64,000 nt of DNA from Anaerolineae bacterium (GTDB lineage: Bacteria; Chloroflexota; Anaerolineae; Aggregatilineales; Phototrophicaceae). A program made the position numbers and the translations under genes. The notes below the pieces were generated by a model, which saw nothing but the letters and a program-made list of their open reading frames with translations, ran no database searches and was not told the origin of the DNA. Positions 1 to 64,000 of this stretch are shown piece after piece. Each line of letters starts with the position of its first letter. Position 1 is the first letter of the stretch. The DNA is taken from assembly GCA_022824565.1 (NCBI GenBank), contig JAJDZQ010000159.1, forward strand, positions 1-64,000. Direction: 5' to 3'.

Positions 1-122
1 ACACATATGAAACCGACTATACCTATAGCCGGACGGGCCATGTCGGATTTTCGGTGCGCGTGCTGCCCTACCATGCCTTTTTGCATTCGTCCTTCTTGCC
101 GCACAAGATCGTGTGGGCATAG
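1..122 (+). CDS. C-terminal end of a probable alpha-glucan phosphorylase (5' part outside window)
   Basis: An open frame enters from the left edge (codons in phase with position 3) and ends at TAG 120-122, giving about 39 residues. The tail reads GHVGFSVRVLPYHAFL and ends HKIVWA. The pattern 'F-x-V-R-V-L-P-x-H-x-x-L ... W-A-stop' is how short-form (GlgP/MalP-like, DUF3417-containing) alpha-glucan phosphorylases end. They release glucose-1-phosphate from glycogen or maltodextrin in the cytoplasm. Only the last residues are present, so the call is a motif match. If right, the genome has a second phosphorylase besides the full-length one at 44013-46487. Confidence 0.55.
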   Translation, partial: TYETDYTYSRTGHVGFSVRVLPYHAFLHSSFLPHKIVWA

Positions 123-459
123 CGGCTGGCTGGCGCCGACCCGGGCAATCGAAACAGAATCCCGCTGTGTCTCTGTGGCAAATAAACAATACTCGACACA
201 GAGTTCATAGAGAGCACAGAGAACACAGAGAAAAGCGTTCCATTTACTATTGAGCGCCTTCCAGGTCGGACGCATGACCATGAGGATTCAGCCATGTTCT
301 GCTTTGTCAAGCTCTGTGCCTCTGTGTCTCTGTGTCTCTGTGGCAAACTAACATAGGTATGCGACCAAACCTGCTGGCGTCGACCCCAAGGCACTAGACC
401 CATTTGCCCGTCTCGGCTACAATACGCGCAATCGTGAACGAATATTGAAAACCGTGCGC
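123..459. repeat. Intergenic region with CACAGAG-type interspersed repeats
   Basis: This gap before miaB holds one partial and one complete copy of a dispersed repeat. The partial copy (about 163-186) ends in CTCTGTGGCAAATA. The complete copy (about 196-347) starts with several CACAGAG units spaced about 9 bp, has a core of about 80 bp, and ends with CTCTGTG units and TGGCAAA. The core resembles that of the copy at 63108-63277. A TACAAT hexamer at 418-423 could be a -10 box for miaB, but no good -35 was found. No coding potential was recognised. Confidence 0.7.
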
Positions 460-1836
460 ATGCAATATCACATTTGGACTCTCGGCTGCCAGATGAATGT
501 CGCCGACTCGCAGTTGCTGGCATCGGAGCTGGAAAAGCTGGGGCATCGCGCCGCTCCAAATGGCGATGAAGCCGACATCATGGTCGTCAATACTTGCGTG
601 GTGCGGCAAAGCGCCGAGGACAAGGGGCTGGGGCGATTGGGTATGCTGGGCAAGCTGAAGCGCCAGCAGCCCGACAAGATCATCGGCGTGATGGGCTGCA
701 TGGTCGGTGTGCGCGATCCACTGTGGATGCGCAAACGTCTCCCCTATGTCGATGTCTTTATGCCGCCCTCCGACCCAGCGCCCATGGTGGACTTCTTGAG
801 CGAGCGCAGCCACGAATCCGAAGCGCTACGGCTGGAAAATATCGCCCGCCAAGAACGCGACGCCTTGCAAGATGGCGAGTTGGTGCTGCCGCTGCACGAA
901 CGCGGTCAACTGGTCTGCGCGCATGTGCCGGTCGTCTATGGCTGTTCGCACGCCTGCACCTTTTGCATCATCCCCTTCCGGCGCGGCATCGAACGCAGCC
1001 GGCGCATTGGCGAGATCGTCGCGCATGTGCGCAGCCTGGCGGGGCAGGGTGTCAAAGAAGTTACTTTGCTGGGGCAAATTGTCGATCGTTATGGCAAGGA
1101 TATCGCCGATGGTCCCGACTTGTCCGACCTGCTGCGGGTTGTGCACGATACCGCCGAGCAGACGGGCCTGGAGCGCATCCGCTTCTTGACCAGCCATCCC
1201 AACTGGATGAGCGACAAGCTGCTGCACACGGTTGCCGAGCTGCCGCGCGTCATGCCGCACATCGAAGTGCCGGTGCAGTCGGGCGCGGACGAAGTGCTAT
1301 CGCGGATGCGGCGCGGTTATACGGCCGATCAGTATCGCAAACTGGTGCAAAAGATCCGCAAAATTGTCCCGCAGGTCGCTATCAATACCGATATCATCGT
1401 CGGTTTTCCGGGCGAATCGCGAGAGCACTTCATGCAGACTTATGCGCTGCTGGAAGAGCTGCAGTTGGACAAGGCGCATTTGGCGCGCTATAGCCCGCGG
1501 CCGCAAACCGTCAGCGCTCGCCGCATGGCCGACGATGTGCCCGAAGCAGAAAAGCGCGAACGGCACAAAATGCTGGAAGACCTGCAAGCCCGTGTCGTGG
1601 CGAAGATCAATGCGCAGGTTCTGGGCGAGCGAGTCGAAGCGCTGGTCGAAAACCAACACAAAGGCCGCTGGCGCGCTCGTACGCCGCAAAACAAGTTGGT
1701 CTTCTTCGAAGCCCCCGGCGATTGGCAAGGCAAACTGGCGGAATTGGAAGTTACCTGGACGGGTCCCTGGAGCATGCAGGCGCGTCTGCCCAATGCGCAG
1801 CCCCGCGCCGAACTGCCGCTCGTGATCGCTGGTTGA
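460..1836 (+). CDS. miaB: MiaB-type tRNA methylthiotransferase (radical SAM)
   Basis: 458-residue enzyme that adds the 2-methylthio group to N6-isopentenyladenosine-37 of tRNAs reading UNN codons. The N-terminal UPF0004 domain carries the three auxiliary-cluster cysteines (C10 in TLGCQMN, C46 in NTCVVR, C80 in GCMV). The radical-SAM cluster motif is CSHACTFC (C162, C166, C169). A TRAM RNA-binding domain follows at the C-terminus. Length is normal for MiaB (about 440-480). I chose ATG 460 (protein begins MQYHIWTLGCQMN, like family members); in-frame TTG 445 and GTG 454 are alternatives. MtaB or RimO are less likely because the N-terminal motif matches MiaB. The stop overlaps the start of the next gene by one base. 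Confidence 0.93.
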   Translation: MQYHIWTLGCQMNVADSQLLASELEKLGHRAAPNGDEADIMVVNTCVVRQSAEDKGLGRLGMLGKLKRQQPDKIIGVMGCMVGVRDPLWMRKRLPYVDVFMPPSDPAPMVDFLSERSHESEALRLENIARQERDALQDGELVLPLHERGQLVCAHVPVVYGCSHACTFCIIPFRRGIERSRRIGEIVAHVRSLAGQGVKEVTLLGQIVDRYGKDIADGPDLSDLLRVVHDTAEQTGLERIRFLTSHPNWMSDKLLHTVAELPRVMPHIEVPVQSGADEVLSRMRRGYTADQYRKLVQKIRKIVPQVAINTDIIVGFPGESREHFMQTYALLEELQLDKAHLARYSPRPQTVSARRMADDVPEAEKRERHKMLEDLQARVVAKINAQVLGERVEALVENQHKGRWRARTPQNKLVFFEAPGDWQGKLAELEVTWTGPWSMQARLPNAQPRAELPLVIAG

Positions 1837-2543
1837 TGCCCGGCGCTCGCTGCCAGCTCGTTCTTTGCTGCGTCTGTTTTTTGCTGGCGGCTTGCAATCT
1901 GGGCTCGCGCAGCCCCGCAGACGACACAGCCCATGCAACAGACAATACGCGCCTGCCGCCATCTATCGAGATCGGCTCGCCCGGCGATGGCGACGAATTC
2001 GTGCTCGGCGACGAGATTCTGGTGTCTGTGCTGGCTGCGGACAGCATAGGCATCAACCAGGTGAAGCTCTTCGTCGATGAACAAATTGTGCGCACAGTGT
2101 CGTCAGAGTCGCTGCAGGGCGAGCTGGCGATGAAAGCCATTCTGAACTTTGTGCCACAGCGCGCCAATCTGGGCCGCATTGTCTTGCGCGTCCTGGCCTA
2201 CCGCGGCGCAGTGGTCAGCCCGCCCGCCGAGGTCACTGTCATCGTGCGCGAATCTCCAGCGCAGATCGTGGCAACGCCCGACCAGCCGGCCGGCGTCCCC
2301 TACATCCCCAACGATGGCATCTGCCGCGCGCTGGTCAATACCGCCTTGAACTTTCGCACTGGTCCCGGCACCGGCTACCGCATCTTGTCTGTGCTGCCCA
2401 GTGGCACCCTCGCGCCCATCCGCGGGCGCAACAGCCAACACAGCTGGTGGCAGCTTTCGGCAGCGGGGCGCGCTGGCTGGGTCAGTGGCGATTTCACGAC
2501 CGAATATGGCGATTGCAGCCGTGTGCCTGTGGTCGCGGGTTGA
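1836..2543 (+). CDS. Secreted lipoprotein with C-terminal SH3-like domain
   Basis: 235-residue predicted lipoprotein. The N-terminus has a short hydrophobic signal with a lipobox LLAAC near residues 16-20, the only clear lipobox seen in this window. A central region of about 100 residues looks like an Ig-like/FN3-like beta-sandwich (begins PSIEIGSPGDGDEF). The last 65 residues (LNFRTGPGTGYRILSVLPSG onward, with WWQL and GWVSGDF) are a bacterial SH3 domain, usually a cell-wall or ligand-binding module. ATG 1836 overlaps the miaB TGA, so the genes are probably translationally coupled. This start also places the signal peptide correctly; in-frame starts inside miaB do not. Function beyond surface anchoring is unknown. 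Confidence 0.75.
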   Translation: MPGARCQLVLCCVCFLLAACNLGSRSPADDTAHATDNTRLPPSIEIGSPGDGDEFVLGDEILVSVLAADSIGINQVKLFVDEQIVRTVSSESLQGELAMKAILNFVPQRANLGRIVLRVLAYRGAVVSPPAEVTVIVRESPAQIVATPDQPAGVPYIPNDGICRALVNTALNFRTGPGTGYRILSVLPSGTLAPIRGRNSQHSWWQLSAAGRAGWVSGDFTTEYGDCSRVPVVAG

Positions 2544-2555
2544 GCCGTATCCTAG

Positions 2556-2583
2556 TTGCCATGTTGCCCGCCTGTGCTAGAAT
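2556..2583 (+). promoter_or_regulatory. Putative sigma70-type promoter for the receiver/TnpA-like fusion gene
   Basis: TTGCCA (2556-2561), 16-bp spacer, TAGAAT (2578-2583). It lies 30 bp upstream of the ATG at 2614 and just after the stop of the lipoprotein gene. Confidence 0.45.
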
Positions 2584-2613
2584 CCCCGCAATTGCCTTTT
2601 TGGGGGGTGCGCT

Positions 2614-4497
2614 ATGGCGATCGCTGTGAAGCGACTAATTCTGGTTACGCAGAATGTACAATTTGCCATTGATGTCAAGCGCGCTCTCGAGGCGCTGGGC
2701 GACTATAGCGTGACCACCGCTGCCAACGCGCGCAACGCCATTGAATTCCTGCGCGAACACCATGCCGATCTGCTGTTGCTGGATACAGTCGGATTGCCGA
2801 TAGCGCCCGGCATCATGATTGATTTGGTGCGCGCGCGCGCTGCTGATATGCCTATCGTGCTTGCGCCCGACCAGCCTTCTGTGCACCAACTGGCGGATGA
2901 ATACGAAGCCAGGAGTGTCGTCGATATTCCTGTCTATGCGCGCGATCTGCTGCCGGTGCTGGAATCTGCGCTGGCCATTCGCCCCGCATCGCTGCCGCCG
3001 CTGCCGGCCGATTTGCCCCCAGCAAGCCAAGACACGCGCGAGATTGAAGCGCTGGTCGATGAAATCGTGCCAGAAGACAGCGCGCTGAATTATACCCGTC
3101 GCCGTTTGCAAGCCTCGTATGAACTGCTGCACCCGCCCGCCGAAGGACATTCCAGCACTGTGCAGGCGGTGGTCGAGCTGCAAATTGACCCGCCAGACGA
3201 AAACGATGCCATCCGTTTCTACACAACCGGCATCGCCGACGACTTTGACGAATCCACCATGGCGCCAGACAATGACGACACCGTCCGCGACCTGGCGCAG
3301 CGCCTGGCGGCAGACCCCCGATCCGAAGCCGAGCTGCCCTCCGCTGCACAATCCGCGACAGCCAGCGACGACAACGCCGCATTCCAGCAGATGCTCAATA
3401 CACTGTTGGATGAAAGCACGCAGTTGGACGACTTGAAGCTGGAATCGCTCTTTGATACCACAGCCGAGCTGACCGGCGCGTTGGGAACGGGCGTTGTGCC
3501 ACGTTGGCTGCGCGAAACCGAACAGTTGATTAACGAGCCAGACTTTTTGCGTATGCTGCTGCCGCGCCTGGACGACGAATCCGCCGACAAGACCGAACCA
3601 GCCGCGCGAAAACCAACTGCCAGCCCCCGCGTGGAACCAGTCCCGACGCCAGATGACGAAACAGTGCCCAGCGCCGACTTGCCAAGCGATATGGACACAG
3701 CCACAGAGGCAACTTGGCTGCCGCTTTCGAGTCGTGACAAAGACCCGCTCCTCGCGCAGTTGGCGCTCACCATGACGCAAAACATGACGGAGATGACCGC
3801 CGATGCCAGCGTGCTCACCCAGGGCGAGCGCATTCATGCCTTTTCGGGCGAGCTGCCGTTGGACAGATTCCGCACATTGCGGCAGTTGATTGCCGATGAC
3901 TGGGCGGCGCAGGGAGATCAATCGCGCGTACGGTTCGTGCGCCTGCCCGATGCCAGCGCCGACTATATGCTCTATTCGCGCGGCACCATCGCCGGCTTCT
4001 GCCTGACCTTGATTTTCTCTGGCGGGCGGCAACTCAGCGAGATCCGCCAGCAAGGCGAATCGCTTTTGAGCGCGCTGGCTGCTGCGCCCGCGGCATCGCC
4101 CGAAAGCCATGCCCTAGCCGATATTGCGCCCGCGCCACCAGCCGATACACAGCCTTTCTCGTTTGTCTGGCTGCTGGCAGATCCTGACTTGCCCTTGCCC
4201 AAAACTGTCGCTCAGCAGTTGCTCTTTTGGCTGGAGTTGCAGTTGAATAGCCTCGGCTGGACGATCCATCGTTTGGATGTGCATGGCGATTTCATCTATC
4301 TGTACGCCGATGTGCCCGGCAACGCCTCGCCAGACGCCTTGATTCGCGATGTCATGGAGCGCTCGCGGCAGATCGCCTGTGCCGAAGATAAGGCGCTGCC
4401 CCACGAGCTTTGGGCAGACGCCTACCTGGTCCTGCAGCCGGGCCGCGCCATCAGCGAACGCGAGCTGGGGCGTTTTTTGCAATTTGCCCGCGCCTGA
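2614..4497 (+). CDS. Receiver-like / roadblock-like / inactive TnpA(IS200)-fold fusion protein
   Basis: 627 residues, soluble. (i) Residues 1-120 resemble a response-regulator receiver: LILVTQNVQFAIDVKRAL, then LLLLDT where the phospho-acceptor Asp would be. The canonical acidic pair and Lys are not clearly kept, so it is probably degenerate. (ii) Residues 125-370 are an acidic, Pro/Ala/Asp-rich linker. (iii) Residues 374-495 read like a roadblock/LC7 fold (ERIHAFSGELPLDRFRTL ... FCLTLIFSGGRQLSEIRQQ); this is tentative. (iv) Residues 515-625 follow the IS200/IS605 TnpA (Y1 HUH) pattern: long helix, LNSLGWTIHRLDVHGDFIYL, then a region like the catalytic-Tyr helix (ELWADAYLVL). The HUH positions (normally D-H-V-H-L) read D-F-I-Y-L, so nuclease activity is not expected. 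It is flanked by housekeeping genes with its own promoter, and no IS ends were seen. It looks like a domesticated regulator. Confidence 0.6.
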   Translation: MAIAVKRLILVTQNVQFAIDVKRALEALGDYSVTTAANARNAIEFLREHHADLLLLDTVGLPIAPGIMIDLVRARAADMPIVLAPDQPSVHQLADEYEARSVVDIPVYARDLLPVLESALAIRPASLPPLPADLPPASQDTREIEALVDEIVPEDSALNYTRRRLQASYELLHPPAEGHSSTVQAVVELQIDPPDENDAIRFYTTGIADDFDESTMAPDNDDTVRDLAQRLAADPRSEAELPSAAQSATASDDNAAFQQMLNTLLDESTQLDDLKLESLFDTTAELTGALGTGVVPRWLRETEQLINEPDFLRMLLPRLDDESADKTEPAARKPTASPRVEPVPTPDDETVPSADLPSDMDTATEATWLPLSSRDKDPLLAQLALTMTQNMTEMTADASVLTQGERIHAFSGELPLDRFRTLRQLIADDWAAQGDQSRVRFVRLPDASADYMLYSRGTIAGFCLTLIFSGGRQLSEIRQQGESLLSALAAAPAASPESHALADIAPAPPADTQPFSFVWLLADPDLPLPKTVAQQLLFWLELQLNSLGWTIHRLDVHGDFIYLYADVPGNASPDALIRDVMERSRQIACAEDKALPHELWADAYLVLQPGRAISERELGRFLQFARA

Positions 4498-4505
4498 GCG
4501 AGCGC

Positions 4506-4535
4506 TTGCCACCACCGCCGCAAATCGTCTATACT
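4506..4535 (+). promoter_or_regulatory. Putative sigma70-type promoter for polA
   Basis: TTGCCA (4506-4511), 18-bp spacer, TATACT (4530-4535), located 38 bp upstream of the polA TTG start. Confidence 0.5.
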
Positions 4536-4572
4536 CTGCGCCACTATACACGCGGCTGTACGGGCAGTTGTC

Positions 4573-7365
4573 TTGGAGCAGCGACCGGTTCTATATCTCA
4601 TTGATGGGCATGCGCTGGCTTATCGCAGCTTCTTTGCGCTGCAGAGGGCTGGTTTTGTAACCTCGTCTGGCGAAAGCACCAGCGCCGTCTATGGCTTCAG
4701 CGCGACGCTGTTGACAATCTTTGAACAATTCCAGCCCAAATACCTGGCGGTGACTTTCGACAAAGGGCTCAGCGGGCGCGAAGAGTTTTATCCCGGCTAT
4801 AAATCATCGCGGCCGCCCATGCCGCCCGACCTGAAAGCCCAGTTTGAGCGCATCTTCGAGCTGGTGGCCGCTTTCAACATCCCCCAGCTGACCATGCCAA
4901 ATATGGAAGCGGATGACATTCTGGGCACGATCAGCCGCCAGGCAGTCGAGCAGGGCTTGGATGTGCATATTGCCACGGGCGACCGCGACATCTTGCAGCT
5001 GCTGGGACCGCATGTGCGCGTGCAGCTTCCCCAGCGCCGCGGCGATGATCTTGTTTATGACGAAGCCGCCTTCCGAGCGCGATACGCAATCGAACCGAGC
5101 CAGTTGATCGAACTGAAAGCGCTCATGGGCGACAGCTCCGATGACATCCCTGGCGTGGCGGGCATCGGCGAAAAGTCGGCGACCAAGCTCTTGCAGCAAT
5201 ATCGGGATCTGGAAGATATCTATGCGCACCTCGACGATCACAGCACGCGCGTGCGCAACTGCCTCAGCAAAGGCAAGGACATGGCTTTTCTGAGTCGCCG
5301 GCTGGCCACCATCATGCGCGACCTGGATATCAAGCTGGATCTGGATGCCTGCGTCTTGGGCGACTTTGAGCTGAAGGCGGTCGATGAAGTTTTTTCCAGG
5401 TTGGAATTCCGGTCGCACCGTGAGCGAGTGCACAAGCTGCACGGCTCGCTGCATGGCGACGAAGCGACTGGCATCGTCAAAGCCGAAGCTGTGGTCGACA
5501 CGGTCATCGTGCGCGACCAAGCGGCGCTGGCCGATCTGGTTGAGACGCTCAACAGCGCCGAGATGATCGCCTTCGATACCGAAACGACCGGCCTCGACCA
5601 AATGGCTGCCGAGCTGGTGGGCATCGCGCTGGCGGTGGCTGGCGAGCGTGGCTATTACATCCCCGTCAATCACCGCGCCGGCGCCAGAGATGGGCAGTCC
5701 AGCATGTTTAGCGAGCCAGTTGGCGACCAGTTGCCCCTGGACGAAGTGATCTCAGCGCTGCGTCCGCCGCTGGAAAACCCGGCCATCCCCAAGGTCGCGC
5801 ACAATGCCATTTATGATGTGATCATCTTGCAACGGTATGGCATCGATGTCGCGCCTATCGCCTTTGATACACTGTTGGCGGAATGGCTCAGCAACCCCAT
5901 CAGCAAGTTCCTCAAGCTCAAGGCCTTGGTGGCGCACGCGCTGGATGTGCAGATGACCGAGATTGACGAACTGCTGGGCAAGGGCAAAGACCAGAAGACG
6001 ATGAGCCAGATCGATATCGAACTGGCCGCTCCCTATGCCGCCGCCGATGCCAGTATGACCTGGCGACTCGTCCAGCCCTTGCGCGACAAGCTGAACGACG
6101 AGGGCGTGCACACGCTCTATCACAAGCTGGAACTGCCACTCATCCCCATCATCAGCCAGATGCAGCGCAAGGGCGTAGCGCTGGATGTCGACTTTCTGCG
6201 CGCTATGAGCGACCAGCAGCGCGAAAGCCTGTCCGAGTTGCAGGCGCAAATCTTTGAGCTGGGCGGCGGCAAATTCAATATCAACAGCCCCAAACAGCTA
6301 AACGAGGTGCTATTTGGCAAACTCGGCTTGCCAACCGAAGGCTTGCAGCGAACCAAGCTGGGTTTTTCGACCGACACCAACACCTTGCAAAAATTGCGGC
6401 GCGAGCACGAAATCATCGAATTGATCGAAGGCTTCCGCGAGCTTTCCAAGTTGAAGAGCACCTATGTGGATGCGCTGCCCACCTTGGTCAACCCGCGCAC
6501 GGGCCGCCTGCACACCAGTTACAACCAGACGGGCGCCGCCACCGGCCGATTCAGCAGCAGCAACCCCAACCTGCAAAACATCCCCAACCGCACAGAAATG
6601 GGGCGGCAGGTGCGCCGAGCTTTTGTCGCGCCAGCCGGTTATGGCTTTCTGGCTGTCGACTACAATCAGATCGAGTTGCGGGTCATGGCGCATATCAGCG
6701 AAGACGACACCTTGATCGAGGCTTTTCAGCGCGGGCTGGATATTCACCGAGCCACCGCCGCGGCCGTTTTTGGGATCGGGCTGGACGAAGTGAGCGACGA
6801 GCAGCGCGACTTTGCCAAGCGCGTGAACTTTGGCTTGTGTTATGGGCAGGGCGCATTTGGACTGGCCAGCCAAACGGGCTTGACGCGGTCCGAAGCCCAG
6901 TCTTTCATCGATGCCTACTTCGCCGAGATGCCCGGCGTCAAACAGTACATCGACGCGACTCGCGCGCGCGTGTGGGAGCACGGCTATACCGAAACGCTCT
7001 ATGGACGACGGCGCAGCTATCCACAGATCAAAGCGGGCCGGCGAACTCGTGGCGCGGGCAACGAAGAACGCGCTGCTATCAATATGCCCATCCAGGGAAC
7101 AGCCGCCGATATCTTGAAGCAATCCATGATCGATCTGGATGCACGACTGCGCGCTGCCGGCTGTGCTGCCGCGATGATCTTGCAAGTGCATGACGAGCTG
7201 GTGCTAGAAGTGCGCGAAGATGAATTGGCGGCGGTTGGTCCCCTGGTGGTCGAAACCATGGAAGCCGCCTTGCCCGATGGCAAACCCCTGCGCGTCCCGC
7301 TCAAAGCCAAAGCCAGCTGGGGCGGCAACTGGCGCGACATGCACGAGCTAACAGCAGCACCTTGA
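4573..7365 (+). CDS. polA: DNA polymerase I
   Basis: 930-residue three-domain polymerase for Okazaki-fragment maturation and repair. Residues 1-290 are the 5'-3' flap nuclease (LYLIDGHALAYRSFFAL, EADDI, LMGDSSDDIPGV). Residues 310-500 are a 3'-5' exonuclease with motifs intact: FDTETTGLD near 335, an HNxxxD motif II (HNAIYD), and YAAADAS motif III, so proofreading is expected, unlike Taq-type enzymes. Residues 510-930 are the family A polymerase: motif A DYNQIELR near 696, motif B KRVNFGLCYGQG, motif C QVHDELV (H873, D874). TTG 4573 gives the expected N-terminus; the next in-frame ATGs would delete the first catalytic Asp. Length matches E. coli Pol I (928). Confidence 0.97.
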   Translation: MEQRPVLYLIDGHALAYRSFFALQRAGFVTSSGESTSAVYGFSATLLTIFEQFQPKYLAVTFDKGLSGREEFYPGYKSSRPPMPPDLKAQFERIFELVAAFNIPQLTMPNMEADDILGTISRQAVEQGLDVHIATGDRDILQLLGPHVRVQLPQRRGDDLVYDEAAFRARYAIEPSQLIELKALMGDSSDDIPGVAGIGEKSATKLLQQYRDLEDIYAHLDDHSTRVRNCLSKGKDMAFLSRRLATIMRDLDIKLDLDACVLGDFELKAVDEVFSRLEFRSHRERVHKLHGSLHGDEATGIVKAEAVVDTVIVRDQAALADLVETLNSAEMIAFDTETTGLDQMAAELVGIALAVAGERGYYIPVNHRAGARDGQSSMFSEPVGDQLPLDEVISALRPPLENPAIPKVAHNAIYDVIILQRYGIDVAPIAFDTLLAEWLSNPISKFLKLKALVAHALDVQMTEIDELLGKGKDQKTMSQIDIELAAPYAAADASMTWRLVQPLRDKLNDEGVHTLYHKLELPLIPIISQMQRKGVALDVDFLRAMSDQQRESLSELQAQIFELGGGKFNINSPKQLNEVLFGKLGLPTEGLQRTKLGFSTDTNTLQKLRREHEIIELIEGFRELSKLKSTYVDALPTLVNPRTGRLHTSYNQTGAATGRFSSSNPNLQNIPNRTEMGRQVRRAFVAPAGYGFLAVDYNQIELRVMAHISEDDTLIEAFQRGLDIHRATAAAVFGIGLDEVSDEQRDFAKRVNFGLCYGQGAFGLASQTGLTRSEAQSFIDAYFAEMPGVKQYIDATRARVWEHGYTETLYGRRRSYPQIKAGRRTRGAGNEERAAINMPIQGTAADILKQSMIDLDARLRAAGCAAAMILQVHDELVLEVREDELAAVGPLVVETMEAALPDGKPLRVPLKAKASWGGNWRDMHELTAAP

Positions 7366-7399
7366 TTAACGACCTGGCACGAAATGGCGAATAAAACCG

Positions 7400-8317
7400 A
7401 TGAAGCACTTTCTTGATTTGGCGGCTTGTAGCAAAGACGAATTGCGCGACTATCTAGATTTGGCGCTGCAACTGAAGGCAGAATGGCGCGCTGGCGGCAA
7501 CCAGCCCATTCTGCGTGGCAAGACACTGGGCATGATCTTTCAAAAACCATCGCTGCGAACGCGGGTTTCTTTTGAGATGGCTATGAAGCATCTGGGCGGC
7601 GATGCCATCATGCTCGGTCCCAACGAGATCGGCCTGGGCGTCCGCGAAAGCGTGCCCGATGTGGCGCGGGTGCTTTCCAGCTATGTGCAGGGGATTATGG
7701 CGCGCGTATATGACCACAGCGATGTCTTGCAGTTGGCCCAGTATTCGCGCGTGCCCGTCATCAACGGCTTGAGTGACGACTATCATCCCTGCCAGGCGCT
7801 GGCAGATATGTTGACCATCCGCGAGCATTTTGGGGCGCTGCCGGGCATCAAGCTGGCTTTTGTTGGCGATGGCAACAATGTGGCGGCTTCTGTCGCGCTG
7901 GCTTGCGCCCAGTTCGGGCTGGACTTCAGCATCGCCACCCCCGAAGGCTACGAAATGAAGCCGCATATTCGCGAACAAGCGCTGGATATCGCCGCGCAAA
8001 ACGGCACCTCGCTGCTCATGGGCACGCGCCCAGAAATGGCGCTGGCCGATGCCGATGTCGTCTATACCGACACCTGGATCAGCATGGGGCAAGAGGCAGA
8101 AGCGGCCGAACGAATTGATGAATTCAAGGCTTTGCAAGTCAATGCCCAGATGCTGGGGCACGCCAAGCCCAACGCCATTGTGATGCACTGCTTGCCAGCT
8201 CACCGCGGGCACGAAATCACCGATGATATGATGGATGGTCCACAATCGCGCATCTTTGAACAGGCAGAAAATCGGCTGCATGCCCAGAAAGCCATCCTGG
8301 CGCGCCTGCTGGTTTAG
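7400..8317 (+). CDS. argF: Ornithine carbamoyltransferase
   Basis: 305-residue cytosolic enzyme joining carbamoyl phosphate and ornithine to give citrulline (arginine synthesis). The carbamoyl-phosphate loop reads PSLRTRVSFE near residue 51 (S-x-R-T-R). The substrate motif DDYHPCQALADMLT and the ornithine-binding HCLPAHRG near 262 are both present, the latter distinguishing OTC from aspartate carbamoyltransferase. Length is typical (about 300-335). It starts 34 bp after polA, so it may be co-transcribed. No other arg gene or ArgR-box was seen nearby, so an anabolic role is assumed rather than shown. Confidence 0.93.
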   Translation: MKHFLDLAACSKDELRDYLDLALQLKAEWRAGGNQPILRGKTLGMIFQKPSLRTRVSFEMAMKHLGGDAIMLGPNEIGLGVRESVPDVARVLSSYVQGIMARVYDHSDVLQLAQYSRVPVINGLSDDYHPCQALADMLTIREHFGALPGIKLAFVGDGNNVAASVALACAQFGLDFSIATPEGYEMKPHIREQALDIAAQNGTSLLMGTRPEMALADADVVYTDTWISMGQEAEAAERIDEFKALQVNAQMLGHAKPNAIVMHCLPAHRGHEITDDMMDGPQSRIFEQAENRLHAQKAILARLLV

Positions 8318-8435
8318 TGCCTTTTTTCGACAACGCGTCGGCCAGATTGCTGTTAGAATATGATAACTTGCGCTGCGCAAGCGGGTTTTCGCTTGTAGAT
8401 AGGGCAGCGCTGCCCGCTTATTTGGAAGCTACCTC

Positions 8436-9311
8436 GTGGAACAAGTACTGGTCATTCTGGAGAGTCTCGCCCTGACCGATGTCGTTGACATCGCCATTGT
8501 GACTTTGCTTTTCTACAGCATCAGTTTGCTCTTTCGCGGCACGCAGGCGGTTGCGCTTTTTCGTGGCATCGCGCTGCTGGCGATCGGCTTGATTAGTGTG
8601 GCGGCGGTGCTGCGGCTGCAAGCGCTGAGCTGGCTGCTGGCGAATAGTTTGACCGCCCTGGTCATCGCGATTCCGGTCATCTTTCAGCCCGAGATCCGCC
8701 GCGTGCTGGAGAGGCTGGGACGCAGCGCATTCTTTGGCACTCGCCTGGCTCCAGAAGCCACGCGCGTCTCGGTGATTGACGAGATCCATAAAGCCACTAG
8801 CAAACTGAGCAGTCGCCGCCATGGCGCGCTCATTGTGCTGCAGCGCAACAGCAGCTTGCAAGAATATATTCGCACCGGTGTTGGCTTGGAAGCGGTCGTC
8901 ACGGCCGACTTGCTGGCGACGCTCTTTTGGCCCCGCACCGAGCTGCACGATGGCGCGGTCATCATCGATGACACGGGGCAGATCGCCGCGGCTTCTTGCG
9001 TTTTGCCCATCACAGCCAGCCGCAACTTGCCCAATCCCAACCTGGGCACACGCCACCGGGCAGCAGTCGGCATCAGCGAAGTGGGCGATGCGCTCTGCGT
9101 GGTTGTCTCCGAAGAGACAGGCAAGATTTCGCTCACCAATGGCGGACGCATGATCCTCGACCTGGACGCGCAGCGCTTGCAGCTGATCTTGGGTGGCGTC
9201 TATGGACCCGACCAAGCCGACCAGTTGCCGCTTGCCAGGCGCGTGCGAGAACTGCGTGACGATTTTCTGCTGCGCCTACAGACGCGCCGCCGACAAGGGG
9301 CACAAACATGA
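8436..9311 (+). CDS. cdaA: Membrane diadenylate cyclase CdaA (DisA_N/DAC domain)
   Basis: 291 residues. Three N-terminal hydrophobic helices (about residues 10-90) anchor a cytoplasmic DAC domain that condenses two ATP into cyclic di-AMP. The catalytic DGA motif (ELHDGAVIID, D172) and the RHR motif (GTRHRAAVGISE, R206) are both intact, so it should be active. Start is GTG 8436, giving MEQVLVILESLALTDVVDI as in CdaA/DacA N-termini. The 3' end overlaps cdaR by 4 bp (ATGA). The partner gene is conserved, but glmM, the usual third gene of this cluster, is absent here. Confidence 0.93.
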   Translation: MEQVLVILESLALTDVVDIAIVTLLFYSISLLFRGTQAVALFRGIALLAIGLISVAAVLRLQALSWLLANSLTALVIAIPVIFQPEIRRVLERLGRSAFFGTRLAPEATRVSVIDEIHKATSKLSSRRHGALIVLQRNSSLQEYIRTGVGLEAVVTADLLATLFWPRTELHDGAVIIDDTGQIAAASCVLPITASRNLPNPNLGTRHRAAVGISEVGDALCVVVSEETGKISLTNGGRMILDLDAQRLQLILGGVYGPDQADQLPLARRVRELRDDFLLRLQTRRRQGAQT

Positions 9312-10600
9312 TCCGGCGCTGGGCACAGACAAACGCCGCTGGCAACTTGCTCTGGCTGGCGGTATCGCTGCTGCTGGCGACCAGTGTCTGGTATATCGCG
9401 GTTACTTCTGCCGACCCCATCCAGCAGCGGCGGTTTTCCAGCGTGCCCATCCAGTTTGTGGATAGCGACTCGGCGGTTATGACCAGCAGCTCCGCCCGCA
9501 CAGCGATTGTCACTGTGCAAGGCTCGCAAGCCTCCCTGCCGCGTCTGGTGGAAGAGATCGAAGTGCGCGCCGAATTGTCTCGACTGGGACCAGGCACCCA
9601 TACCGTGCCGCTGCATGTCGATGTCGCGCCCAATACCTCAGACAGCATCCGCAGACCGGTGCTGCGCATCCAGCCGGTGCAGATTGTGGTCGAGCTGGAG
9701 CCGATCGAATCGCGCGATATGGCTATCGAGATCGCCATCATCAATCCGCCGCCGATCGGCTATCGTCATGACGAACCGCAGTTGGATCGTGACCAAGTGG
9801 TGGTTACCAGCGCTGCCAGCCGCATGTCACAAGTGGCGGCTATTCGCGGCGAGCTCGATTTGTCCGCCAGCCGCAGCCCGCTCGCACAAGAAGTCCGCCT
9901 GCATGCGCTAGATGCCGAAGGCGGCCGGATGAGCGGCGTGACACTGAGCCCACAATCGGTTCGGGTTTCCGTGCGCGTATCGCGGCGCGACGACATCCGC
10001 CAATTTCCAGTGCGACCCAATATCCTGTTACACACCTTGGCCGAGGGCTTCTTGTTCAAAGATTACAGCTATGACCCTGCTTCTATCTTCATTAGCGGCG
10101 CGCCCGAGCAGTTGGCGCAGCTTTCCGACACCTTGCTAACCGAGCGAATCAGCCTGGAGGGGCATCAAGAGAAGTTCGAGGCGACTGTACCCATCTTGCT
10201 GCCCGACGATGACTTGTTCGTCATGGGCGGCAACAACAACATCACTGTCGCGATTGACATCATTCCCATCATCGTTTCGCGCCAGATCGACAGCATTGAT
10301 ATTGACCATTTTGGCTTGAACGGGGGATTTGCGGTGACAATCGCACCCAGGACTGTGTCCGCCATAGTCAATGGTCCGGTCGTGCTGGTCGATCCACTAA
10401 CTGCCGCCGATATCCAGGTCAGTGTCGATTTGGATGGGCTCGCGCCCGGCGTATACGACCTGACGCCGTCTATCGCTATCAACCAGGGCGAACTCAGCGA
10501 GGCAAATGTATCGCTTTCGCCGTCCGTCCTGAATGTCGAGATCATCTCGACGGCAGCCAGCGACGAAGATCCCGAGGCTGAAGCGCTTTCGGAAGCCTAG
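9308..10600 (+). CDS. cdaR: CdaR/YbbR-domain membrane protein, regulator of CdaA
   Basis: 430 residues. A single N-terminal transmembrane helix (LLWLAVSLLLATSVWYIAV, near 13-31) is followed by a long extracytoplasmic region of about four beta-rich YbbR repeats. These are recognisable by recurring segments such as VQIVVELEPIESRDM, SVRVSVRVSRRDD and VTIAPRTVSAIVNGPV. In Firmicutes the YbbR protein binds CdaA and tunes c-di-AMP production. The 4-bp overlap with cdaA supports the same partnership here. The C-terminus is acidic (DEDPEAEALSEA) with no second membrane helix. Confidence 0.88.
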   Translation: MIRRWAQTNAAGNLLWLAVSLLLATSVWYIAVTSADPIQQRRFSSVPIQFVDSDSAVMTSSSARTAIVTVQGSQASLPRLVEEIEVRAELSRLGPGTHTVPLHVDVAPNTSDSIRRPVLRIQPVQIVVELEPIESRDMAIEIAIINPPPIGYRHDEPQLDRDQVVVTSAASRMSQVAAIRGELDLSASRSPLAQEVRLHALDAEGGRMSGVTLSPQSVRVSVRVSRRDDIRQFPVRPNILLHTLAEGFLFKDYSYDPASIFISGAPEQLAQLSDTLLTERISLEGHQEKFEATVPILLPDDDLFVMGGNNNITVAIDIIPIIVSRQIDSIDIDHFGLNGGFAVTIAPRTVSAIVNGPVVLVDPLTAADIQVSVDLDGLAPGVYDLTPSIAINQGELSEANVSLSPSVLNVEIISTAASDEDPEAEALSEA

Positions 10601-10611
10601 ACCGGCTGTGT

Positions 10612-10641
10612 CTGCCAATTATGCCGCGCGCAGACTACAAT
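10612..10641 (+). promoter_or_regulatory. Weak putative promoter for der
   Basis: CTGCCA (10612-10617), 18-bp spacer, TACAAT (10636-10641), 35 bp upstream of the der ATG. The -10 is good, the -35 poor. Confidence 0.35.
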
Positions 10642-10675
10642 CGGCAGACGAGCATTTGCGGAGCGTCCAGCGCTG

Positions 10676-12061
10676 ATGGCACAGAAACCGATTGTCGCCC
10701 TGGTGGGCAGGCCCAATGTGGGCAAGAGCACACTCTTCAACCGACTGGTCGGCGAGCGGCTGGCCGTCACGCACGAGATGCCTGGCACGACGCGTGACCG
10801 CCTGCATGGCGAGTCTTTCTGGACAGGCAGCGCTTTTCAAGTAATCGATACGGGCGGCATCGAAGTCTACCAGCCGAGCGGCGCGCGCGATGAATCGCCA
10901 CTGGCAGAGGGCAGCGCAGCGTTTGTGGCTGAGATCATTGAACAGGCGCTGATCGCCATTGCCGATGCCGATGTCATCATGCTGCTGGTCGATGCGCAAG
11001 TCGGCGTAACGGCGGCCGATGAAGCAATCGCCGAGATCTTGCGCCGCAGCGATAAACCCGTGCTGGTGGCCGCCAACAAAATCGACGATCGCCGTTTTAT
11101 GGACGAAGCCTACGACTTCTATAGCCTGGGTTTGGATGCCGTCGTTGGCATCAGCGCGATCCATGGCTTGGGCGTCGGCGACTTGCTGGACGAGCTGGTG
11201 AGCCGCCTGGACGCGCTGGTTGATGACAGCGAAGATGACGACGACGACCACCTCAAGATCGCCATTGTGGGCAGACCCAACGCCGGCAAGAGCACTTTGC
11301 TCAACAACCTTATCGGCGCCGAACGCGCTATTGTCAGCGATGTCGCCGGCACAACCCGCGATGCCATCGATACCAACATCACCTGGCATGGCGAACAAAT
11401 TACGTTGATCGATACAGCAGGCATCCGCCGCCGGGGCCGCATCGAAGCGGGTGTCGAGCGGTACAGCGTCATCCGCGCCATGCGAGCGATCGCGCGCAGC
11501 GATGTGGCGCTGTTGGTTATTGATGCCCAGTTGGGCGTTACCGAACAAGATGAGCACATCGCCGGTTATATCATTGACGAATACAAGAGTCTGGTCATCG
11601 TGATTAACAAGTGGGACGCGCTGGAAAAAGACGCGCATACCATGCACGGATTCATCGAAAATATTCGCGACCGGCTGCATTTTGTACGCTATGCGCCGAT
11701 TATCTTCATCAGCGCGCTGGCCGGACAGCGCATCCACCAGGTGCTGGAAGTGGCGCATCGTGTCTGGGAGGCGCGCTTCTTGCGCATGCCAACAGCCGAT
11801 GTCAACAAGCTATTGCGCGAGGCGGTCGAAAAACATCCGCCACACGCCAAAGGCAACAAGCGGCTGAAGTTTTTGTATGCCTCGCAGGTGCGCACCGACC
11901 CGCCGTTGATCCTCTTTCATGTCAACGATCCGCGCCAGGTACACTTCACCTACAAGCGCTATTTGGAGAACCAATTCCGCGAAGCATTCGAATTTGAAGG
12001 CACGCCCATCCGCATGAGTTTTCGGTCGCGCGAAAACAAGCGGGCTTTTGAGCCAGCCTAG
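10676..12061 (+). CDS. der: Ribosome-associated double GTPase Der (EngA)
   Basis: 461-residue essential GTPase for 50S ribosome assembly. Two tandem G domains are visible. The first has GRPNVGKSTLFN (residues 10-21), DTGG and NKID. The second (about 195-365) has GRPNAGKSTLLNN, DTAGI and NKWD. A C-terminal KH-like domain (about 370-455) follows, with a basic tail. An acidic stretch DDSEDDDDDH links the two G domains. Length is typical (about 440-490). A terminator lies right after the stop, so this appears to be a separate unit. Confidence 0.96.
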   Translation: MAQKPIVALVGRPNVGKSTLFNRLVGERLAVTHEMPGTTRDRLHGESFWTGSAFQVIDTGGIEVYQPSGARDESPLAEGSAAFVAEIIEQALIAIADADVIMLLVDAQVGVTAADEAIAEILRRSDKPVLVAANKIDDRRFMDEAYDFYSLGLDAVVGISAIHGLGVGDLLDELVSRLDALVDDSEDDDDDHLKIAIVGRPNAGKSTLLNNLIGAERAIVSDVAGTTRDAIDTNITWHGEQITLIDTAGIRRRGRIEAGVERYSVIRAMRAIARSDVALLVIDAQLGVTEQDEHIAGYIIDEYKSLVIVINKWDALEKDAHTMHGFIENIRDRLHFVRYAPIIFISALAGQRIHQVLEVAHRVWEARFLRMPTADVNKLLREAVEKHPPHAKGNKRLKFLYASQVRTDPPLILFHVNDPRQVHFTYKRYLENQFREAFEFEGTPIRMSFRSRENKRAFEPA

Positions 12062-12085
12062 CCCAGCGATTTTGCTTGGGCTTTT
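12060..12085 (+). terminator. Rho-independent terminator after der
   Basis: GCCCAGC-GATTTT-GCTTGGGC: a short GC-rich stem with a T-rich loop, followed by CTTTTG. It begins at the last base of the der stop codon. Confidence 0.6.
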
Positions 12086-12088
12086 GCA

Positions 12089-12117
12089 TTGCGATAGCTG
12101 GCGGGCAATCCTATAAT
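12089..12117 (+). promoter_or_regulatory. Sigma70-type promoter for lepB
   Basis: TTGCGA (12089-12094), 17-bp spacer, perfect TATAAT (12112-12117). It sits between the der terminator and the lepB start at 12156. Confidence 0.65.
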
Positions 12118-12155
12118 CGGCGCGGTAGTCATCCTGCGCGCGAAGGGAAGTACAT

Positions 12156-12722
12156 TTGGTCAGGCACACGGGCGATCTGCCACGACCGCGCTTGAAGACG
12201 CCGGGCTTGCTGATGGAGCTGGTCGGGACTGTCGTTTTTGTGCTGGCGGTCACCGTGCTTTTTGACCTGGCGATTCCGCGTTCGCTGGTCGATGGGCACA
12301 GCATGGAGCCGACTTTCTATGGCCATGACCGGCTGGTGGTCAGTCGCGTGCATTACCTGCTGAGCCAGCCCGAGCGCGGCGATATCGTGGTCTTCAACTC
12401 GCTGCGACCCAGTGAAGCGGCGCGCGGCGTCATGTTGATCAAGCGCATCGTTGGCTTGCCAGGCGATTCTGTTGTGATCCGCGATCGCCAGGTGCATATC
12501 AATGGCGTGGCGCTCGACGAGCCCTACATCAAAGAGCCCTGTGGACGCCGCTGCCGTGATGACGAATGGAGCCTGGGCGCGGACGAATACTTCGTCATGG
12601 GCGACAACCGCAACAACAGCAACGATTCGCGCGCATTTGGACCCGTGCCCCTGCGTCACATCGTTGGCGAGGTCATCTTCCGCTATTTTCCGCTGCATGC
12701 CATCGGGCTGATCGCCCAGTGA
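12156..12722 (+). CDS. lepB: Signal peptidase I
   Basis: 188-residue membrane serine protease that removes type I signal peptides. One N-terminal membrane helix (LLMELVGTVVFVLAVTVLF, about 18-36) is followed by box B GHSMEPTF with the nucleophile S49, box D LIKRIVGLPGD with the general base K96, and box E GDNRNNSNDSR. The short form without the large E. coli-type insertion is usual in Gram-positives and Chloroflexota. TTG 12156 lies about 7 bp after a GAAGGGA ribosome-binding site. The many Ala-Gln-ending signal peptides in this window are its likely substrates. Confidence 0.94.
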   Translation: MVRHTGDLPRPRLKTPGLLMELVGTVVFVLAVTVLFDLAIPRSLVDGHSMEPTFYGHDRLVVSRVHYLLSQPERGDIVVFNSLRPSEAARGVMLIKRIVGLPGDSVVIRDRQVHINGVALDEPYIKEPCGRRCRDDEWSLGADEYFVMGDNRNNSNDSRAFGPVPLRHIVGEVIFRYFPLHAIGLIAQ

Positions 12723-12732
12723 GGTGGCTTCC

Positions 12733-12999
12733 ATGACTGCCAAAGCCCCCGGTTACGCTTGCCCACGTTGCACTGTCGGCCGTTGCACACCCCAGCGCAC
12801 GACTTTCTGCGACATGCTGCACGACCAGCTATTGAGCATTCCGAATGTGCTCGCGCATATCTGCGATGTCTGCAACTTTGTTGAATTCGATCAAGAGCTG
12901 CTCGATACCTTGTGGGAAAATCTCTATAGCGGCACCCCTCGCGAAGAACTTGTGCCAGCGGTCTCGTCTAAACGCAGCCCGACATTCGGCGAAGGGTAG
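12733..12999 (+). CDS. Small zinc-ribbon protein, YgiT/MqsA-N-like
   Basis: 88 residues. The pattern is CPRC near the N-terminus, then CTVGRC-like spacing, then CDVC about 35 residues later, fitting a four-Cys zinc ribbon of the YgiT type (N-terminal domain of MqsA-like antitoxins, also found in stand-alone proteins). No HTH domain and no adjacent toxin gene were seen, so a toxin-antitoxin role is not supported. ATG 12733 is chosen because GAGGTGG sits 5 bp upstream; GTG 12724 is an alternative. It lies between lepB and the aldolase with gaps of about 10 and 6 bp, so all three may be one operon. Confidence 0.6.
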   Translation: MTAKAPGYACPRCTVGRCTPQRTTFCDMLHDQLLSIPNVLAHICDVCNFVEFDQELLDTLWENLYSGTPREELVPAVSSKRSPTFGEG

Positions 13000-13005
13000 G
13001 GCAAA

Positions 13006-13716
13006 ATGCCAACAGAAGCAGACCTGCGCGGGCTGATCTGTCGCATCGGCCGGCTGATGTATGCGAAGGGCACGATTGATGGCACAGCCGGCAACATCAG
13101 CGCGCGGCTGGACGATAACAACATCCTGCTCACGCCCAGTGGCTTGGCGACCGGTTTCTTGCAGCCCGAGCAACTGATCATCGTCGACCTGGCTGGCAGA
13201 CGGGTCGATGCGCCCACGGCCGCCAACAGTGACCTGCGCCCGACCTCTGAAAGCGCCATGCACCTGGAATGCTATCGCCAGCGCGACGATGTCATGGGCG
13301 TCGTGCATGCGCATCCCCCCACGGCCGTCGCGTTGACCCTGGCAGGGGTCGACTTGGGACAATGCCTGATTCCCGAGATGGTGGTGCTGCTGGGCTTGGT
13401 GCCGACTGCGCCCTATTCCACGCCATCCAGCGAAGAAAACCGCCTGGCCATCACCGCGCTCATCCGCGAGCACGATGCCATCATGCTGTCCAACCATGGC
13501 TCGCTGACGGTGGCGAATTCGCTTTGGGATGCCTATCTGCTGCTGGAATCGCTGGAGCACGGCGCCAGCATCATCCACCGCGCGCTGCAGATTAGCAAAG
13601 AACTAAACGCCATCCCGCCAGAGCAGGTCGGTAAGCTGGTCGCCTATCGCGAGCAATTTGGCTTGCTGCGGCCCGGCGACCGCTATCGTTTCGCCCGCTT
13701 TACCCAGCTGGACTAA
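13006..13716 (+). CDS. Class II aldolase/adducin family protein (FucA-like)
   Basis: 236-residue zinc-dependent aldolase-fold protein. Family features are DGTAGNISARLDD near residue 24 (phosphate-binding G-N-x-S), SESAMHLECYR with the catalytic acid region, the zinc pair HAHPP near 101-103, and the third His in SNHGSL near 164. The family includes L-fuculose-1-phosphate, L-rhamnulose-1-phosphate and related aldolases and L-ribulose-5-phosphate 4-epimerase. The exact sugar cannot be told from sequence. Given the arabinose-type glycosidases nearby, ribulose-phosphate chemistry is possible, but that is inference. An AraD epimerase is not excluded. Confidence 0.75.
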   Translation: MPTEADLRGLICRIGRLMYAKGTIDGTAGNISARLDDNNILLTPSGLATGFLQPEQLIIVDLAGRRVDAPTAANSDLRPTSESAMHLECYRQRDDVMGVVHAHPPTAVALTLAGVDLGQCLIPEMVVLLGLVPTAPYSTPSSEENRLAITALIREHDAIMLSNHGSLTVANSLWDAYLLLESLEHGASIIHRALQISKELNAIPPEQVGKLVAYREQFGLLRPGDRYRFARFTQLD

Positions 13717-13727
13717 CTGTCGCCCGC

Positions 13728-14067
13728 CCTAAATCCCTCCCCCTATAAACCTGAGGACAGGACAGGTTTCCAAGGGAGCGCATGTGAGGGTCTACCCCAC
13801 CCCCCAACCCCCTCCCCGATGCATCAGGGAGGGGGAGCGCATGCAGAGAAAATGAAATCTGATGCTCAATTTCTTGCAGATAAGCAATAAACGCACAGGT
13901 TTCTCGACAAGTCACCCTTCCCTGTTGATACGGGGAAGGGCTGGGGATGGGGTAGAATGAAACATGTCCTCTCCTCAGCCCCATAAATAGGGTGGGGCTT
14001 CAATACATCGTAGCGCTCCCCATCCCTCATTTTGGGGGCAAGCAGCCGGGAGATGGGGGGGCAGGTC
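13728..14067. repeat. Cluster of CCCTCCCC/GGGAGGGG hairpin repeats
   Basis: The whole gap between the aldolase and tRNA-Glu is built of G-rich inverted repeats. One hairpin is CCCCCTCCC/GGGAGGGGG (13808-13816 with 13827-13835, 10-nt loop). A second is CCCTTCCC/GGGAAGGG (13915-13922 with 13933-13940). A third unit (14010-14066) starts GTAGCGCTCCC and matches, inverted, the copy at 62114-62168. Related GAGCGCATG tags follow two of the units. No coding potential was seen. They resemble the short mobile or structural repeats common in Chloroflexota and cyanobacterial intergenic DNA. Confidence 0.75.
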
Positions 14068-14172
14068 TGTCAACACCGCTAAAATCACCACACCCTGGAC
14101 TATTCCGCTATTGACTCGCAGTGAATTGGCGTATATGTTTGTCTTGTTGTTGCCGACCAGCAATGCGGCGGA

Positions 14173-14245
14173 GGCCCCTTCGTCTAGCGGCCTAGGATGC
14201 CACCCTTTCAAGGTGGAGACACGGGTTCGAGTCCCGTAGGGGCTA
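14173..14245 (+). tRNA. tRNA-Glu (anticodon UUC)
   Basis: A 73-nt cloverleaf folds. The acceptor is GGCCCCT/AGGGGCT (first pair G-U) with discriminator A. The anticodon stem is CCACC/GGTGG around the loop CTTTCAA (anticodon TTC). The T-arm is ACGGG-TTCGAGT-CCCGT. CCA is not encoded, so the CCA-adding enzyme is needed. The D-arm (GTCTAGCGGCCTAGGAT) is typical of bacterial tRNA-Glu. Confidence 0.95.
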
Positions 14246-14293
14246 CACAAAACTCTCGCGGATGCGGCGAGTAAATCCCAAAATGAGCAATAT

Positions 14294-14322
14294 TTGACAA
14301 GGCTAGCATAGCGCGTTACACT
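14294..14322 (+). promoter_or_regulatory. Strong sigma70-type promoter with long leader upstream of the first sugar importer
   Basis: Perfect TTGACA (14294-14299), 17-bp spacer, TACACT (14317-14322). The next gene starts at 14662, so the transcript would have a leader of about 330 nt. Confidence 0.65.
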
Positions 14323-14329
14323 ACATGTA

Positions 14330-14661
14330 ACCTGCAATTGGTGGCAAAGACCGAAGCAAACCGATGGTCGACAGAGTCACTTTCAAGTCATTTCAGCCGC
14401 ACTGGCGGCACATGGCCTTTTCTATTGCGCATTACCCCTCGATGAAGCTGCTGCTGCATATCTGCATGGAAACCAAGCACATCGGCGATACCCCCCGCAC
14501 ATAGTCCATCGGCGCGCAATCCGCTGCCCGCCATCCCTAGCTCTGCGCGTCTACCCAAACTCGGGATAGTCACTGACTCGCTCAGTGTTGTCCGTTGTGG
14601 AATCTGTTTTGGGATTCCCCGCATTCCTATACGATGTCTAGTTCCAAAGAAAGGCAGGATC
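14330..14661 (+). other. Non-coding leader of the first sugar ABC operon
   Basis: No convincing gene was seen here. Near the downstream end a small hairpin, GGAATC-8 nt-GATTCC (14599-14604 with 14613-14618), is present. AAGAAAGG about 8 bp before ATG 14662 can serve as the ribosome-binding site. No known riboswitch class was recognised by eye. Confidence 0.4.
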
Positions 14662-15939
14662 ATGAAACGCATAAGTCTCGTTCTGGCCATACTCGTTTTG
14701 CTCTCGCTGTCGTTGGTGGCGGGCGCGCAAGATCCAGTTACCTTGACGGTGCTGGTTGAGCAAGGTGGCGTGTGGCTGCAAGAAGCCGCCGCTGCCCAAT
14801 TTGAAGAGGAGACGGGCCACACCGTCGAATTTGTCAATGTGCCCTATGGCAGCGTCTTCGACCGTTTGTCGGCCGAAATGGCGACTGGCGGCAGCGCCTT
14901 TGATGTCGCCACCATCGATGTCGTCTGGATGTCGCACTTCGCCCCCTTTGCCGAGCCGCTGGATGATCTCTTCACCGATGAGGTCGTTGGCGACTTGTTC
15001 GCCTCGCTGGTGGCAGACGCCCAGATAGACGGCACCTTCATCGGCATGCCCACCTGGGCGAACACCGAAATCATTTTCTACCGCAAAGACCTGTGGGAAG
15101 ACGCCGACGAAATGGCGGCTTTCGAAGCCGAATATGGCTATCCGCTTGCGCCGCCGGCCACCTGGGACGAGTTCACCGACATGGCGCAATTCTTCACGCG
15201 CGACAACGATGGCGATGGCGAAATCGACATGTATGGCACCGATGTCAAAGGCGGCGTGGCCGACTTTGAATGGATGATCGCCGTGCTGCAGGCTGGCTCG
15301 CCCGGCGTGGTGCTGGATGCCGACAACAACATCATCATCGACAACGATGCGCATGTGGCAGGCTTGGAATACTACATCAGCCACCACTGCGATATGGATG
15401 TAGCGCCGCCCAATGTCAACGAGATTGACTGGGGAGTCGCCGAAAATCTCTTCTACCAGAGCCAGACCGCCATGTTCCGCTTTTGGGGGCATGCCTATCG
15501 CCTGACTCGCGGCGACTCGCCAATTGCCGATCTGGTTGGCGCTGCGCCCATGATCGCTGGGCCTGGCGGCGTCGGCGCGATTCCCGGTCCTTGGTTCAAC
15601 ATCGTGCCCAAGACCTCACAGAACAAAGATGCCGCGCTGCAGTTGGTTCAGTATTTGTATGACCACAACGCCATGGGCATCGAAGCGCCGCTGGGCTTGG
15701 CTGCGCGCAAGTCGGCGTATGCGCAGTATGCCGATGTCGAGGGCTTCGAGAACTTGAACCCGCTGCTGGCGACATTGGACAGCCCGCAGACCATCGGCCG
15801 TCCCGCTGTCGGCGACTGGCAGCAGATCGCCGATGAGATCTTGGGACCGATCGGCTCGGACGCCTTGACCTGCGAGCACGATGTTGCCGAATTGCTGGCT
15901 TGGGGACGCGCCGAGCTGGAAGCGATGGGCTACGAGTAG
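14662..15939 (+). CDS. Sugar ABC transporter substrate-binding protein (family 1), importer 1
   Basis: 425 residues. Signal peptide LVLAILVLLSLSLVAGAQ, probable cleavage at AGA-QD, with no lipobox Cys. The mature protein is a bilobed family 1 extracellular solute-binding protein: VEFVNVPYGSVFDRLSAEMA and GSAFDVATIDVVW in lobe 1, then a sugar-binding cleft with many aromatic residues and the late segment PWFNIVPKTSQNKDAALQLV. It captures a sugar or oligosaccharide outside the membrane for the two permeases that follow 26 bp later. The ligand is not determinable. The GH172 gene at the end of the operon suggests a furanoside. Confidence 0.88.
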   Translation: MKRISLVLAILVLLSLSLVAGAQDPVTLTVLVEQGGVWLQEAAAAQFEEETGHTVEFVNVPYGSVFDRLSAEMATGGSAFDVATIDVVWMSHFAPFAEPLDDLFTDEVVGDLFASLVADAQIDGTFIGMPTWANTEIIFYRKDLWEDADEMAAFEAEYGYPLAPPATWDEFTDMAQFFTRDNDGDGEIDMYGTDVKGGVADFEWMIAVLQAGSPGVVLDADNNIIIDNDAHVAGLEYYISHHCDMDVAPPNVNEIDWGVAENLFYQSQTAMFRFWGHAYRLTRGDSPIADLVGAAPMIAGPGGVGAIPGPWFNIVPKTSQNKDAALQLVQYLYDHNAMGIEAPLGLAARKSAYAQYADVEGFENLNPLLATLDSPQTIGRPAVGDWQQIADEILGPIGSDALTCEHDVAELLAWGRAELEAMGYE

Positions 15940-15965
15940 TTCGGTCGCGCGAGAAGTGAGTGGGT

Positions 15966-16865
15966 ATGCCCGTGATCAGGCTGACAGACAGGCGATTTGT
16001 GCTGCTGCTGCTGGCGCCGGCCGGCTGTTTTCTGGCCATCTTTGTGGCATACCCGCTGCTATTGCTGCTGCGCAACAGCTTTTACGAGGTCAGCCTGTAT
16101 GCCTTGAACGAGGGCGTCTTTGTCGGCTGGGACAATTTCGTCCAGGCGCTGGGCTCGTCCCGCGTGCGCGAGTCGGCTGCGCGGACCTTGAATTACACCA
16201 TAATCGCATTGAGCGCCGAGTTTGTGCTGGGCTTTGGCGCGGCGCTGCTCTTCCATGCGCTGGGCAAACGTTCCGAGGTTCTGCGCACCATTTTCGCATT
16301 CCCGCTGATGATCCCGCCCATCGTCGCCGGCTTGCTGTGGCGATTTATGTTGATTGACAATATCGGCATCGTCAATCACATCCTGGAGACCCTGGGCATC
16401 ATCGGCGACGCCAGCGACATCAGTTGGTTGGGCGACCGCGACCTGGTGCTTTTTTCTGTGGCGCTGCCCAATATCTGGCTGACGACTTCTTTTGTGGCGC
16501 TGGTGTTGTACACCGGCTTGCAGAATATCCCCGCGGAATTGATAGAGGCTGCCAAGATTGACGGCGCGGACAACTGGCAGCGCTTCCGCCGCGTGACTGT
16601 GCCTCTGCTGCGTCCGGTCATCGCTGTCGTGCTGATTCTGCGGGGCATTGATGCCGCCCGCGCTTTTGATATGATCTGGATCCAAACCGAAGGCGGTCCG
16701 CGCTTTGCTTCCGAGATCCTCAGCATTCACATTTACCGCGCGATGATCCGTTATGGCAATGTGGGCGAGGCTTCTGCAATCGCCACGCTTTTCATGCTGG
16801 GCATGGTCCTGGCGAGCGCCCTGGCTTTCGCTGTCATCTGGGGCAGGGGGACTTCGCAAGCATGA
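15966..16865 (+). CDS. Sugar ABC transporter permease, MalF/UgpA type, importer 1
   Basis: 299 residues, six predicted membrane helices, beginning LLLLAPAGCFLAIFVAYPLL as in MalF-type subunits of the CUT1 family. The cytoplasmic EAA loop that docks the ATPase reads EAAKIDGADNWQRFRRVTVP near residue 195. ATG 15966 is preferred over GTG 15960 for spacing to a GAGAAG site. It overlaps the next permease by 4 bp. No ATPase gene lies in this operon, so a shared MsmK/UgpC-type ATPase encoded elsewhere is assumed. Confidence 0.9.
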   Translation: MPVIRLTDRRFVLLLLAPAGCFLAIFVAYPLLLLLRNSFYEVSLYALNEGVFVGWDNFVQALGSSRVRESAARTLNYTIIALSAEFVLGFGAALLFHALGKRSEVLRTIFAFPLMIPPIVAGLLWRFMLIDNIGIVNHILETLGIIGDASDISWLGDRDLVLFSVALPNIWLTTSFVALVLYTGLQNIPAELIEAAKIDGADNWQRFRRVTVPLLRPVIAVVLILRGIDAARAFDMIWIQTEGGPRFASEILSIHIYRAMIRYGNVGEASAIATLFMLGMVLASALAFAVIWGRGTSQA

Positions 16866-17689
16866 GAAGCCCCTTTGCCTCGCGGGCGCTGTTGATGCTG
16901 CTGGTGGCGCTGATCGTGCTGGTCTATGGCTTTCCCTATGCTTTCCTGGTTTCGACCTCGTTGAAGTCGCCACAGGCGGCGCTGGCCATCCCGCCGACCT
17001 TGCTGCCGCAACAGTTGAGCATCGAGAATTATGCCAACATTGGTGAGCATCCGACTGTGCAACGATCATTTGGCAACAGCATCATCATCGCGCTGCTGAG
17101 CACGGTCATCACCATTGCGCTGGCTGTGCCGGCTGCCTATGCTGTGGCGCGTTATGCGACCTGGGCGGGCAAAGCCTTCTTGTTCGTCGTGCTGATAACG
17201 CGTTTGATCCCGCCAGTCGCCGTGGGCATTCCCCTATTCGTCATCATGCGCGCGCTGGGCTTGATTGATACGCATCTTGGTGTGGCGCTGGCGCATTCCA
17301 CCATCAGTGTGCCGCTGGGCATCTGGCTGCTGGCCAGCTTTATGGAGAGCATCCCGCGCGAACTGGAAGAGGCGGCGCGCGTCGATGGCTGCTCGCGTTT
17401 TGGCGCGCTGCTGCGCATCATCATTCCGGTGGCGTCTGGTGGCATCGCAGTGACGGCAATCTTTGTCTTTCTGGCTTCGTGGAACGAATTTCTGTTTTCG
17501 CTGCTGCTGTCTTCGACCGGCGTCAAGACGGCGCCTATCGCCATTGCCGAATTCAAAACGCAATACAGCATTCAATGGGGCACGATGACCTCGCTGGCGG
17601 TATTATTCTCATTACCTGTTATCATCTTTTCGCTGTTGATGCAAAAGCGCATCATCGCCGGCTTGACCGTTGGCGCTGTCAAGGGCTAG
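16862..17689 (+). CDS. Sugar ABC transporter permease, MalG/UgpE type, importer 1
   Basis: 275 residues with six predicted membrane helices. The EAA loop reads EEAARVDGCSRFGALLRII near residue 163, and the C-terminus ends in the family-typical IIAGLTVGAVKG. It pairs with the preceding MalF-type subunit, which it overlaps by ATGA. The next gene (GH172 type) follows after 36 bp with its own AAGGAGAAG ribosome-binding site, so all four are likely one operon. Confidence 0.9.
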   Translation: MRSPFASRALLMLLVALIVLVYGFPYAFLVSTSLKSPQAALAIPPTLLPQQLSIENYANIGEHPTVQRSFGNSIIIALLSTVITIALAVPAAYAVARYATWAGKAFLFVVLITRLIPPVAVGIPLFVIMRALGLIDTHLGVALAHSTISVPLGIWLLASFMESIPRELEEAARVDGCSRFGALLRIIIPVASGGIAVTAIFVFLASWNEFLFSLLLSSTGVKTAPIAIAEFKTQYSIQWGTMTSLAVLFSLPVIIFSLLMQKRIIAGLTVGAVKG

Positions 17690-17725
17690 GCGCGCGAGTT
17701 TATTCTGCGAAGGAGAAGTTGGCAT

Positions 17726-18847
17726 ATGAATGTCTGGCAACCCAATAGTCCGCTGGGCGGCTTGCCCTTTATCAAACGGGCGCGGTCGCTGCGTTCGTCC
17801 AGCTATGACACCAGCGGCGCAAACCGCGACTTCAAGGTCGTGCCACCTGGCGCGACGCATGTCATGGCGGATGTTGAAGGTTGCGGCACCATCAAACATA
17901 TCTGGATGACCACGCGCTGCTATGCGCCGCAATACATGCGCAAGCTGGTCATCGAGATGTACTGGGATGGCGAAGACAACCCCAGCGTGCGCGCTCCCTA
18001 TGGAGACTTTTTCGGTATCGGGCACGCCACCGGCAAGCACTATGTCTCCTTGCCCGTCAGCATGACTTTTGGCGACAGGCGCGGACCAAAAGGACCTTTT
18101 TCGCCCGCTATGAATTGGTACTTCCCCATGCCTTTTGGGCAGCATGCGCGCATCCAAATCATCAACGAGAGCGAAGAGCCCATCCAAAACCTCTTCTATT
18201 ATGTCGATTACGAACTCTACGACGCTGCGCCGCCGGACGATCTGGGCTATTTTCACGCGGCTTACAACCAGGAGAATCCCACGCAAGCCCTGGCGCATCC
18301 CGGCGACGAGCCCAACCCCGCGCCCTGGGACCTGCCCGGCATCAACCTCGATGGCGCAGAGAATTATGTCATCCTGGACGCGCTCGGCACCGGGCATTTT
18401 GTGGGCTGTCTGTTGAACATCGACAATTTTAACGCCAGCAACCAGGTCTTCACTTGGCCCGGCGAGGGCGATGATATGTTCTTTGTCGATGGCGAGGCTT
18501 GGCCCCCCTCCCTGCATGGCACAGGTACAGAAGACTATTTCGGTTGCGCCTGGGGCTTCCCCAGCGGCGAATATGCGGGTCCCTATCACGGCATTTCGCT
18601 GGGCAGCGATGTGCAAGAGCACTTCGGCAAGTGGAGCCTGTATCGCTGGCATATCGAAGACCCGGTTCGCTTCACCAAGTCGCTGCGCTTTTCAATCGAG
18701 CACGGGCACGCCAACGACCAGAGCAACGAGTATTCCAGCGTGGCCTATTGGTATCAGCTGGAGCCGCACAAACCGCTGCCGCCATTGCCGCCGGTCGCAG
18801 CGCGCCTGCCACGCCGTTGGCCCGAACATGGTCTTTGGGATCAATAG
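17726..18847 (+). CDS. GH172 (DUF2961) furanoside-active enzyme
   Basis: 373 residues with no signal peptide. Family marks are GANRDFKVVPPGATHVMADV, GTIKHIWMTT, the conserved acidic motif GTGTEDYF (E269) and GEYAGPYHG near 281. DUF2961 is now glycoside hydrolase family 172; characterised members act on alpha-D-fructofuranosides, difructose dianhydride and D-arabinofuranosides. The fold is a jelly roll that assembles as trimers. The cytoplasmic location and position at the end of an ABC operon suggest it hydrolyses an imported furanoside. Which sugar is recognised is unknown. Confidence 0.8.
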   Translation: MNVWQPNSPLGGLPFIKRARSLRSSSYDTSGANRDFKVVPPGATHVMADVEGCGTIKHIWMTTRCYAPQYMRKLVIEMYWDGEDNPSVRAPYGDFFGIGHATGKHYVSLPVSMTFGDRRGPKGPFSPAMNWYFPMPFGQHARIQIINESEEPIQNLFYYVDYELYDAAPPDDLGYFHAAYNQENPTQALAHPGDEPNPAPWDLPGINLDGAENYVILDALGTGHFVGCLLNIDNFNASNQVFTWPGEGDDMFFVDGEAWPPSLHGTGTEDYFGCAWGFPSGEYAGPYHGISLGSDVQEHFGKWSLYRWHIEDPVRFTKSLRFSIEHGHANDQSNEYSSVAYWYQLEPHKPLPPLPPVAARLPRRWPEHGLWDQ

Positions 18848-18996
18848 CTGCGCGCCACGGAATTTAAGCATCCCTGGGAGATGTCGTCCAATTCTATATT
18901 GATGCCCAACAGCTGCGCGCATGGCACGAATCTGCTTGACATGTTCCGGGCTGGCGCAGGTTCGCAGCAAGTATTGCGGAATATCGCGGAGGCAAT
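18848..18996 (-). pseudogene. Possible remnant of an unidentified gene, with a frameshift
   Basis: On the minus strand, starting near 18994, one frame reads CLRDIPQYLLRTCASPEHV followed by KQIRAMR. A shift of one base in the GCGCGC run near 18915-18922 continues as QLLGINIELDDISQGCLN. Joined, this is protein-like, with composition more natural than its shadow frames. There is no stop of its own before the GH172 gene and no clear start. It could be decay of a small gene, or chance. Confidence 0.25.
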
Positions 18997-18999
18997 TAC

Positions 19000-19968
19000 T
19001 TGAAAGCGCTATGCGACTGCACGGTGCTGGTGACACCCAGTTCTTTTGGCAGGCACGACCCGCGTCTGCACAGTATGCTGGCAGAATCGGTCGGGGAGGT
19101 GATCGGCAACGAGCATGGCCGACCGCTGACTTCGGACGAATTGCGCGACATCCTGCCGGCTTGTGATGGCTACATCGCTGGGCAAGACCACATCGATGCG
19201 CACGCTTTGCAGCATGCCGAGCGGCTGCGAGTCATCGCGCGCTATGGTGTCGGCGTCGACCGCGTCGACCTGGCGGCGGCGCAAGCTCGCGGCATCATCG
19301 TCACCAATACGCCGGGCGCCAATGCCGCTGCGGTTGCCGAGCTGTCGATCGGGCTGATGCTGGCGCTGGCGCGGCAAATCCCCCAGGCCAACCAAGGCAC
19401 CCGGCGCGGAGAGTGGCCGCGGCTTTCTGGTGTGTCGCTGGCTGGCAGTGTTGTCGGCTTGTTGGGCTTGGGCGCGATTGGGCAGTCGGTTGCGCGGCGT
19501 TTGCAGGCTTTTGATTGCAGCTTGCAGGCTCACGACCCGTTTGTCAGTGCCGACCTGGCACAACAGCTAGGCGTGAAGTTGGTCGAGCTGGCTGACTTGC
19601 TTGCGAACGCAGATTTTTTGTCGCTGCACTTGCCGGCGACCCCGCAGACAGTCGGGCTGGTGGATGCGGACTTTTTGGCGCGCATGCAGCCTGGCGCTTT
19701 CTTGATCAACACGGCGCGCGGTGACCTGGTCGACGAGACAGCTTTGTATCGGGCGCTGCAAAGCGGACAACTGCGTGGCGCGGCGCTGGATGCTTTTCGC
19801 CAGGAGCCGCCGGTCCCCGACAACCCGCTCTTCCGCTTGCCACAGGTGATTGTCACGCCGCACATGGGCGCGCATACGGCGGGCGCGGTCAATGCCATGG
19901 GCTGGGGCGCGCTGAATGATTGCCTGGCTGTGTTGCGTGGAGATCCACCTGTACACCGCGTTGTCTAA
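19000..19968 (+). CDS. NAD-dependent D-2-hydroxyacid dehydrogenase (SerA/phosphoglycerate dehydrogenase-like)
   Basis: 322 residues, with no ACT regulatory domain. The Rossmann motif LLGLGAIGQS (GLGAIG, 156-161) and the catalytic triad of the family are intact: R240 in NTARGDLVDE, E269 in AFRQEPP and H288 in VTPHMGAHT. Such enzymes reduce 2-keto acids or oxidise D-2-hydroxyacids with NAD(H). The short form near catabolic genes suggests sugar-acid metabolism rather than serine synthesis, but the substrate is not determinable. TTG 19000 is supported by GGAGG about 8 bp upstream. It stands alone between two transporter clusters. Confidence 0.82.
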   Translation: MKALCDCTVLVTPSSFGRHDPRLHSMLAESVGEVIGNEHGRPLTSDELRDILPACDGYIAGQDHIDAHALQHAERLRVIARYGVGVDRVDLAAAQARGIIVTNTPGANAAAVAELSIGLMLALARQIPQANQGTRRGEWPRLSGVSLAGSVVGLLGLGAIGQSVARRLQAFDCSLQAHDPFVSADLAQQLGVKLVELADLLANADFLSLHLPATPQTVGLVDADFLARMQPGAFLINTARGDLVDETALYRALQSGQLRGAALDAFRQEPPVPDNPLFRLPQVIVTPHMGAHTAGAVNAMGWGALNDCLAVLRGDPPVHRVV

Positions 19969-19982
19969 AGTAGGCAGACATT

Positions 19983-20011
19983 TTGCATTGCGACAAGCTG
20001 CAAGTTACAAT
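19983..20011 (+). promoter_or_regulatory. Sigma70-type promoter for the GH127 gene
   Basis: TTGCAT (19983-19988), 17-bp spacer, TACAAT (20006-20011), 40 bp upstream of GTG 20051. It follows the stop of the dehydrogenase by 15 bp. Confidence 0.55.
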
Positions 20012-20050
20012 TCTTAAAATGAAAAAGATAATTCTACTATAGGAGCGCCA

Positions 20051-21988
20051 GTGATTGAGAAACCAGCGCCGCTTTCGGTGAACCAAGTCAGCATCCGCCG
20101 CGGCTTTTGGGCAGAGCGACAAGCCGTCAACCGCCAGCGCACCATCCCCGCCATCTACCGCCAGTTGGAAGAGACGGGCCGGCTGAAAGCCTGGTCGCTG
20201 CAGCGCACGCACCCAATCCCGAAAGACCGCGGCACAGTCTACATGTTTTGGGATTCCGATACCGGCAAGTGGCTGGAATCGGTGGCATACAGTCTGGCGA
20301 CGCATCCCGATGACGCGCTGCAAAGCCTGGCTGATGAACTCATCGACGCTGTGGCTGGCGCGCAGCAAGCCGATGGCTATCTCAATACTTATTTCCCCGT
20401 CCTGGCTGCCGACGCCAAATGGACGAACCTGCGCGATTGGCACGAGATGTACAATGCGGGCCACCTCATCGAAGCCGCGGTCGCCTATTCGCAGGCCACG
20501 GGCAAAGACAAGCTGCTGGCTGTCTTATCGCGCTTCGCCGACCATATCGACGCGACTTTTGGACCTGACGATGGCCAGGCGCGCGGTTATCCCGGCCACC
20601 CCGAGCTGGAGCTGGCGCTGGTCAAGCTGTATCGGCATTCTGGCGAGCGGCGTTACCTCGATCTGGCGAACTATTTCATCAATGAGCGCGGACAAGCGCC
20701 GCATTATTTCGATATCGAAGCGGCGGAGCGTGGCGAAAAACGCGAGGACTTTTGGGCGCAGACCTACCGCTATTGCCAGGCGCACGCACCCATCCGCGAA
20801 CACACCGAAGCCACCGGACACGCTGTGCGCGCCTGCTATCTGTATGCGGGCATCGCCGATGTGGCGCTGGAGACGGGCGATGCCGAGCTGCTGGATGTTT
20901 CGCGGCGGCTATGGGACGACCTGACCCAACACCAGATGTATGTGACCGGCGGTCTGGGACCGGCGCATTCCAACGAAGGCTTCACTTTCGCCTATGATAT
21001 GCCCACCGAAACAGCTTATGCCGAGACCTGCGCATCCATCGCGCTGGCATTCTGGGCGCAGCGCATGTTCCATCTCGATCCCGACAGCCGCTACATCGAT
21101 GTGATGGAGCGCGCCATCTACAACGGCAGCCTGGCCGGGCTGTCTCACGATGGCGAGACCTTTTTCTATGCCAATCCACTGGCATCCTATCCTCGCGTCA
21201 ACCCCTATAGTCGCTGGAGCGGCATCACCACCGACGAGCATTACCGCCGCCAGCCCTGGTTCTTCTGCCCTTGCTGCCCGCCAAATATCTCGCGGCTCAT
21301 CGCGGGCATCGGCGAATATCTGTATTCGCAAATGGGCGACCGCGTCTATGCGCATTTGTACCAGGACAGCACAGCCAGCTTAAAAGTGGCGGGCGGCGCA
21401 GTGCAGCTGGAGCAGCGAACGGACTATCCCTGGCGCGGCGATATCGACTTCACAATTCGCTGCGAGCAGCCGCGGGACTTTGAGCTGGCGCTGCGACTGC
21501 CCGATTGGTGCGCCGAATACAGCTTGTCGCTCAACGGCGCGGCTGTCGATGTGGACAAGCAGCGGGGTTATCTCGTGCTGGGGCGCAGTTGGTCGGATGG
21601 CGATCGCGTGTCGCTGTGCTTGTCCATGCCGGTCGAGCGCGTCTTGCCGCATCCGGATATTCGCCAGGCGGCCGGACAGCTGGCATTGCAACGCGGTCCG
21701 CTGGTTTATTGTCTGGAAGAAGCCGACAATGGCGGACGCCTCGCCAATGTGGCTATTCCGCCCGCTGCCGAGTTCAGCGCAAGTTTCGATGACGACCTGC
21801 TGGGTGGCGCGAGCGTCATTCAGGGCAAGGCGCTGCGCAGCGAAGCAAATGGAGACAGCCCGGCGCTTTATCGCTATCAGCGCGGCGCAGAACAGACGCC
21901 TGCCGAGTTTGAATTCAAAGCCGTGCCCTATTATCTGTGGGCGAATCGCGAGCCGGGCGAAATGCGCGTGTGGATGCGCAGCAGTTGA
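20051..21988 (+). CDS. GH127 beta-L-arabinofuranosidase (DUF1680)
   Basis: 645 residues with no signal peptide, so cytoplasmic. The N-terminus VNQVSIRRGFWAERQAVNR is characteristic of the family. Zinc/nucleophile residues known from Bifidobacterium HypBA1 are matched by YAETCAS (E325, C327) and FCPCCPPN (C406, C408, C409). GH127 is a retaining glycosidase that uses Cys as nucleophile and removes beta-L-arabinofuranose, for instance from hydroxyproline-linked arabinans of plant or algal glycoproteins. An (alpha/alpha)6 barrel is followed by C-terminal beta-sandwich domains. GTG 20051 has AGGAG 6 bp upstream. It is followed by a complete sugar importer that probably supplies the substrate. Confidence 0.92.
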   Translation: MIEKPAPLSVNQVSIRRGFWAERQAVNRQRTIPAIYRQLEETGRLKAWSLQRTHPIPKDRGTVYMFWDSDTGKWLESVAYSLATHPDDALQSLADELIDAVAGAQQADGYLNTYFPVLAADAKWTNLRDWHEMYNAGHLIEAAVAYSQATGKDKLLAVLSRFADHIDATFGPDDGQARGYPGHPELELALVKLYRHSGERRYLDLANYFINERGQAPHYFDIEAAERGEKREDFWAQTYRYCQAHAPIREHTEATGHAVRACYLYAGIADVALETGDAELLDVSRRLWDDLTQHQMYVTGGLGPAHSNEGFTFAYDMPTETAYAETCASIALAFWAQRMFHLDPDSRYIDVMERAIYNGSLAGLSHDGETFFYANPLASYPRVNPYSRWSGITTDEHYRRQPWFFCPCCPPNISRLIAGIGEYLYSQMGDRVYAHLYQDSTASLKVAGGAVQLEQRTDYPWRGDIDFTIRCEQPRDFELALRLPDWCAEYSLSLNGAAVDVDKQRGYLVLGRSWSDGDRVSLCLSMPVERVLPHPDIRQAAGQLALQRGPLVYCLEEADNGGRLANVAIPPAAEFSASFDDDLLGGASVIQGKALRSEANGDSPALYRYQRGAEQTPAEFEFKAVPYYLWANREPGEMRVWMRSS

Positions 21989-21998
21989 ATGGCAGTCC

Positions 21999-22025
21999 CC
22001 GAGCGACCGCGCTGGCGGCGTTCGG
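21999..22025 (+). other. Hairpin between GH127 and importer 2 binding protein
   Basis: Imperfect inverted repeat CCGAGCG (21999-22005) with CGTTCGG (22019-22025). A weak T-run follows (ATTTTGTT). It could be an attenuator or RNA-stability element. Confidence 0.3.
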
Positions 22026-22067
22026 TACGATTTTGTTGGCGAGCAGAAAATTAGAAGGAGAAGCAAA

Positions 22068-23444
22068 ATGAGTGTATCAAGAAGAGAGTTTCTGAAGTTG
22101 GCCGGTTCGTCGGCGGGGGCGCTGGCGATGCTGTCGCGGATGGGCGCGCTGCCACCGGTGCTCGCTCAAGATGCCACCACCGTGACCTTTGGCGGCTGGG
22201 GCGGCGTGGCCGAAGACGAGGGCGTCAAGGCGGCCATTGAGGTCTTCCAAGCCGAGAACCCCGATGTCAAGGTTGTTTGGCAGCATACGCCCAGCGCCAG
22301 TGAATACTCGCGGGTGACCCTGACTAATATCGCGGCTGGCACAGCGCCCGATACCTCTTTCATCCGTTCGGATGATTACACTACTTTGGCGGCTGGCGGC
22401 GTCTTGCAAGATATCACCGACCTGGTGAAAAACGACTCGCTGCTGGGACAAGAGAATTACTTCATCGAGCCGCAAGAATCGAACCGCTGCGAAGTCAATG
22501 GGCGCTGGTATGGCATCGGGTCGACCTGGGTCGCCCATCACATCTATTACAACGCCGAGCTCTTTGACGAGGCTGGCATCACGCCGCCCGGCTTCCAGGA
22601 CGATGAAATCTGGGAATGGGACGAGTTTCTGGCGATCTGCAATCAGCTGACCAAAGACAGCAATGGTCGTCATCCCGATGATGCCGGCTTCGACCGCGAA
22701 GACATCGTACAGTGGGCGGTCGACTGGGCGACCTCCTGGTGGATGCCTCTGGCGGCGGCTGTGCATTCCAATGGCGGCGAGTTCATCAACGAAGAGGGAC
22801 TGTGCGCGCTGGATACGCCCGAAGCCATGGAAGCGATGCAGCGGCTTGCCGACCTCGTGCATGTGCATCATGTCGCGCCGCGCGGCGCATCGATCGAGAG
22901 CCTGGGCATGAACAACACCCAGATGATCAACGCGGGCCGGCTGGCTATGGGCGTGGATGGCTCATGGGCGCTGTCGTGGATGAATCCGTCTTTGCTGGAT
23001 GTGCAGATGGGCACGGGCGCATTGCCGAAGATGGTGAAGCCGGCCAGCCTGATGCAAGCCCACTTCCATTCCATCTTGTCATCCACACAGCATCCCGAAG
23101 CAGCCTGGCGTTGGCTGCGCTTCTTGGCGACGCCATTTTACCAAGAGCACTTCGCGAAGATCGGTCTGTGGATTCCCAACCAGAGCAGCATGTTGACAGA
23201 CGAGGGTCTGAAAGGCTGGGTGCGCGAGGGCATCCACCCGGCGAATTATTCGCAGTTCGCCACCGATTACCTGCCCAAGCATGGGGTCGCCGGCTATCTG
23301 CCACCGGGTTGGATCGAAGCTCGCAACGACTTCATCACGCCCGCATTTGAGGCTTTGACCAACGGCGAGCAGGCTGCCGATGTCTTCCCGAACGCCGTGC
23401 GCCAAGCCAACGAAGTGTTGATGTTCGCGCGCGAAGATATGTAG
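22068..23444 (+). CDS. Sugar ABC transporter substrate-binding protein (family 1) with Tat-type signal, importer 2
   Basis: 458 residues. The N-terminus MSVSRREFLKLAGSSAGA is a twin-arginine (Tat) signal (SRREFLK), with cleavage probably after VLAQ. The protein would then be exported folded, unlike the other binding proteins here, which have Sec signals. The mature part is a family 1 solute-binding protein (TFGGWGGVAEDEGVKAAIEV, NTQMINAGRLAMGVDGSWAL). ATG 22068 has AGAAGGAGAAG upstream; an open frame extends further upstream but lies inside GH127. It feeds the permeases at 23541 and 24470. Confidence 0.88.
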   Translation: MSVSRREFLKLAGSSAGALAMLSRMGALPPVLAQDATTVTFGGWGGVAEDEGVKAAIEVFQAENPDVKVVWQHTPSASEYSRVTLTNIAAGTAPDTSFIRSDDYTTLAAGGVLQDITDLVKNDSLLGQENYFIEPQESNRCEVNGRWYGIGSTWVAHHIYYNAELFDEAGITPPGFQDDEIWEWDEFLAICNQLTKDSNGRHPDDAGFDREDIVQWAVDWATSWWMPLAAAVHSNGGEFINEEGLCALDTPEAMEAMQRLADLVHVHHVAPRGASIESLGMNNTQMINAGRLAMGVDGSWALSWMNPSLLDVQMGTGALPKMVKPASLMQAHFHSILSSTQHPEAAWRWLRFLATPFYQEHFAKIGLWIPNQSSMLTDEGLKGWVREGIHPANYSQFATDYLPKHGVAGYLPPGWIEARNDFITPAFEALTNGEQAADVFPNAVRQANEVLMFAREDM

Positions 23445-23474
23445 AGGCGCAACAGCTTGACACCAAGCATTGAT

Positions 23475-23514
23475 AGGGCTGGGGGGACAAACATCGTCCT
23501 CCCGTGCCCGCCCT
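23475..23514 (+). other. Stem-loop in the binding-protein/permease junction, importer 2
   Basis: GGGGGGAC (23481-23488) pairs with GTCCTCCC (23496-23503), loop AAACATC, with an outer AGGGC/GCCCT pair. No T-run follows. It probably protects the 3' end of the binding-protein message or lowers read-through. Confidence 0.5.
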
Positions 23515-23540
23515 GACAATCCAAAACGCGAGCAAAGCCA

Positions 23541-24473
23541 GTGGCACTTGTCGACCGGTCGCTGTGGTTGACACAGCAATATAATCGGCTGAGCCTGAAA
23601 CGCCGCCGCACCCTGATGGGCTATGTCTTTATCATGCCCTTCATTTTGGGTTTCGTCTTCTGGTTTCTGGTGCCGGCTGTCGTGGCCGCTTTTTTGACGC
23701 TGCAGCGCTGGAATCTGATCTCGCCGCCGCGCTTCGTGGGCATGTACAACTTCAACCGCATGCTCAACGACCCGCTGCTGCTGCAAAGCCTGAAAGTGAC
23801 CGTGCTTTTCTCTGCCATATCGGTGCCGCTGGGGCTGGTCTTTGCCTTCTTCCTCGCCAGCCTCATCAACAACAAATTTCGTGGCATCGCCGTCTTTCGC
23901 ACGATTTATTTCTTGCCCAGCATCGTGCCCGCTGTCGCCAACGCCATTCTGTGGGCTTGGCTCTTTAACACCGAGTTTGGCTTGATCAACTTCGTGATTC
24001 GCGCGTTGGGCGGACCAAAGATCGGCTGGCTGCAAGACCCCGGCTGGGTGATGGTCGCCTTTGTGATATTGACCGTCTGGGGTGTTGGCGGCTCGATGAT
24101 TATCTTCTTGGCCGGCTTGCAGGGCATCCCCAAGATTTATTACGAAGCAGCCGAAATTGACGGCGCTGGTCGTTGGCAGCGCTTGCTCAATGTAACCCTG
24201 CCCATGATGTCGCCCATCATTTTTTTTAACCTGGTCATCGGCTTCATCAACTCCTTCCAGATATTCGTGAGCGCCTTGCTGATTACCAATGGCGGACCGC
24301 AGAATTCGACGCTCTTCCTGGTGCTTTACATCTATCGCACGGCATTTGGCAGTCAAAAGATGGGGTATGCGGCGGTGCTGTCGTGGCTGCTCTTCGCCAT
24401 TTTGATGATTTTGTCATTTTTTGTTTTTCGCTATATCGGCTCGCGGGTGTATTACGAAAATCCTGGCGAATGA
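23541..24473 (+). CDS. Sugar ABC transporter permease, MalF/UgpA type, importer 2
   Basis: 310 residues, six membrane helices. An N-terminal amphipathic region ([18 protein letters not shown]) precedes [20 protein letters not shown]. The EAA loop is [20 protein letters not shown] near residue 205. Start is GTG 23541. It overlaps the following permease by 4 bp. It works with the Tat-exported binding protein upstream, and no ATPase gene is present locally. Confidence 0.9.
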
Positions 24474-25345
24474 AGGGCGGGACGATGATGGGCAAACCCA
24501 AGCGGAATCAACGATCGCTGGGAGACCGGCTTTTTCATTGGCTGACGGTATTCTTGCTGGTCTTCTTCGCCGTTGTGATGGTTGCGCCTTTTGTGTGGCT
24601 GGTTTCCAGCTCGTTAAAGACGCAGCTCAACATATTTCAATATCCGCCCGAATTCTTGCCCGACCCCTGGATGCCACAAAATTACATCAACGCGATGACC
24701 TACAAACCATTCGGTCTCTATTTTCGCAATACCTTGTTGGTGGCGGGATTGAATGTGCTGGCGGTGGTTTTCACATCCTCTTTCTGCGCTTATGGATTCG
24801 CTCGCATGCGCTTCCCTGGGCGCGACCTCTGGTTCGGCATTGTGATGGCGACATTATTTCTGCCCTATGCCATCTTGCTGGTGCCCAGCTTCATCGTTTT
24901 TTCGCGCTTGGGCTGGGTCGATACATTTCTGCCGTTGGTGGTGCCACAATTCTTTGGCGGCGGCGCATTCAACATCTTCTTGATGCGCCAGTTTTTCCGC
25001 ACGATTCCCGAAGAGATATGCGATGCCGCGCGCATTGACGGCTGCAGCGAGTTCGGCGTGTATTGGCGCATCATGCTGCCGCTGTCCAAGCCGGCGCTGA
25101 TTACCATCGGCATATTCACATTTTTGTTTGCCTGGAACGATCTAATCGGCCCGATGACCTATCTGCGCTCGCCCGACAATTTCACCATCGCGGTGGGCTT
25201 GGCATCTTTCCGCAGCCAGACCGACATCCATTGGGACTTGCAGCTGGCGGCTTCGGCGGCTGTGACCTTGCCAGTTATCGCTATATTCTTCTTGTCGCAG
25301 CGCTACTTCATCCAGGGCGTGGTGATGACGGGCTTAAAGGGCTGA
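24470..25345 (+). CDS. Sugar ABC transporter permease, MalG/UgpE type, importer 2
   Basis: 291 residues, six membrane helices, EAA-type loop [21 protein letters not shown]-terminus [13 protein letters not shown] place the start at ATG 24470, which overlaps the previous TGA (ATGA). ATG 24485 ([11 protein letters not shown]) with GGGCGG upstream is a fair alternative. It converges on livF with only 4 bp between the two stops, so no separate terminator fits between them. Confidence 0.88.
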
Positions 25346-25349
25346 GCGC

Positions 25350-26051
25350 TTAGGCCCAGAAGGCTTTCTCGAGGTCGTCAAAGTCGCTAGCCGGTCCTTC
25401 AAACTTGTTGCGTCCCAGCTCCAGCACATAGACATAATCAGCGATCTTGAGCGCCTCGCGGATCTCCTGGTCAACCAGCACAATCGTCAAGCCCTCGCGG
25501 TCGCGCAGGTCGACCAGCATGCGGTAGACCTCTTCGCTGAGCAGCTTGGCCAAACCAGCGGTCGGTTCGTCGACCAGGATGACTTCTGGGTCGGTCATCA
25601 AGGTGCGGCCGATTTCTACCATGCGCTGTTGCCCGCCCGACAAGTTGCCGGCTGGGTCGTGCTGTTTCTCGTGCAGAATGGGGAAGCGCTCGTAATTCTC
25701 CTCGATCTTGCTTTCCATGCGCGTTTTGTCGTTTTTGAATGTCCATGCGCCCATCATCAGATTCTCGCGCACCGACATATGTTTGAAGACGCCGGGCTGC
25801 TGGGGGATATAGCTGATGCCGAGGTCGATCAAGCGGTGCGTCGCCGTGCCAGTGACATCTCTGCCATTTAAGAGCACTTCGCCGCTGTGTGGTTTCAGGA
25901 AGCCATAAATCGCTTTGAGCAAGGTGGATTTGCCAACTCCGTTCGCGCCCAGGATGGTGGTCAGCTTGCCTGTTTCGGCGGTCAGGCTGAGGCCGCGCAG
26001 GATGTGCAGGTCTTCGTAATAGCCGACATACAAGTCGTTGATTTCGAGCAT
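25350..26051 (-). CDS. livF: Branched-chain amino acid-type ABC transporter ATPase LivF
   Basis: 233-residue ABC ATPase. Walker A GANGVGKST near residue 34, signature LSGGQQRM near 135, Walker B VILVDEPTAGL near 156, switch His replaced by Gln in VLVDQEI, as is usual in LivF. It pairs with LivG to energise LivH/LivM. It is the last gene of the minus-strand liv operon and starts 2 bp after livG. With LivG it is the only transport ATPase in this window. Confidence 0.92.
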   Translation of the reverse strand: MLEINDLYVGYYEDLHILRGLSLTAETGKLTTILGANGVGKSTLLKAIYGFLKPHSGEVLLNGRDVTGTATHRLIDLGISYIPQQPGVFKHMSVRENLMMGAWTFKNDKTRMESKIEENYERFPILHEKQHDPAGNLSGGQQRMVEIGRTLMTDPEVILVDEPTAGLAKLLSEEVYRMLVDLRDREGLTIVLVDQEIREALKIADYVYVLELGRNKFEGPASDFDDLEKAFWA

Positions 26052-26053
26052 GA

Positions 26054-26782
26054 TTACTCGTCCTCGCCCAGGTAGGCTTCAATGACGGCGGGGTCGCTCT
26101 TGACGGCTTGTGGCTCGCCATCGGCGATCAATGCGCCATTGTTCAGCACGATCAGGCGCTGGCTCAGCTCGAACACGGCACCCATATTGTGGCTGATGAG
26201 GATGATGGCTTTGCCGTCCTCGTGCACACGATGGATATAGCTGTAGATGGTCTCTTGCAAGCGCGGATGCACGCCGGCGAATGGTTCGTCCAGGATGATG
26301 ACCGCGGGATCGAGCATCAGCAGCCTGCCCAGCTCCAGCAGTTTGCGCTGTCCGCCACTCAAGGCGCGGCTTAGCTCGTTGGTCAGGTGGTCTATCGTCA
26401 ACAGGTCGAGGATCTCATGCGCGCGGGCTTCGATATCGGCTTGGCGAGCGCGAGGCCGGATAGCTAAGCCCGGCACCAGCATATTCTCCATCACGGTCAT
26501 TCTGCCCAGCGCGCGCGTGATCTGGAAGGTGCGCCCCAAGCCGGCGCGAACCACATCATAGGGCGGGTGCCCATCTATGCGCCGTCCGTTTAGATAAATC
26601 GTGCCATTGGTCGGTTTCAACATCCCGCTCATGACATTGGTGAGCGTCGTCTTGCCTGCGCCGTTGGGACCAATCATGCCGATCAGTTGTGGCTCGACCA
26701 CACTGAACGAAACATGATCAACCGCCTGGTTGCCGCCGAAGCGCATGACGATAGAGTTCAGCTCAAGATTGATCTCACTCAT
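26054..26782 (-). CDS. livG: Branched-chain amino acid-type ABC transporter ATPase LivG
   Basis: 242-residue ABC ATPase: Walker A GPNGAGKTTL near residue 38, signature LSGGQRKLLEL, Walker B VIILDEPFAGVHP, switch His in LISHNMG. The C-terminal segment is typical of LivG (EAYLGEDE). ATG 26782 (MSEINLELNSIVMRFGG) is preferred over an upstream in-frame start at 26815 because it gives the standard N-terminus. It overlaps the end of livM by 8 bp. Confidence 0.92.
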   Translation of the reverse strand: MSEINLELNSIVMRFGGNQAVDHVSFSVVEPQLIGMIGPNGAGKTTLTNVMSGMLKPTNGTIYLNGRRIDGHPPYDVVRAGLGRTFQITRALGRMTVMENMLVPGLAIRPRARQADIEARAHEILDLLTIDHLTNELSRALSGGQRKLLELGRLLMLDPAVIILDEPFAGVHPRLQETIYSYIHRVHEDGKAIILISHNMGAVFELSQRLIVLNNGALIADGEPQAVKSDPAVIEAYLGEDE

Positions 26783-27929
26783 CGCCTGCCTCCAGCCGCG
26801 CGGCATGGTCTTCATCGCTCTCGCGCTTGGCGACTGTCTCTTTCATGACGATGTCGCGTCCGCTGAACCAGGTGATGATGGGGTAGAGCAAGCCGTTGCG
26901 CATGAATCGCAAGGTCAAGACCATCACGAGGCCAAAGAGGGCGTATCGCCAGGCGCCCGGCTCCCACACGAAAGCATCTGCCCCATCCGCCATGGTTAAG
27001 CCAAACGGCAGCGTGATGACGACTTCGCGCGTGGCTTCCAGCAAGTAGCGCGCAATGAAAGCGCCCGCCGCCGCGCCGATCAAACTCTCCATGCCGCCTA
27101 TCACGGCATAGGCGATGATCAACGACATCTGCAAGATCTCCAACTGCTCGGGGATGATGCGCTCGCTGCCAATATCGCTGTAAAAGATGCCGCCTGCCAA
27201 GCCGACAATCATGCTGGTGAAGACGAAAACCAGGATCTTGTAGCGCACCACATTCACGCCCAGCGCCGATGCGGCATCTTCGTCTTCGCGCATGGCACGC
27301 AAGAACAACCCCACCGGCGAGTTCGCGACCCAATACAGCGCCAGCAGGCAGACGATGAGCAGCGCGAACATCAGGTAGTATTCGACCTGGCGCGCCGTGT
27401 CGACATCGGCGATTTGCAGCAGCGGTCGCAACGACAGCCCGTTCGAGCCGCCGGTATAGTCATATTCCGTCAACATGACGATGCGGAAAAGCTCGGAAAA
27501 AGCGATCGTGAACAGCGCCAGATAGGCCGAGCGCAGACGCAGCAGCAGCCAGCCAATCACCAGCCCGACCAAACCAGCCACTAGCGTGCCGATGAAGATC
27601 GCGCCCACAGACGAAACCGACTCCGGAGTCAAAAACGCGAAACCATCGCGAGCCGCCAGCCCGGCCACATACGCGCCGATGCCCATGAAAGCCATGTGCC
27701 CAAACGAGAATTGTCCGGCGATGCCAGCCAGCAGCGCCCAGCTCGATGACATGATGGCGTAGAAGAAGCCACTGATAAATACGGTCTTGGCGTAGTTCGA
27801 CTGGGTGGTGTCGTTGGGAAACCACAAAAAGTAGACAACGATTAGCGCCAGCAAGGCATAACCCAGCCTGCGACGCCCAATGCCGGCATCGACCGCCTCT
27901 TCAATACGCAGGAGGAGTCCCATAATCAA
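26775..27929 (-). CDS. livM: Branched-chain amino acid-type ABC permease LivM
   Basis: 384 residues with about ten hydrophobic helices. The LivM hallmarks are GQFSFGHMAFMGIGAYVAGL and, later, the loop RAMREDEDAASALGVNVVRYK that contacts the ATPases. A charged C-terminal tail of about 40 residues follows. The start is probably TTG 27929, overlapping the livH stop (TTGA) with GGAAGGGAG about 5 bp upstream; ATG 27923 is an alternative. It pairs with LivH. Confidence 0.9.
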   Translation of the reverse strand: MIMGLLLRIEEAVDAGIGRRRLGYALLALIVVYFLWFPNDTTQSNYAKTVFISGFFYAIMSSSWALLAGIAGQFSFGHMAFMGIGAYVAGLAARDGFAFLTPESVSSVGAIFIGTLVAGLVGLVIGWLLLRLRSAYLALFTIAFSELFRIVMLTEYDYTGGSNGLSLRPLLQIADVDTARQVEYYLMFALLIVCLLALYWVANSPVGLFLRAMREDEDAASALGVNVVRYKILVFVFTSMIVGLAGGIFYSDIGSERIIPEQLEILQMSLIIAYAVIGGMESLIGAAAGAFIARYLLEATREVVITLPFGLTMADGADAFVWEPGAWRYALFGLVMVLTLRFMRNGLLYPIITWFSGRDIVMKETVAKRESDEDHAARLEAGDE

Positions 27930-29464
27930 TGTTGCTCCCTTCCGAAGAGACCAGTCGGCTTCAACAGCAAGACCAGCGCAAAGATGACCAGCGCAAAGGC
28001 TTCTTTATAGGCTGCGCCGCGACTGGGGTCGGGGTGACAGCCTGCGCCCAGCGCCTCGACTATGCCGACGATGATGCCCCCGACCAGCGCCCCCGGCACA
28101 GAGCCAAGCCCGCCCAGGACGACGATCACATACGACCGGCCGACCATCTCTGCGCCCACCCAGGGCACCCAGGCAAAGATCGGGATCAGCGCCGCCCCCG
28201 ACATCGCCGCCAGCATGGAGCCCAAGCCAAAGGACAATGTATTCATATTGGTCGGGTTGATGCCGGTGACCGCGGCCGCTTGCCGGTCTTGGCTGGTGGC
28301 GCGCAAGGCTCGCCCGGTCCAGCTGCGCTGCAAAAAGTAGAGCAGCGCAAATATCAGCGCGATCCCCACCAGCATGGCAAAGGCGCGGTCGCCGATGATG
28401 TTAATCGGACCAAATGCGAATTCTTCGGTGACCTGCGTGCGCGGCAGGGTAAAGCGCCGCACTTCGATGAAGCGGTCGGTGCGCTGGGGGAAAGGTCCCG
28501 CAATCGCCAGTGTCGTATATTCGATAACAAAGCCGAAACCAAAGGTGATCAAAATCGCGTATTCCGCGACGCGCTCGATCAGTCCGTCGTGCATGGGTTT
28601 TAAGAAGACGCGCTCAAATAAGGCGCCCATCAGGAATACGATTAGCGCCGCGAACGGGATGCCCCACAGCGGATTGATGCTGATTTCTGTGCCTGTCAAT
28701 TGGCTGAGCAGGTTCGAGCCGTGCATCAAAAAATAAAACGAAAAATAGCCGCCCACCATGTAGAGTTGGCCATGCGCAAAGCTCACGATGCCCTGGACAG
28801 AATAGATGAGTGTCAAGCCCACCGCCATCAGCGAATAGATGCAACCAATGACGACGCCATTGGCGGTCTGCTGCGCCAGGTAGGTGATATGGTAAGGGGC
28901 GGCCACGCAAAGGTTGTCGGCATTGTGCAGGGCAAAAAGCGTGTAAATCTGCCATGCGCCCAGCGAACCCAGCACGATCATCCAGTCGCGGCTGATTTTT
29001 GGTGTATGCCTCCACATCAAGCCAATAATCAGCGGACCGATCGCGAATCCGCCCAAAGCGGCGGCGGTGAGCGCATTCCGATCGTCTGCTTCGGCTTCGC
29101 GATAACGGCGAGGAATCATGTAGGCTGCGACCGCCGACCACAAAGGACCCGCCAAAATCAGCCAGGCTGCCGATGGCAGGTTGGGGTCTTCGATGCGCAC
29201 AAGGGCTTGCGAAGCAATAAAGACGGCAACAAGTAGTCCGAGTGTCAAGGTGGCGCGAGTGATCCAGCGGGGGCGCAAGTAATAGAGGCCAATCCCCAGG
29301 GGTCCCAGCGCGAAACCACTGACGACGCCAGCGATTTGCAATGTGGAAAGGCTGGGCTCGGCGTCGTTTTTGCGTTTGTCGGCGGCCTGGGGCAGCGCCC
29401 ACAAACCAATCACAGCCCAAAGCGGTCCAGCGAGCAGAAGCCAGGCGAGGAAGGCATCAATCAT
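27926..29464 (-). CDS. livH: LivH-type ABC permease with a duplicated N-terminal membrane module
   Basis: 512 residues, far longer than usual LivH (about 290-310). The C-terminal part (about residues 195-512) is ordinary LivH: VVIGCIYSLMAVGLTLIYSV, then GIVSFAHGQLYMVGGY and the late segment GLGSVPGALVGGIIVG. The first 190 residues hold two similar modules. Residues about 8-90 contain LLLAGPLWAVIGLWALP and GFALGPLGIGLYYL. Residues about 98-185 contain LILAGPLWSAVAAYMIP and GFAIGPLIIGL. Each has about two to three membrane helices. The role of the extension is unknown; it could be a regulatory or partner-binding domain. ATG 29464 is the only suitable start, and the frame is continuous. Confidence 0.88.
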   Translation of the reverse strand: MIDAFLAWLLLAGPLWAVIGLWALPQAADKRKNDAEPSLSTLQIAGVVSGFALGPLGIGLYYLRPRWITRATLTLGLLVAVFIASQALVRIEDPNLPSAAWLILAGPLWSAVAAYMIPRRYREAEADDRNALTAAALGGFAIGPLIIGLMWRHTPKISRDWMIVLGSLGAWQIYTLFALHNADNLCVAAPYHITYLAQQTANGVVIGCIYSLMAVGLTLIYSVQGIVSFAHGQLYMVGGYFSFYFLMHGSNLLSQLTGTEISINPLWGIPFAALIVFLMGALFERVFLKPMHDGLIERVAEYAILITFGFGFVIEYTTLAIAGPFPQRTDRFIEVRRFTLPRTQVTEEFAFGPINIIGDRAFAMLVGIALIFALLYFLQRSWTGRALRATSQDRQAAAVTGINPTNMNTLSFGLGSMLAAMSGAALIPIFAWVPWVGAEMVGRSYVIVVLGGLGSVPGALVGGIIVGIVEALGAGCHPDPSRGAAYKEAFALVIFALVLLLKPTGLFGREQH

Positions 29465-29503
29465 GTCTTTGCTCCTGGTGTTGGCTGATTGTCAAAGCGC
29501 AGC

Positions 29504-29528
29504 TGGGGCAGGCGCAATGCCCACCCCA
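29504..29528 (-). other. Stem-loop in the binding-protein/permease junction, liv operon
   Basis: TGGGG-CA-GGC (29504-29513), loop GCAAT, GCC-CA-CCCCA (29519-29528). It lies between the binding-protein gene and livH on the minus-strand transcript. Confidence 0.45.
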
Positions 29529-29567
29529 ACGCGAATCGGTATGAATGTGGATGATTGCCACCCACGT

Positions 29568-30905
29568 TTAGGGCGAGGTCCCCGGCACAACATAGGCGCT
29601 GCCATGCGTCTGGTATACCTCGGGATAAACGACCGCAGCCTCCAACGAGCTTTGACCCTGCTCGAAGTATTGCATGACGGTCACGATGGGGTCTGGCCAT
29701 TGATGCCACATAAAGGTGGGCGTACCTTCTGGCAAGTCTGGGTTGTGGCTGCCATAGGAGAAGTAATAGCGGCCCTGCGACAGCATAATGTCCGAGGCTT
29801 CGATTGCCGCGACGATGGCGGTGGCATCGGAATAGCTGCCGGCGCGCTCCATCGCATCCACCATCATGAATACGGCATCGTAAGAGGCCATGCCGAAGCT
29901 GGGCACGATATCGCCGAATTCCGCCTCGTAGGCCGCGTTGAGTTCGATGGCTGTGTCATTGAACAGGCTGGGGATGATGCCAACGCGGTTGAAGGCGCAG
30001 TAATTGCCATCGGGCACTGTCGCCCAATACTGCACATGCTGGAAGGCGATCTGGTTGGTGACGCAAATGGTGTCCGGAGTCGGCGCGATGCCCAACTCGG
30101 CCATCTGCTGCGTCAGATTGAAGGATGTCTCGCCGGTCACCACGATACGAATGGCATCTGGCGGCTCTGCGCTGGCCTGGATGCGGCTCAAGATCGGCAC
30201 GAAGTCTTCTGTGCCCAGCTCGACATCGATCTGCGAGACCGTCACGCCAGCTGCCTCGAGTCGCGCTTGCTCATCGGCTGCGGCGGGCTGGCCATAGTCG
30301 GTGTTTTCCACGATCAAGACGACATCTTCGACACCCAGCGCAATGAGCCAGTCGGTCACCACACTGCCCACCATCGAGCTGGCAGGTGAAATACGGAAGA
30401 TATGGTCGATTCCATCGGCAAAACGCGGTGCCGCGCCGTCGAACTCAATGATGCCGTTGGCGCTCACATTGTCGTTCCAAGGCTCGGAGAAGATAGTCGG
30501 AATGGCGTTCTCTTCCATGATGCCCATGGTCGCCAAGCCAACAGCGCTGTGATAGACGCCGACCATGCCGTCTACTTCGTCTTCCAGGATCAGCCGCTCG
30601 GCGACAGCCTGGCCGCGCTCGGGGCTACCCTCGGAATCGCCCGTGATTACCTCGAGCATATAATTGACGCCATCAATCTGGACGCCACAATCGGCGTTGA
30701 TATCGGCTGCGGCCTGTTTGAATGCCCAGTCCATCGCCACGCCGCCAGCTACAGCGCCCGGCGCAGACATCGGCGCCAAGCCACCAAGCGTGATTGTGTA
30801 ATCGGCGAATTCGCAATGTCCATCCGCGCTCACCATGCCCATCGGCACGAGCGTCAGCATCGTGATCAGCGCGATTGTTACGACGAACGCACTTCTGTGT
30901 CTCAT
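29568..30905 (-). CDS. Branched-chain amino acid-type ABC substrate-binding protein (LivK/periplasmic-binding family 6)
   Basis: 445 residues with a Sec signal (VVTIALITMLTLVPMGMVSA) and no lipobox. The mature protein follows the family: YTITLGGLAPMSAPGAVAGG at the N-terminus, VDGMVGVYHSAVGLATMGIM, VEDVVLIVENTDYGQPAA, and FGMASYDAVFMMVDAMERAG near the end. It probably binds an amino acid or other small organic acid; the family also includes urea, amide and aromatic-acid binders, so leucine specificity is not claimed. AGGAGGAG lies 8 bp before ATG. It is the first gene of the liv operon, divergent from the peptide importer. Confidence 0.88.
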   Translation of the reverse strand: MRHRSAFVVTIALITMLTLVPMGMVSADGHCEFADYTITLGGLAPMSAPGAVAGGVAMDWAFKQAAADINADCGVQIDGVNYMLEVITGDSEGSPERGQAVAERLILEDEVDGMVGVYHSAVGLATMGIMEENAIPTIFSEPWNDNVSANGIIEFDGAAPRFADGIDHIFRISPASSMVGSVVTDWLIALGVEDVVLIVENTDYGQPAAADEQARLEAAGVTVSQIDVELGTEDFVPILSRIQASAEPPDAIRIVVTGETSFNLTQQMAELGIAPTPDTICVTNQIAFQHVQYWATVPDGNYCAFNRVGIIPSLFNDTAIELNAAYEAEFGDIVPSFGMASYDAVFMMVDAMERAGSYSDATAIVAAIEASDIMLSQGRYYFSYGSHNPDLPEGTPTFMWHQWPDPIVTVMQYFEQGQSSLEAAVVYPEVYQTHGSAYVVPGTSP

Positions 30906-30981
30906 TCTGCACTCCTCCTAAAATGTTGTTTGCTGCGCATATCCTCCGTGAACGTGCGCCACAGACGAATAGCTGTTTATT

Positions 30982-31010
30982 AGGGTAACCCGCGCCTGCG
31001 CCTTTGTCAA
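30982..31010 (-). promoter_or_regulatory. Sigma70-type promoter of the liv operon
   Basis: On the minus strand: perfect TTGACA (31010-31005), 17-bp spacer, TACCCT (30987-30982). It reads toward the binding-protein gene starting at 30905. Confidence 0.55.
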
Positions 31011-31032
31011 ATGCGCGCCGTTTGCCGCCAAT

Positions 31033-31061
31033 TTGACGCGCGCCGCACAATTGGATAGATT
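31033..31061 (+). promoter_or_regulatory. Sigma70-type promoter of the peptide importer operon
   Basis: TTGACG (31033-31038), 17-bp spacer, TAGATT (31056-31061). Just after the expected start site lies a stable hairpin, GAGGGAAG (31072-31079) with CTTCCCTC (31092-31099). The two divergent promoters' -35 boxes are only 22 bp apart, so one regulator could serve both operons. Confidence 0.55.
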
Positions 31062-31213
31062 CTCGCTGCGAGAGGGAAGCGTCACCTGCGCCTTCCCTCA
31101 GTCTGCTGCTGAACGGCTGAACGATAGAAAGGAGCGTGCCGGCATCGACCCATGTTTGAACAGGAAGAGCACCAATTGCAAAGACAGTCAGAATAAAAAA
31201 GGAAGGAACCAAC

Positions 31214-32737
31214 ATGATGAAGCATATTCGTACGCTCTTGCCTTTGCTGCTATTGGCCGCGCTGGTGGCTTCGCTGGGCGCGGGATCATTGGCGCAAATG
31301 TCAGAAAGTGTGTTGCGCTCGGCGCATGATGCCGAATGGACGGGCTTGGATCCGCATGTCGCCAGCACTGTCTCCAGCTTCCATGTCTTGGCGAATGTCG
31401 TCGAATCCTTGACGACGAACAACGACGACATGGAATTGACGCCGCTTTTGGCCACCGACTGGTCGCAATCCGAAGACGGACTGACCTGGACATTTACTTT
31501 GCGCGAGGGCGTGAGTTTCTCAAACGGCGCTGCCATGACCAGCGCAGATGTGGTCTTCTCGATGAACCGCATCCTGGACCCGGCGACAGGCTCTGGGCGC
31601 GTGGCTTCGGTGGGCGGGCCTGGCACTGTTTGGACAGCGGTCGATGATCACACTGTCACGGTGACGACGCCAAACCCCAACGCCATCCTGCCGACATTGC
31701 TGTCCGCTCGCTCGACAGCCATCGTGCATCCCGACAGCGTCGATGAGAATGGCGTGATCGTTGTGCCGATTGGCACAGGTCCCTTCACCATCGAGAATCT
31801 GGATGGCACGATCAGCATGACGCTCGTCAAAAACGATGATTACTGGCAAGCAGGGCTGCCCAAACTGGATGCAGTTGAAATCACGGTCATCCAGGAAGAC
31901 GCTGCGCGCGAAGCCGCTTTGCTGGGCGGCGAAGTCGACTTTATCACCGCTGTGGCGCCGCAAGCTGTGCAAGCGTTGCAGGACAACCCGGATATCAATG
32001 TGTTGGTATCGCCGGCGCTGGCTTACAAGTACATCGGCTTGAACCTGATGCGCGAGCCATTGAACGATCACCGCGTTCGTCAGGCAATCGCCTATGCCAT
32101 CAACCGCGAAGACCTGTGCGCCGCCGGCGACTTTGGCTTGTGTACGCCGCTGTATGGCGGTCCCATCGACACCGCCAGCCCCTGGCACTTCGACTATGCG
32201 CCCTATTCGCAGGATCTCGACAAAGCCAAAGCCTTGCTGGCAGAAGCCGGCTATCCCGATGGCTTTGAGATGGAGCTGATGCCGACCTCGACATACCAGG
32301 ACACGGTGCGGCAGGCGCAGGTATTGCAGGCGCAGCTGGCTGCCATCGGCATCACCACCACCATCAACGCGCCAGAATGGGCAGAATGGCTGGAGCTCGA
32401 GGGCAACTTCATGTACGACGGCTACATTTGCAGCTGGAATGGGCTGATCGATGTCGAGCAGTACTATTATCTGCAGCACCGCACCGACGAGGTTTTCAAC
32501 TTCACCGGCTACAGCGACCCCGCGTTTGACGAGCTGGTCGAGGCCGGGCGTCAGGTTGCCGACTTCGACGAGCGCTATGCGATCTATGAAGAGGCAAACC
32601 GCATCCTGGTGGATGCCGTTCCCTATGTCTACTTCTACAATCCGGCTTTCGTGCGCGCCATGAGTCCAAGTGTTCAGGGCTATGCGCTGCGTCCCGACAA
32701 CAACAATCTCTACATGAACACCACCGTCGACGGGTAG
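31214..32737 (+). CDS. Peptide/nickel-type ABC substrate-binding protein (family 5, DppA/OppA-like)
   Basis: 507 residues with signal peptide LLLLAALVASLGAGSLAQ and no lipobox Cys. Family 5 marks are LRSAHDAEWTGLDPHVAST, LTPLLATDWSQSEDGLTW, FTLREGVSFSNGAAMTSADV, DHRVRQAIAYAINRED and a C-terminal pattern DAVPYVYFYNPAFVRAM. It binds a peptide, oligosaccharide or other solute for DppB/DppC. In many environmental bacteria family 5 proteins serve sugars, so the ligand is left open. AAAGGAAGG lies about 8 bp before ATG 31214. Confidence 0.88.
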   Translation: MMKHIRTLLPLLLLAALVASLGAGSLAQMSESVLRSAHDAEWTGLDPHVASTVSSFHVLANVVESLTTNNDDMELTPLLATDWSQSEDGLTWTFTLREGVSFSNGAAMTSADVVFSMNRILDPATGSGRVASVGGPGTVWTAVDDHTVTVTTPNPNAILPTLLSARSTAIVHPDSVDENGVIVVPIGTGPFTIENLDGTISMTLVKNDDYWQAGLPKLDAVEITVIQEDAAREAALLGGEVDFITAVAPQAVQALQDNPDINVLVSPALAYKYIGLNLMREPLNDHRVRQAIAYAINREDLCAAGDFGLCTPLYGGPIDTASPWHFDYAPYSQDLDKAKALLAEAGYPDGFEMELMPTSTYQDTVRQAQVLQAQLAAIGITTTINAPEWAEWLELEGNFMYDGYICSWNGLIDVEQYYYLQHRTDEVFNFTGYSDPAFDELVEAGRQVADFDERYAIYEEANRILVDAVPYVYFYNPAFVRAMSPSVQGYALRPDNNNLYMNTTVDG

Positions 32738-32743
32738 GCAAGC

Positions 32744-32772
32744 AGCGGGCGCGGGTTGGCTTTCTGCCCGCT
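32744..32772 (+). terminator. Stem-loop in the binding-protein/permease junction, peptide importer
   Basis: AGCGGGC (32744-32750) pairs with GCCCGCT (32766-32772), followed 8 bp later by TTTT. It lies 7 bp after the binding-protein stop. It could be a weak terminator or a 3'-end stabiliser that lets the binding protein be made in excess. Confidence 0.45.
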
Positions 32773-32829
32773 CGCGCCTCTTTTGCCCGGCTGCGCTAGC
32801 CGCTCGGCGCAGACCAAGGTGGCTGCCGC

Positions 32830-33777
32830 GTGAATTATCAATATATCGTCCAACGTCTACTGTCAGCGCTGGTTGTGGTGCTGGGTGTCACAGTGGTCGT
32901 TTTCATGATCGTGCAGATCGTGCCGGGCGATCCGGCGCGCGTGGTGCTGGGTCCCTATGCCAACGATGAGGCGGTCCAGGGCCTGCGCGATCGACTGGGC
33001 TTAAACCGACCTGTCATCGAGCAATACCTGTCATGGCTGGGCGCGTTGGCACAGGGCGACTTTGGGCAGAGCTTGCTGAATGGTCAAGCAGTCGCGCCGC
33101 AGCTTTGGGGGCGCATCGGTCCGTCCTTCGAGCTGGCGCTGGTATCGCTGCTGGTGGGTTTGGCGATCGCCTTTCCGGTCGGCATCATTTCGGCATTAAA
33201 ACCAGGCAGCGGCATCGATATCGCTGCCACCATTTTCAGCCAGATTGGCGTATCCATCCCGTCTTTTTGGATGGGCATCATGCTGGTCATCATCTTTTCG
33301 CTGAATTTAAAGCTGCTGCCGCCCAGTGGCTATACGCCCATCACCGAAGACCCTGGCGACTGGCTCGCGCATATCATGCTGCCGGCCTTCACCGCGGGCT
33401 TCGTGAGCGCCTCGATCATGACCCGCTTCATCCGCAGCGCCATGCTGGATGTGCTCAGCGCCAATTATGTGCAGACAGCGCGCGCCAAAGGGTTGGGTGA
33501 ACGCGCGGTCGTTTTGCGCCACGCCCTGCGCAACGCCATGATTAACATTGTCACCATCATCGGCTTGCAGATTAACGCCCTTTTCAGCGGCGTCGTGATT
33601 GTCGAGGTGGTTTTTTCTTGGCCAGGGCTGGGGCGGCTGGCGCTGAATGCCGTGCTGGAGCGCGATTATCCCTTGCTGCAAGGCACTGTGCTCATCGTGG
33701 CGGTGATGTTTACCATGGTTAATTTGCTGGTCGACCTGCTCTACTTCGTCCTCGATCCGCGGATTGAATATGCGTGA
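32830..33777 (+). CDS. dppB: Peptide-type ABC permease DppB
   Basis: 315 residues, six membrane helices. The DppB-type N-terminus YIVQRLLSALVVVLGVTVVV is followed by a conserved PGDPARVVLGPYANDEAV segment and the loop RTKG-like TARAKGLGERAVVLRHALRN near residue 217. GTG 32830 is used, with a weak ribosome-binding site (AAGGTGG). It partners DppC, which follows after 161 bp filled by a repeat. Confidence 0.9.
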   Translation: MNYQYIVQRLLSALVVVLGVTVVVFMIVQIVPGDPARVVLGPYANDEAVQGLRDRLGLNRPVIEQYLSWLGALAQGDFGQSLLNGQAVAPQLWGRIGPSFELALVSLLVGLAIAFPVGIISALKPGSGIDIAATIFSQIGVSIPSFWMGIMLVIIFSLNLKLLPPSGYTPITEDPGDWLAHIMLPAFTAGFVSASIMTRFIRSAMLDVLSANYVQTARAKGLGERAVVLRHALRNAMINIVTIIGLQINALFSGVVIVEVVFSWPGLGRLALNAVLERDYPLLQGTVLIVAVMFTMVNLLVDLLYFVLDPRIEYA

Positions 33778-33807
33778 GTGAATGGATATGGGAAATGCAA
33801 ATGCATT

Positions 33808-33903
33808 GACACAGAGGACACAGAGGACATAGAGGACATAGAGATTTATTTGCTCGGTGTACTTGTTCTACTCGGCGCACTCGGTGGTTCATTTTTCTGT
33901 TGC
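33808..33903 (+). repeat. CACAGAG-type interspersed repeat inside the dpp operon
   Basis: About 96 bp, starting with four CACAGAG/CATAGAG units spaced 9 bp and ending in diverged units (CTCGGTG ... GCACTCGGTGGTTCA). It fills the gap between dppB and dppC. The end differs from other copies by T-to-G changes in CTCTGTG. Confidence 0.7.
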
Positions 33904-33938
33904 ACGACCAGTTTGCATTCACCTATACGGGTCCTACT

Positions 33939-34850
33939 ATGGCTTCATCGGCTTCATCGCAGGCTTCCAGTGTGAATAAAGCGCTTGCAGGCAGCGAGTT
34001 GGGCGCTTCCAACACCTTGTGGCGAGACGCGGGCAGACGGCTGCTGCGTAACCGATTGGCGATGTTTGGCATCTGTGTGCTCACAATCGTCTGCGTGATG
34101 GGCCTATTCGGTCCCGCCATCACCCCCTACGACCCCAATGGCATGGACTTCGCCAATCGCTTTGCCAGCCCGTCGCTTTTGCACTGGATGGGCACGGACG
34201 ACTTTGGCCGCGATACTTTTTCCCGCATCATCCTGGGCGCGCGCGTATCGCTGCAGGTCGGGCTGGTTGCTGTCAGCGTGGCGACTATCCTGGGCACCGG
34301 CCTGGGCTTGCTGGCGGGTTATGGCCGGCGCGTCACAGACGAAGTCATCATGCGTGGCATGGATGTGCTCTATTCGATTCCATCGCTGCTGCTGGCGATC
34401 GCGATTGTGGCGGCGCTGGGCAAGGGCATCAACAATGCCATGATCGCCATCGGCTTGGTGTATATTCCGATCTTTGCGCGCATCGCTCGGGCGGCTGTGC
34501 TGGGCATCCGCAACGAAGAATTTATCATCGCGGCGCGGGCACTGGGCGCGGGCGACTTGCGCATCCTGCTTTGGCATGTGCTGCCCAATGTGCTTTCGCC
34601 CATCATTGTGGAAATCACCTTGAGTCTGGCTTTTGCCATCCTGGCAGAAGCCGCGCTGAGCTTCTTTGGCTTGGGCACCCAGCCGCCCGACCCCAGCTGG
34701 GGGCGCATGCTGGCAGAAGGGCGCGATTTCTTTCGTCAGTCGGGCTGGATGGGTTTCTTCCCGGGGTTGGCGATTCTGTTCACGGTCATGGGTTTCAATT
34801 TTCTCGGCGATGGGCTGCGAGACGCGCTCGACCCCAAACTGCGACGCTAG
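33939..34850 (+). CDS. dppC: Peptide-type ABC permease DppC
   Basis: 303 residues. N-terminal cytoplasmic segment, then LAMFGICVLTIVCVMGLFG and a typical GTDDFGRDTFSRIILGARVS near residue 85, with the ATPase-contact loop AARALGAGDLRILLWHVLPN. The end is AILFTVMGFNFLGDGLRDAL. ATG 33939 is chosen; a TTG at 33900 would extend the protein into the repeat. No clear Shine-Dalgarno sequence precedes it. No DppD/DppF ATPase follows, which is unusual for this type of operon. Confidence 0.88.
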   Translation: MASSASSQASSVNKALAGSELGASNTLWRDAGRRLLRNRLAMFGICVLTIVCVMGLFGPAITPYDPNGMDFANRFASPSLLHWMGTDDFGRDTFSRIILGARVSLQVGLVAVSVATILGTGLGLLAGYGRRVTDEVIMRGMDVLYSIPSLLLAIAIVAALGKGINNAMIAIGLVYIPIFARIARAAVLGIRNEEFIIAARALGAGDLRILLWHVLPNVLSPIIVEITLSLAFAILAEAALSFFGLGTQPPDPSWGRMLAEGRDFFRQSGWMGFFPGLAILFTVMGFNFLGDGLRDALDPKLRR

Positions 34851-37094
34851 GTGGCGCTTGTGAATAGGTCCCTCTCCCCTCGGCGGCTGCTGGCTGCTGC
34901 GCTGTTGTCCGCCAGCGCTTTGTGCCTGGAGATCGCGCTGACGCGGCTGTTGTCTTTGCTCTACTTCCCGCCCTATGTATTCCTGGTCATCTCGATGGCG
35001 ATTTTGGGCATAGGCATTGGCGCTGCGTTGCCCGCCTTGCGACCGTCGCTGATACGCGCAGACCGCCTTGCCCACTATTGTCTGGCCGCCGCCGCCAGCA
35101 GCTTGTTGTTGGCGGGCCTGTGCAGCACTGGGCTGCCGCTGCACAGGCCCGCGCTGTTATTTGTCGCGCTGACCGTGCCCTTCGCTTGTGTTGGCTTGGG
35201 GCTGTCGGTTCTGTTCAGCTTGCATGCTGTCCGAAGTCGCATGCTGTATATGGCCGATCTGCTTGGGGCTGGGCTGGGCGCTGTCTTGGCAATCCCGCTG
35301 TTGAACCGCTTTGGCGCGCTGAATGTCGTGCTGGTCGCGGCGCTGGGATTTGCGCTGGCTGCCTATTATCTTTCGGCGGGGCGCGGGCGCTTGGCCACGC
35401 TGCTCGGCATGGCGGTCTGCGCTGCTGTATTGGGCGTGAATGTCGGTGCGCGCTGGCTGGAGATTGATATGTCGGCGCTGGCGGCCGAGAAGCCGATCGT
35501 GTCGGCGCTGTCTGCGGGCGGAAAGATCCTGGACACGCGCTGGGATGCCTTCGCGCGCACCGACCTGGTCGATCCTGGCGCTGGGCAGCCACTGCGCATC
35601 TATGTGGATGGCGGCGCGGCCTCAGTCATGCCCCAGCCGGCTTCTTCGGCACAGCATCTGCGCGATATCGGTTTCTTCCCTTTCGCAACCGAGCAGCCTG
35701 CGCGGGTTTTCATCGTGGGTCCCGGCGCTGGACTGGATGTATATTTTGCGCTGCAGAGCCAGGCGCAATCTATTACGGCGGTCGAGGTCAACGGCGCGAG
35801 TGTGGACATGACGCGAGCCATGCGCAGCCGCAATGGCGCGGTTTATGACCAGCCCACTGTGACTGTGCTGGTGGACGATGGTCGCGGGGCGCTGCGCCGA
35901 TCAAACGACCAATACGATTTGATCTTCCTTTCGCAAGTCGTGTCGCTGGCGGCTGAACGCGGCGGCTATGCGTTGTCGGAGAATACAGTCTATACAACTG
36001 ATGCATTCTCTGAATATCTGGCGCATTTGACCGCTGGCGGACAACTGGCGCTGAAGCTCTATGACGAAGCGACCCTGACGCGGGCTGTGTCCACGGCGCT
36101 GGCGGCATTGCGCCAACAGGGCAAGAGCGATGCGCAGGCGCTGGGACATCTGATGGTCTTTCTGGACGAGCGCGCAGGCAGCCCGCTGCCGCTGCTCTTG
36201 GTCGGCGCGCAGCCCTATACAGAGGACGATTCGCTGGCGCTGGGGGCGATCGCCCGCAGTGTGGGTTTCACGCCGCTGCTGCTGCCACATGTGCTTATCC
36301 AGCCACCTTTCGACGAAGTGGCTGCTGGCGCGCTGACCTTCTCGGCCACGATCGCCAATGCCGAGGTTGATTATACGCCACCGACGGACGACCGCCCCTA
36401 TTTTTTCCAGTTTGAGCGCGGCATCCCGTCCAGTTTGCAGCCCTTGGCGCTGATGATTCTGCTGGGCGCGTTGGGGCTGATTCTGCTGTGCCTTTGGCTG
36501 TGGCGGGGCAGCAGATCTGTGGCGCGCAGCCTTTCGCCCGTCTATGTGGCGCTGCTGGGCATGGGCTTTATCGCGCTGGAAATCTTTGCAATCCAGCAGA
36601 CGCGACTCTTCCTCGGGCATCCGACCTGGGCGGTAGCGCTGGCGCTCTTCACATTTTTGGTTGGTGGCGGCATCGGCAGTGGCTTGAGCCAGGTTCGCTT
36701 TCGCTCGTTGTTGTCCCGCGTGCCATGGTTGTCGCCGCTGCTGGTGGTGTTCCTGGCGATGCTGTGGCACGGGCTGTGGTCGATGCTGAGCCGCGAGCTG
36801 ATAACAGCCACCTTATCCACGCGTCTCTTGGCGGCGTTTGTTTCGCTGCTGCCACTGGCGCTGTGCATGGGCGTGCCATTTCCGCAGGCGCTGGCAGAGA
36901 TCGCAAATCTCGACCGGCGCGGAGTCGCCATCGCCTGGTCGGTGAATGGGCTGGCCACAGTCGCCGGGTCCAGCGCAGCAGTCATTTTGTCAATCACTGT
37001 GGGCTTCGGCGCGGTGCTGTGGCTGGGCGCGGCTGCCTATGCACTGGCGGCGCTGAACCGACTGCTGATGCGCCGTGCAGAGCCAGGGTTTTAG
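34851..37094 (+). CDS. Membrane protein with spermidine-synthase-like (SAM-binding) domain
   Basis: 747 residues. About six N-terminal membrane helices (residues 10-205) carry a short motif ASALCLEIALTRLLSLLYFP. A soluble Rossmann-type domain (about 245-520) has FIVGPGAGLDVYFAL, the acidic end of beta-2 in ITAVEVNG, and LVDDGRGALRRS and YDLIFLS; this is the spermidine/spermine synthase-like pattern. About five to seven C-terminal helices follow. Such membrane-fused proteins are common but uncharacterised, and aminopropyl transfer has not been shown for this form. GTG 34851 directly follows the dppC stop; GTG 34860, preceded by AGGTGG, is an alternative. Its position suggests co-transcription with the importer, possibly linking polyamine or peptide uptake, which is speculative. 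Confidence 0.72.
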   Translation: MALVNRSLSPRRLLAAALLSASALCLEIALTRLLSLLYFPPYVFLVISMAILGIGIGAALPALRPSLIRADRLAHYCLAAAASSLLLAGLCSTGLPLHRPALLFVALTVPFACVGLGLSVLFSLHAVRSRMLYMADLLGAGLGAVLAIPLLNRFGALNVVLVAALGFALAAYYLSAGRGRLATLLGMAVCAAVLGVNVGARWLEIDMSALAAEKPIVSALSAGGKILDTRWDAFARTDLVDPGAGQPLRIYVDGGAASVMPQPASSAQHLRDIGFFPFATEQPARVFIVGPGAGLDVYFALQSQAQSITAVEVNGASVDMTRAMRSRNGAVYDQPTVTVLVDDGRGALRRSNDQYDLIFLSQVVSLAAERGGYALSENTVYTTDAFSEYLAHLTAGGQLALKLYDEATLTRAVSTALAALRQQGKSDAQALGHLMVFLDERAGSPLPLLLVGAQPYTEDDSLALGAIARSVGFTPLLLPHVLIQPPFDEVAAGALTFSATIANAEVDYTPPTDDRPYFFQFERGIPSSLQPLALMILLGALGLILLCLWLWRGSRSVARSLSPVYVALLGMGFIALEIFAIQQTRLFLGHPTWAVALALFTFLVGGGIGSGLSQVRFRSLLSRVPWLSPLLVVFLAMLWHGLWSMLSRELITATLSTRLLAAFVSLLPLALCMGVPFPQALAEIANLDRRGVAIAWSVNGLATVAGSSAAVILSITVGFGAVLWLGAAAYALAALNRLLMRRAEPGF

Positions 37095-37157
37095 TGCGCT
37101 GCTGTCCTATCTGTTACACTAACGCCAATAAACCATGTCAATCGGCAAGGATGGCTC

Positions 37158-37991
37158 ATGAATGCAATGACAATCGGCTGCGCGCTTTGGACCTTGGGAC
37201 CGACGCCCGATGTCGGCAGCTTGGCGCGTCAAATGGAAATCGCGGCGCAGATTGGCTGCCAGTCGGTGCAGCCCTGGATCGTGCATAGCGATGACTGGCC
37301 CTGCATCCTCGACCCCGAGTTTGGCAGCCCGTCCGACCGGCGCGAAGCACGCCAAATCGCCGAGTCGCTGGGCCTCACTTTTAGCGGCTTTTGCGCTCAA
37401 CTGCGCGGCGCGAGCACATTCGGCGGCTTGGAAGAACCGGCAGGTCTGCGCTGGCGCATCGACAAGACCAAGCAGGCGCTCGCCACAACTGCCGAAATGG
37501 GCGGAGCTGTCATCACCACGCATCCTGGCCTTCTGCCCGAAGACCCAAGCGACGAAGCCTACCAGGTCATGCTCGGCTCGGTGAGTGAAATCGCAGAATA
37601 TGGCGCGAGCGTCGGCGTAACCTTCGCGCTGGAAACTGGGCAAGAGCCACCCGCTGCTCTCGGCGCATTCATTGACAAAATCGGCAATCCCTGGCTGAAA
37701 GTCAATTACGATCCCTGCAACTTGCTGCGCTTCGGCTCGGAAGCCGGGACGATCCAGGGCGTGCATCTGCTCGGCGACAAAATCATCCACACCCACGCCA
37801 AAGACTGGAATCCCCAAACGCGCGAAGCCACCTGTGGCGAAGGTCTCGTGCCCTGGGACGGCTATCTGGGCGCGCTGCGGGATATCGGCTACAGCGGCGT
37901 GCTGGCTATTGAAGACGAGACCGGCAATGACGATATGGTCAGCTCGATACGGCGCAGCCATGCCTTTTTGAATGGCTGGCTCCATGCGTAA
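37158..37991 (+). CDS. Sugar phosphate isomerase/epimerase-like TIM barrel (AP_endonuc_2 family)
   Basis: 277 residues. The family pattern begins TIGCALWTLGPTPDVGSLAR and has metal-ligand segments on successive strands: TTHPGL, FALETGQEPP (Glu), VNYDPCNLLRF (Asp), HTHAKDW (His-x-His) and AIEDETG (Glu). These are the usual ligands of xylose-isomerase-like sugar isomerases and epimerases, dehydratases and related lyases. It overlaps the following Gfo/Idh/MocA gene by 8 bp, a common pairing in inositol or rare-sugar catabolism. The substrate is unknown. Confidence 0.8.
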   Translation: MNAMTIGCALWTLGPTPDVGSLARQMEIAAQIGCQSVQPWIVHSDDWPCILDPEFGSPSDRREARQIAESLGLTFSGFCAQLRGASTFGGLEEPAGLRWRIDKTKQALATTAEMGGAVITTHPGLLPEDPSDEAYQVMLGSVSEIAEYGASVGVTFALETGQEPPAALGAFIDKIGNPWLKVNYDPCNLLRFGSEAGTIQGVHLLGDKIIHTHAKDWNPQTREATCGEGLVPWDGYLGALRDIGYSGVLAIEDETGNDDMVSSIRRSHAFLNGWLHA

Positions 37992-39045
37992 TATCGGCAT
38001 CCTGGGCGCAGGCGGGATTGCCGCGCTCAGCCACTTGCCAGAAATCGCCGCGGTCGCGGGCCTGCGCGTTACGCACATCTGTGGGCGCACCGAAAGTCGC
38101 TTGTGTCTGCTCTGCGAGCGATTTGGTATTTCGCGCTATTCCACCAACTGGAGCGACTTGCTAGACGACCCGGCGCTGGATGGTGTGATTGTCGCGCTGC
38201 CGCATCCGTTGCATGCCGAAGCCGGCCTGGCTGTGCTGGAACGCGGACTGCACTTGTTTCTGCAAAAGCCGCTGTGCACGACGCTCGCAGAAGCCGATCA
38301 ACTCGTGGCCGCCAGTGAAATGCGCCCGGGCCAGGCCGTCTATTGCCGCCCTTCTTTCAGCGCGGTCGTTTATGAAATGCGCCGACAACTGGCAGCCGGG
38401 GCGATCGGCACAGTCTCCGGAGCGTTGGCGCGCCATAGTCACGGCGGTCCCGAAGTCTATTATGCCGAAGTTAGCGATAGCTTCAACGAGCCGCGCGTCG
38501 AAGGCGACTTTTGGTTTTATGATGCGGACAAGGCTGGTGGCGGCGCCTTGATCGATATGGGCGTCTATGCCATCGCCAACATCGTAGCGCTGTTGGGCAA
38601 GGTGGAGTCGGTCACCGCCCGCTTGAGCACAGTCGCCAAGCCGACCAAGCTGGAAGATACCGCAACGGTCATCCTGGAAATGGCGAATGGCGCGCTGGCC
38701 ACTGCCGAGACGGGCTGGTGCGATCCCGCGCGCTCATCCTACTTGCGCGTTCATGGCACAGCCGGCAAGCTGCAACAAACTGGCGACGCCATCTCGACTA
38801 TACGGCCCGGCTCTTATGATCGCGAGTGGGCAGCCCCGCTCATTGAACAGATCACCCCGCCACCTGTGGTCAATCAGCACGCAGATTGGCTGCGCTGCAT
38901 GGAGCAGGGGCAACAACCGGCCTTATCCAACCTGTGGACAGCCCGACATGTCACAGAAGTCATGCTGGCGGCTGTGGCATCCAACCAACAGGGCAGGCGC
39001 ATCCCTGTGCAGTCCCAGCCTAGAGCGCCACTTCCAGCGCCGTAA
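37984..39045 (+). CDS. Gfo/Idh/MocA-family NAD(P)-dependent oxidoreductase
   Basis: 353 residues. Rossmann motif [18 protein letters not shown] at the N-terminus; the usual E-K-P motif reads QKP ([10 protein letters not shown]). A central segment [20 protein letters not shown] follows the family's GGGxxxDxGxH pattern with Tyr in place of His. Members oxidise or reduce sugars and inositols. It starts inside the previous gene (overlap 8 bp), and its last 26 bp overlap the 3' end of the GH51 gene on the other strand. The in-frame ATG at 37972 was not used because it lies deep inside the upstream gene. Confidence 0.82.
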
Positions 39046-40528
39046 ACGACAGCGGCGGCAGGACCAGCTGTGCCACCCCATCGGCGATTTGTGGCACAGG
39101 GATAGACCGTGTCATCACGCGATTTGGGTCTTGCCAAGTGTTGTGCGCTTTGGGGTCGTTGCCCGCGAGTTGATGCGCGGCGCGAACAGCCCGGGGCGTA
39201 CAATCCTGCCAGTGGATTTCCAAAGGCAGCTCATCCCGAAGCGAGCGATTGACCAGGAACAGGCTATTCGTTCCAGTCGCTGCGTCGTGCCCAGCTGCGG
39301 CATCCAGCAGTGGCATATCGCCAAATTGCGCTGTTTCGTAGCGCGGCGATTCCACCAGGACATCCAATGAATTGCCGCTGGCCAGCCGGCTGAAATGCAG
39401 CAGCGGATAATAAATCGACTGCTTGAGCAATGCATCGCCGCGAGTGAGCAGCGGGGCGATAACATTGACGATCTGGGCGAGGCAGGCGATCTTCAGCACA
39501 TCGGCTTTGCGCAAGAAGACATTCAGCCACTGCGCCACCACCAACGCGTCTTCGAGGTTGTAGACTTCTTCGATCAAATGCGGCGCTTCTGTCCAGTCGC
39601 CGCGCAAATCCGCCCTTTCGCGCGCCTTGTACCACACATTCCACTCGTCCCAGGACAGATAGACATCGCGCTTGGAACGGGTCTTGGCTTTGACATAACG
39701 CAGGACGCCAGCCAGCGCATCGACAAATTCTTCGAGATGCGCGCTAATCGCCAAGAAGCTGGGCGTGTCATCGCTGGTATTCTCGGCGTAATAGTGCATG
39801 GAGTGATAATCGACATGCTCCCAGCACAGCTCCAGCGCGACCCGATCCCACTGCGGGTAAGTGGGCATGGCGGGACCAGAAGAGCCGCAAAGCACCAGCG
39901 AAATCGAGTCGTCGTGCAGGCGCATCAGCTTGGCGGCTTCGCGGGCTTTCTTGCCATAGTCGACAGCATTTAGATGCCCGATCTGCCAGGGACCGTCCAT
40001 CTCGTTGCCCAGGCACCAATAGGTCACGCCATAGGGATCGGGATTGCCATTGGCGGCGCGCTTGTCGGCGTAGTGGCTGCCGGCCGGCGCATTGCAATAT
40101 TCGACCAGGTTGGCGGCAGCCTGGATTGTGCCCGTGCCCATGTTGACGCCCAACATCGGCTCTGTGCCGATCTCGCGGCAGAAGCCCAGGAATTCGTCCG
40201 TGCCAAACTGGTTGGTCTCGATAGACTGCCAAGCCAATTCGCGCCGCCGCGGACGTTGCGACTTGGGACCGATGCCATCTTCCCAGTTGTAGCCGCTGAG
40301 GAAGTTGCCGCCAGGATAGCGCATGGAGCGAAAGTTCAGTTCTCGCAGCGCCGCCAGTACATCGCGCCGCAGTCCGTTCTGGTCGGCCTGCGGCGAAGCG
40401 GGGTCGTAGATGCCTTCGTAAATGCACCTGCCCATGTGCTCCGCAAAGCCACTGAAGAGCAGGGGCGAAATCGGGCTGATGACGCGCTTGGTGTCGATAT
40501 GAATGCGGGCGGTTTCGGATTGGCTCAT
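39020..40528 (-). CDS. GH51 alpha-L-arabinofuranosidase
   Basis: 502 residues with no signal peptide. N-terminus [20 protein letters not shown] is typical of GH51. The acid/base Glu lies in [11 protein letters not shown] (E176) and the nucleophile in SWDEWNVW (E295). The enzyme releases alpha-L-arabinofuranose from arabino-oligosaccharides. Length matches the intracellular AbfA type (about 500), with a C-terminal beta-sandwich. It follows the permease of importer 3 by 37 bp, so import and cleavage are probably co-regulated. The substrate should be an arabinan- or arabinoxylan-derived oligosaccharide, by family knowledge. Confidence 0.94.
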
Positions 40529-40565
40529 TGGTGTACTCTTCTCTCGATTCGGTTATTTCTTGAAT

Positions 40566-41411
40566 TTAACGCCCACCCATGCCGGTCAAGGTGATGCCCT
40601 GGATGATCTGGCGTTGGAAGATGATGTAGACAATCAGAATGGGAATGGAAGACAGCACCGCGCCCGACAATACCATCGGTCGGTATTGCCCGGCATAGGA
40701 TGAATTCAATATCGCCAATCCCACTGGCAGCGTGCGCGTTTCTAGGCTGTTGGTGACGATGAATGGCCAGAATAAATCGTTGTAATGGAAGAGGAAGACG
40801 AATATGCCGAGCGCTGTCAAGGCATTGCGCGAGAGGGGCAGGATGACATGCCAAAAGCGCCCGAAATAACCAGCGCCATCCAGCACCGCCGCTTCTTCCA
40901 GGTCGGTCGGCACTTGGATGAAGAACTGCCGCAGCAAGAATACGCCGAAGACATTGGCCGCCCCCGGGAAGACCAGCGCATTGAAAGTATCCAGCCACTG
41001 CAAGTCGCGCATTAGCAAATAGTTGGGGATCAGCGTAACTTGCGATGGGATCATGATCGTGATCAACAGGAAGCCGAAGAGCAGGTTGTTGCCGGGAAAC
41101 TTCAGCCGCGCGAAAGCGAAGGCAGCCGGCGCGCACAGCAGCAGTACAGCAGCGGTATAGCCGGTCGCGGCGATCAGACTATTGCGCAACCACAGATCCA
41201 GCCGCAAATCCTGCTGAGTCAGCACGGCGTTGATGCTGGCCAGCGTCGGCTCGACAGGTATGATCTGCGGCGGCCAGCGGTTGACCTCCTGGTTGGTCAT
41301 AAACGATTGCGACACGGCGATCAACATCGGGAAGACGACAAACAAGCCCAACAGAGTCAGAAACACATAGGTAATCGTGTGCTGCGGCAGAATCGACCGC
41401 TCGGGTTTCAT
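40566..41411 (-). CDS. Sugar ABC transporter permease, MalG type, importer 3
   Basis: 281 residues, six membrane helices, EAA-type loop EEAAVLDGAGYFGRFWHVILP, C-terminus IIQGITLTGMGGR. ATG 41411 is chosen because AGGAG lies 7 bp upstream; an in-frame TTG at 41432 is an alternative. The gene lies 10 bp downstream of its MalF partner and upstream of the GH51 gene. Confidence 0.88.
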   Translation of the reverse strand: MKPERSILPQHTITYVFLTLLGLFVVFPMLIAVSQSFMTNQEVNRWPPQIIPVEPTLASINAVLTQQDLRLDLWLRNSLIAATGYTAAVLLLCAPAAFAFARLKFPGNNLLFGFLLITIMIPSQVTLIPNYLLMRDLQWLDTFNALVFPGAANVFGVFLLRQFFIQVPTDLEEAAVLDGAGYFGRFWHVILPLSRNALTALGIFVFLFHYNDLFWPFIVTNSLETRTLPVGLAILNSSYAGQYRPMVLSGAVLSSIPILIVYIIFQRQIIQGITLTGMGGR

Positions 41412-41421
41412 GACGCGACTC

Positions 41422-42345
41422 CTAGTATTCAATGCGCCGGCTCAACACGAGGAACTGGACGCTGGTCAACGCCGCCATGATGACTGCGATGCAGACCGCG
41501 ACCGCCGCGCCATAGCCCATGCGGAAGGCTGTCCAGGCGATCTGATACAAATAGAAGATCAGCGAATAGGATGAACGCCCGGGTCCCCCATTCGTCATGA
41601 TAAACGGCTGGCCATATACCTGAAAATGTGAAATGACACCAGTGACGGTGACGAACAGGATTGTCGGCCGCAGCAAAGGCAAGGTGATGTGCCAGAACAG
41701 ATCTGTGCTGCTGCCGCCATCAATGCGTGCCGCCTCATATAGCTGCTCGGGGATGCCCTGCAAGCCCGCGATGAATATCAACATGGGGAATCCAAAGCCC
41801 CACCAGATCGATGTCAGGCTCAAAGACGGGATGACCAGCCCAGGGTCGCCCAGCCAATTCACCGGTCGCGCGCCAATAAAGCTCAATCCGTAGTTGACGA
41901 TACCGAATTGCGTATTCAGCAGCCACACCCAGATCAAGCCAACCGCCCCCACCGACAACAGGCTCGGCGTGTAGAGCAGGACGCGGAAGAAGTTCTGCCC
42001 GCGAATAGGGCGCGTCACCGCGACAGCCGCCGCCAGCGCCACGATTGTCGTGCCGACGACCGTGAGCGCCGTGAAGACGATGGTGTTTTGCAGCGCGATC
42101 CACCAAACATTGTCGTTTATCAGCTCAATGTAGTTCTCGATGCCGATGTAGGGGCGCGACGGTCGCAGGATATGCCAGTCATAAAAACTCATGCGCACCG
42201 CTTCGACCACGGCGCGGACAACGAATATCATAAAGAAGACCATGAATGGCGCGAGAAAAGTATAGGCCGCCAAGATCTCGCGCGTTTTTAAGCTGATGGA
42301 GAAGCGGCTGGCTGCCGTGAGTCTGGCGCGCTGGTTTGCGCTCAT
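41422..42345 (-). CDS. Sugar ABC transporter permease, MalF type, importer 3
   Basis: 307 residues, six membrane helices beginning AYTFLAPFMVFFMIFVVRA. The EAA loop is YEAARIDGGSSTDLFWHITL near residue 218. ATG 42345 is used. It is separated from the binding-protein gene upstream by 109 bp containing a strong hairpin. No ATPase gene is local. Confidence 0.9.
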   Translation of the reverse strand: MSANQRARLTAASRFSISLKTREILAAYTFLAPFMVFFMIFVVRAVVEAVRMSFYDWHILRPSRPYIGIENYIELINDNVWWIALQNTIVFTALTVVGTTIVALAAAVAVTRPIRGQNFFRVLLYTPSLLSVGAVGLIWVWLLNTQFGIVNYGLSFIGARPVNWLGDPGLVIPSLSLTSIWWGFGFPMLIFIAGLQGIPEQLYEAARIDGGSSTDLFWHITLPLLRPTILFVTVTGVISHFQVYGQPFIMTNGGPGRSSYSLIFYLYQIAWTAFRMGYGAAVAVCIAVIMAALTSVQFLVLSRRIEY

Positions 42346-42395
42346 GGGTTATTCCTGAGTTTTACATGTTGTCGCTGGTCGATTGCGCAGCCAAG

Positions 42396-42421
42396 GGCGG
42401 GGCAGAACGCGCTGCCCCGCC
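42396..42421 (-). terminator. Strong stem-loop between binding protein and permease, importer 3
   Basis: Perfect 10-bp stem GGCGGGGCAG (42396-42405) with CTGCCCCGCC (42412-42421), 6-nt loop. It lies about 35 bp downstream of the binding-protein stop on the minus-strand transcript. No T-run, so more likely a transcript stabiliser or partial attenuator than a full terminator. Confidence 0.65.
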
Positions 42422-42454
42422 GAATTGACAGCTTTGCCTGTTGTGTCCAGGCGC

Positions 42455-43801
42455 TTACATCGCGCGGTCAAGCACTTGCTGCATGCGCTCGGCAGCGTCG
42501 TTGAGGGCGTCTTCGACCGAACTCAGGTTATTGAGCGCGGCATCCAGTTCAGGATCGAGCGCCGCGTACATTTCCTGGACGGCTGTGCTTTGGTAATCCA
42601 GGACGCCATAGTCGCTGAAGGTCTGTCCCAGCAGGATATTGGACGGATAGTTGACCGGGTCAAGCGCGGCTTGCGCAGACAGCAGCGCCGGCACTTGTCC
42701 AGAACCCGCCCAGGTTACCTGATTGGCGCTGATCCACTTCAGCAAGGTCTCTACCGCTGCGGCTTTCTCGGGCGTCGAGCTGGCTGGCAGCAAAAAGGTA
42801 TGGATGCCGAACCAGGTGCCTGGCTGCTCGCCAAACTGCACTTGGGGCCAAGCCATGCCGTTGATGTCGGTTTGGTCGACGGCGAAGTTGCGGAACCAGG
42901 TGCCGGTGGGGATAACAGCCACCGAACCGCTGGCGAAGCCCTGCCAGGTATCGAAGCCGGCTGGCGGCGGCGACACATTGTATTCGTAGACGAGATCGAC
43001 CGCCTGCTGCAGCGCGGCGATTCCTGCGTCCGAGTTGACGGTGATCTGTTCGTCGGCCGATACCAACTCGCCGCCATGCTGCGCCAGCGCGCTCAAAAAG
43101 TTCACGCGCGGCCATTCGCCCACAACATAGCCCCACTGCACGACATTCTCGCTGTCAAAGTCGGGGTCGGCGGCATTGTTGCCATTGACGTCCAGGGTCA
43201 ACGCCTGCAGCAACGATACCCAGTCCTCATAGTTGTCGGGCGCGGTGGACGGGTCGGTGTCGATGCCGGCCGCATCAAACATGTCGGTATTGATCCACAA
43301 GCCGCGGCCATGATTGTCCAGCGGGAGGCCATAGGTTACGCCCTGGTACTTCATACCGGCGTAGGTGATCTCGGAGATGTCGGTTTCATCAAACCAGCCG
43401 CCGCCGCTCGTGTACCAAGGACCCAGGTCCATCACTACGCCGAAGCTGGCAAACTGCGGCACTTCCGAGGCATGCATCAAGACCAGGTCGGGCGGTTGGT
43501 TGGCGACGAATGCCGCTTGCAGCTTGGCATAGAGGGTGTTCCAGGGGATGATCTCGCTGGTTACCTCAAATTCCGGATTTTCCATGGCAAACTGCGCCAG
43601 CATCTCGTTCATGGTAACGCCATCGGAGCCGGTCAAGCCATTCCAATAGGAAATCTTGGTTTCGCCACCGCCGAACGCGCCGACAATAGGCGTGGGTTCC
43701 GGTTCCGCATCTTGCGCTACTATGCTTGTCGGAATGGACATGACCAACATCATGGTGACAAGCAGCGCCAATGTGAACATTAAAGACAGTCGTTTGACCA
43801 T
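42455..43801 (-). CDS. Sugar ABC transporter substrate-binding protein (family 1), importer 3
   Basis: 448 residues with signal peptide LMFTLALLVTMMLVMSIPTS and cleavage near IVAQ-DAE. No lipobox. An acidic/Pro linker (DAEPEPTPIVG) follows, then the family 1 core: ISYWNGLTGSDGVTMNEMLA and FEVTSEIIPWNTLYAKLQAA. It should bind arabinose-containing oligosaccharide, judged only by the GH51 gene at the operon end. It is the first gene of the operon; AAGGGAGAA precedes the ATG. Confidence 0.88.
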   Translation of the reverse strand: MVKRLSLMFTLALLVTMMLVMSIPTSIVAQDAEPEPTPIVGAFGGGETKISYWNGLTGSDGVTMNEMLAQFAMENPEFEVTSEIIPWNTLYAKLQAAFVANQPPDLVLMHASEVPQFASFGVVMDLGPWYTSGGGWFDETDISEITYAGMKYQGVTYGLPLDNHGRGLWINTDMFDAAGIDTDPSTAPDNYEDWVSLLQALTLDVNGNNAADPDFDSENVVQWGYVVGEWPRVNFLSALAQHGGELVSADEQITVNSDAGIAALQQAVDLVYEYNVSPPPAGFDTWQGFASGSVAVIPTGTWFRNFAVDQTDINGMAWPQVQFGEQPGTWFGIHTFLLPASSTPEKAAAVETLLKWISANQVTWAGSGQVPALLSAQAALDPVNYPSNILLGQTFSDYGVLDYQSTAVQEMYAALDPELDAALNNLSSVEDALNDAAERMQQVLDRAM

Positions 43802-44012
43802 TGTTGCGTTCTCCCTTGAATTGCCTCAATTAACAAAATACGGCTGGTTCAGGTCTCTCTCATTGGCACCTTTCTCTTCTGCTCCACCGGGTTCATAGAA
43901 TCGCGCTGGGCAACCAGCAGGCAGAGCATACCCCCCCCGCGAAGAAGTCAAGCAACTCGCTAATTCAGTTTTGCGGGATTGGTATGCGCGCGCATTCCAA
44001 GTCGGGCTGCGT
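43802..44012 (-). promoter_or_regulatory. Regulatory region of importer 3 with an eight-G tract
   Basis: On the minus strand TTGACT and TATGCT occur with a 15-bp spacer whose last eight bases are G (C8 run on the + strand near 43931-43938). The -35 is good; the spacer is two bases shorter than ideal. The rest of the gap shows no gene. Confidence 0.35.
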
Positions 44013-46487
44013 TCAATCGCCGCGGCTGATATCCAGGATAGAAGCGCGCCAGATATCTCGATTGTATTCGGCGATTGTGCGGTCGGACGAAAAGAAGCCC
44101 GAGCGCGCGGCATTCAGGATGGACATGGTCGTCCAGCGCTCTTCGTCCGCGAAAGCCGCCGCCACTTGTCGCTGGCAGTCGATATAACTGGCGAAGTCGG
44201 CGCAGAGCATGTATTCATCGTGATGCAGCAGCGAATCGACGATCGGCTGGAAGAGCCCGGTATCGCCATGCGAGAAGACGCCGCCGGCGATCCAGTCGAT
44301 GGCAGCGCGCAGGTCGGCATTGGTCTCATAGATGCCGCGCGGGTCATAGCCAGCTTGACGAACCGCCTGGACTTCTTCGGTGGTCATGCCGAAGAGGAAG
44401 AAGTTGTCCGCGCCGACTCGCTCGCGGATTTCGATATTTGCGCCATCCAGCGTACCGATCGTCATTGCCCCGTTGAGCGCGAACTTCATGTTGCCCGTGC
44501 CCGATGCTTCTTTGCCGGCCAGCGAAATCTGCTCGGATAGGTCGGCCGCTGGGTAAACAAGCTGCCCGCAGGTCACATTGAAATTGGGGATGAAGACGAC
44601 GCGCAGCCGCGTTGAACAGATCGGATCGCGATTGACGACATCCGCCACAGAATTGATCAGCTTGATAATCAGCTTTGCCATGTGATAGCCGGGCGCGGCT
44701 TTGGCTCCAAATACAAAGGTGGTCGGCGCGACATCGGCAGCGGCATCGCTCTTAAGCTGCTGATACAAATGAATGATGTGCAGCGTTTTCAGCAACTGCC
44801 GTTTGTATTCATGCAGGCGCTTGACCATCACATCAAACAGGGAGTCCAGGTCGATAGACAAGCCGAGCAACCCGCCGATCGTGTCGGCCAGTTGCGCTTT
44901 GTTGGCGCGTTTGATCGCCCGCCAGTCTGCGCGAAATTGCGGGTCATCGACGAAAGTTTCCAGCTGCGCCAGTTCCTCAAGGTTGGTCAGCCAGCCCGAG
45001 CCGATTCGCCCGCTGATGAGCTCAGCCAACTGCGGATTCGCCAACTTCATAAAGCGCCGCGGTGTCACGCCATTGGTCTTGTTGCCGAACTTGTGCGGGT
45101 ACATGGCGGCGAAATCGGGAAAAACCCGCGACTGCAGCAAGTCCGATTGCAATTGGGCGACGCCGTTCACACTGTAGCTGCCCACGCAGGCCAGGTTGGC
45201 CATGCGCACCTGTTTTTCTGCGCCTTCTTCGATGATGGACATCCGCTGTACGCGCCCCATGTCGTTGGGAAAAGTCATGCGCACATCTTCCAGAAAGCGA
45301 TGATTAATCTCGTAGATGATCTCCAGATGCCGCGGCAGGCAGTGCTCCATCAGCGAGGTGGGCCATTTCTCCAGCGCTTCGGGCAAGAGCGTATGCTGGG
45401 TGGCGGCGAATGTGCGCGTGCTGATGTTCCAGGCGCGTTCCCAATCCAGCCGGTATTCATCCACCAGCAGGCGCATGAATTCGGCGATGGCGATGACGGG
45501 ATGCGAATCATTGAGATGGATGACCGCCACATTGGGCAATTCTTCCCAGTCGGCATTCAGGATTCTGAAGCGCTTGATGATATTGTTGAGCGAGCAAGCC
45601 ACGAAGAAGTATTGCTGCTTCAGGCGCAATTCCTTGCCCTGCGGCGTGTTGTCGTTGGGATAAAGCACTTTGGTGACATTTTCGCTGCTGGTCTTTTGCT
45701 CGACAGCGCGCGAATAATCGCCAACATCAAAGAGCTGCAAGTCGAATTCCCGGGTGGCTCGCGCGCTCCACAGCCGCAGCATATTGACGGTCTTGGATTT
45801 GTAGCCCGGCACCAAAGTGTGATAGGGCTGTCCCATGATGGTCTGTGCGGGCTGCCAGCGGACGCGGTACTTGCCTTCGCTGTCGGTGTAGCTCTCTGTA
45901 TAACCGCCGAAGCCCACCTCGACCATGTCGTCGGGCTGGGGGAATTCCCAGGGATTGCCGTAATACAGCCATTCGTCCGGGCTTTCTACCTGCCAGCCAT
46001 CGCGGAAGGACTGGCGAAATATGCCATATTCATAGCGGATGCCATAGCCGACCGCCGGGATATTCAACGTCGCCAGCGAGTCCATAAAACAAGCCGAGAG
46101 ACGTCCCAGACCGCCATTGCCCAAGCCCGGTTCGATATCCAGCGCGATCAGCTCGTCGAGGTCAATTTCGTGTTGGCGCATCGTCGCGCGCGCCAATTGG
46201 TCGGTCTCTGTGTAGAGCAGGTTTTTTTCCAGCTGGGCGCCCAGCAGATATTCCGCAGACAGGTAATAGACAAACTTGGGGTTCTGGCGAAAATAGCAAT
46301 CTACATTCTGCTGCCAGTAATACATCATATAGTCCCGCACCGTGATCGACAGCGCCGTATACAGGTCATGCGCGGTGGCGGTATAAATGGCTTGTCCGCG
46401 CGTGTAATACAAGTTGTCCCGGAAGGCCTGGGCGAAGGCTTCTTGCGTGAGTGTCACGCCAGAAATGTTCTCGAAGTTCGCAATCAT
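44013..46487 (-). CDS. glgP: Glycogen/maltodextrin phosphorylase (GT35)
   Basis: 824 residues, the usual length for E. coli GlgP/MalP-type enzymes. It breaks alpha-1,4-glucans to glucose-1-phosphate with pyridoxal phosphate. The PLP-binding Lys is K668 in [20 protein letters not shown]; other marks are FGKTD-like [11 protein letters not shown] and [22 protein letters not shown] 46487 (MIANFENIS) is used; a longer frame to 46571 passes through a run of eight G and gives an atypical N-terminus. Divergent from the sulfatase gene. It may be the second phosphorylase, given the fragment at the left edge. Confidence 0.95.
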
Positions 46488-46522
46488 GATCCCCCCCCAT
46501 GCGCGCGCCGGGTGAAATTTTG

Positions 46523-46580
46523 CCAATACTTCCCGGATGCGCGGGCTGCAATGTACACTTGGCCTGCGCACAATGATAAT
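46523..46580. promoter_or_regulatory. Putative divergent promoters between glgP and the sulfatase
   Basis: Plus strand: TGTACA (46552-46557), 17-bp spacer, GATAAT (46575-46580). Minus strand: TTGCAG (46551-46546), 17-bp spacer, TATTGG (46528-46523). Both are moderate matches. A run of eight C on the + strand (about 46491-46498) lies just upstream of the glgP ATG. Confidence 0.35.
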
Positions 46581-46651
46581 TGCGCGGCTGGCATCGCGCC
46601 AATTTTGCCCGGCGCTTTGTGTTTTCTGCGCTGGACGAGACGGGAAGCCAC

Positions 46652-48067
46652 ATGAAACGACCCAATATCCTCATACTCTACACCGACCAGCAACGTTGGG
46701 ATGCTTTGGGCGCGGCTGGCAACAGCGAGATCAAGACGCCGCACCTCGATGGGCTGGCGGCGCGCGGCACCCGATTTTCGCAGCATTTCGTGCAAAATCC
46801 CGTCTGCATGCCCAGCCGCATCAGCATGCTTTCTGGCCAGTATCCATCGACCCTGGGCATCACGCATATGGGCGTGCCTGTCCCCGAGAACATCGTCACC
46901 CTGCCGAGCCTGCTTGCGCAATACGGCTATCGCAGCGCCAATATCGGCAAGCTGCATTTTCTGCCCCATGCCAACCGCGACCACCGCCTGCCACATCCGC
47001 CTTATGGTTTCGACCATCTCGAGATCGCCGATGAGCCGGGCGTCTACGAAGATGCCTATCGCGCCTGGGTGCGCCGGCAGGCACCCGAGCAAATGGACGG
47101 CATCAGCGCAGGTATCCCGCCGGCCGCGCGCATCTGGCAGCAGACCATGGGCATAGAGGATGGCGTCGTGCATCGTGGCGATCCACAAGGCCGGCACGAC
47201 TTCGACCGCGGCATCCCTTTCGCCGCCGCCGACCACTTGACGCACAGCGCATTCGTCGGCGAACAAACAGCCGAATTCATCAAAGCGGCTGGCGACCAGC
47301 CTTTCCTGTGCATCGCGGGGTTCTATTCGCCGCACGCGCCCTGGATCGCGCCGCAAAAGTACCTAGACCTGTATGAGCCCGCAGCGCTGTCCCTGCCGCA
47401 GTTTCCGCCGCAAATCGACTGCCAGCGACCCAACGATGACAGTGCGCCATTCTCCGATGCGCAACTGCGGCGGGCGAAGCAAGGCTATTACGCCATGATC
47501 AGCGAAATGGATCAGGTTGTCGGATGCATCCTGGACGCGCTGGATGCGAGCGGCGCGCGCGAGAACACCATCATCGTTTTCACTTCCGATCACGGCGAGT
47601 GGCTGGGCGACCACCTGCGTTTTGGCAAGGGCTATCCTGCCGATGACGCCGTCAGTCGTGTGCCGCTGGTCATCGCCGCGCCAGGCGGGCAAGAATCACA
47701 AGAGCGCGGGGAAATCGTGGAAGCGGTGGACATTGTGCCGACTCTGCTGGAGCTGGCTGGCATCCAGATACCGCCTTTTCTGCAAGGGGAGAGTCTCGCG
47801 CCGCTGTTGGCTGGGGATGCACATAGAGACAAAGCCTCGGCGCTCACCGAAGGCGCGGGCTGGAAGAGCCTGCGCAGCGAAAAATATCGCTATCTGGTGC
47901 ATGCCGATGGCCGCGAGAACTTGTGGGACCTGCGTGAAGATCCAGGCGCCTATCATGATGTGGCGGGCAGCGCCGACTACCAAGCCGCCCTGGCCGAATG
48001 TCGGCAGCTGCTGCTGAGCCGCCTGCTGATGATGGAACGCCCCTTGCCGCGAGCATGGACTTATTGA
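46652..48067 (+). CDS. Sulfatase (type I, formylglycine-dependent), no signal peptide
   Basis: 471 residues. N-terminal [20 protein letters not shown] provides the first metal Asp; the formylglycine motif is CMPSR (C52) followed by [13 protein letters not shown], fitting C-x-P-x-R. Later [13 protein letters not shown] gives the second metal Asp and His. It hydrolyses sulfate esters after its Cys is converted by a formylglycine-generating enzyme, which is not in this window. No signal peptide, so it should act inside the cell on imported sulfated compounds, or it is exported by a non-classical route. The substrate is not determinable. Confidence 0.9.
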
Positions 48068-48086
48068 CTAGCGGCCCACGAGCGGC

Positions 48087-49007
48087 TTATACAAAAGGAT
48101 AGTCCACTGCGGCGAAGTCGGCGATCCGGCTCCAGAGCTGCTCTACTGCGCTGATGTCGTCGGCATTCAGGCTGAGCTTCTGTGGGTCGCGCGCGAATGG
48201 CGATGTCAGCACGCCGCGCCGCCACAAAACGAACTTGTGCAAAGAGACGCCATAGACCATGGCATAGTTCAATAGCGGCAAGAGCAGGAAGTGGATGCGC
48301 TCGGCTTCGGCAATTTCGCCCGCGCGGTACAAATCGACAATCTTCACTTGCACATCGACAAAGCCGCCAGCCGGCATATTCCCGCAGGCACCGCGCCGCA
48401 GTTCGTCTATCAGATAAATGCCATTGACGCCGCCAAAGACGCCCCGACAATGCCCGGCGTCCAACGCGATGATCTCGCTGATATGTTGCAAGATCGGCAC
48501 AGTCTCTTCTTTGATGTATTGGATGCCGGCTTCCAGCGCCAGCAGTTCACACAACTCGCCTGGCGACAGAGGCGAGCCGATTGGGGCCGGCGCATTCTGA
48601 ATGATCAGCGGCCGATCGAACTTCGCCAACTGCCGATAGTATTCACGGACTGCGGACTTGTTGGCTTTGCGCAGGTAGGGCGGCATGGCCATCAGCGCGC
48701 TAACGCCGCAATCGGCTGCCTGTTGGGCGAATTCCTGTGCCGAGCGCAGAGTTACGCCTTGCACGCCGGCCACCAGCGGGATGCGTCCCGAAGTTTGTCT
48801 GGCGGCGAACTCGACCACGGAGCGACGTTCGGCATCACTGAGCGTGAAGAACTCGCTGGCCAGCGCCGGCACAACCAGCCCATGTACGCCGACCGCAACG
48901 CAAAACTCAATCTGCCGGGCGAAACTGTCCCAGTCGATCTCGCCTTGGTCGGTGAAAGGCGTCTGCAAGATTTGGTAAATGCCAGCCAGCTTTGCTGTCG
49001 TGTCCAT
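48087..49007 (-). CDS. DapA/dihydrodipicolinate-synthase family lyase with altered active site
   Basis: 306 residues, TIM-barrel class I aldolase. The Schiff-base Lys is K166 in YIKEE. The Tyr that relays protons in DapA is replaced by Gln (Q137, IIQNAP), and the T-T pair (usual GTTGE) reads ALASE. It is therefore unlikely to make dihydrodipicolinate. Related subfamilies cleave or dehydrate 2-keto-3-deoxy sugar acids. It is divergent from an enolase-superfamily dehydratase, supporting a sugar-acid pathway. It ends 20 bp from the sulfatase stop. Confidence 0.75.
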   Translation of the reverse strand: MDTTAKLAGIYQILQTPFTDQGEIDWDSFARQIEFCVAVGVHGLVVPALASEFFTLSDAERRSVVEFAARQTSGRIPLVAGVQGVTLRSAQEFAQQAADCGVSALMAMPPYLRKANKSAVREYYRQLAKFDRPLIIQNAPAPIGSPLSPGELCELLALEAGIQYIKEETVPILQHISEIIALDAGHCRGVFGGVNGIYLIDELRRGACGNMPAGGFVDVQVKIVDLYRAGEIAEAERIHFLLLPLLNYAMVYGVSLHKFVLWRRGVLTSPFARDPQKLSLNADDISAVEQLWSRIADFAAVDYPFV

Positions 49008-49019
49008 AGCGCCTCTTCG

Positions 49020-49048
49020 TTGCGTCTGTTTTGTCCACCCTCTACAAT
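49020..49048 (+). promoter_or_regulatory. Sigma70-type promoter of the enolase-superfamily gene
   Basis: TTGCGT (49020-49025), 17-bp spacer, TACAAT (49043-49048), in the divergent gap between the two catabolic genes. Confidence 0.5.
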
Positions 49049-49053
49049 ATAGA

Positions 49054-49066
49054 CTGCATCATGCAG
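49054..49066. promoter_or_regulatory. Palindromic operator-like site CTGCATCATGCAG
   Basis: A 13-bp palindrome (CTGCA-TCA-TGCAG) lies at the predicted transcription start of the rightward promoter and in the shared divergent region. A repressor site is plausible; no regulator gene is adjacent. Confidence 0.35.
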
Positions 49067-49111
49067 CCGCGCCACTTGTAGAAATCAACCCGAAGCTTGA
49101 GGAAGCAGCCA

Positions 49112-50266
49112 ATGCGCATCACGCATGTCGAAGCCATCCCTGTGCGTATCAAACGCGAAGAAGCCTATTTGGGCGCTGTGCCAAAAAACGCCGACGAGCG
49201 AGCGTATTTTCTGCGTCCACCGTATCGCGCGCTCTATTCTCGCTACCTCGAAACGGCTTTCGTCAAAATCAGCACCGACGAAGGCGCATTCGGTTGGGGA
49301 GAGGCTCTGGCGCCGGTTGCCCCGGAAGTCGTCTGCGTCATCGTCGAGCAGTTGCTTGCGCCGGCGCTGCTGCATCGTGACCCGCTGGATGGCAATGTGT
49401 TGTGGAATGTCATGTACGACCTGATGCGCGAGCGCGGCTACTATGGTGGATTCATGCTCGATGCCATCAGCGCTTGTGATACGGCATTGTGGGATCTTCG
49501 TGGAAAAATCCTGGGGCAGCCCGTGTATCAATTGCTGGGTGGCGCCTTTCACGAGCGAGTGCCCTGCTATGTTTCGGGATTGCCGCGTCCGACTCCCGCA
49601 GAACGGGTCGAGCTGGCGCTGAACTATGTGGACGAGGGCTTCAACGCATTCAAGCTGGCAGCTGGTCACGGCGTGCGTGCGGATGCGGTTAGTGTCGGTG
49701 CCTTGCGCGATGCCCTCGGTGACGAGGCTGTTTTGCTGCTGGATGCGCATTGGGTCTATGCGCTGGATGACGCCATCCAACTGGGGCAGGCGCTGGCCCG
49801 GCTGGGCGTCGGCTTCTTCGAAGCGCCCATCAACCCCGAAGACATAGACGCGCATGCGCAACTTTCGGCAGCGGTGCCGGTGCCGATCGCTCATGGCGAG
49901 ACCGAACGCACGCGCTATCAATTTCGACCCTGGCTAGAAAAAGACGCCGCGCAAATCTTGCAGCCAGATGTCGGGCGAGCTGGCATCAGCGAAGTTATCA
50001 AAATCGCCAGTATGGCCGAGGCTTTCAACACGCGTGTCGCGCCGCATCTGAGCGTTGGTTTGGGCATCTGCATCGCCGCGACCATCCATGCCGCAGCGGC
50101 TATTCCCAATTTGTACCTGCTGGAATATCAGCCGCCGGTCTTTGCAGCCGCCAACCTGCTGCTGGAAACGCCCTTGACCTGTGCGTCTGGTTTCTATGAC
50201 CTGCCGACTGGTGGGGGGCTGGGCGTGGCGCTGGACGAGCGAAAAGTGCGCGAATTGCAGGCTTGA
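49112..50266 (+). CDS. Enolase-superfamily (mandelate racemase/muconate lactonizing) dehydratase or racemase
   Basis: 384 residues. Metal ligands fit D211 (LLLDAHW), E237 (FFEAPIN) and E263 (HGETER). A His-Asp catalytic pair is visible as H312 (APHLSVG) and D286 (QPDVGRA), as in the mandelate racemase subgroup. On the second strand the usual K-x-K reads K181-L-A, with only one Lys. Most such enzymes dehydrate sugar acids (gluconate, galactonate, arabinonate). GAGGAAG lies 6 bp before ATG 49112; TTG 49097 is an alternative. Together with the DapA-like lyase it could form a sugar-acid to 2-keto-3-deoxy acid to lyase route. Confidence 0.8.
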   Translation: MRITHVEAIPVRIKREEAYLGAVPKNADERAYFLRPPYRALYSRYLETAFVKISTDEGAFGWGEALAPVAPEVVCVIVEQLLAPALLHRDPLDGNVLWNVMYDLMRERGYYGGFMLDAISACDTALWDLRGKILGQPVYQLLGGAFHERVPCYVSGLPRPTPAERVELALNYVDEGFNAFKLAAGHGVRADAVSVGALRDALGDEAVLLLDAHWVYALDDAIQLGQALARLGVGFFEAPINPEDIDAHAQLSAAVPVPIAHGETERTRYQFRPWLEKDAAQILQPDVGRAGISEVIKIASMAEAFNTRVAPHLSVGLGICIAATIHAAAAIPNLYLLEYQPPVFAAANLLLETPLTCASGFYDLPTGGGLGVALDERKVRELQA

Positions 50267-50321
50267 CTTCGCCCTGTCTCGACGAGAGGGGCAAGGCAAG
50301 GCAATCGCAAAAAAATGACTA

Positions 50322-50542
50322 TTTGCCACAGAGGCACAGAGGCACAGAAGGTATTCCAATAAAGTGATGCAACAGCATGATGAAACGTCGTAGGGGCAAG
50401 GCGCAGACTCGTCCACTGGACCAACGGCGACATTGCGGGCGAGTCATCGCTTCGCCCCTACAGAATGCGAAGTAAATCGGCGTTGCCCGTTTGTCGCAAG
50501 ACTTTCTCTGTGCTCTCTGTGTGCTCTGTGCTCTCTGTGTTG
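50322..50542 (-). repeat. CACAGAG-type interspersed repeat with nested hairpin element
   Basis: Minus orientation. One end is TTTGCCACAGAGGCACAG (from 50322), the other a run of CACAGAG units (50505-50542). Inside it, 50390-50461 is a separate 72-bp imperfect palindrome: GTAGGGGC ... GACTCG at one side and CGAGTC ... GCCCCTAC at the other. No coding potential was seen in the gap 50267-50568. Confidence 0.75.
50390..50461. repeat. Nested long hairpin (GTAGGGGC/GCCCCTAC ends)
   Basis: Outer arms GTAGGGGC (50390-50397) and GCCCCTAC (50454-50461), inner arms GACTCGTCC and GGGCGAGTC. It resembles a MITE or transcript-folding element inserted in the repeat. Confidence 0.6.
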
Positions 50543-50568
50543 CGTTTTGTTTCGATTGCCTTGGCGGT

Positions 50569-51381
50569 CTAACCCGGGGCGAGCGGCGCTTTTGGACGGA
50601 CGATTTGCAAGCGCTCTGGCGTCAACCGAGCCGCCAATTCATCGGAAACGCGGTAGCCGTGGCGGAAGTTGCCCCAGCTGGGTCCATAGCGAAAGACGAT
50701 GATGCGCCGTTCGCCAGGATTAACGCGCTTGGCAGAGCCATGCGCCAGGCAATCCACAAAAAGAAGGGCATCGCCGGCTTGCATGCGCAGCTCCACCGCG
50801 CCCTCAACCTGGTCGACATAGGGCTGCTCGCTGTGCATTTGGTGTTTGGTTGCGTCTGGATGCGCGAAGTTGGATTTGTGGCTGCCGGGGATGATCATGG
50901 TTGCGCCATCGCCCTCGCCAATATCGGTCAGCGCCATCAGCACATTGATCTGGCCGCAGTGGAAGCCGCCGTTGTAATAGCGGAATTGCGTGCGCTTGGT
51001 GCCTTCATGCCCGCCGCTGTGCAAGCCGATCGCCTGTCCAGGCCCGCGTATGCTGGCGAAGCACTCATCGATGAAAAGCGGTCCATGATTGTAGTCGAAT
51101 GTGCCCGCGCCGCCGACGAATGTCTTGACCTTGTCGATCCAGGCTGGATGGTCGATGAGCTGCTCGAAAGCTGCGCCGCCTTCATAGATCTGTTGCAAGT
51201 TCAGCCCTTCATCATCGCCATAGGTATGTCCGTGCACATAGCCGTTCCACTCACCTGGCGACATGGGCAGCAGCGCGTCGATGCCCGCATTCAGTTTGCG
51301 CAGCTCGCCTGCCGAAAGCGCGTCCTTCAACAGCAGATAGCCGCGCAGGTCGAAGAAATATGTCTCGCGTTCGCTGACCAT
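50569..51381 (-). CDS. PhyH-family protein with HxG in place of HxD
   Basis: 270 residues of the phytanoyl-CoA dioxygenase (PhyH) superfamily: FFDLRGYLLLKDALS at the N-terminus, GATMIIPGSHKSNFAHP near 159, and the distal His in CLAHGSAKR (H214) with the 2-oxoglutarate Arg nearby (ERR). The usual first iron motif H-x-D is replaced by H121-S-G in IGLHSGGHE. This loses the carboxylate ligand, as in Fe/2-oxoglutarate halogenases, unless another acid substitutes. It is the last gene of the nine-gene unit. I infer a cytoplasmic oxygenase-like enzyme; hydroxylation is not assured. Confidence 0.75.
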   Translation of the reverse strand: MVSERETYFFDLRGYLLLKDALSAGELRKLNAGIDALLPMSPGEWNGYVHGHTYGDDEGLNLQQIYEGGAAFEQLIDHPAWIDKVKTFVGGAGTFDYNHGPLFIDECFASIRGPGQAIGLHSGGHEGTKRTQFRYYNGGFHCGQINVLMALTDIGEGDGATMIIPGSHKSNFAHPDATKHQMHSEQPYVDQVEGAVELRMQAGDALLFVDCLAHGSAKRVNPGERRIIVFRYGPSWGNFRHGYRVSDELAARLTPERLQIVRPKAPLAPG

Positions 51382-51394
51382 AGCCTATCCCCCG

Positions 51395-53683
51395 TCAGGC
51401 ATAGCAGTGCAGGCCGAAGATGGCGGCCGGCGCTTCGCCCTGCATCTCCAGCACTTCGACACGCAGTTGGTCGGTTTCGACAGGTTCGTCAAAGCGGATC
51501 TGGTTGATGGTCTGGTGATTGTCCGTGACTTCCGCGAAGACCCGGCCATTGCCATCGCCCAGCCGATAATGCTTGACCGTGAAGGGCATGACCGACTCGG
51601 GGTGCCCGCGCAGGCTGGTCTCCATGGCGTGGTCGAAGTCGCTATCAAACATGACCGTAACCTGGCCGATGCTCTGCGGAACTGTCCAGTGGATATCCAG
51701 CTTGGGCGCGGGATCGTCTGGTTCTGCCACCCAGGCATTCACCGCCGATGTGGGGCGGGCCAAGCCATTGCCGATATTCTGCGCATCGAAGCCATTGATC
51801 GGCTGCGAGAATGCCATGGCGAAATTGTGCCCGGCCGGGCGACGCAGCGGCGTCCAAAACTCAAATGCCTGCACGCCGATATCTTGTTGGGGCAACTGCG
51901 ACCGCCAATATTGCAGCGCCAGCAAGCCAGTAATGCGCTGCTCGCTCAAGTGCAGCTGCACTAACGGGTTCGCCATGACACAGACGAAGGCATAGCGCGC
52001 ATCGTCGAGCAATTGCGAGAAGCCCAATTTCACCGCCTGATTATCACCCGCCGGCAGCTCTATCCGCAGCTTCTGCAACGTGATATCGGGCGTGTAATTG
52101 TCGCGCCGCGAGCTGATGCGCAGCTGCACATCCAGGGTTGTCGCTTCGTCCGCGTCCACCCAGATGGTCATATCTGGCACGCGTCCGCGCTGCAAAGGCA
52201 GCATCTGCGCATAGGGTCGCTCCAGACGGCGTCGCGGTCCATCATCCGGGAGCTCATCCAGGCAGAGCTTGCTGGAAGCGCGAATGTCCGCTGTTTTGAC
52301 CAGATCCTCACCGTCTTCGAGCTTGAATTGCGGGATGAATTGCCCGACGCGCTGCAAATCTCGTTGCAGCAATTCGATGCGCCCGGGCTGGGCGATATCC
52401 CGTGGCAGCAGACCATGCTGAAGGCAATGCGCCGCGGCCATGCCCACCGACTGCGCCGCCGATGCCAGGGTCAGCATCACGCGCGTTGAACCAAATGCCA
52501 CATGCGATGCGCTCATGATGCGCCCGGCGATGAACAAGTTGCGGATATTCTTGCTGTATTGCGTGCGGTAGGGCACTTGATACACGCCCTTGGCATGCCA
52601 TTGGTCGCAGCCGGGCCGCTCGCTGAAGACGCCATCAGCCGGGTGCAGGTCGATCGACCAGCCACCAAATGAGATGGCGTCATAATGATGCCGCTGCTCG
52701 ATGATATCCTGCTGGATCATCATGGTATCGCCTTCGAAGCGCCGGCTTTCGCGCTTGCCAGGGATCTGCCCGACCCATTCCAGGGTCAAGGTCTCGGCAT
52801 CGGGGAACTTGCCCGAATTCTTGATGTAATTCCAAACGCCATAAACGACCTTCCACAGCTGCCATTTGATGGTTTCGGTTTCGTGCACGGTGTCCAGCCG
52901 CCCGCCATATTCGATCCACCACAGCCGACAGCCATCGGTGGCGGTGTTGAAGCTGCGGAAGCGCGGGATCTGCGTGATGTCTTCCAGCGCATAACTGGGC
53001 GGCACAAACTTGACAGGCACGCCGATATCTTTGCTGTAGAAGTAAATGGAATGCCCCAGCAAATAGCCATATTCTTCGCTGGGCGCGAACTTTTCGCCGA
53101 ATTCATCGCTGGCTTCTGCGCCCATGCGGAAAGCTGCGCCCGCCTGAAAAGCCACGATGCCATCGCCCGATGCATCGCAGAATAGCGGCGCGTACAGCTC
53201 GTATTGGGTGGAGTTCTGGCTGCAAAATGCGGTGACCGACTCGATCGTCTCGCCATCGCTCTTTGCCACATGGAAAGCGGCTGTATTCAGCAGCAGTGTG
53301 AGATTCGGCTCTTCAACGACTTTTTCCAGCAAAATGGTGTCGAAGAGCAAGCTGTTGCCTTCGCGATTGCGATACATATTTTCGACCAGCAGTTCGTCGA
53401 TGACGCCGCCTTCGCGCGCCCAGCGATTGTTGTTGTTCATGTGCGAGGTCGCGCCCAAAGCCCACAGACGCACTTCGCTGCTGGCATTGCCGCCTAGCAC
53501 GGGACGGTCTTGCACCAGCACGACCTTGCTGCCGGCTCGGGCTGCTGTGATAGCCGCGCAAGTGCCGGCCAGCCCGCCACCCACGATGACCAGGTCGCTG
53601 TCGATGCGGACTGTCTTGGGCGAGCGCGCCTCTGCCGAGAAAGGCTCACTTAGCATTCTTGGTATCTGGTTGTCTTGTTTCAT
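51395..53683 (-). CDS. FAD-dependent oxidoreductase with C-terminal beta-sandwich (discoidin-like) domain
   Basis: 762 residues. The dinucleotide motif VIVGGGLAGTCAAITAARAG (residues 33-52) and a following acidic strand end (VLVQDRPVLGGNAS) define an FAD_oxidored-type (Pfam PF12831) enzyme. A second FAD-contact segment reads RNLFIAGRIMSASHVA, near 390. Residues about 480-760 form two beta-rich regions; the last (IHWTVPQSIGQVTVMF ... QIRFDEPVETDQLRVEVLE) resembles an F5/8-type carbohydrate-binding fold. No signal peptide. It probably oxidises a sugar-like or carbohydrate-linked substrate. It starts inside the stop of the upstream sulfatase (4-bp overlap). Confidence 0.82.
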   Translation of the reverse strand: MKQDNQIPRMLSEPFSAEARSPKTVRIDSDLVIVGGGLAGTCAAITAARAGSKVVLVQDRPVLGGNASSEVRLWALGATSHMNNNNRWAREGGVIDELLVENMYRNREGNSLLFDTILLEKVVEEPNLTLLLNTAAFHVAKSDGETIESVTAFCSQNSTQYELYAPLFCDASGDGIVAFQAGAAFRMGAEASDEFGEKFAPSEEYGYLLGHSIYFYSKDIGVPVKFVPPSYALEDITQIPRFRSFNTATDGCRLWWIEYGGRLDTVHETETIKWQLWKVVYGVWNYIKNSGKFPDAETLTLEWVGQIPGKRESRRFEGDTMMIQQDIIEQRHHYDAISFGGWSIDLHPADGVFSERPGCDQWHAKGVYQVPYRTQYSKNIRNLFIAGRIMSASHVAFGSTRVMLTLASAAQSVGMAAAHCLQHGLLPRDIAQPGRIELLQRDLQRVGQFIPQFKLEDGEDLVKTADIRASSKLCLDELPDDGPRRRLERPYAQMLPLQRGRVPDMTIWVDADEATTLDVQLRISSRRDNYTPDITLQKLRIELPAGDNQAVKLGFSQLLDDARYAFVCVMANPLVQLHLSEQRITGLLALQYWRSQLPQQDIGVQAFEFWTPLRRPAGHNFAMAFSQPINGFDAQNIGNGLARPTSAVNAWVAEPDDPAPKLDIHWTVPQSIGQVTVMFDSDFDHAMETSLRGHPESVMPFTVKHYRLGDGNGRVFAEVTDNHQTINQIRFDEPVETDQLRVEVLEMQGEAPAAIFGLHCYA

Positions 53684-55107
53684 CCGTTTGCCTCCAAGCC
53701 TATGGACGCAATCCAGCTCCGCAAAGCCAATTGCAATTCGTCCTTGACAGATTTATGTTGCCGATTGTCCCACAGATTCTCCAATTCATGCGCATCGGCC
53801 CGCAAATCGTAGAGTTCGCCCGCTGCGCCTGCTTCGGCGATGAGCTTCCAGTCGTGGCTGCGGATCATCCGGATGCGGCCCGCCAGCGAGACCGGGTTGC
53901 CCTCCCAGGCCAGTCGTTCATCGGCTGGGTTGGTGTATAGCCTATCTTGCAGGCCTTCGCGCTGCAAGCGGGCTTCGTCAAATGGCTCGCCAGGCACGCC
54001 ATATTCACTAATGGCATACGGGCGGATCGGACCGCCAGATCCGCCGTCCCGCAGGAAGGGCAGCAGATTCACGCCCTGCGCCTGCTGCGGGCGCTGTACC
54101 CCTGCGGCGGCCGCAAATGTCGGCATCAGATCAATGTGCGAGGCGAAGCGGTCGTCAAGGCGGCCACAATCAATTTGGTCGGGCCAGCGCGCAATCAAGG
54201 GCACCCGTGTCAGCACGTCATAGAGCGCGGGACTCTTGGTGAACAGACCATGGTCCCCTTGGTAATCTCCATGATCGCTTGTGAAGACCAGCAAGGTGTT
54301 TTCGCTCAGTCCGCGCTCGTCCAGCAGGTCGAGGATTCGTCCGATTTCGCCGTCAATCATCATCACCATGCCGTAATAGACACGGCGCATCAAGCCGACT
54401 TGTGCCGCGCTGAAAGGAATGACGGCATCGTTGTTGCGCTGGTGAAATTGCTGTCTGAAGGGTTTGCCCGCCATAGCCAGCCCGTCCGGCTCGAGTTGCG
54501 GCGGCGGCAAGTCGTCAACCATTGAAAAGTACGGCTGCGGCGCTTCGTAGGGCGTATGTGGATACAAGTACGACAGCCACAGAAAGAATGGCTGGGCGGC
54601 TTCGGCGCAGCGAGTTATAAAGCGCAGCGCAGATTCGGTCTTGGCGTGTTCCGAAGTGACCGAAGTCGGGACCGGCTCTTCAACCAGGCGCGCATACTTG
54701 CGACGCCGGGTACAAACCCAGTCCAGATAGTCGCCCCACTCCGGGTGTGCTTCCAGCGCCGGATTCTCGTCCCAGCAATCGAAGTCGGCAGCGGTCAAAA
54801 AGGAGTGGTTCTTCCCGACCAAGCCCGTTGCATAGCCGGCTTCCCGAAGCATTGTCGGGATATCGGTCGGCGGCCGTGCGGCTCGGTCGTGGTTGGAGTA
54901 GCAACCGTGCGTACTTGTCCACTGGCCGCTGTGCAGGCTCCAGCGGTTGGCGAGGCAAACCGGTGAAGGCGTGGTCGCATGCGTGAAGGCCACGCCGTCG
55001 CGCGTCAGCCGGTTTAGATTGGGTGTGCGAATCCGGCTGTTGCCCAAAGCCTGAATCGTATCAAAACGTTGCTGATCTGTGTAGATGAGCAGGATGTTTG
55101 GTTTCAC
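53680..55107 (-). CDS. Sulfatase, formylglycine-dependent, no signal peptide (unit member)
   Basis: 475 residues. MKPNILLIYTDQQRFDTIQ opens the domain with the metal-binding Asp. The maturation motif is CLANR (C51), fitting C-x-A-x-R, followed by WSLHSGQWTSTHG. The second metal site is VFTSDHGDYQGDHGL, near 280. Cytoplasmic by lack of a signal. It overlaps the FAD enzyme by 4 bp and lies 3 bp after the PhyH gene upstream, so the order of action may be oxygenation, desulfation and oxidation on one substrate, which is inference. Confidence 0.9.
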   Translation of the reverse strand: MKPNILLIYTDQQRFDTIQALGNSRIRTPNLNRLTRDGVAFTHATTPSPVCLANRWSLHSGQWTSTHGCYSNHDRAARPPTDIPTMLREAGYATGLVGKNHSFLTAADFDCWDENPALEAHPEWGDYLDWVCTRRRKYARLVEEPVPTSVTSEHAKTESALRFITRCAEAAQPFFLWLSYLYPHTPYEAPQPYFSMVDDLPPPQLEPDGLAMAGKPFRQQFHQRNNDAVIPFSAAQVGLMRRVYYGMVMMIDGEIGRILDLLDERGLSENTLLVFTSDHGDYQGDHGLFTKSPALYDVLTRVPLIARWPDQIDCGRLDDRFASHIDLMPTFAAAAGVQRPQQAQGVNLLPFLRDGGSGGPIRPYAISEYGVPGEPFDEARLQREGLQDRLYTNPADERLAWEGNPVSLAGRIRMIRSHDWKLIAEAGAAGELYDLRADAHELENLWDNRQHKSVKDELQLALRSWIASIGLEANG

Positions 55108-55110
55108 ACC

Positions 55111-55962
55111 TTAGTCGCCGTGTCGATCTTGCTCGATTCCATGCTGCTGGCACCAGTCGTTGAGCGGGTTGAAGCCGCCGCTGGGCTGGAATTCCAGTGT
55201 GTCGTCCAGGTCTTCGCCAACCAGATATTGTTCCAGGTCGCTGAGTTTTTCCAGGAAAGGCTTGTCCTGCTTGACATAATCCATCGGTTTCAGCCAGCGA
55301 TAGGCATAGCCAATCATGACGGCTTTGCGCGTGATGCCCGTGAAGTTGGGCGCGCCTGCATGCCAGGTGCGATATTCAAAAATCACGCAATCGCCTGGAT
55401 TCAACAGCGGCTCGATGGCGTTGACGGGGTCGGTCGCGCCCGCTGGGATGTCGATGCGCTCCTTGAGCTGGTTGCTGCCCGGCGCGAGCATGGTGACGCC
55501 GCTATTGGGCTGGCTGAGGTCGGTCAGGTAAAAGGCGCACTTCAAGCCGATGCGCGGATAATTGGCTGCGCCCAGGTCCATCGATGTCCGGCCATTGTCG
55601 CGGTGCCAGCCGGGCCGGCGGATGCTGTCGGGCGTGCCGGGCGGGTCGGGATGCCGATAGATGAGATGGCTGGTGGAAAGTTGCAGGTTCGAGCCCAGCA
55701 ATTGGATCACCAGGGGCAGCGTGACCTGGTTGGTCAGCAGCGGGATGAAGGCATCGTCCATCGTGATGCAGTTGCGAAAGCCATCATATATCCCGCCGCC
55801 TTGCACGAAGCGGTTGAAGCGCTGGTCGGTGGCCAGCAGTCGGTCGCCGGCTTCAATCAAGCTGCTGATGGCACCATCATCAAGCACATTGCGGACAATT
55901 AGATAGCCATTGTCGCGGAATTGACTGCGCTGTTCATCGCTAAGCTCGGTGTAGCCTTCCAT
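55111..55962 (-). CDS. PhyH-family Fe(II)/2-oxoglutarate dioxygenase
   Basis: 283 residues. Intact iron triad: H120-x-D122 in GWHRDNG and H201 in TWHAGAPNF. The 2-oxoglutarate Arg is likely in ITRKAVMIGY. Substrates of bacterial PhyH enzymes are varied (CoA thioesters, ectoine, methylated sugars, phosphonates), so the name phytanoyl-CoA dioxygenase is only a family label. It differs from the second PhyH gene at 50569, which lacks the Asp. ATG 55962, 21 bp after the unknown gene. Confidence 0.85.
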   Translation of the reverse strand: MEGYTELSDEQRSQFRDNGYLIVRNVLDDGAISSLIEAGDRLLATDQRFNRFVQGGGIYDGFRNCITMDDAFIPLLTNQVTLPLVIQLLGSNLQLSTSHLIYRHPDPPGTPDSIRRPGWHRDNGRTSMDLGAANYPRIGLKCAFYLTDLSQPNSGVTMLAPGSNQLKERIDIPAGATDPVNAIEPLLNPGDCVIFEYRTWHAGAPNFTGITRKAVMIGYAYRWLKPMDYVKQDKPFLEKLSDLEQYLVGEDLDDTLEFQPSGGFNPLNDWCQQHGIEQDRHGD

Positions 55963-55983
55963 GCTAAAATCTCCAATTTCTTC

Positions 55984-57369
55984 TTATGTATAGGTGAAGT
56001 AGGCGGTGGCGGTGCAATTGGCGTTGCTGCGAATGCGCACCCAATGCGCGCTGTAGCCGGGCGGGAATGTATGATGCGCATAATCGCCGGGCGCGACATC
56101 GAGGCGGGCATAGGTCTTCCAGCTGCCATTGCCCAGGAAGTCGACCTCGATGCTAAATTGGACTGGCTCGGCACCATCGTTGCACAGGTGCAGCGCCTTG
56201 TTGTCGAAGCCGGTCATCAAATAGGGGTCGGAGGCTTGGCCCGCGGCGACAGCATCTTCCCACCAGACTCCGCCCCAGCCGGCCGGTTTGCCGAAGTTCC
56301 ACAGGTCATCGGTCTTGCCAAAATACAAGCCGGATTGAGGCTCGCCAGCCAGTTGATTCGCGCCATGATGCGGGCTGGCATTGTCGCTGCCCAGCACCAG
56401 CATGCCACGATAAGTGCAAAAGTCGCCCAGCACCCAAAGATGTGTGGAGATGGGGCGGACACCCCAGATGTGATTCTCGTATGCCCAGGGCGAAAGCTCA
56501 TAAAACAGGCCATGACAATCCAGAATGAAGCGCTCGTGATCGACTTCGCGGATGCGGGGCCATTCGGTCTGCCACATGTGGTCGAAGCAGTGGCTGGCTT
56601 TGGGCAGGCGATAGCGCTTCCATTGCCCGTTCGCCTCGGTATACACTTGCAAGATGGCTGACCGTTTGTCCCAGCCCATGGCGAAGATCGTGCCAGCGAA
56701 GTTGCCGCGCCCATTGACCTCGATGAAGGGGTTGCGCTCGATAATGCGCCAGGTCTCGCCATCCCATTCCGCCAGCCGGCCAGCCGCTTCTGTGCCCAGA
56801 TAGTCGCGTTCGTCATAGCTGTTGTTGGCCACGATGACGCGCCCGAAGTTGCTGTAGGCGGCTTTGAAATGCGCGTATTCATGGTCGGGCACACCCAATT
56901 CGACCGTCAAATCCGCTAGCCAGGTCGGCTGCAGGGTATGTACATCCAGCTCATAGAATTCGCCTTCCATGCCCAGCATATAGACTTTGTTGGCGGGGTC
57001 GTGCAAGTGGCGCATGGTCGAGCACAGACGCACCTCGCGCAGCGCCTCGATGGTGCGCACCTCTCCGCGCGCGTCAATTGCATGCGGACCGATGAAGCAC
57101 TGGTTGGACTCAAAATGCACCATGCGGTTGGTGTATGTGCCCACGCAGCTTTGTGCATGCTTGTCGATTTTCAGGCGCTCGTTGATGCGATACAGGCCGG
57201 TGCCGACCCCGCTGGGCGACTTGTGCGATACATAAGTAACCAGCCACAGCGCGCCCGCCCAGGCCATCATCGCGCCGATGCCGCATTCGCTGCGCGGTGG
57301 TCCCAGTTCTGCGCTGAGCGCCAAATGGGGGAAAACGCCGCTTAAGTTCAAGTGATTGTCTGCTGTCAT
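55984..57369 (-). CDS. Unknown 461-residue protein of the sulfatase unit, beta-rich
   Basis: 461 residues, no signal peptide or membrane helix. I do not recognise the family. The sequence is rich in short beta strands with repeated aromatic/charged motifs (ALWLVTYVSHKSPSGVGTGL, KVYMLGMEGEFYELDVHT, HLWVLGDFCTYRGMLVLGSD), as in a beta-propeller, with a C-terminal beta-sandwich-like tail (SIEVDFLGNGSWKTYARL). Its start overlaps the stop of the sulfatase gene upstream by 4 bp, so it is a true member of the unit. It may be a lyase or isomerase scaffold, or a carbohydrate-binding protein, acting on the imported compound. Confidence 0.6.
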   Translation of the reverse strand: MTADNHLNLSGVFPHLALSAELGPPRSECGIGAMMAWAGALWLVTYVSHKSPSGVGTGLYRINERLKIDKHAQSCVGTYTNRMVHFESNQCFIGPHAIDARGEVRTIEALREVRLCSTMRHLHDPANKVYMLGMEGEFYELDVHTLQPTWLADLTVELGVPDHEYAHFKAAYSNFGRVIVANNSYDERDYLGTEAAGRLAEWDGETWRIIERNPFIEVNGRGNFAGTIFAMGWDKRSAILQVYTEANGQWKRYRLPKASHCFDHMWQTEWPRIREVDHERFILDCHGLFYELSPWAYENHIWGVRPISTHLWVLGDFCTYRGMLVLGSDNASPHHGANQLAGEPQSGLYFGKTDDLWNFGKPAGWGGVWWEDAVAAGQASDPYLMTGFDNKALHLCNDGAEPVQFSIEVDFLGNGSWKTYARLDVAPGDYAHHTFPPGYSAHWVRIRSNANCTATAYFTYT

Positions 57370-58658
57370 GCCGCCTCGCGATTGTTAGCTGTGATTTGGT
57401 GTCGCCAGCGCCGCAGTTCGTCGTCCAGCAGATTGACGATGCCCGCGCAGGCATAGTCGCCCAGACGATTATCGAGTTCGTATGGGTCTTCTCGCAGATT
57501 GTATAGCGCAGCCGGTTCGCCGCGCAGGTCGCTGGTTACAAGTTTCCAGTCCTGTGTCGTCGCGCACAGGTTGCCGTGTTCACTGATGGCGACGCGGTCG
57601 GGCGTGTCCATGTCGCTCTCAATGCACGGTCGCAGCGAGATTCCGTCGCCGGGCAGGTCAACAGGGCAGTCCGCGAAATCTAGCAGCGTCGGCAGCAAGT
57701 CGATGGTCGCGGCGCAGGTTTCTGTGCGCTGACTGCGCGTCTGCCCCGGCGCTCGCAGAATCAACGGCACATGCAGCGCCTCTTCATACATGACGCCTTT
57801 GCCGAACAAGCCATGCGCGCCAGCCATTTCGCCATGATCCGATGTGAATACGACCAGGGTATTCTCGCGCAGTTTCAGGTCATCCAGCCCGCGCAGCAGT
57901 CTACCAAAAGCCGCGTCCAGGTGGCTTATCTCGCCAAAATAGCGCTGACGAAACTCCCCAACAGCGTAGTCTGCGTTCCACACTTCATGCTTGAACCAGG
58001 TGTTCTGGTCGGCATTTGGCTCTGGCAGCAGATCGCAGTTGGCATACATTTCCATGAATTCGTCTGGCGGCGAGCAGGGCGGGTGCGGCGCTTGATACGA
58101 GACCAGCATGAAGAATGGCGCGTTTTCACCCGCCGCTTGACCAAGCTGTGCAACGGCAATGTCGGTAAGAGCGTCTGTTTCGTGCCCGCGCATAGCGATT
58201 GCGTCATCCGCGTCGTCCGCCCAAATCAGCCCGCGCCAGTGGTCGACATGATGGCTCTCCCAGCCGATGAAATGCTGGAATCCCGCCCGCGATTCTGGCG
58301 GCACTGACCGATTCCGTTGCGGCGCGCCGCTGAGATGCCACTTGCCCAGCCAGTGCGTGGCATAGCCGGCTGCGTTGAGATAGTCGGCGAGCGACGGCAG
58401 GTCGGCTGGATACGCCTGGCCGTTTTTGGTTATGCCGGTCTGCGACGGATACAAGCCGCTCAGCAGGCAGCCGCGATAAGGCGTGCAGATGGGCGAAGTG
58501 GTGATCGCCCGCTCAAAGACCGTGCTCTCCCCTGTGAAAGCATCCAGAATTGGCGTCGAAACGACCGGATTCCCATAAGTCGGCAGCCAGCGCGCGCCCA
58601 GTTGATCGACCAGCACGAAGAGGATATGCGGACGCGCTCCCACAGTGGGCAGCCTCAA
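57366..58658 (-). CDS. Sulfatase, formylglycine-dependent, no signal peptide (unit member)
   Basis: 430 residues. PHILFVLVDQLGARWLPTYG gives the first metal Asp (D18). The maturation motif CTPYR (C58) followed by GCLLSGLYPSQTG fits C-x-P-x-R. A second metal site is FTSDHGEMAGAHGLFGKG. TTG 58658 overlaps the upstream permease stop (TTGA); GTG 58643 would give a shorter N-terminus closer to the family. It differs in sequence from the other unit sulfatase (53680), so the two probably act on different sulfate positions. Confidence 0.9.
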   Translation of the reverse strand: MRLPTVGARPHILFVLVDQLGARWLPTYGNPVVSTPILDAFTGESTVFERAITTSPICTPYRGCLLSGLYPSQTGITKNGQAYPADLPSLADYLNAAGYATHWLGKWHLSGAPQRNRSVPPESRAGFQHFIGWESHHVDHWRGLIWADDADDAIAMRGHETDALTDIAVAQLGQAAGENAPFFMLVSYQAPHPPCSPPDEFMEMYANCDLLPEPNADQNTWFKHEVWNADYAVGEFRQRYFGEISHLDAAFGRLLRGLDDLKLRENTLVVFTSDHGEMAGAHGLFGKGVMYEEALHVPLILRAPGQTRSQRTETCAATIDLLPTLLDFADCPVDLPGDGISLRPCIESDMDTPDRVAISEHGNLCATTQDWKLVTSDLRGEPAALYNLREDPYELDNRLGDYACAGIVNLLDDELRRWRHQITANNREAA

Positions 58659-59539
58659 CCCTTTAAGCCAGAGATGTTTGCGCCCTGGATGAACTGCTTT
58701 TGAAACAGGAAGAAGACGATCAATACAGGCATCACCATCAGGGTCGAAGCGGCCATCTGCTGGTTGTAGATGCCGCCTTGCCCGGGCAAAGAAGTGAACT
58801 TGTACAGACCAATCGCGAGCGTGTGCAAGTCGGGATCTTTCAAATAAATCAAGGGACCCAAGAAATCGTTCCAGCTATTCTGGAAGCTCAGGATGGCGAT
58901 GACGACGATGGCGGGCTTGGCGAGCGGGATCATCACTTGCGTGAAGATCCTCACTTCGCTCGCGCCATCGATTTTTGCCGCGTCGAGCAAATCCTGCGGG
59001 ATGCCCAAGAAGAATTGCCGACAGATGAAAATATAAAAGGCGTTGCCGAAGAAATTGGGCACGATCAACGGATAAAAGGTGTCGATCCAGCCGATGGCTT
59101 CATAAGCGGCATAGACCGGTATCAAGCGCACGGCGAATGGCAGCATCAATGTCGCCAGCAGAATCAAAAAGAGCGCATCGCGAAACGGGAATCGAAAACG
59201 GGCAAAACCATAGGCGACGAGCGTGCAAGAGCCGATGTCGCCGATGAGCGAGATGATGGTGACGAACATGGTATTGCGAAAAGTGATTCCGAAGTTCCAA
59301 AACTGCAGCGCGTCTGTATAATTTTCTGGCTGCCAAACGCGCGGTATCCACTGCACAGGGAAGACGCCGACCTGGTCTAAAGGCATAAAAGACGACATGA
59401 ACATCCAAAATAGCGGCGCCAGGAACCAGAGGCTCATCACGATGAGCAATAGATAGAGCAGGGCGCGGCTGACAAATCGCGTTATGCGGACGAAGCCGTC
59501 GCTATCCAAGAAGCGCTGTGTTGTTGTCGCTGCTGCCAT
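58655..59539 (-). CDS. Sugar ABC transporter permease, MalG type, importer 4
   Basis: 294 residues, six membrane helices (ALLYLLLIVMSLWFLAPLFW at the first). The EAA-type loop is LDAAKIDGASEVRIFTQVMI near 190, and the C-terminus FIQGANISGLKG. ATG 59539 overlaps the upstream TAA (TAATG), and an in-frame start at 59572 is within the upstream gene. It is co-transcribed with the sulfatase/oxygenase genes. Confidence 0.9.
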   Translation of the reverse strand: MAAATTTQRFLDSDGFVRITRFVSRALLYLLLIVMSLWFLAPLFWMFMSSFMPLDQVGVFPVQWIPRVWQPENYTDALQFWNFGITFRNTMFVTIISLIGDIGSCTLVAYGFARFRFPFRDALFLILLATLMLPFAVRLIPVYAAYEAIGWIDTFYPLIVPNFFGNAFYIFICRQFFLGIPQDLLDAAKIDGASEVRIFTQVMIPLAKPAIVVIAILSFQNSWNDFLGPLIYLKDPDLHTLAIGLYKFTSLPGQGGIYNQQMAASTLMVMPVLIVFFLFQKQFIQGANISGLKG

Positions 59540-60504
59540 TAGCTCGTCTCTCCGCCTTGATAAAAGACCCAACGTTGCGATGTCGCCACGATCACCGCTG
59601 TGAAAACGAAAATGATGATGAAGAGGATCCAGGCGAGAGCGGAAGAATAGCCCATCTGTGGCGGCAGGTATTGGAATGCGTGATCAAACAAGTGCAGGAC
59701 ATAGGTTCGTGTCGCGTCTCGGGGCGCGCCGCCAGTCATGATGAAAATCTGCGTGAAAACTTGGAACGCGCCGATGATATTGATGAGCACATTCAGATAA
59801 ATGGTCGGCGTCATCAACGGGATGGTCACGCGCCGCAGACGTTGGAAGACATTCGCGCCGTCTATCTTGGCCGCGTCATAGTATTCTTCTGGGATGCCTT
59901 GCAAGCCAGCCAGAAAGATCACCATGGTTACGCCCACCCAGGTGGTGCTCATAATCAAAAAGGCGATCATGGCAAAATCGGGGTCGGCGAACCAGCGAAT
60001 CCGCGGCAGGCCAATCGCATATAGCAAGGAATTGAGCAAGCCAGCCCGGGCATTGAGCACATAGAGCCAGATGACCGACAGGGCGACGATCGGCACGACG
60101 GACGGCAAATAAAACAAGGTCCGCCACAGACCCAAGAAACGCACTTTGGTATTGAGCAGCAGCGCCAGGGCAAAGCCAAGCACGATGCGGATGACCACCG
60201 AGCCGCCAACATAAACGGCGGTATTGCGCAGCGACTTCAAGAACAGGGGGTCGTCGGTGAACATGTGAACATAATGTTCCAGCCCCACCCACCTCGGCGG
60301 CGCGACGATGTTGTATTTGGTGAAGCTGAGCAAGAAGGACGCGACGAAGGGAAATAGCGCGAACAAGAGAACGCCGATGATCCAGGGCGTGATGAACAGC
60401 AAACCGAACTTGGCTTCGCGTTTGCGCATGGGCGAAAGATCGCGCCAACGGGTTCGTCTGCGGCCTCGCAGCGCACTCAGCTGCGCGCCAAATGCTTGTG
60501 CCAT
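59539..60504 (-). CDS. Sugar ABC transporter permease, MalF type, importer 4
   Basis: 321 residues. N-terminal basic segment (RGRRRTRWRDLSPMRKREAK), then FGLLFITPWIIGVLLFALFP and five further helices. The EAA loop is YDAAKIDGANVFQRLRRVTI near 225. ATG 60504. It follows the binding-protein gene by 78 bp with a hairpin in the gap. Confidence 0.9.
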   Translation of the reverse strand: MAQAFGAQLSALRGRRRTRWRDLSPMRKREAKFGLLFITPWIIGVLLFALFPFVASFLLSFTKYNIVAPPRWVGLEHYVHMFTDDPLFLKSLRNTAVYVGGSVVIRIVLGFALALLLNTKVRFLGLWRTLFYLPSVVPIVALSVIWLYVLNARAGLLNSLLYAIGLPRIRWFADPDFAMIAFLIMSTTWVGVTMVIFLAGLQGIPEEYYDAAKIDGANVFQRLRRVTIPLMTPTIYLNVLINIIGAFQVFTQIFIMTGGAPRDATRTYVLHLFDHAFQYLPPQMGYSSALAWILFIIIFVFTAVIVATSQRWVFYQGGETS

Positions 60505-60533
60505 CTTGCTTTCCCCTGAGTCGCTCCGCGCGG

Positions 60534-60571
60534 GTGATGATGCAGAGCGCCCAACGAGCGCCCCGCATCAC
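60534..60571 (-). other. Stem-loop between binding protein and permease, importer 4
   Basis: GTGATG (60534-60539) with CATCAC (60566-60571), and neighbouring TGC/GCA pairs. It is weaker than the other junction hairpins. Confidence 0.35.
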
Positions 60572-60582
60572 AAAATTTCGCT

Positions 60583-61905
60583 CTAGCCGTATTCTTCCCA
60601 GAAGCTATCCAGCAGGTCCTGGATCTCCGCCTCGGCGCTTGCCAATGCGTCTGCGATGGAACTATCGCCGAAGAGCACATCTTCTAGCATGCGGTTGAGG
60701 ATCTGGTTGGCTTCGGGCTGGACGGGCGCGACAGGCACCAGGTAGTCCAGCGCGGCGACGCCCAGGATAGACTCGGCGCGGGGATGCTCGACGCCGTCTT
60801 TCTCATAGCCATTGCATTCCACCAGCGGTGAGGGACGTTGCTGCTGCTGGATAAACCAGCATGCGCCATCGCCTTCGACCTCTGTGGTCAGCCATTTCAC
60901 CAGTTTCCAGGCTTCGTCTGGGTGCGCGGCATTCTTGGGGATCATGTAGCCCCAGCCACCGTGCGCGCCACCACGCCGGTCGGCGCTGCCACTCGGTCCG
61001 TAGGGGATGGGAGCGACATCGTAATTCAAGGTATCGGCATGGTCTTCCAGTTGGAAGAGCGTCCACGAGCCGTTGGATTCGATCGACACCAAGCCTTGGA
61101 TGAGCGGACCCTGGTCAAATTCGCCAGACATCTCCCAGAAGGCATTCAACTCTTCGATGCCATAGTTGATCTCGGTCATCGCCTGCATGAATTCGAGCGT
61201 CTCCATGCCAGCTTCGTTGTTGATGGTGATCGTGCGCAGGTCGTCGCTGATCCAGGTTTGACCGTTGGCATTCAGCCAAGCCAAGAAGGGGAAGCCGGTG
61301 GTCGCATTGGCGTTGAAACCGACTCGCTCCAAGAAGCTGCCATCGCCTACGGTGAGCGCTTCAGCCACCTCGAGCATCTCGTCCCAGGTTTCGGGGAAGC
61401 TCTCGATGCCGGCTTCGGCAAAGTGGTCGGTGTTGTACCAGGCGATCGCAAACGCGCCACCACCAGGCAGCGGCAGCAGCCAGGTCTTGCCGTTGAACTG
61501 CGTGCCAGCAAATTCAGACGGGTGGAAGATGGCGGGGTCGACACCATCGGCGGCCATGTAATCGTCCAACGGGATGATGGACTCGGTCGCCGCGAAGAAG
61601 GGCAGGTCGTGGCGGCCAAACATGGTTACATCCGGCGGATTGCCGGCCGCGATGGCAGCCAACAGATTCTGCAAGCGGTTATCCCAAGGCAGGAATACAT
61701 TGTCGACGCAAATGCCCGGGTGGGCATCTTCAAAAGCAGCGACCTGATGCTCTTGCAGCGGGATGCGGTTGCCGCCCCAGTGATGCCAATAGGTGAGCGT
61801 GACATCGCCTTCGCAGTCGGGGTTCTGCGCCGAAACTGCCGAAAGCGGCAGCATCACTAGCAGCATCACAGCGACTAGCAGCAAAAGCGTGGATTTCTTG
61901 AACAC
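60583..61905 (-). CDS. Sugar ABC transporter substrate-binding protein (family 1), importer 4
   Basis: 440 residues with signal peptide LLLLVAVMLLVMLPLSAVSA, cleaved near SAQ-NPD, no lipobox. Core: VTLTYWHHWGGNRIPLQEHQ, FLPWDNRLQNLLAAIAAGNP and PDVTMFGRHDLPFFAA. It has a WFIQQQQRPS segment in the binding region and ends in an acidic helix. As first gene of the unit, it should recognise the sulfated or oxidisable carbohydrate that the downstream enzymes process. AAAGGAGAA lies before ATG 61905. Confidence 0.88.
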   Translation of the reverse strand: MFKKSTLLLLVAVMLLVMLPLSAVSAQNPDCEGDVTLTYWHHWGGNRIPLQEHQVAAFEDAHPGICVDNVFLPWDNRLQNLLAAIAAGNPPDVTMFGRHDLPFFAATESIIPLDDYMAADGVDPAIFHPSEFAGTQFNGKTWLLPLPGGGAFAIAWYNTDHFAEAGIESFPETWDEMLEVAEALTVGDGSFLERVGFNANATTGFPFLAWLNANGQTWISDDLRTITINNEAGMETLEFMQAMTEINYGIEELNAFWEMSGEFDQGPLIQGLVSIESNGSWTLFQLEDHADTLNYDVAPIPYGPSGSADRRGGAHGGWGYMIPKNAAHPDEAWKLVKWLTTEVEGDGACWFIQQQQRPSPLVECNGYEKDGVEHPRAESILGVAALDYLVPVAPVQPEANQILNRMLEDVLFGDSSIADALASAEAEIQDLLDSFWEEYG

Positions 61906-62184
61906 GAGATTCTCCTTTCAATACGGAAATGGAATGTAAAGCAAATTGCCGATGCTTGTATTGCCAAGAGCCATCCAGGCGAAGAGACCGATGCAAACGC
62001 CCCCCTACCTGTTTGACAGGCGCGCAGGCAATTATTGAAAAATAGTATAATGCGGAGTTCGGTTGAACGCAAATATTGAATGCAACGGGCGTGATGATTT
62101 TGTGGAGATGGCATCGCTGCCCCCTCCCCACAGCCCCTTACCACCAATATGAGGGAAGGGAGCGCTACACCGTTGTGAAGTCCC
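61906..62184. repeat. Intergenic region with a CCCTCCCC-type repeat
   Basis: The gap holds a copy (62114-62168) of the G-rich repeat also at 14010-14066, in opposite orientation, ending in GGGAGCGCTAC. A TATAAT at 62046-62051 is not preceded by a fitting -35. No gene or clear promoter was seen, although the binding-protein promoter must lie near here. Confidence 0.6.
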
Positions 62185-62979
62185 TCACTCTTTTTTGAAA
62201 GCGACCCGATGCAGGGCTCGCAGCAAAATATCGCGGCTTTCTTGCAGCGCGCGCTCGGGCTTGGGCAGGCTCGGGCTTAGTTCCAGGCTGAGCGCGCCGG
62301 CATAGCCATTTTTCTGCAGCGCCAGCAAGGTAGCGTAGAGCGCTTCTTCGGTCAGGACGCCGTCCAGCAGGCTCCAGTGCAAATCGTCCAGGCCATCATT
62401 GTCATCAAAATGCACATAGCCGAGCCGGTCGCCCGCATTGACAATGACTTCGGCCGGGTCTTCTCCAGACAGCAGGATATGCCCGCTGTCGTAGAGCAGA
62501 TAGAGGTTGGGGTGTCCCAGTGCGCCGATAAACGCCAGGGTCTCGCGGGCTGTCGGCAGCGCTTTGCCGGGGAAGTGCTCCAGCGCCAGTTTGATGCCCA
62601 ACTGCGCCGCATGCTCCGCCAAATGCAATAGCGACTCGCCATAGCGCGACAAGCCATCTGGGCTGTCGTCTTGCCCCGGCACAACATACGCCACCTGCGC
62701 AGCAACAGCCTGGGCTTGGTCGAGAGCCTTCTGGCAATGCGCGATGGCGGCCTCGCGGGAAGATGAATCGACGCTGTCCAGAGCTGCGCCCGGCGGCAGG
62801 CCAAAGGACGCGCCCAGGCAGCTGACCCTCAAGCCGAGTTCCTGCGCCAGCCAGCGGCTTTCCAAAGTCTGCAAGTGCGTCGGTTGGATGTCGATCCAGT
62901 CGAATCCCAGCTGGCGCGCCTTGCGCAGCAGGTCGGTCTCTGTGCCGCTTAATGCCCAAAGGCAGCAGGCGATATGCAT
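62185..62979 (-). CDS. Sugar phosphate isomerase/epimerase-like TIM barrel (second)
   Basis: 264 residues. MHIACCLWALSGTETDLLRK opens the barrel. Metal-ligand candidates are the Glu in KLALEHFPG, Asp/His in LLYDSGHILL, His in YVHFDDNDG and the Glu in ALSLELSPS. ATG 62979 follows GGAGGGCAAAT, a strong ribosome-binding site, and gives a family-like N-terminus; an upstream in-frame start at 63006 was not used. It is separate from the unit by 279 bp and may complete the catabolism of the released sugar. Substrate unknown. Confidence 0.78.
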   Translation of the reverse strand: MHIACCLWALSGTETDLLRKARQLGFDWIDIQPTHLQTLESRWLAQELGLRVSCLGASFGLPPGAALDSVDSSSREAAIAHCQKALDQAQAVAAQVAYVVPGQDDSPDGLSRYGESLLHLAEHAAQLGIKLALEHFPGKALPTARETLAFIGALGHPNLYLLYDSGHILLSGEDPAEVIVNAGDRLGYVHFDDNDGLDDLHWSLLDGVLTEEALYATLLALQKNGYAGALSLELSPSLPKPERALQESRDILLRALHRVAFKKE

Positions 62980-63388
62980 ATTTGCCCTCCTGGTGGCTCT
63001 TGGCAATCATACTTGCGCTCTGTTCAATTGCAGAACATGCTGTGCGCAGGGCAAATCTATCGCGTCAAATGGTAATCCCGCTATGACCGCCCAAGTAAAC
63101 AAAACTTAACACAGAGGACACAGAGGTCACAGAGGACACAGAGGAAACAGAAAGCACAGAGAAATGCTTTCAATTTAACTTTGATAGCTTGACTGGTCGG
63201 TCACGTTGCAACGAGTTTCAAGAAATGTCCTGCCTCACCAAATCAATCTCTGTGCCTCTGTGCCTCTGTGGCAAATAACCAATTATATGCAACTGCCCCG
63301 CTACCAAGAGCCCGGCATATTCCACTTTGCGCTGGCAATAGGTACAATGTCGGCTGGTTCTTGACAAAGGAAATTGCGAAAAAGGCTT
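62980..63388. repeat. Intergenic region with complete CACAGAG-type repeat
   Basis: The copy at about 63108-63277 starts with CACAGAG units spaced 9 bp, has a core of about 90 bp, and ends CTCTGTGCCTCTGTGGCAAATA. The core aligns with the copy at 196-347 (shared CACAGAGAAA, GGTCGG and ATGTyCTGCyT segments, where y is C or T). No gene was seen in the rest of the gap. Confidence 0.75.
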
Positions 63389-64000
63389 ATGAGCGAACGA
63401 ATCGCATTGATAACCGGCGCGGGCTCGGGCATTGGCCGGGCGGCCGCCCAGGCCTTGTGGGACGCGGGCTATTCGTTGACACTGGCGGGCCGGCGCGAAA
63501 GCAGGTTGCGCGAGACATTTTCCCAAGCCGCTGTGCACGAGTCGCGGGCGCTGATTGTGCCGACGGATGTGAGCGATCGTGCCGCGGTCAGCCGCCTCTT
63601 CGCCGCTGCCCAGGCGCGCTATGGCCGCCTCGATGTGCTCTTCAACAACGCTGGCATGGGCGCGCCAGCCCTGCCGCTGGAAGACCTGACCGCAGCGAAG
63701 TGGCAGCAGGTGTTGGCGGTAAACCTGAGCGGCGCATTCTATTGCACACAAGAAGCGTTCAAACTGATGAAGGCGCAGCAGCCCTCTGGCGGGCGCATCA
63801 TCAACAACGGTTCAATCTCTGCGCAGACGCCCCGCCCACATTCCGCGCCCTATACCGCCACCAAGCACGCCTTGACGGGCTTGACCAAGTCGACTGCGCT
63901 GGATGGCCGAGCGCACCAGATCGCTTGCGGCCAGATCGACATCGGCAATGCCGGCACCGACATGACCGAGCGCATGCAGCAAGGCATTTTGCAAGCCAAT
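63389..64000 (+). CDS. Short-chain dehydrogenase/reductase (3' end outside window)
   Basis: 204 codons, open at the right edge, so it does not reach a stop here. The SDR cofactor motif TGAGSGIG (residues 9-16), NNAG (86-89), catalytic S142 (NNGSISA) and Y155-x-x-x-K159 (YTATK) are intact. Classical SDRs reduce or oxidise alcohols and ketones with NAD(P)H. AAGG just upstream of ATG 63389. The neighbouring catabolic genes suggest sugar or secondary-alcohol oxidation. The specific substrate cannot be told. Confidence 0.88.

Follow-up and report, generated by a model that had tools for sequence, protein, structure and literature searches.

A disarmed TnpA-type transposase fold joined to receiver-like and roadblock-like domains in a host-kept Anaerolineae protein, usually encoded beside polA

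The gene and its surroundings

The window, meaning the whole stretch of DNA that was analysed, comprises 64,000 nt from an Anaerolineae bacterium (GCA_022824565.1, contig JAJDZQ010000159.1, positions 1 to 64,000, forward strand). Near its beginning lies a gene whose product combines three recognizable domains with a long linker, and the features of this region, all on the plus strand, are as follows:

1722..2543, plus strand: upstream Ig/SH3 lipoprotein-like gene (longest open reading frame, true start uncertain; Pfam SH3_3 and Big_7; synteny)
2556..2583, plus strand: promoter-like site, TTGCCA-16-TAGAAT, with TG ahead of the second hexamer (consensus scan only, 10/12 matches)
2614..4497, plus strand: the whole gene, 627 aa, with receiver-like domain, linker, roadblock domain and disarmed Y1 transposase fold; homologues in relatives
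2626..2976, plus strand: receiver-like domain, residues 5-121, degenerate (Pfam fragment E 7.6e-5, model, Foldseek TM about 0.8)
2977..3744, plus strand: long linker, residues 122-377, mostly of low confidence (pLDDT mostly <55)
3745..4083, plus strand: roadblock/MglB-like domain, residues 378-490 (secondary structure, Foldseek match to MglB 6hjm, profile E 0.01)
4147..4491, plus strand: Y1 transposase (TnpA) fold, residues 512-626 (profile, predicted structure, Foldseek; relatives above the Pfam cut-off)
4288..4302, plus strand: lost HUH motif, D559-F-I-Y-L563 (family alignment, residues 559-563)
4474..4476, plus strand: F621 at the catalytic Tyr position (family alignment)
4573..7365, plus strand: polA (DNA polymerase I), conserved downstream neighbour after a gap of 75 bp (linkage in 120/151 loci)

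A first-pass annotation of this DNA had placed the gene between miaB and polA and had given it a promoter of its own. The downstream side of that description stands, but the immediate upstream neighbour is the Ig/SH3 lipoprotein-like gene, which also adjoins the gene in families f1 and f4, and miaB comes before that. The promoter-like site is present as described, as a match to the consensus. A promoter-like site was likewise found by consensus scan for polA, and, given this site and the 75 bp gap, co-transcription of the two genes is putative. Farther downstream, at 8436-10600, two open reading frames resemble, by eye, a diadenylate cyclase (CdaA) and a YbbR/CdaR protein.

Domain composition and catalytic positions

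Taken alone, the window sequence gives weak family matches only (Pfam Y1_Tnp at the C-terminus, E 0.023; Response_reg, E 0.001), and the domain claim therefore needed family profiles. A profile built from 35 C-termini matched the solved structures 2f4f (E 2.1e-15), 2ec2 (1.4e-14) and ISDra2 (1.2e-12), and its matches below E 0.3 were exclusively solved IS200/IS605 transposases, while relatives of the same architecture reach at best 52-55 bits with Y1_Tnp against a Pfam cut-off of 23. The AlphaFold model shows the Y1 order b-a-bb-a-b-a in residues 512-626, the model of the roadblock plus Y1 part having a mean pLDDT of 82, and in the PDB the C-terminal model is best matched by Foldseek to TnpA structures such as 2fyx (TM 0.72, 2.7 A, 121 columns); the high rmsd against other TnpA entries may come from a different placement of helix D. 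The proposal that residues 515-625 follow the IS200/IS605 Y1 plan, for which a profile and structure comparison with TnpA (PF01797) had been suggested, is thus borne out by the profile, by Pfam in the relatives and by Foldseek, and on this profile and model evidence the C-terminal domain is judged a genuine IS200/IS605 Y1-transposase fold.

The other two domains, named receiver-like and roadblock-like from the start, were also recovered, and in each of the three domains the predicted secondary-structure elements follow the expected order. The N-terminus has a receiver fold similar to many receivers (Foldseek, TM about 0.8), and same-architecture relatives score 40-44 bits with Response_reg against a cut-off of 30. 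In the window protein this domain is degenerate: inspected by eye, the acidic pair of strand 1 and the KP motif are gone, and from the phosphorylation site set (acidic pair, Asp, Ser/Thr and Lys) only the strand-3 Asp is left. Distant relatives retain more of the receiver residues, including, in several, the KP motif. The middle domain has the roadblock order a-bb-a-bbb-a, and its model matches MglB of M. xanthus (6hjm) with TM 0.65 at 3.8 A over 122 columns; MglB also provides the top PDB matches of the middle-domain profile, yet at just E 0.01, and a search of the organism's own genome with Pfam PF03259 gave no match to the gene. That genome also encodes two stand-alone roadblock proteins (G000:C133 and G000:C101).

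The family alignment places F560 and Y562 at the two HUH positions and F621 at the position of the catalytic Tyr, in agreement with the earlier reading of D-H-V-H-L as D-F-I-Y-L. The window protein thus has neither the HUH metal-binding motif nor the helix D catalytic Tyr of IS200/IS605 TnpA. The suggested survey of relatives shows that the loss of HUH is conserved, as both histidines are kept in 0/149 family members, the first only in five and the second only in two. At the Tyr position the lineages differ: Phe is near-fixed in the window's order group (54/57 members), while Tyr is found in 87/92 members of the sister lineage around f9. Conservation in the order group peaks at W600, R611, P568, P609, W519, W549, Y604, F621 and E617, and the most conserved positions lie mostly around strand 4 and helix D, away from the old metal site.

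Disarmed or degenerate TnpA-like proteins were also seen in other settings. In a short TnpA-like protein from outside Anaerolineae (L116, G256:C43:91226-91570) the HUH is degenerate and reads D-R-V-Y, in what seems to be an unrelated loss. Three f9 genomes carry stand-alone disarmed TnpA proteins in frames of 182-194 aa (L132:2328-2888, L133:3615-4199, L134:2823-3371), each just upstream of genes for an Mrr-type restriction enzyme and a TPR protein.

Distribution, polA linkage and selection

Relatives were searched in 61 genomes, and the fusion with the C-terminal domain was found in 55 of them, at 56 loci, two of which come from G042. It is missing from G012 and from five family f2 genomes, where only N-terminal matches occur. 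Nearly all genomes searched carry a single copy of the fused gene. In G042 the second copy (L047:5901-7883) consists of two open frames (149 and 342 aa), and an intact copy that shares its C-terminus is present beside it in L046; the split copy is either a decayed duplicate or an assembly error. Across 301 genomes of the phylum, matches covering the roadblock part were confined to the window's class; outside it the matches are Y1-type, mostly in short transposase-sized frames. A scan of named records in the sister lineage added 80 loci from Anaerolineae assemblies, including those labelled Anaerolinea, Anaerolineales and Brevefilum.

In 120/151 loci the gene is the immediate upstream neighbour of polA and shares its strand, a linkage that the first-pass annotation had not described. 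These loci cover the window's genus as well as f9 and further families of the class; they are not independent counts, since a few records occur in two collections and 80 loci come from one lineage search. In families f3 and f5-f8 it lies elsewhere, or on a contig with no polA visible. Apart from polA, and from the SH3 gene in families f1 and f4, no conserved close neighbour was found across families. The gene's position beside polA is a hint of a function in DNA metabolism. Receiver-roadblock genes lacking the Y1 domain also occur directly upstream of polA (L127:5181-5990 and L128:4952-5923, as well as L231:2-301, where the roadblock is seen and the contig is cut); they belong to families f17, f19 and f91, and the polA tree that contains them, being unrooted, does not settle between gain and loss of Y1.

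Selection has acted unevenly along the protein, with the weakest purifying selection on the linker in most pairs compared. Among the five pairs closest to the window, the Y1 domain has dN/dS values of 0.04-0.15 and the linker values of 0.12-0.32; five other pairs of the genus give 0.03-0.27 and 0.16-0.46, respectively, and the Y1 value is lower than the linker value in 9/10 pairs tested. In a tree with 15 other Y1 proteins of the phylum, the Y1 domains of the protein family fall on one side of a branch with an SH-aLRT of 97; this tree is unrooted, was made by a quick method and has a short key internal branch, so that a single origin of the disarmed domains is favoured but not proven. Taken together, the observations describe a host-kept Anaerolineae protein in which purifying selection maintains a disarmed TnpA-type domain fused to a receiver-roadblock protein, and whose gene usually lies beside polA.

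Hairpins, possible roles and comparison with known systems

TnpA folds bind hairpins, and the first-pass annotation had tied the domain to dispersed hairpins in the window. The hairpin at 50390-50461 has the ends GTAGGGGC...GCCCCTAC and is a GTAGGGGC REP-type repeat; some published REP types start with GT[AG]G (PMC6006769). A search for the motif GTAGGGGCRARGC in the organism's own genome gave 60 hits, and the reversed control gave 1; in G001, G003, G007-G009, G013, G016-G018 and G020-G022 there are 0-3 hits, and each of these genomes has the gene. The REP-type repeat is thus sporadic in the genus and its presence is independent of the gene. RAYT-type genes that retain the H-x-H occur widely in the genus, and these transposases fit as partners of such repeats; in the own genome, the RAYT-like gene at G000:C106:1763-2156 has two separate open frames and is apparently fragmented. 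With repeats that come and go independently of the gene, and with the own RAYT in fragments, the hairpin link was rejected.

The charge of the domain bears on the same question. Within the order, the net charge of the Y1-like domain ranges from -2 to -16 (median -7), while the cores used for comparison have +4 and +5 (two IS200-type TnpA from the same order) and 0 and +8 (two RAYT-like relatives), and where real TnpA has a basic stretch after strand 1, the window protein has D/P/L. Hairpin binding is therefore unsupported for the window protein, as its domain is acidic, the REP repeats are independent of the gene and separate intact RAYTs exist in the genus. The suggested reuse of the fold for hairpin binding or regulation accordingly survives in part, as non-catalytic reuse within a receiver plus roadblock protein. 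Domains of the f9 group are mildly basic (median net charge +2) and keep the Tyr, and this lineage may, judging from its sequences, have retained nucleic-acid binding.

Roadblock and Y1 folds are known dimerisation platforms, and the reading preferred here is that a domesticated, catalytically dead TnpA fold probably provides a regulator-like scaffold with a module for dimerisation or protein contact. Such a protein would act in the cytosol through protein contacts. Two chains would be held together by their roadblock and Y1 folds, with the receiver, which is degenerate in the window, serving for interaction or input. The dead Y1 domain would meet the second protomer, or a partner, through its most conserved part, the face around strand 4 and helix D. 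The protein would not cut DNA and, in the window's lineage, would probably not bind hairpins. Candidate partners, suggested by the gene neighbourhood alone, are polymerase I and other DNA-repair proteins. The domain types would point to a regulatory role and argue for signalling, by analogy with RomR acting with MglB and MglC (PMC12719032). On the other side, the conserved faces may merely mirror the fold core, the Tyr and mildly basic domains of f9 may count against a scaffold, and so does the lack of an evident MglA-like partner in the own genome.

Several other explanations have to be weighed. A recent IS200/IS605 insertion is ruled out by the conserved place, the purifying selection and the lack of any intact-HUH copy among the fused relatives (149 members), and the broader idea of a recent or decaying element fused by accident, which has its likeness to TnpA in sequence and nothing more in its favour, is extremely improbable when the gene is present class-wide and the own genome gives no PF01797 match at E 1e-3. 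A mobile element would be expected at variable positions and in several copies, whereas here the polA neighbourhood is conserved and there is nearly always one fused copy per genome; the earlier suggestion of a reused fold, as opposed to a recent insertion, is thus upheld. More can be said for a dead Y1 domain that binds structured ssDNA or RNA without cutting it, as a sensor or regulator or as a link to polymerase I at gaps or flaps, because hairpin binding is established for TnpA folds, polA is the neighbour and the f9 domains keep their Tyr and are mildly basic; against the acidic domain of the window's order, the lost basic stretch, the distribution of the window's hairpins and the intact RAYT genes of the genus, this remains unlikely.

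A regulator of a small GTPase in the manner of MglB and RomR, with Y1 as a mere C-terminal dimerisation cap and polA as a chance neighbour, would agree with the Foldseek match of the roadblock domain to MglB and with the joint action of receiver and roadblock proteins on MglA in Myxococcus (PMC12719032). It is rather unlikely, since the linkage to polA persists across the class, constraint is generally strongest on the Y1 domain, and a search of the own genome (94.6% complete) for an MglA-like GTPase gave nothing clear, its two Arf-family matches lying in frames of 450 and 606 residues. A bolder reading, in which the nuclease-dead TnpA-derived domain would be the output of a signalling adaptor acting on polymerase I or on its gapped, flapped or hairpin DNA under control of the receiver and roadblock, is speculative and decidedly doubtful.

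TldR proteins are nuclease-dead, RNA-guided repressors derived from TnpB; like the present family they represent an IS605-type protein retained after loss of catalysis, but the present family derives from TnpA. Among the closest known proteins are the IS200/IS605 TnpA of the TnpA-Y1 superfamily (PF01797; 2f4f, 2ec2, 2fyx, IS608, ISDra2), with the same fold and clear C-terminal sequence homology, from which the family differs in the absence of HUH from all members, the loss of the Tyr in the window's order, the fusion to receiver and roadblock, and its maintenance as a single vertically kept gene; the published classification of that superfamily rests on the HuH/Y core (PMC6006769). TnpA-REP or RAYT proteins are likewise TnpA relatives that are host-kept as single genes, but they have an intact HUH and Tyr and function together with REP hairpins, while the present family lacks the HUH/Y core and the REP association, being disarmed and present with or without REPs (PMC8266576, PMC6006769). 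In Myxococcus, MglB, MglC and RomR also bring an MglB-fold roadblock together with a receiver-type domain (PMC12719032), whereas here both are on one chain with a Y1 domain added, and the gene lies beside polA and not motility genes, with no MglA-like partner seen in the own genome.

No description of a receiver-roadblock-Y1 fusion was found in the open-licence literature. Some family members are likely misannotated as transposases, as relatives reach 49-51 bits with the NCBIfam IS200 transposase model (cut-off 55) and exceed the Pfam Y1_Tnp cut-off, which calls for caution in annotation. The domesticated TnpA proteins described so far (TnpA-REP/RAYT) retain HUH and Tyr, while this family is a widespread case of a disarmed TnpA in a regulator-like multidomain protein genomically linked to polA, and it offers a direct test of what the TnpA fold can do without catalysis. 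If the polymerase I-adaptor reading were true, the family would correspond, across the whole class and with TnpA as its source, to the dead regulators that derive from TnpB.
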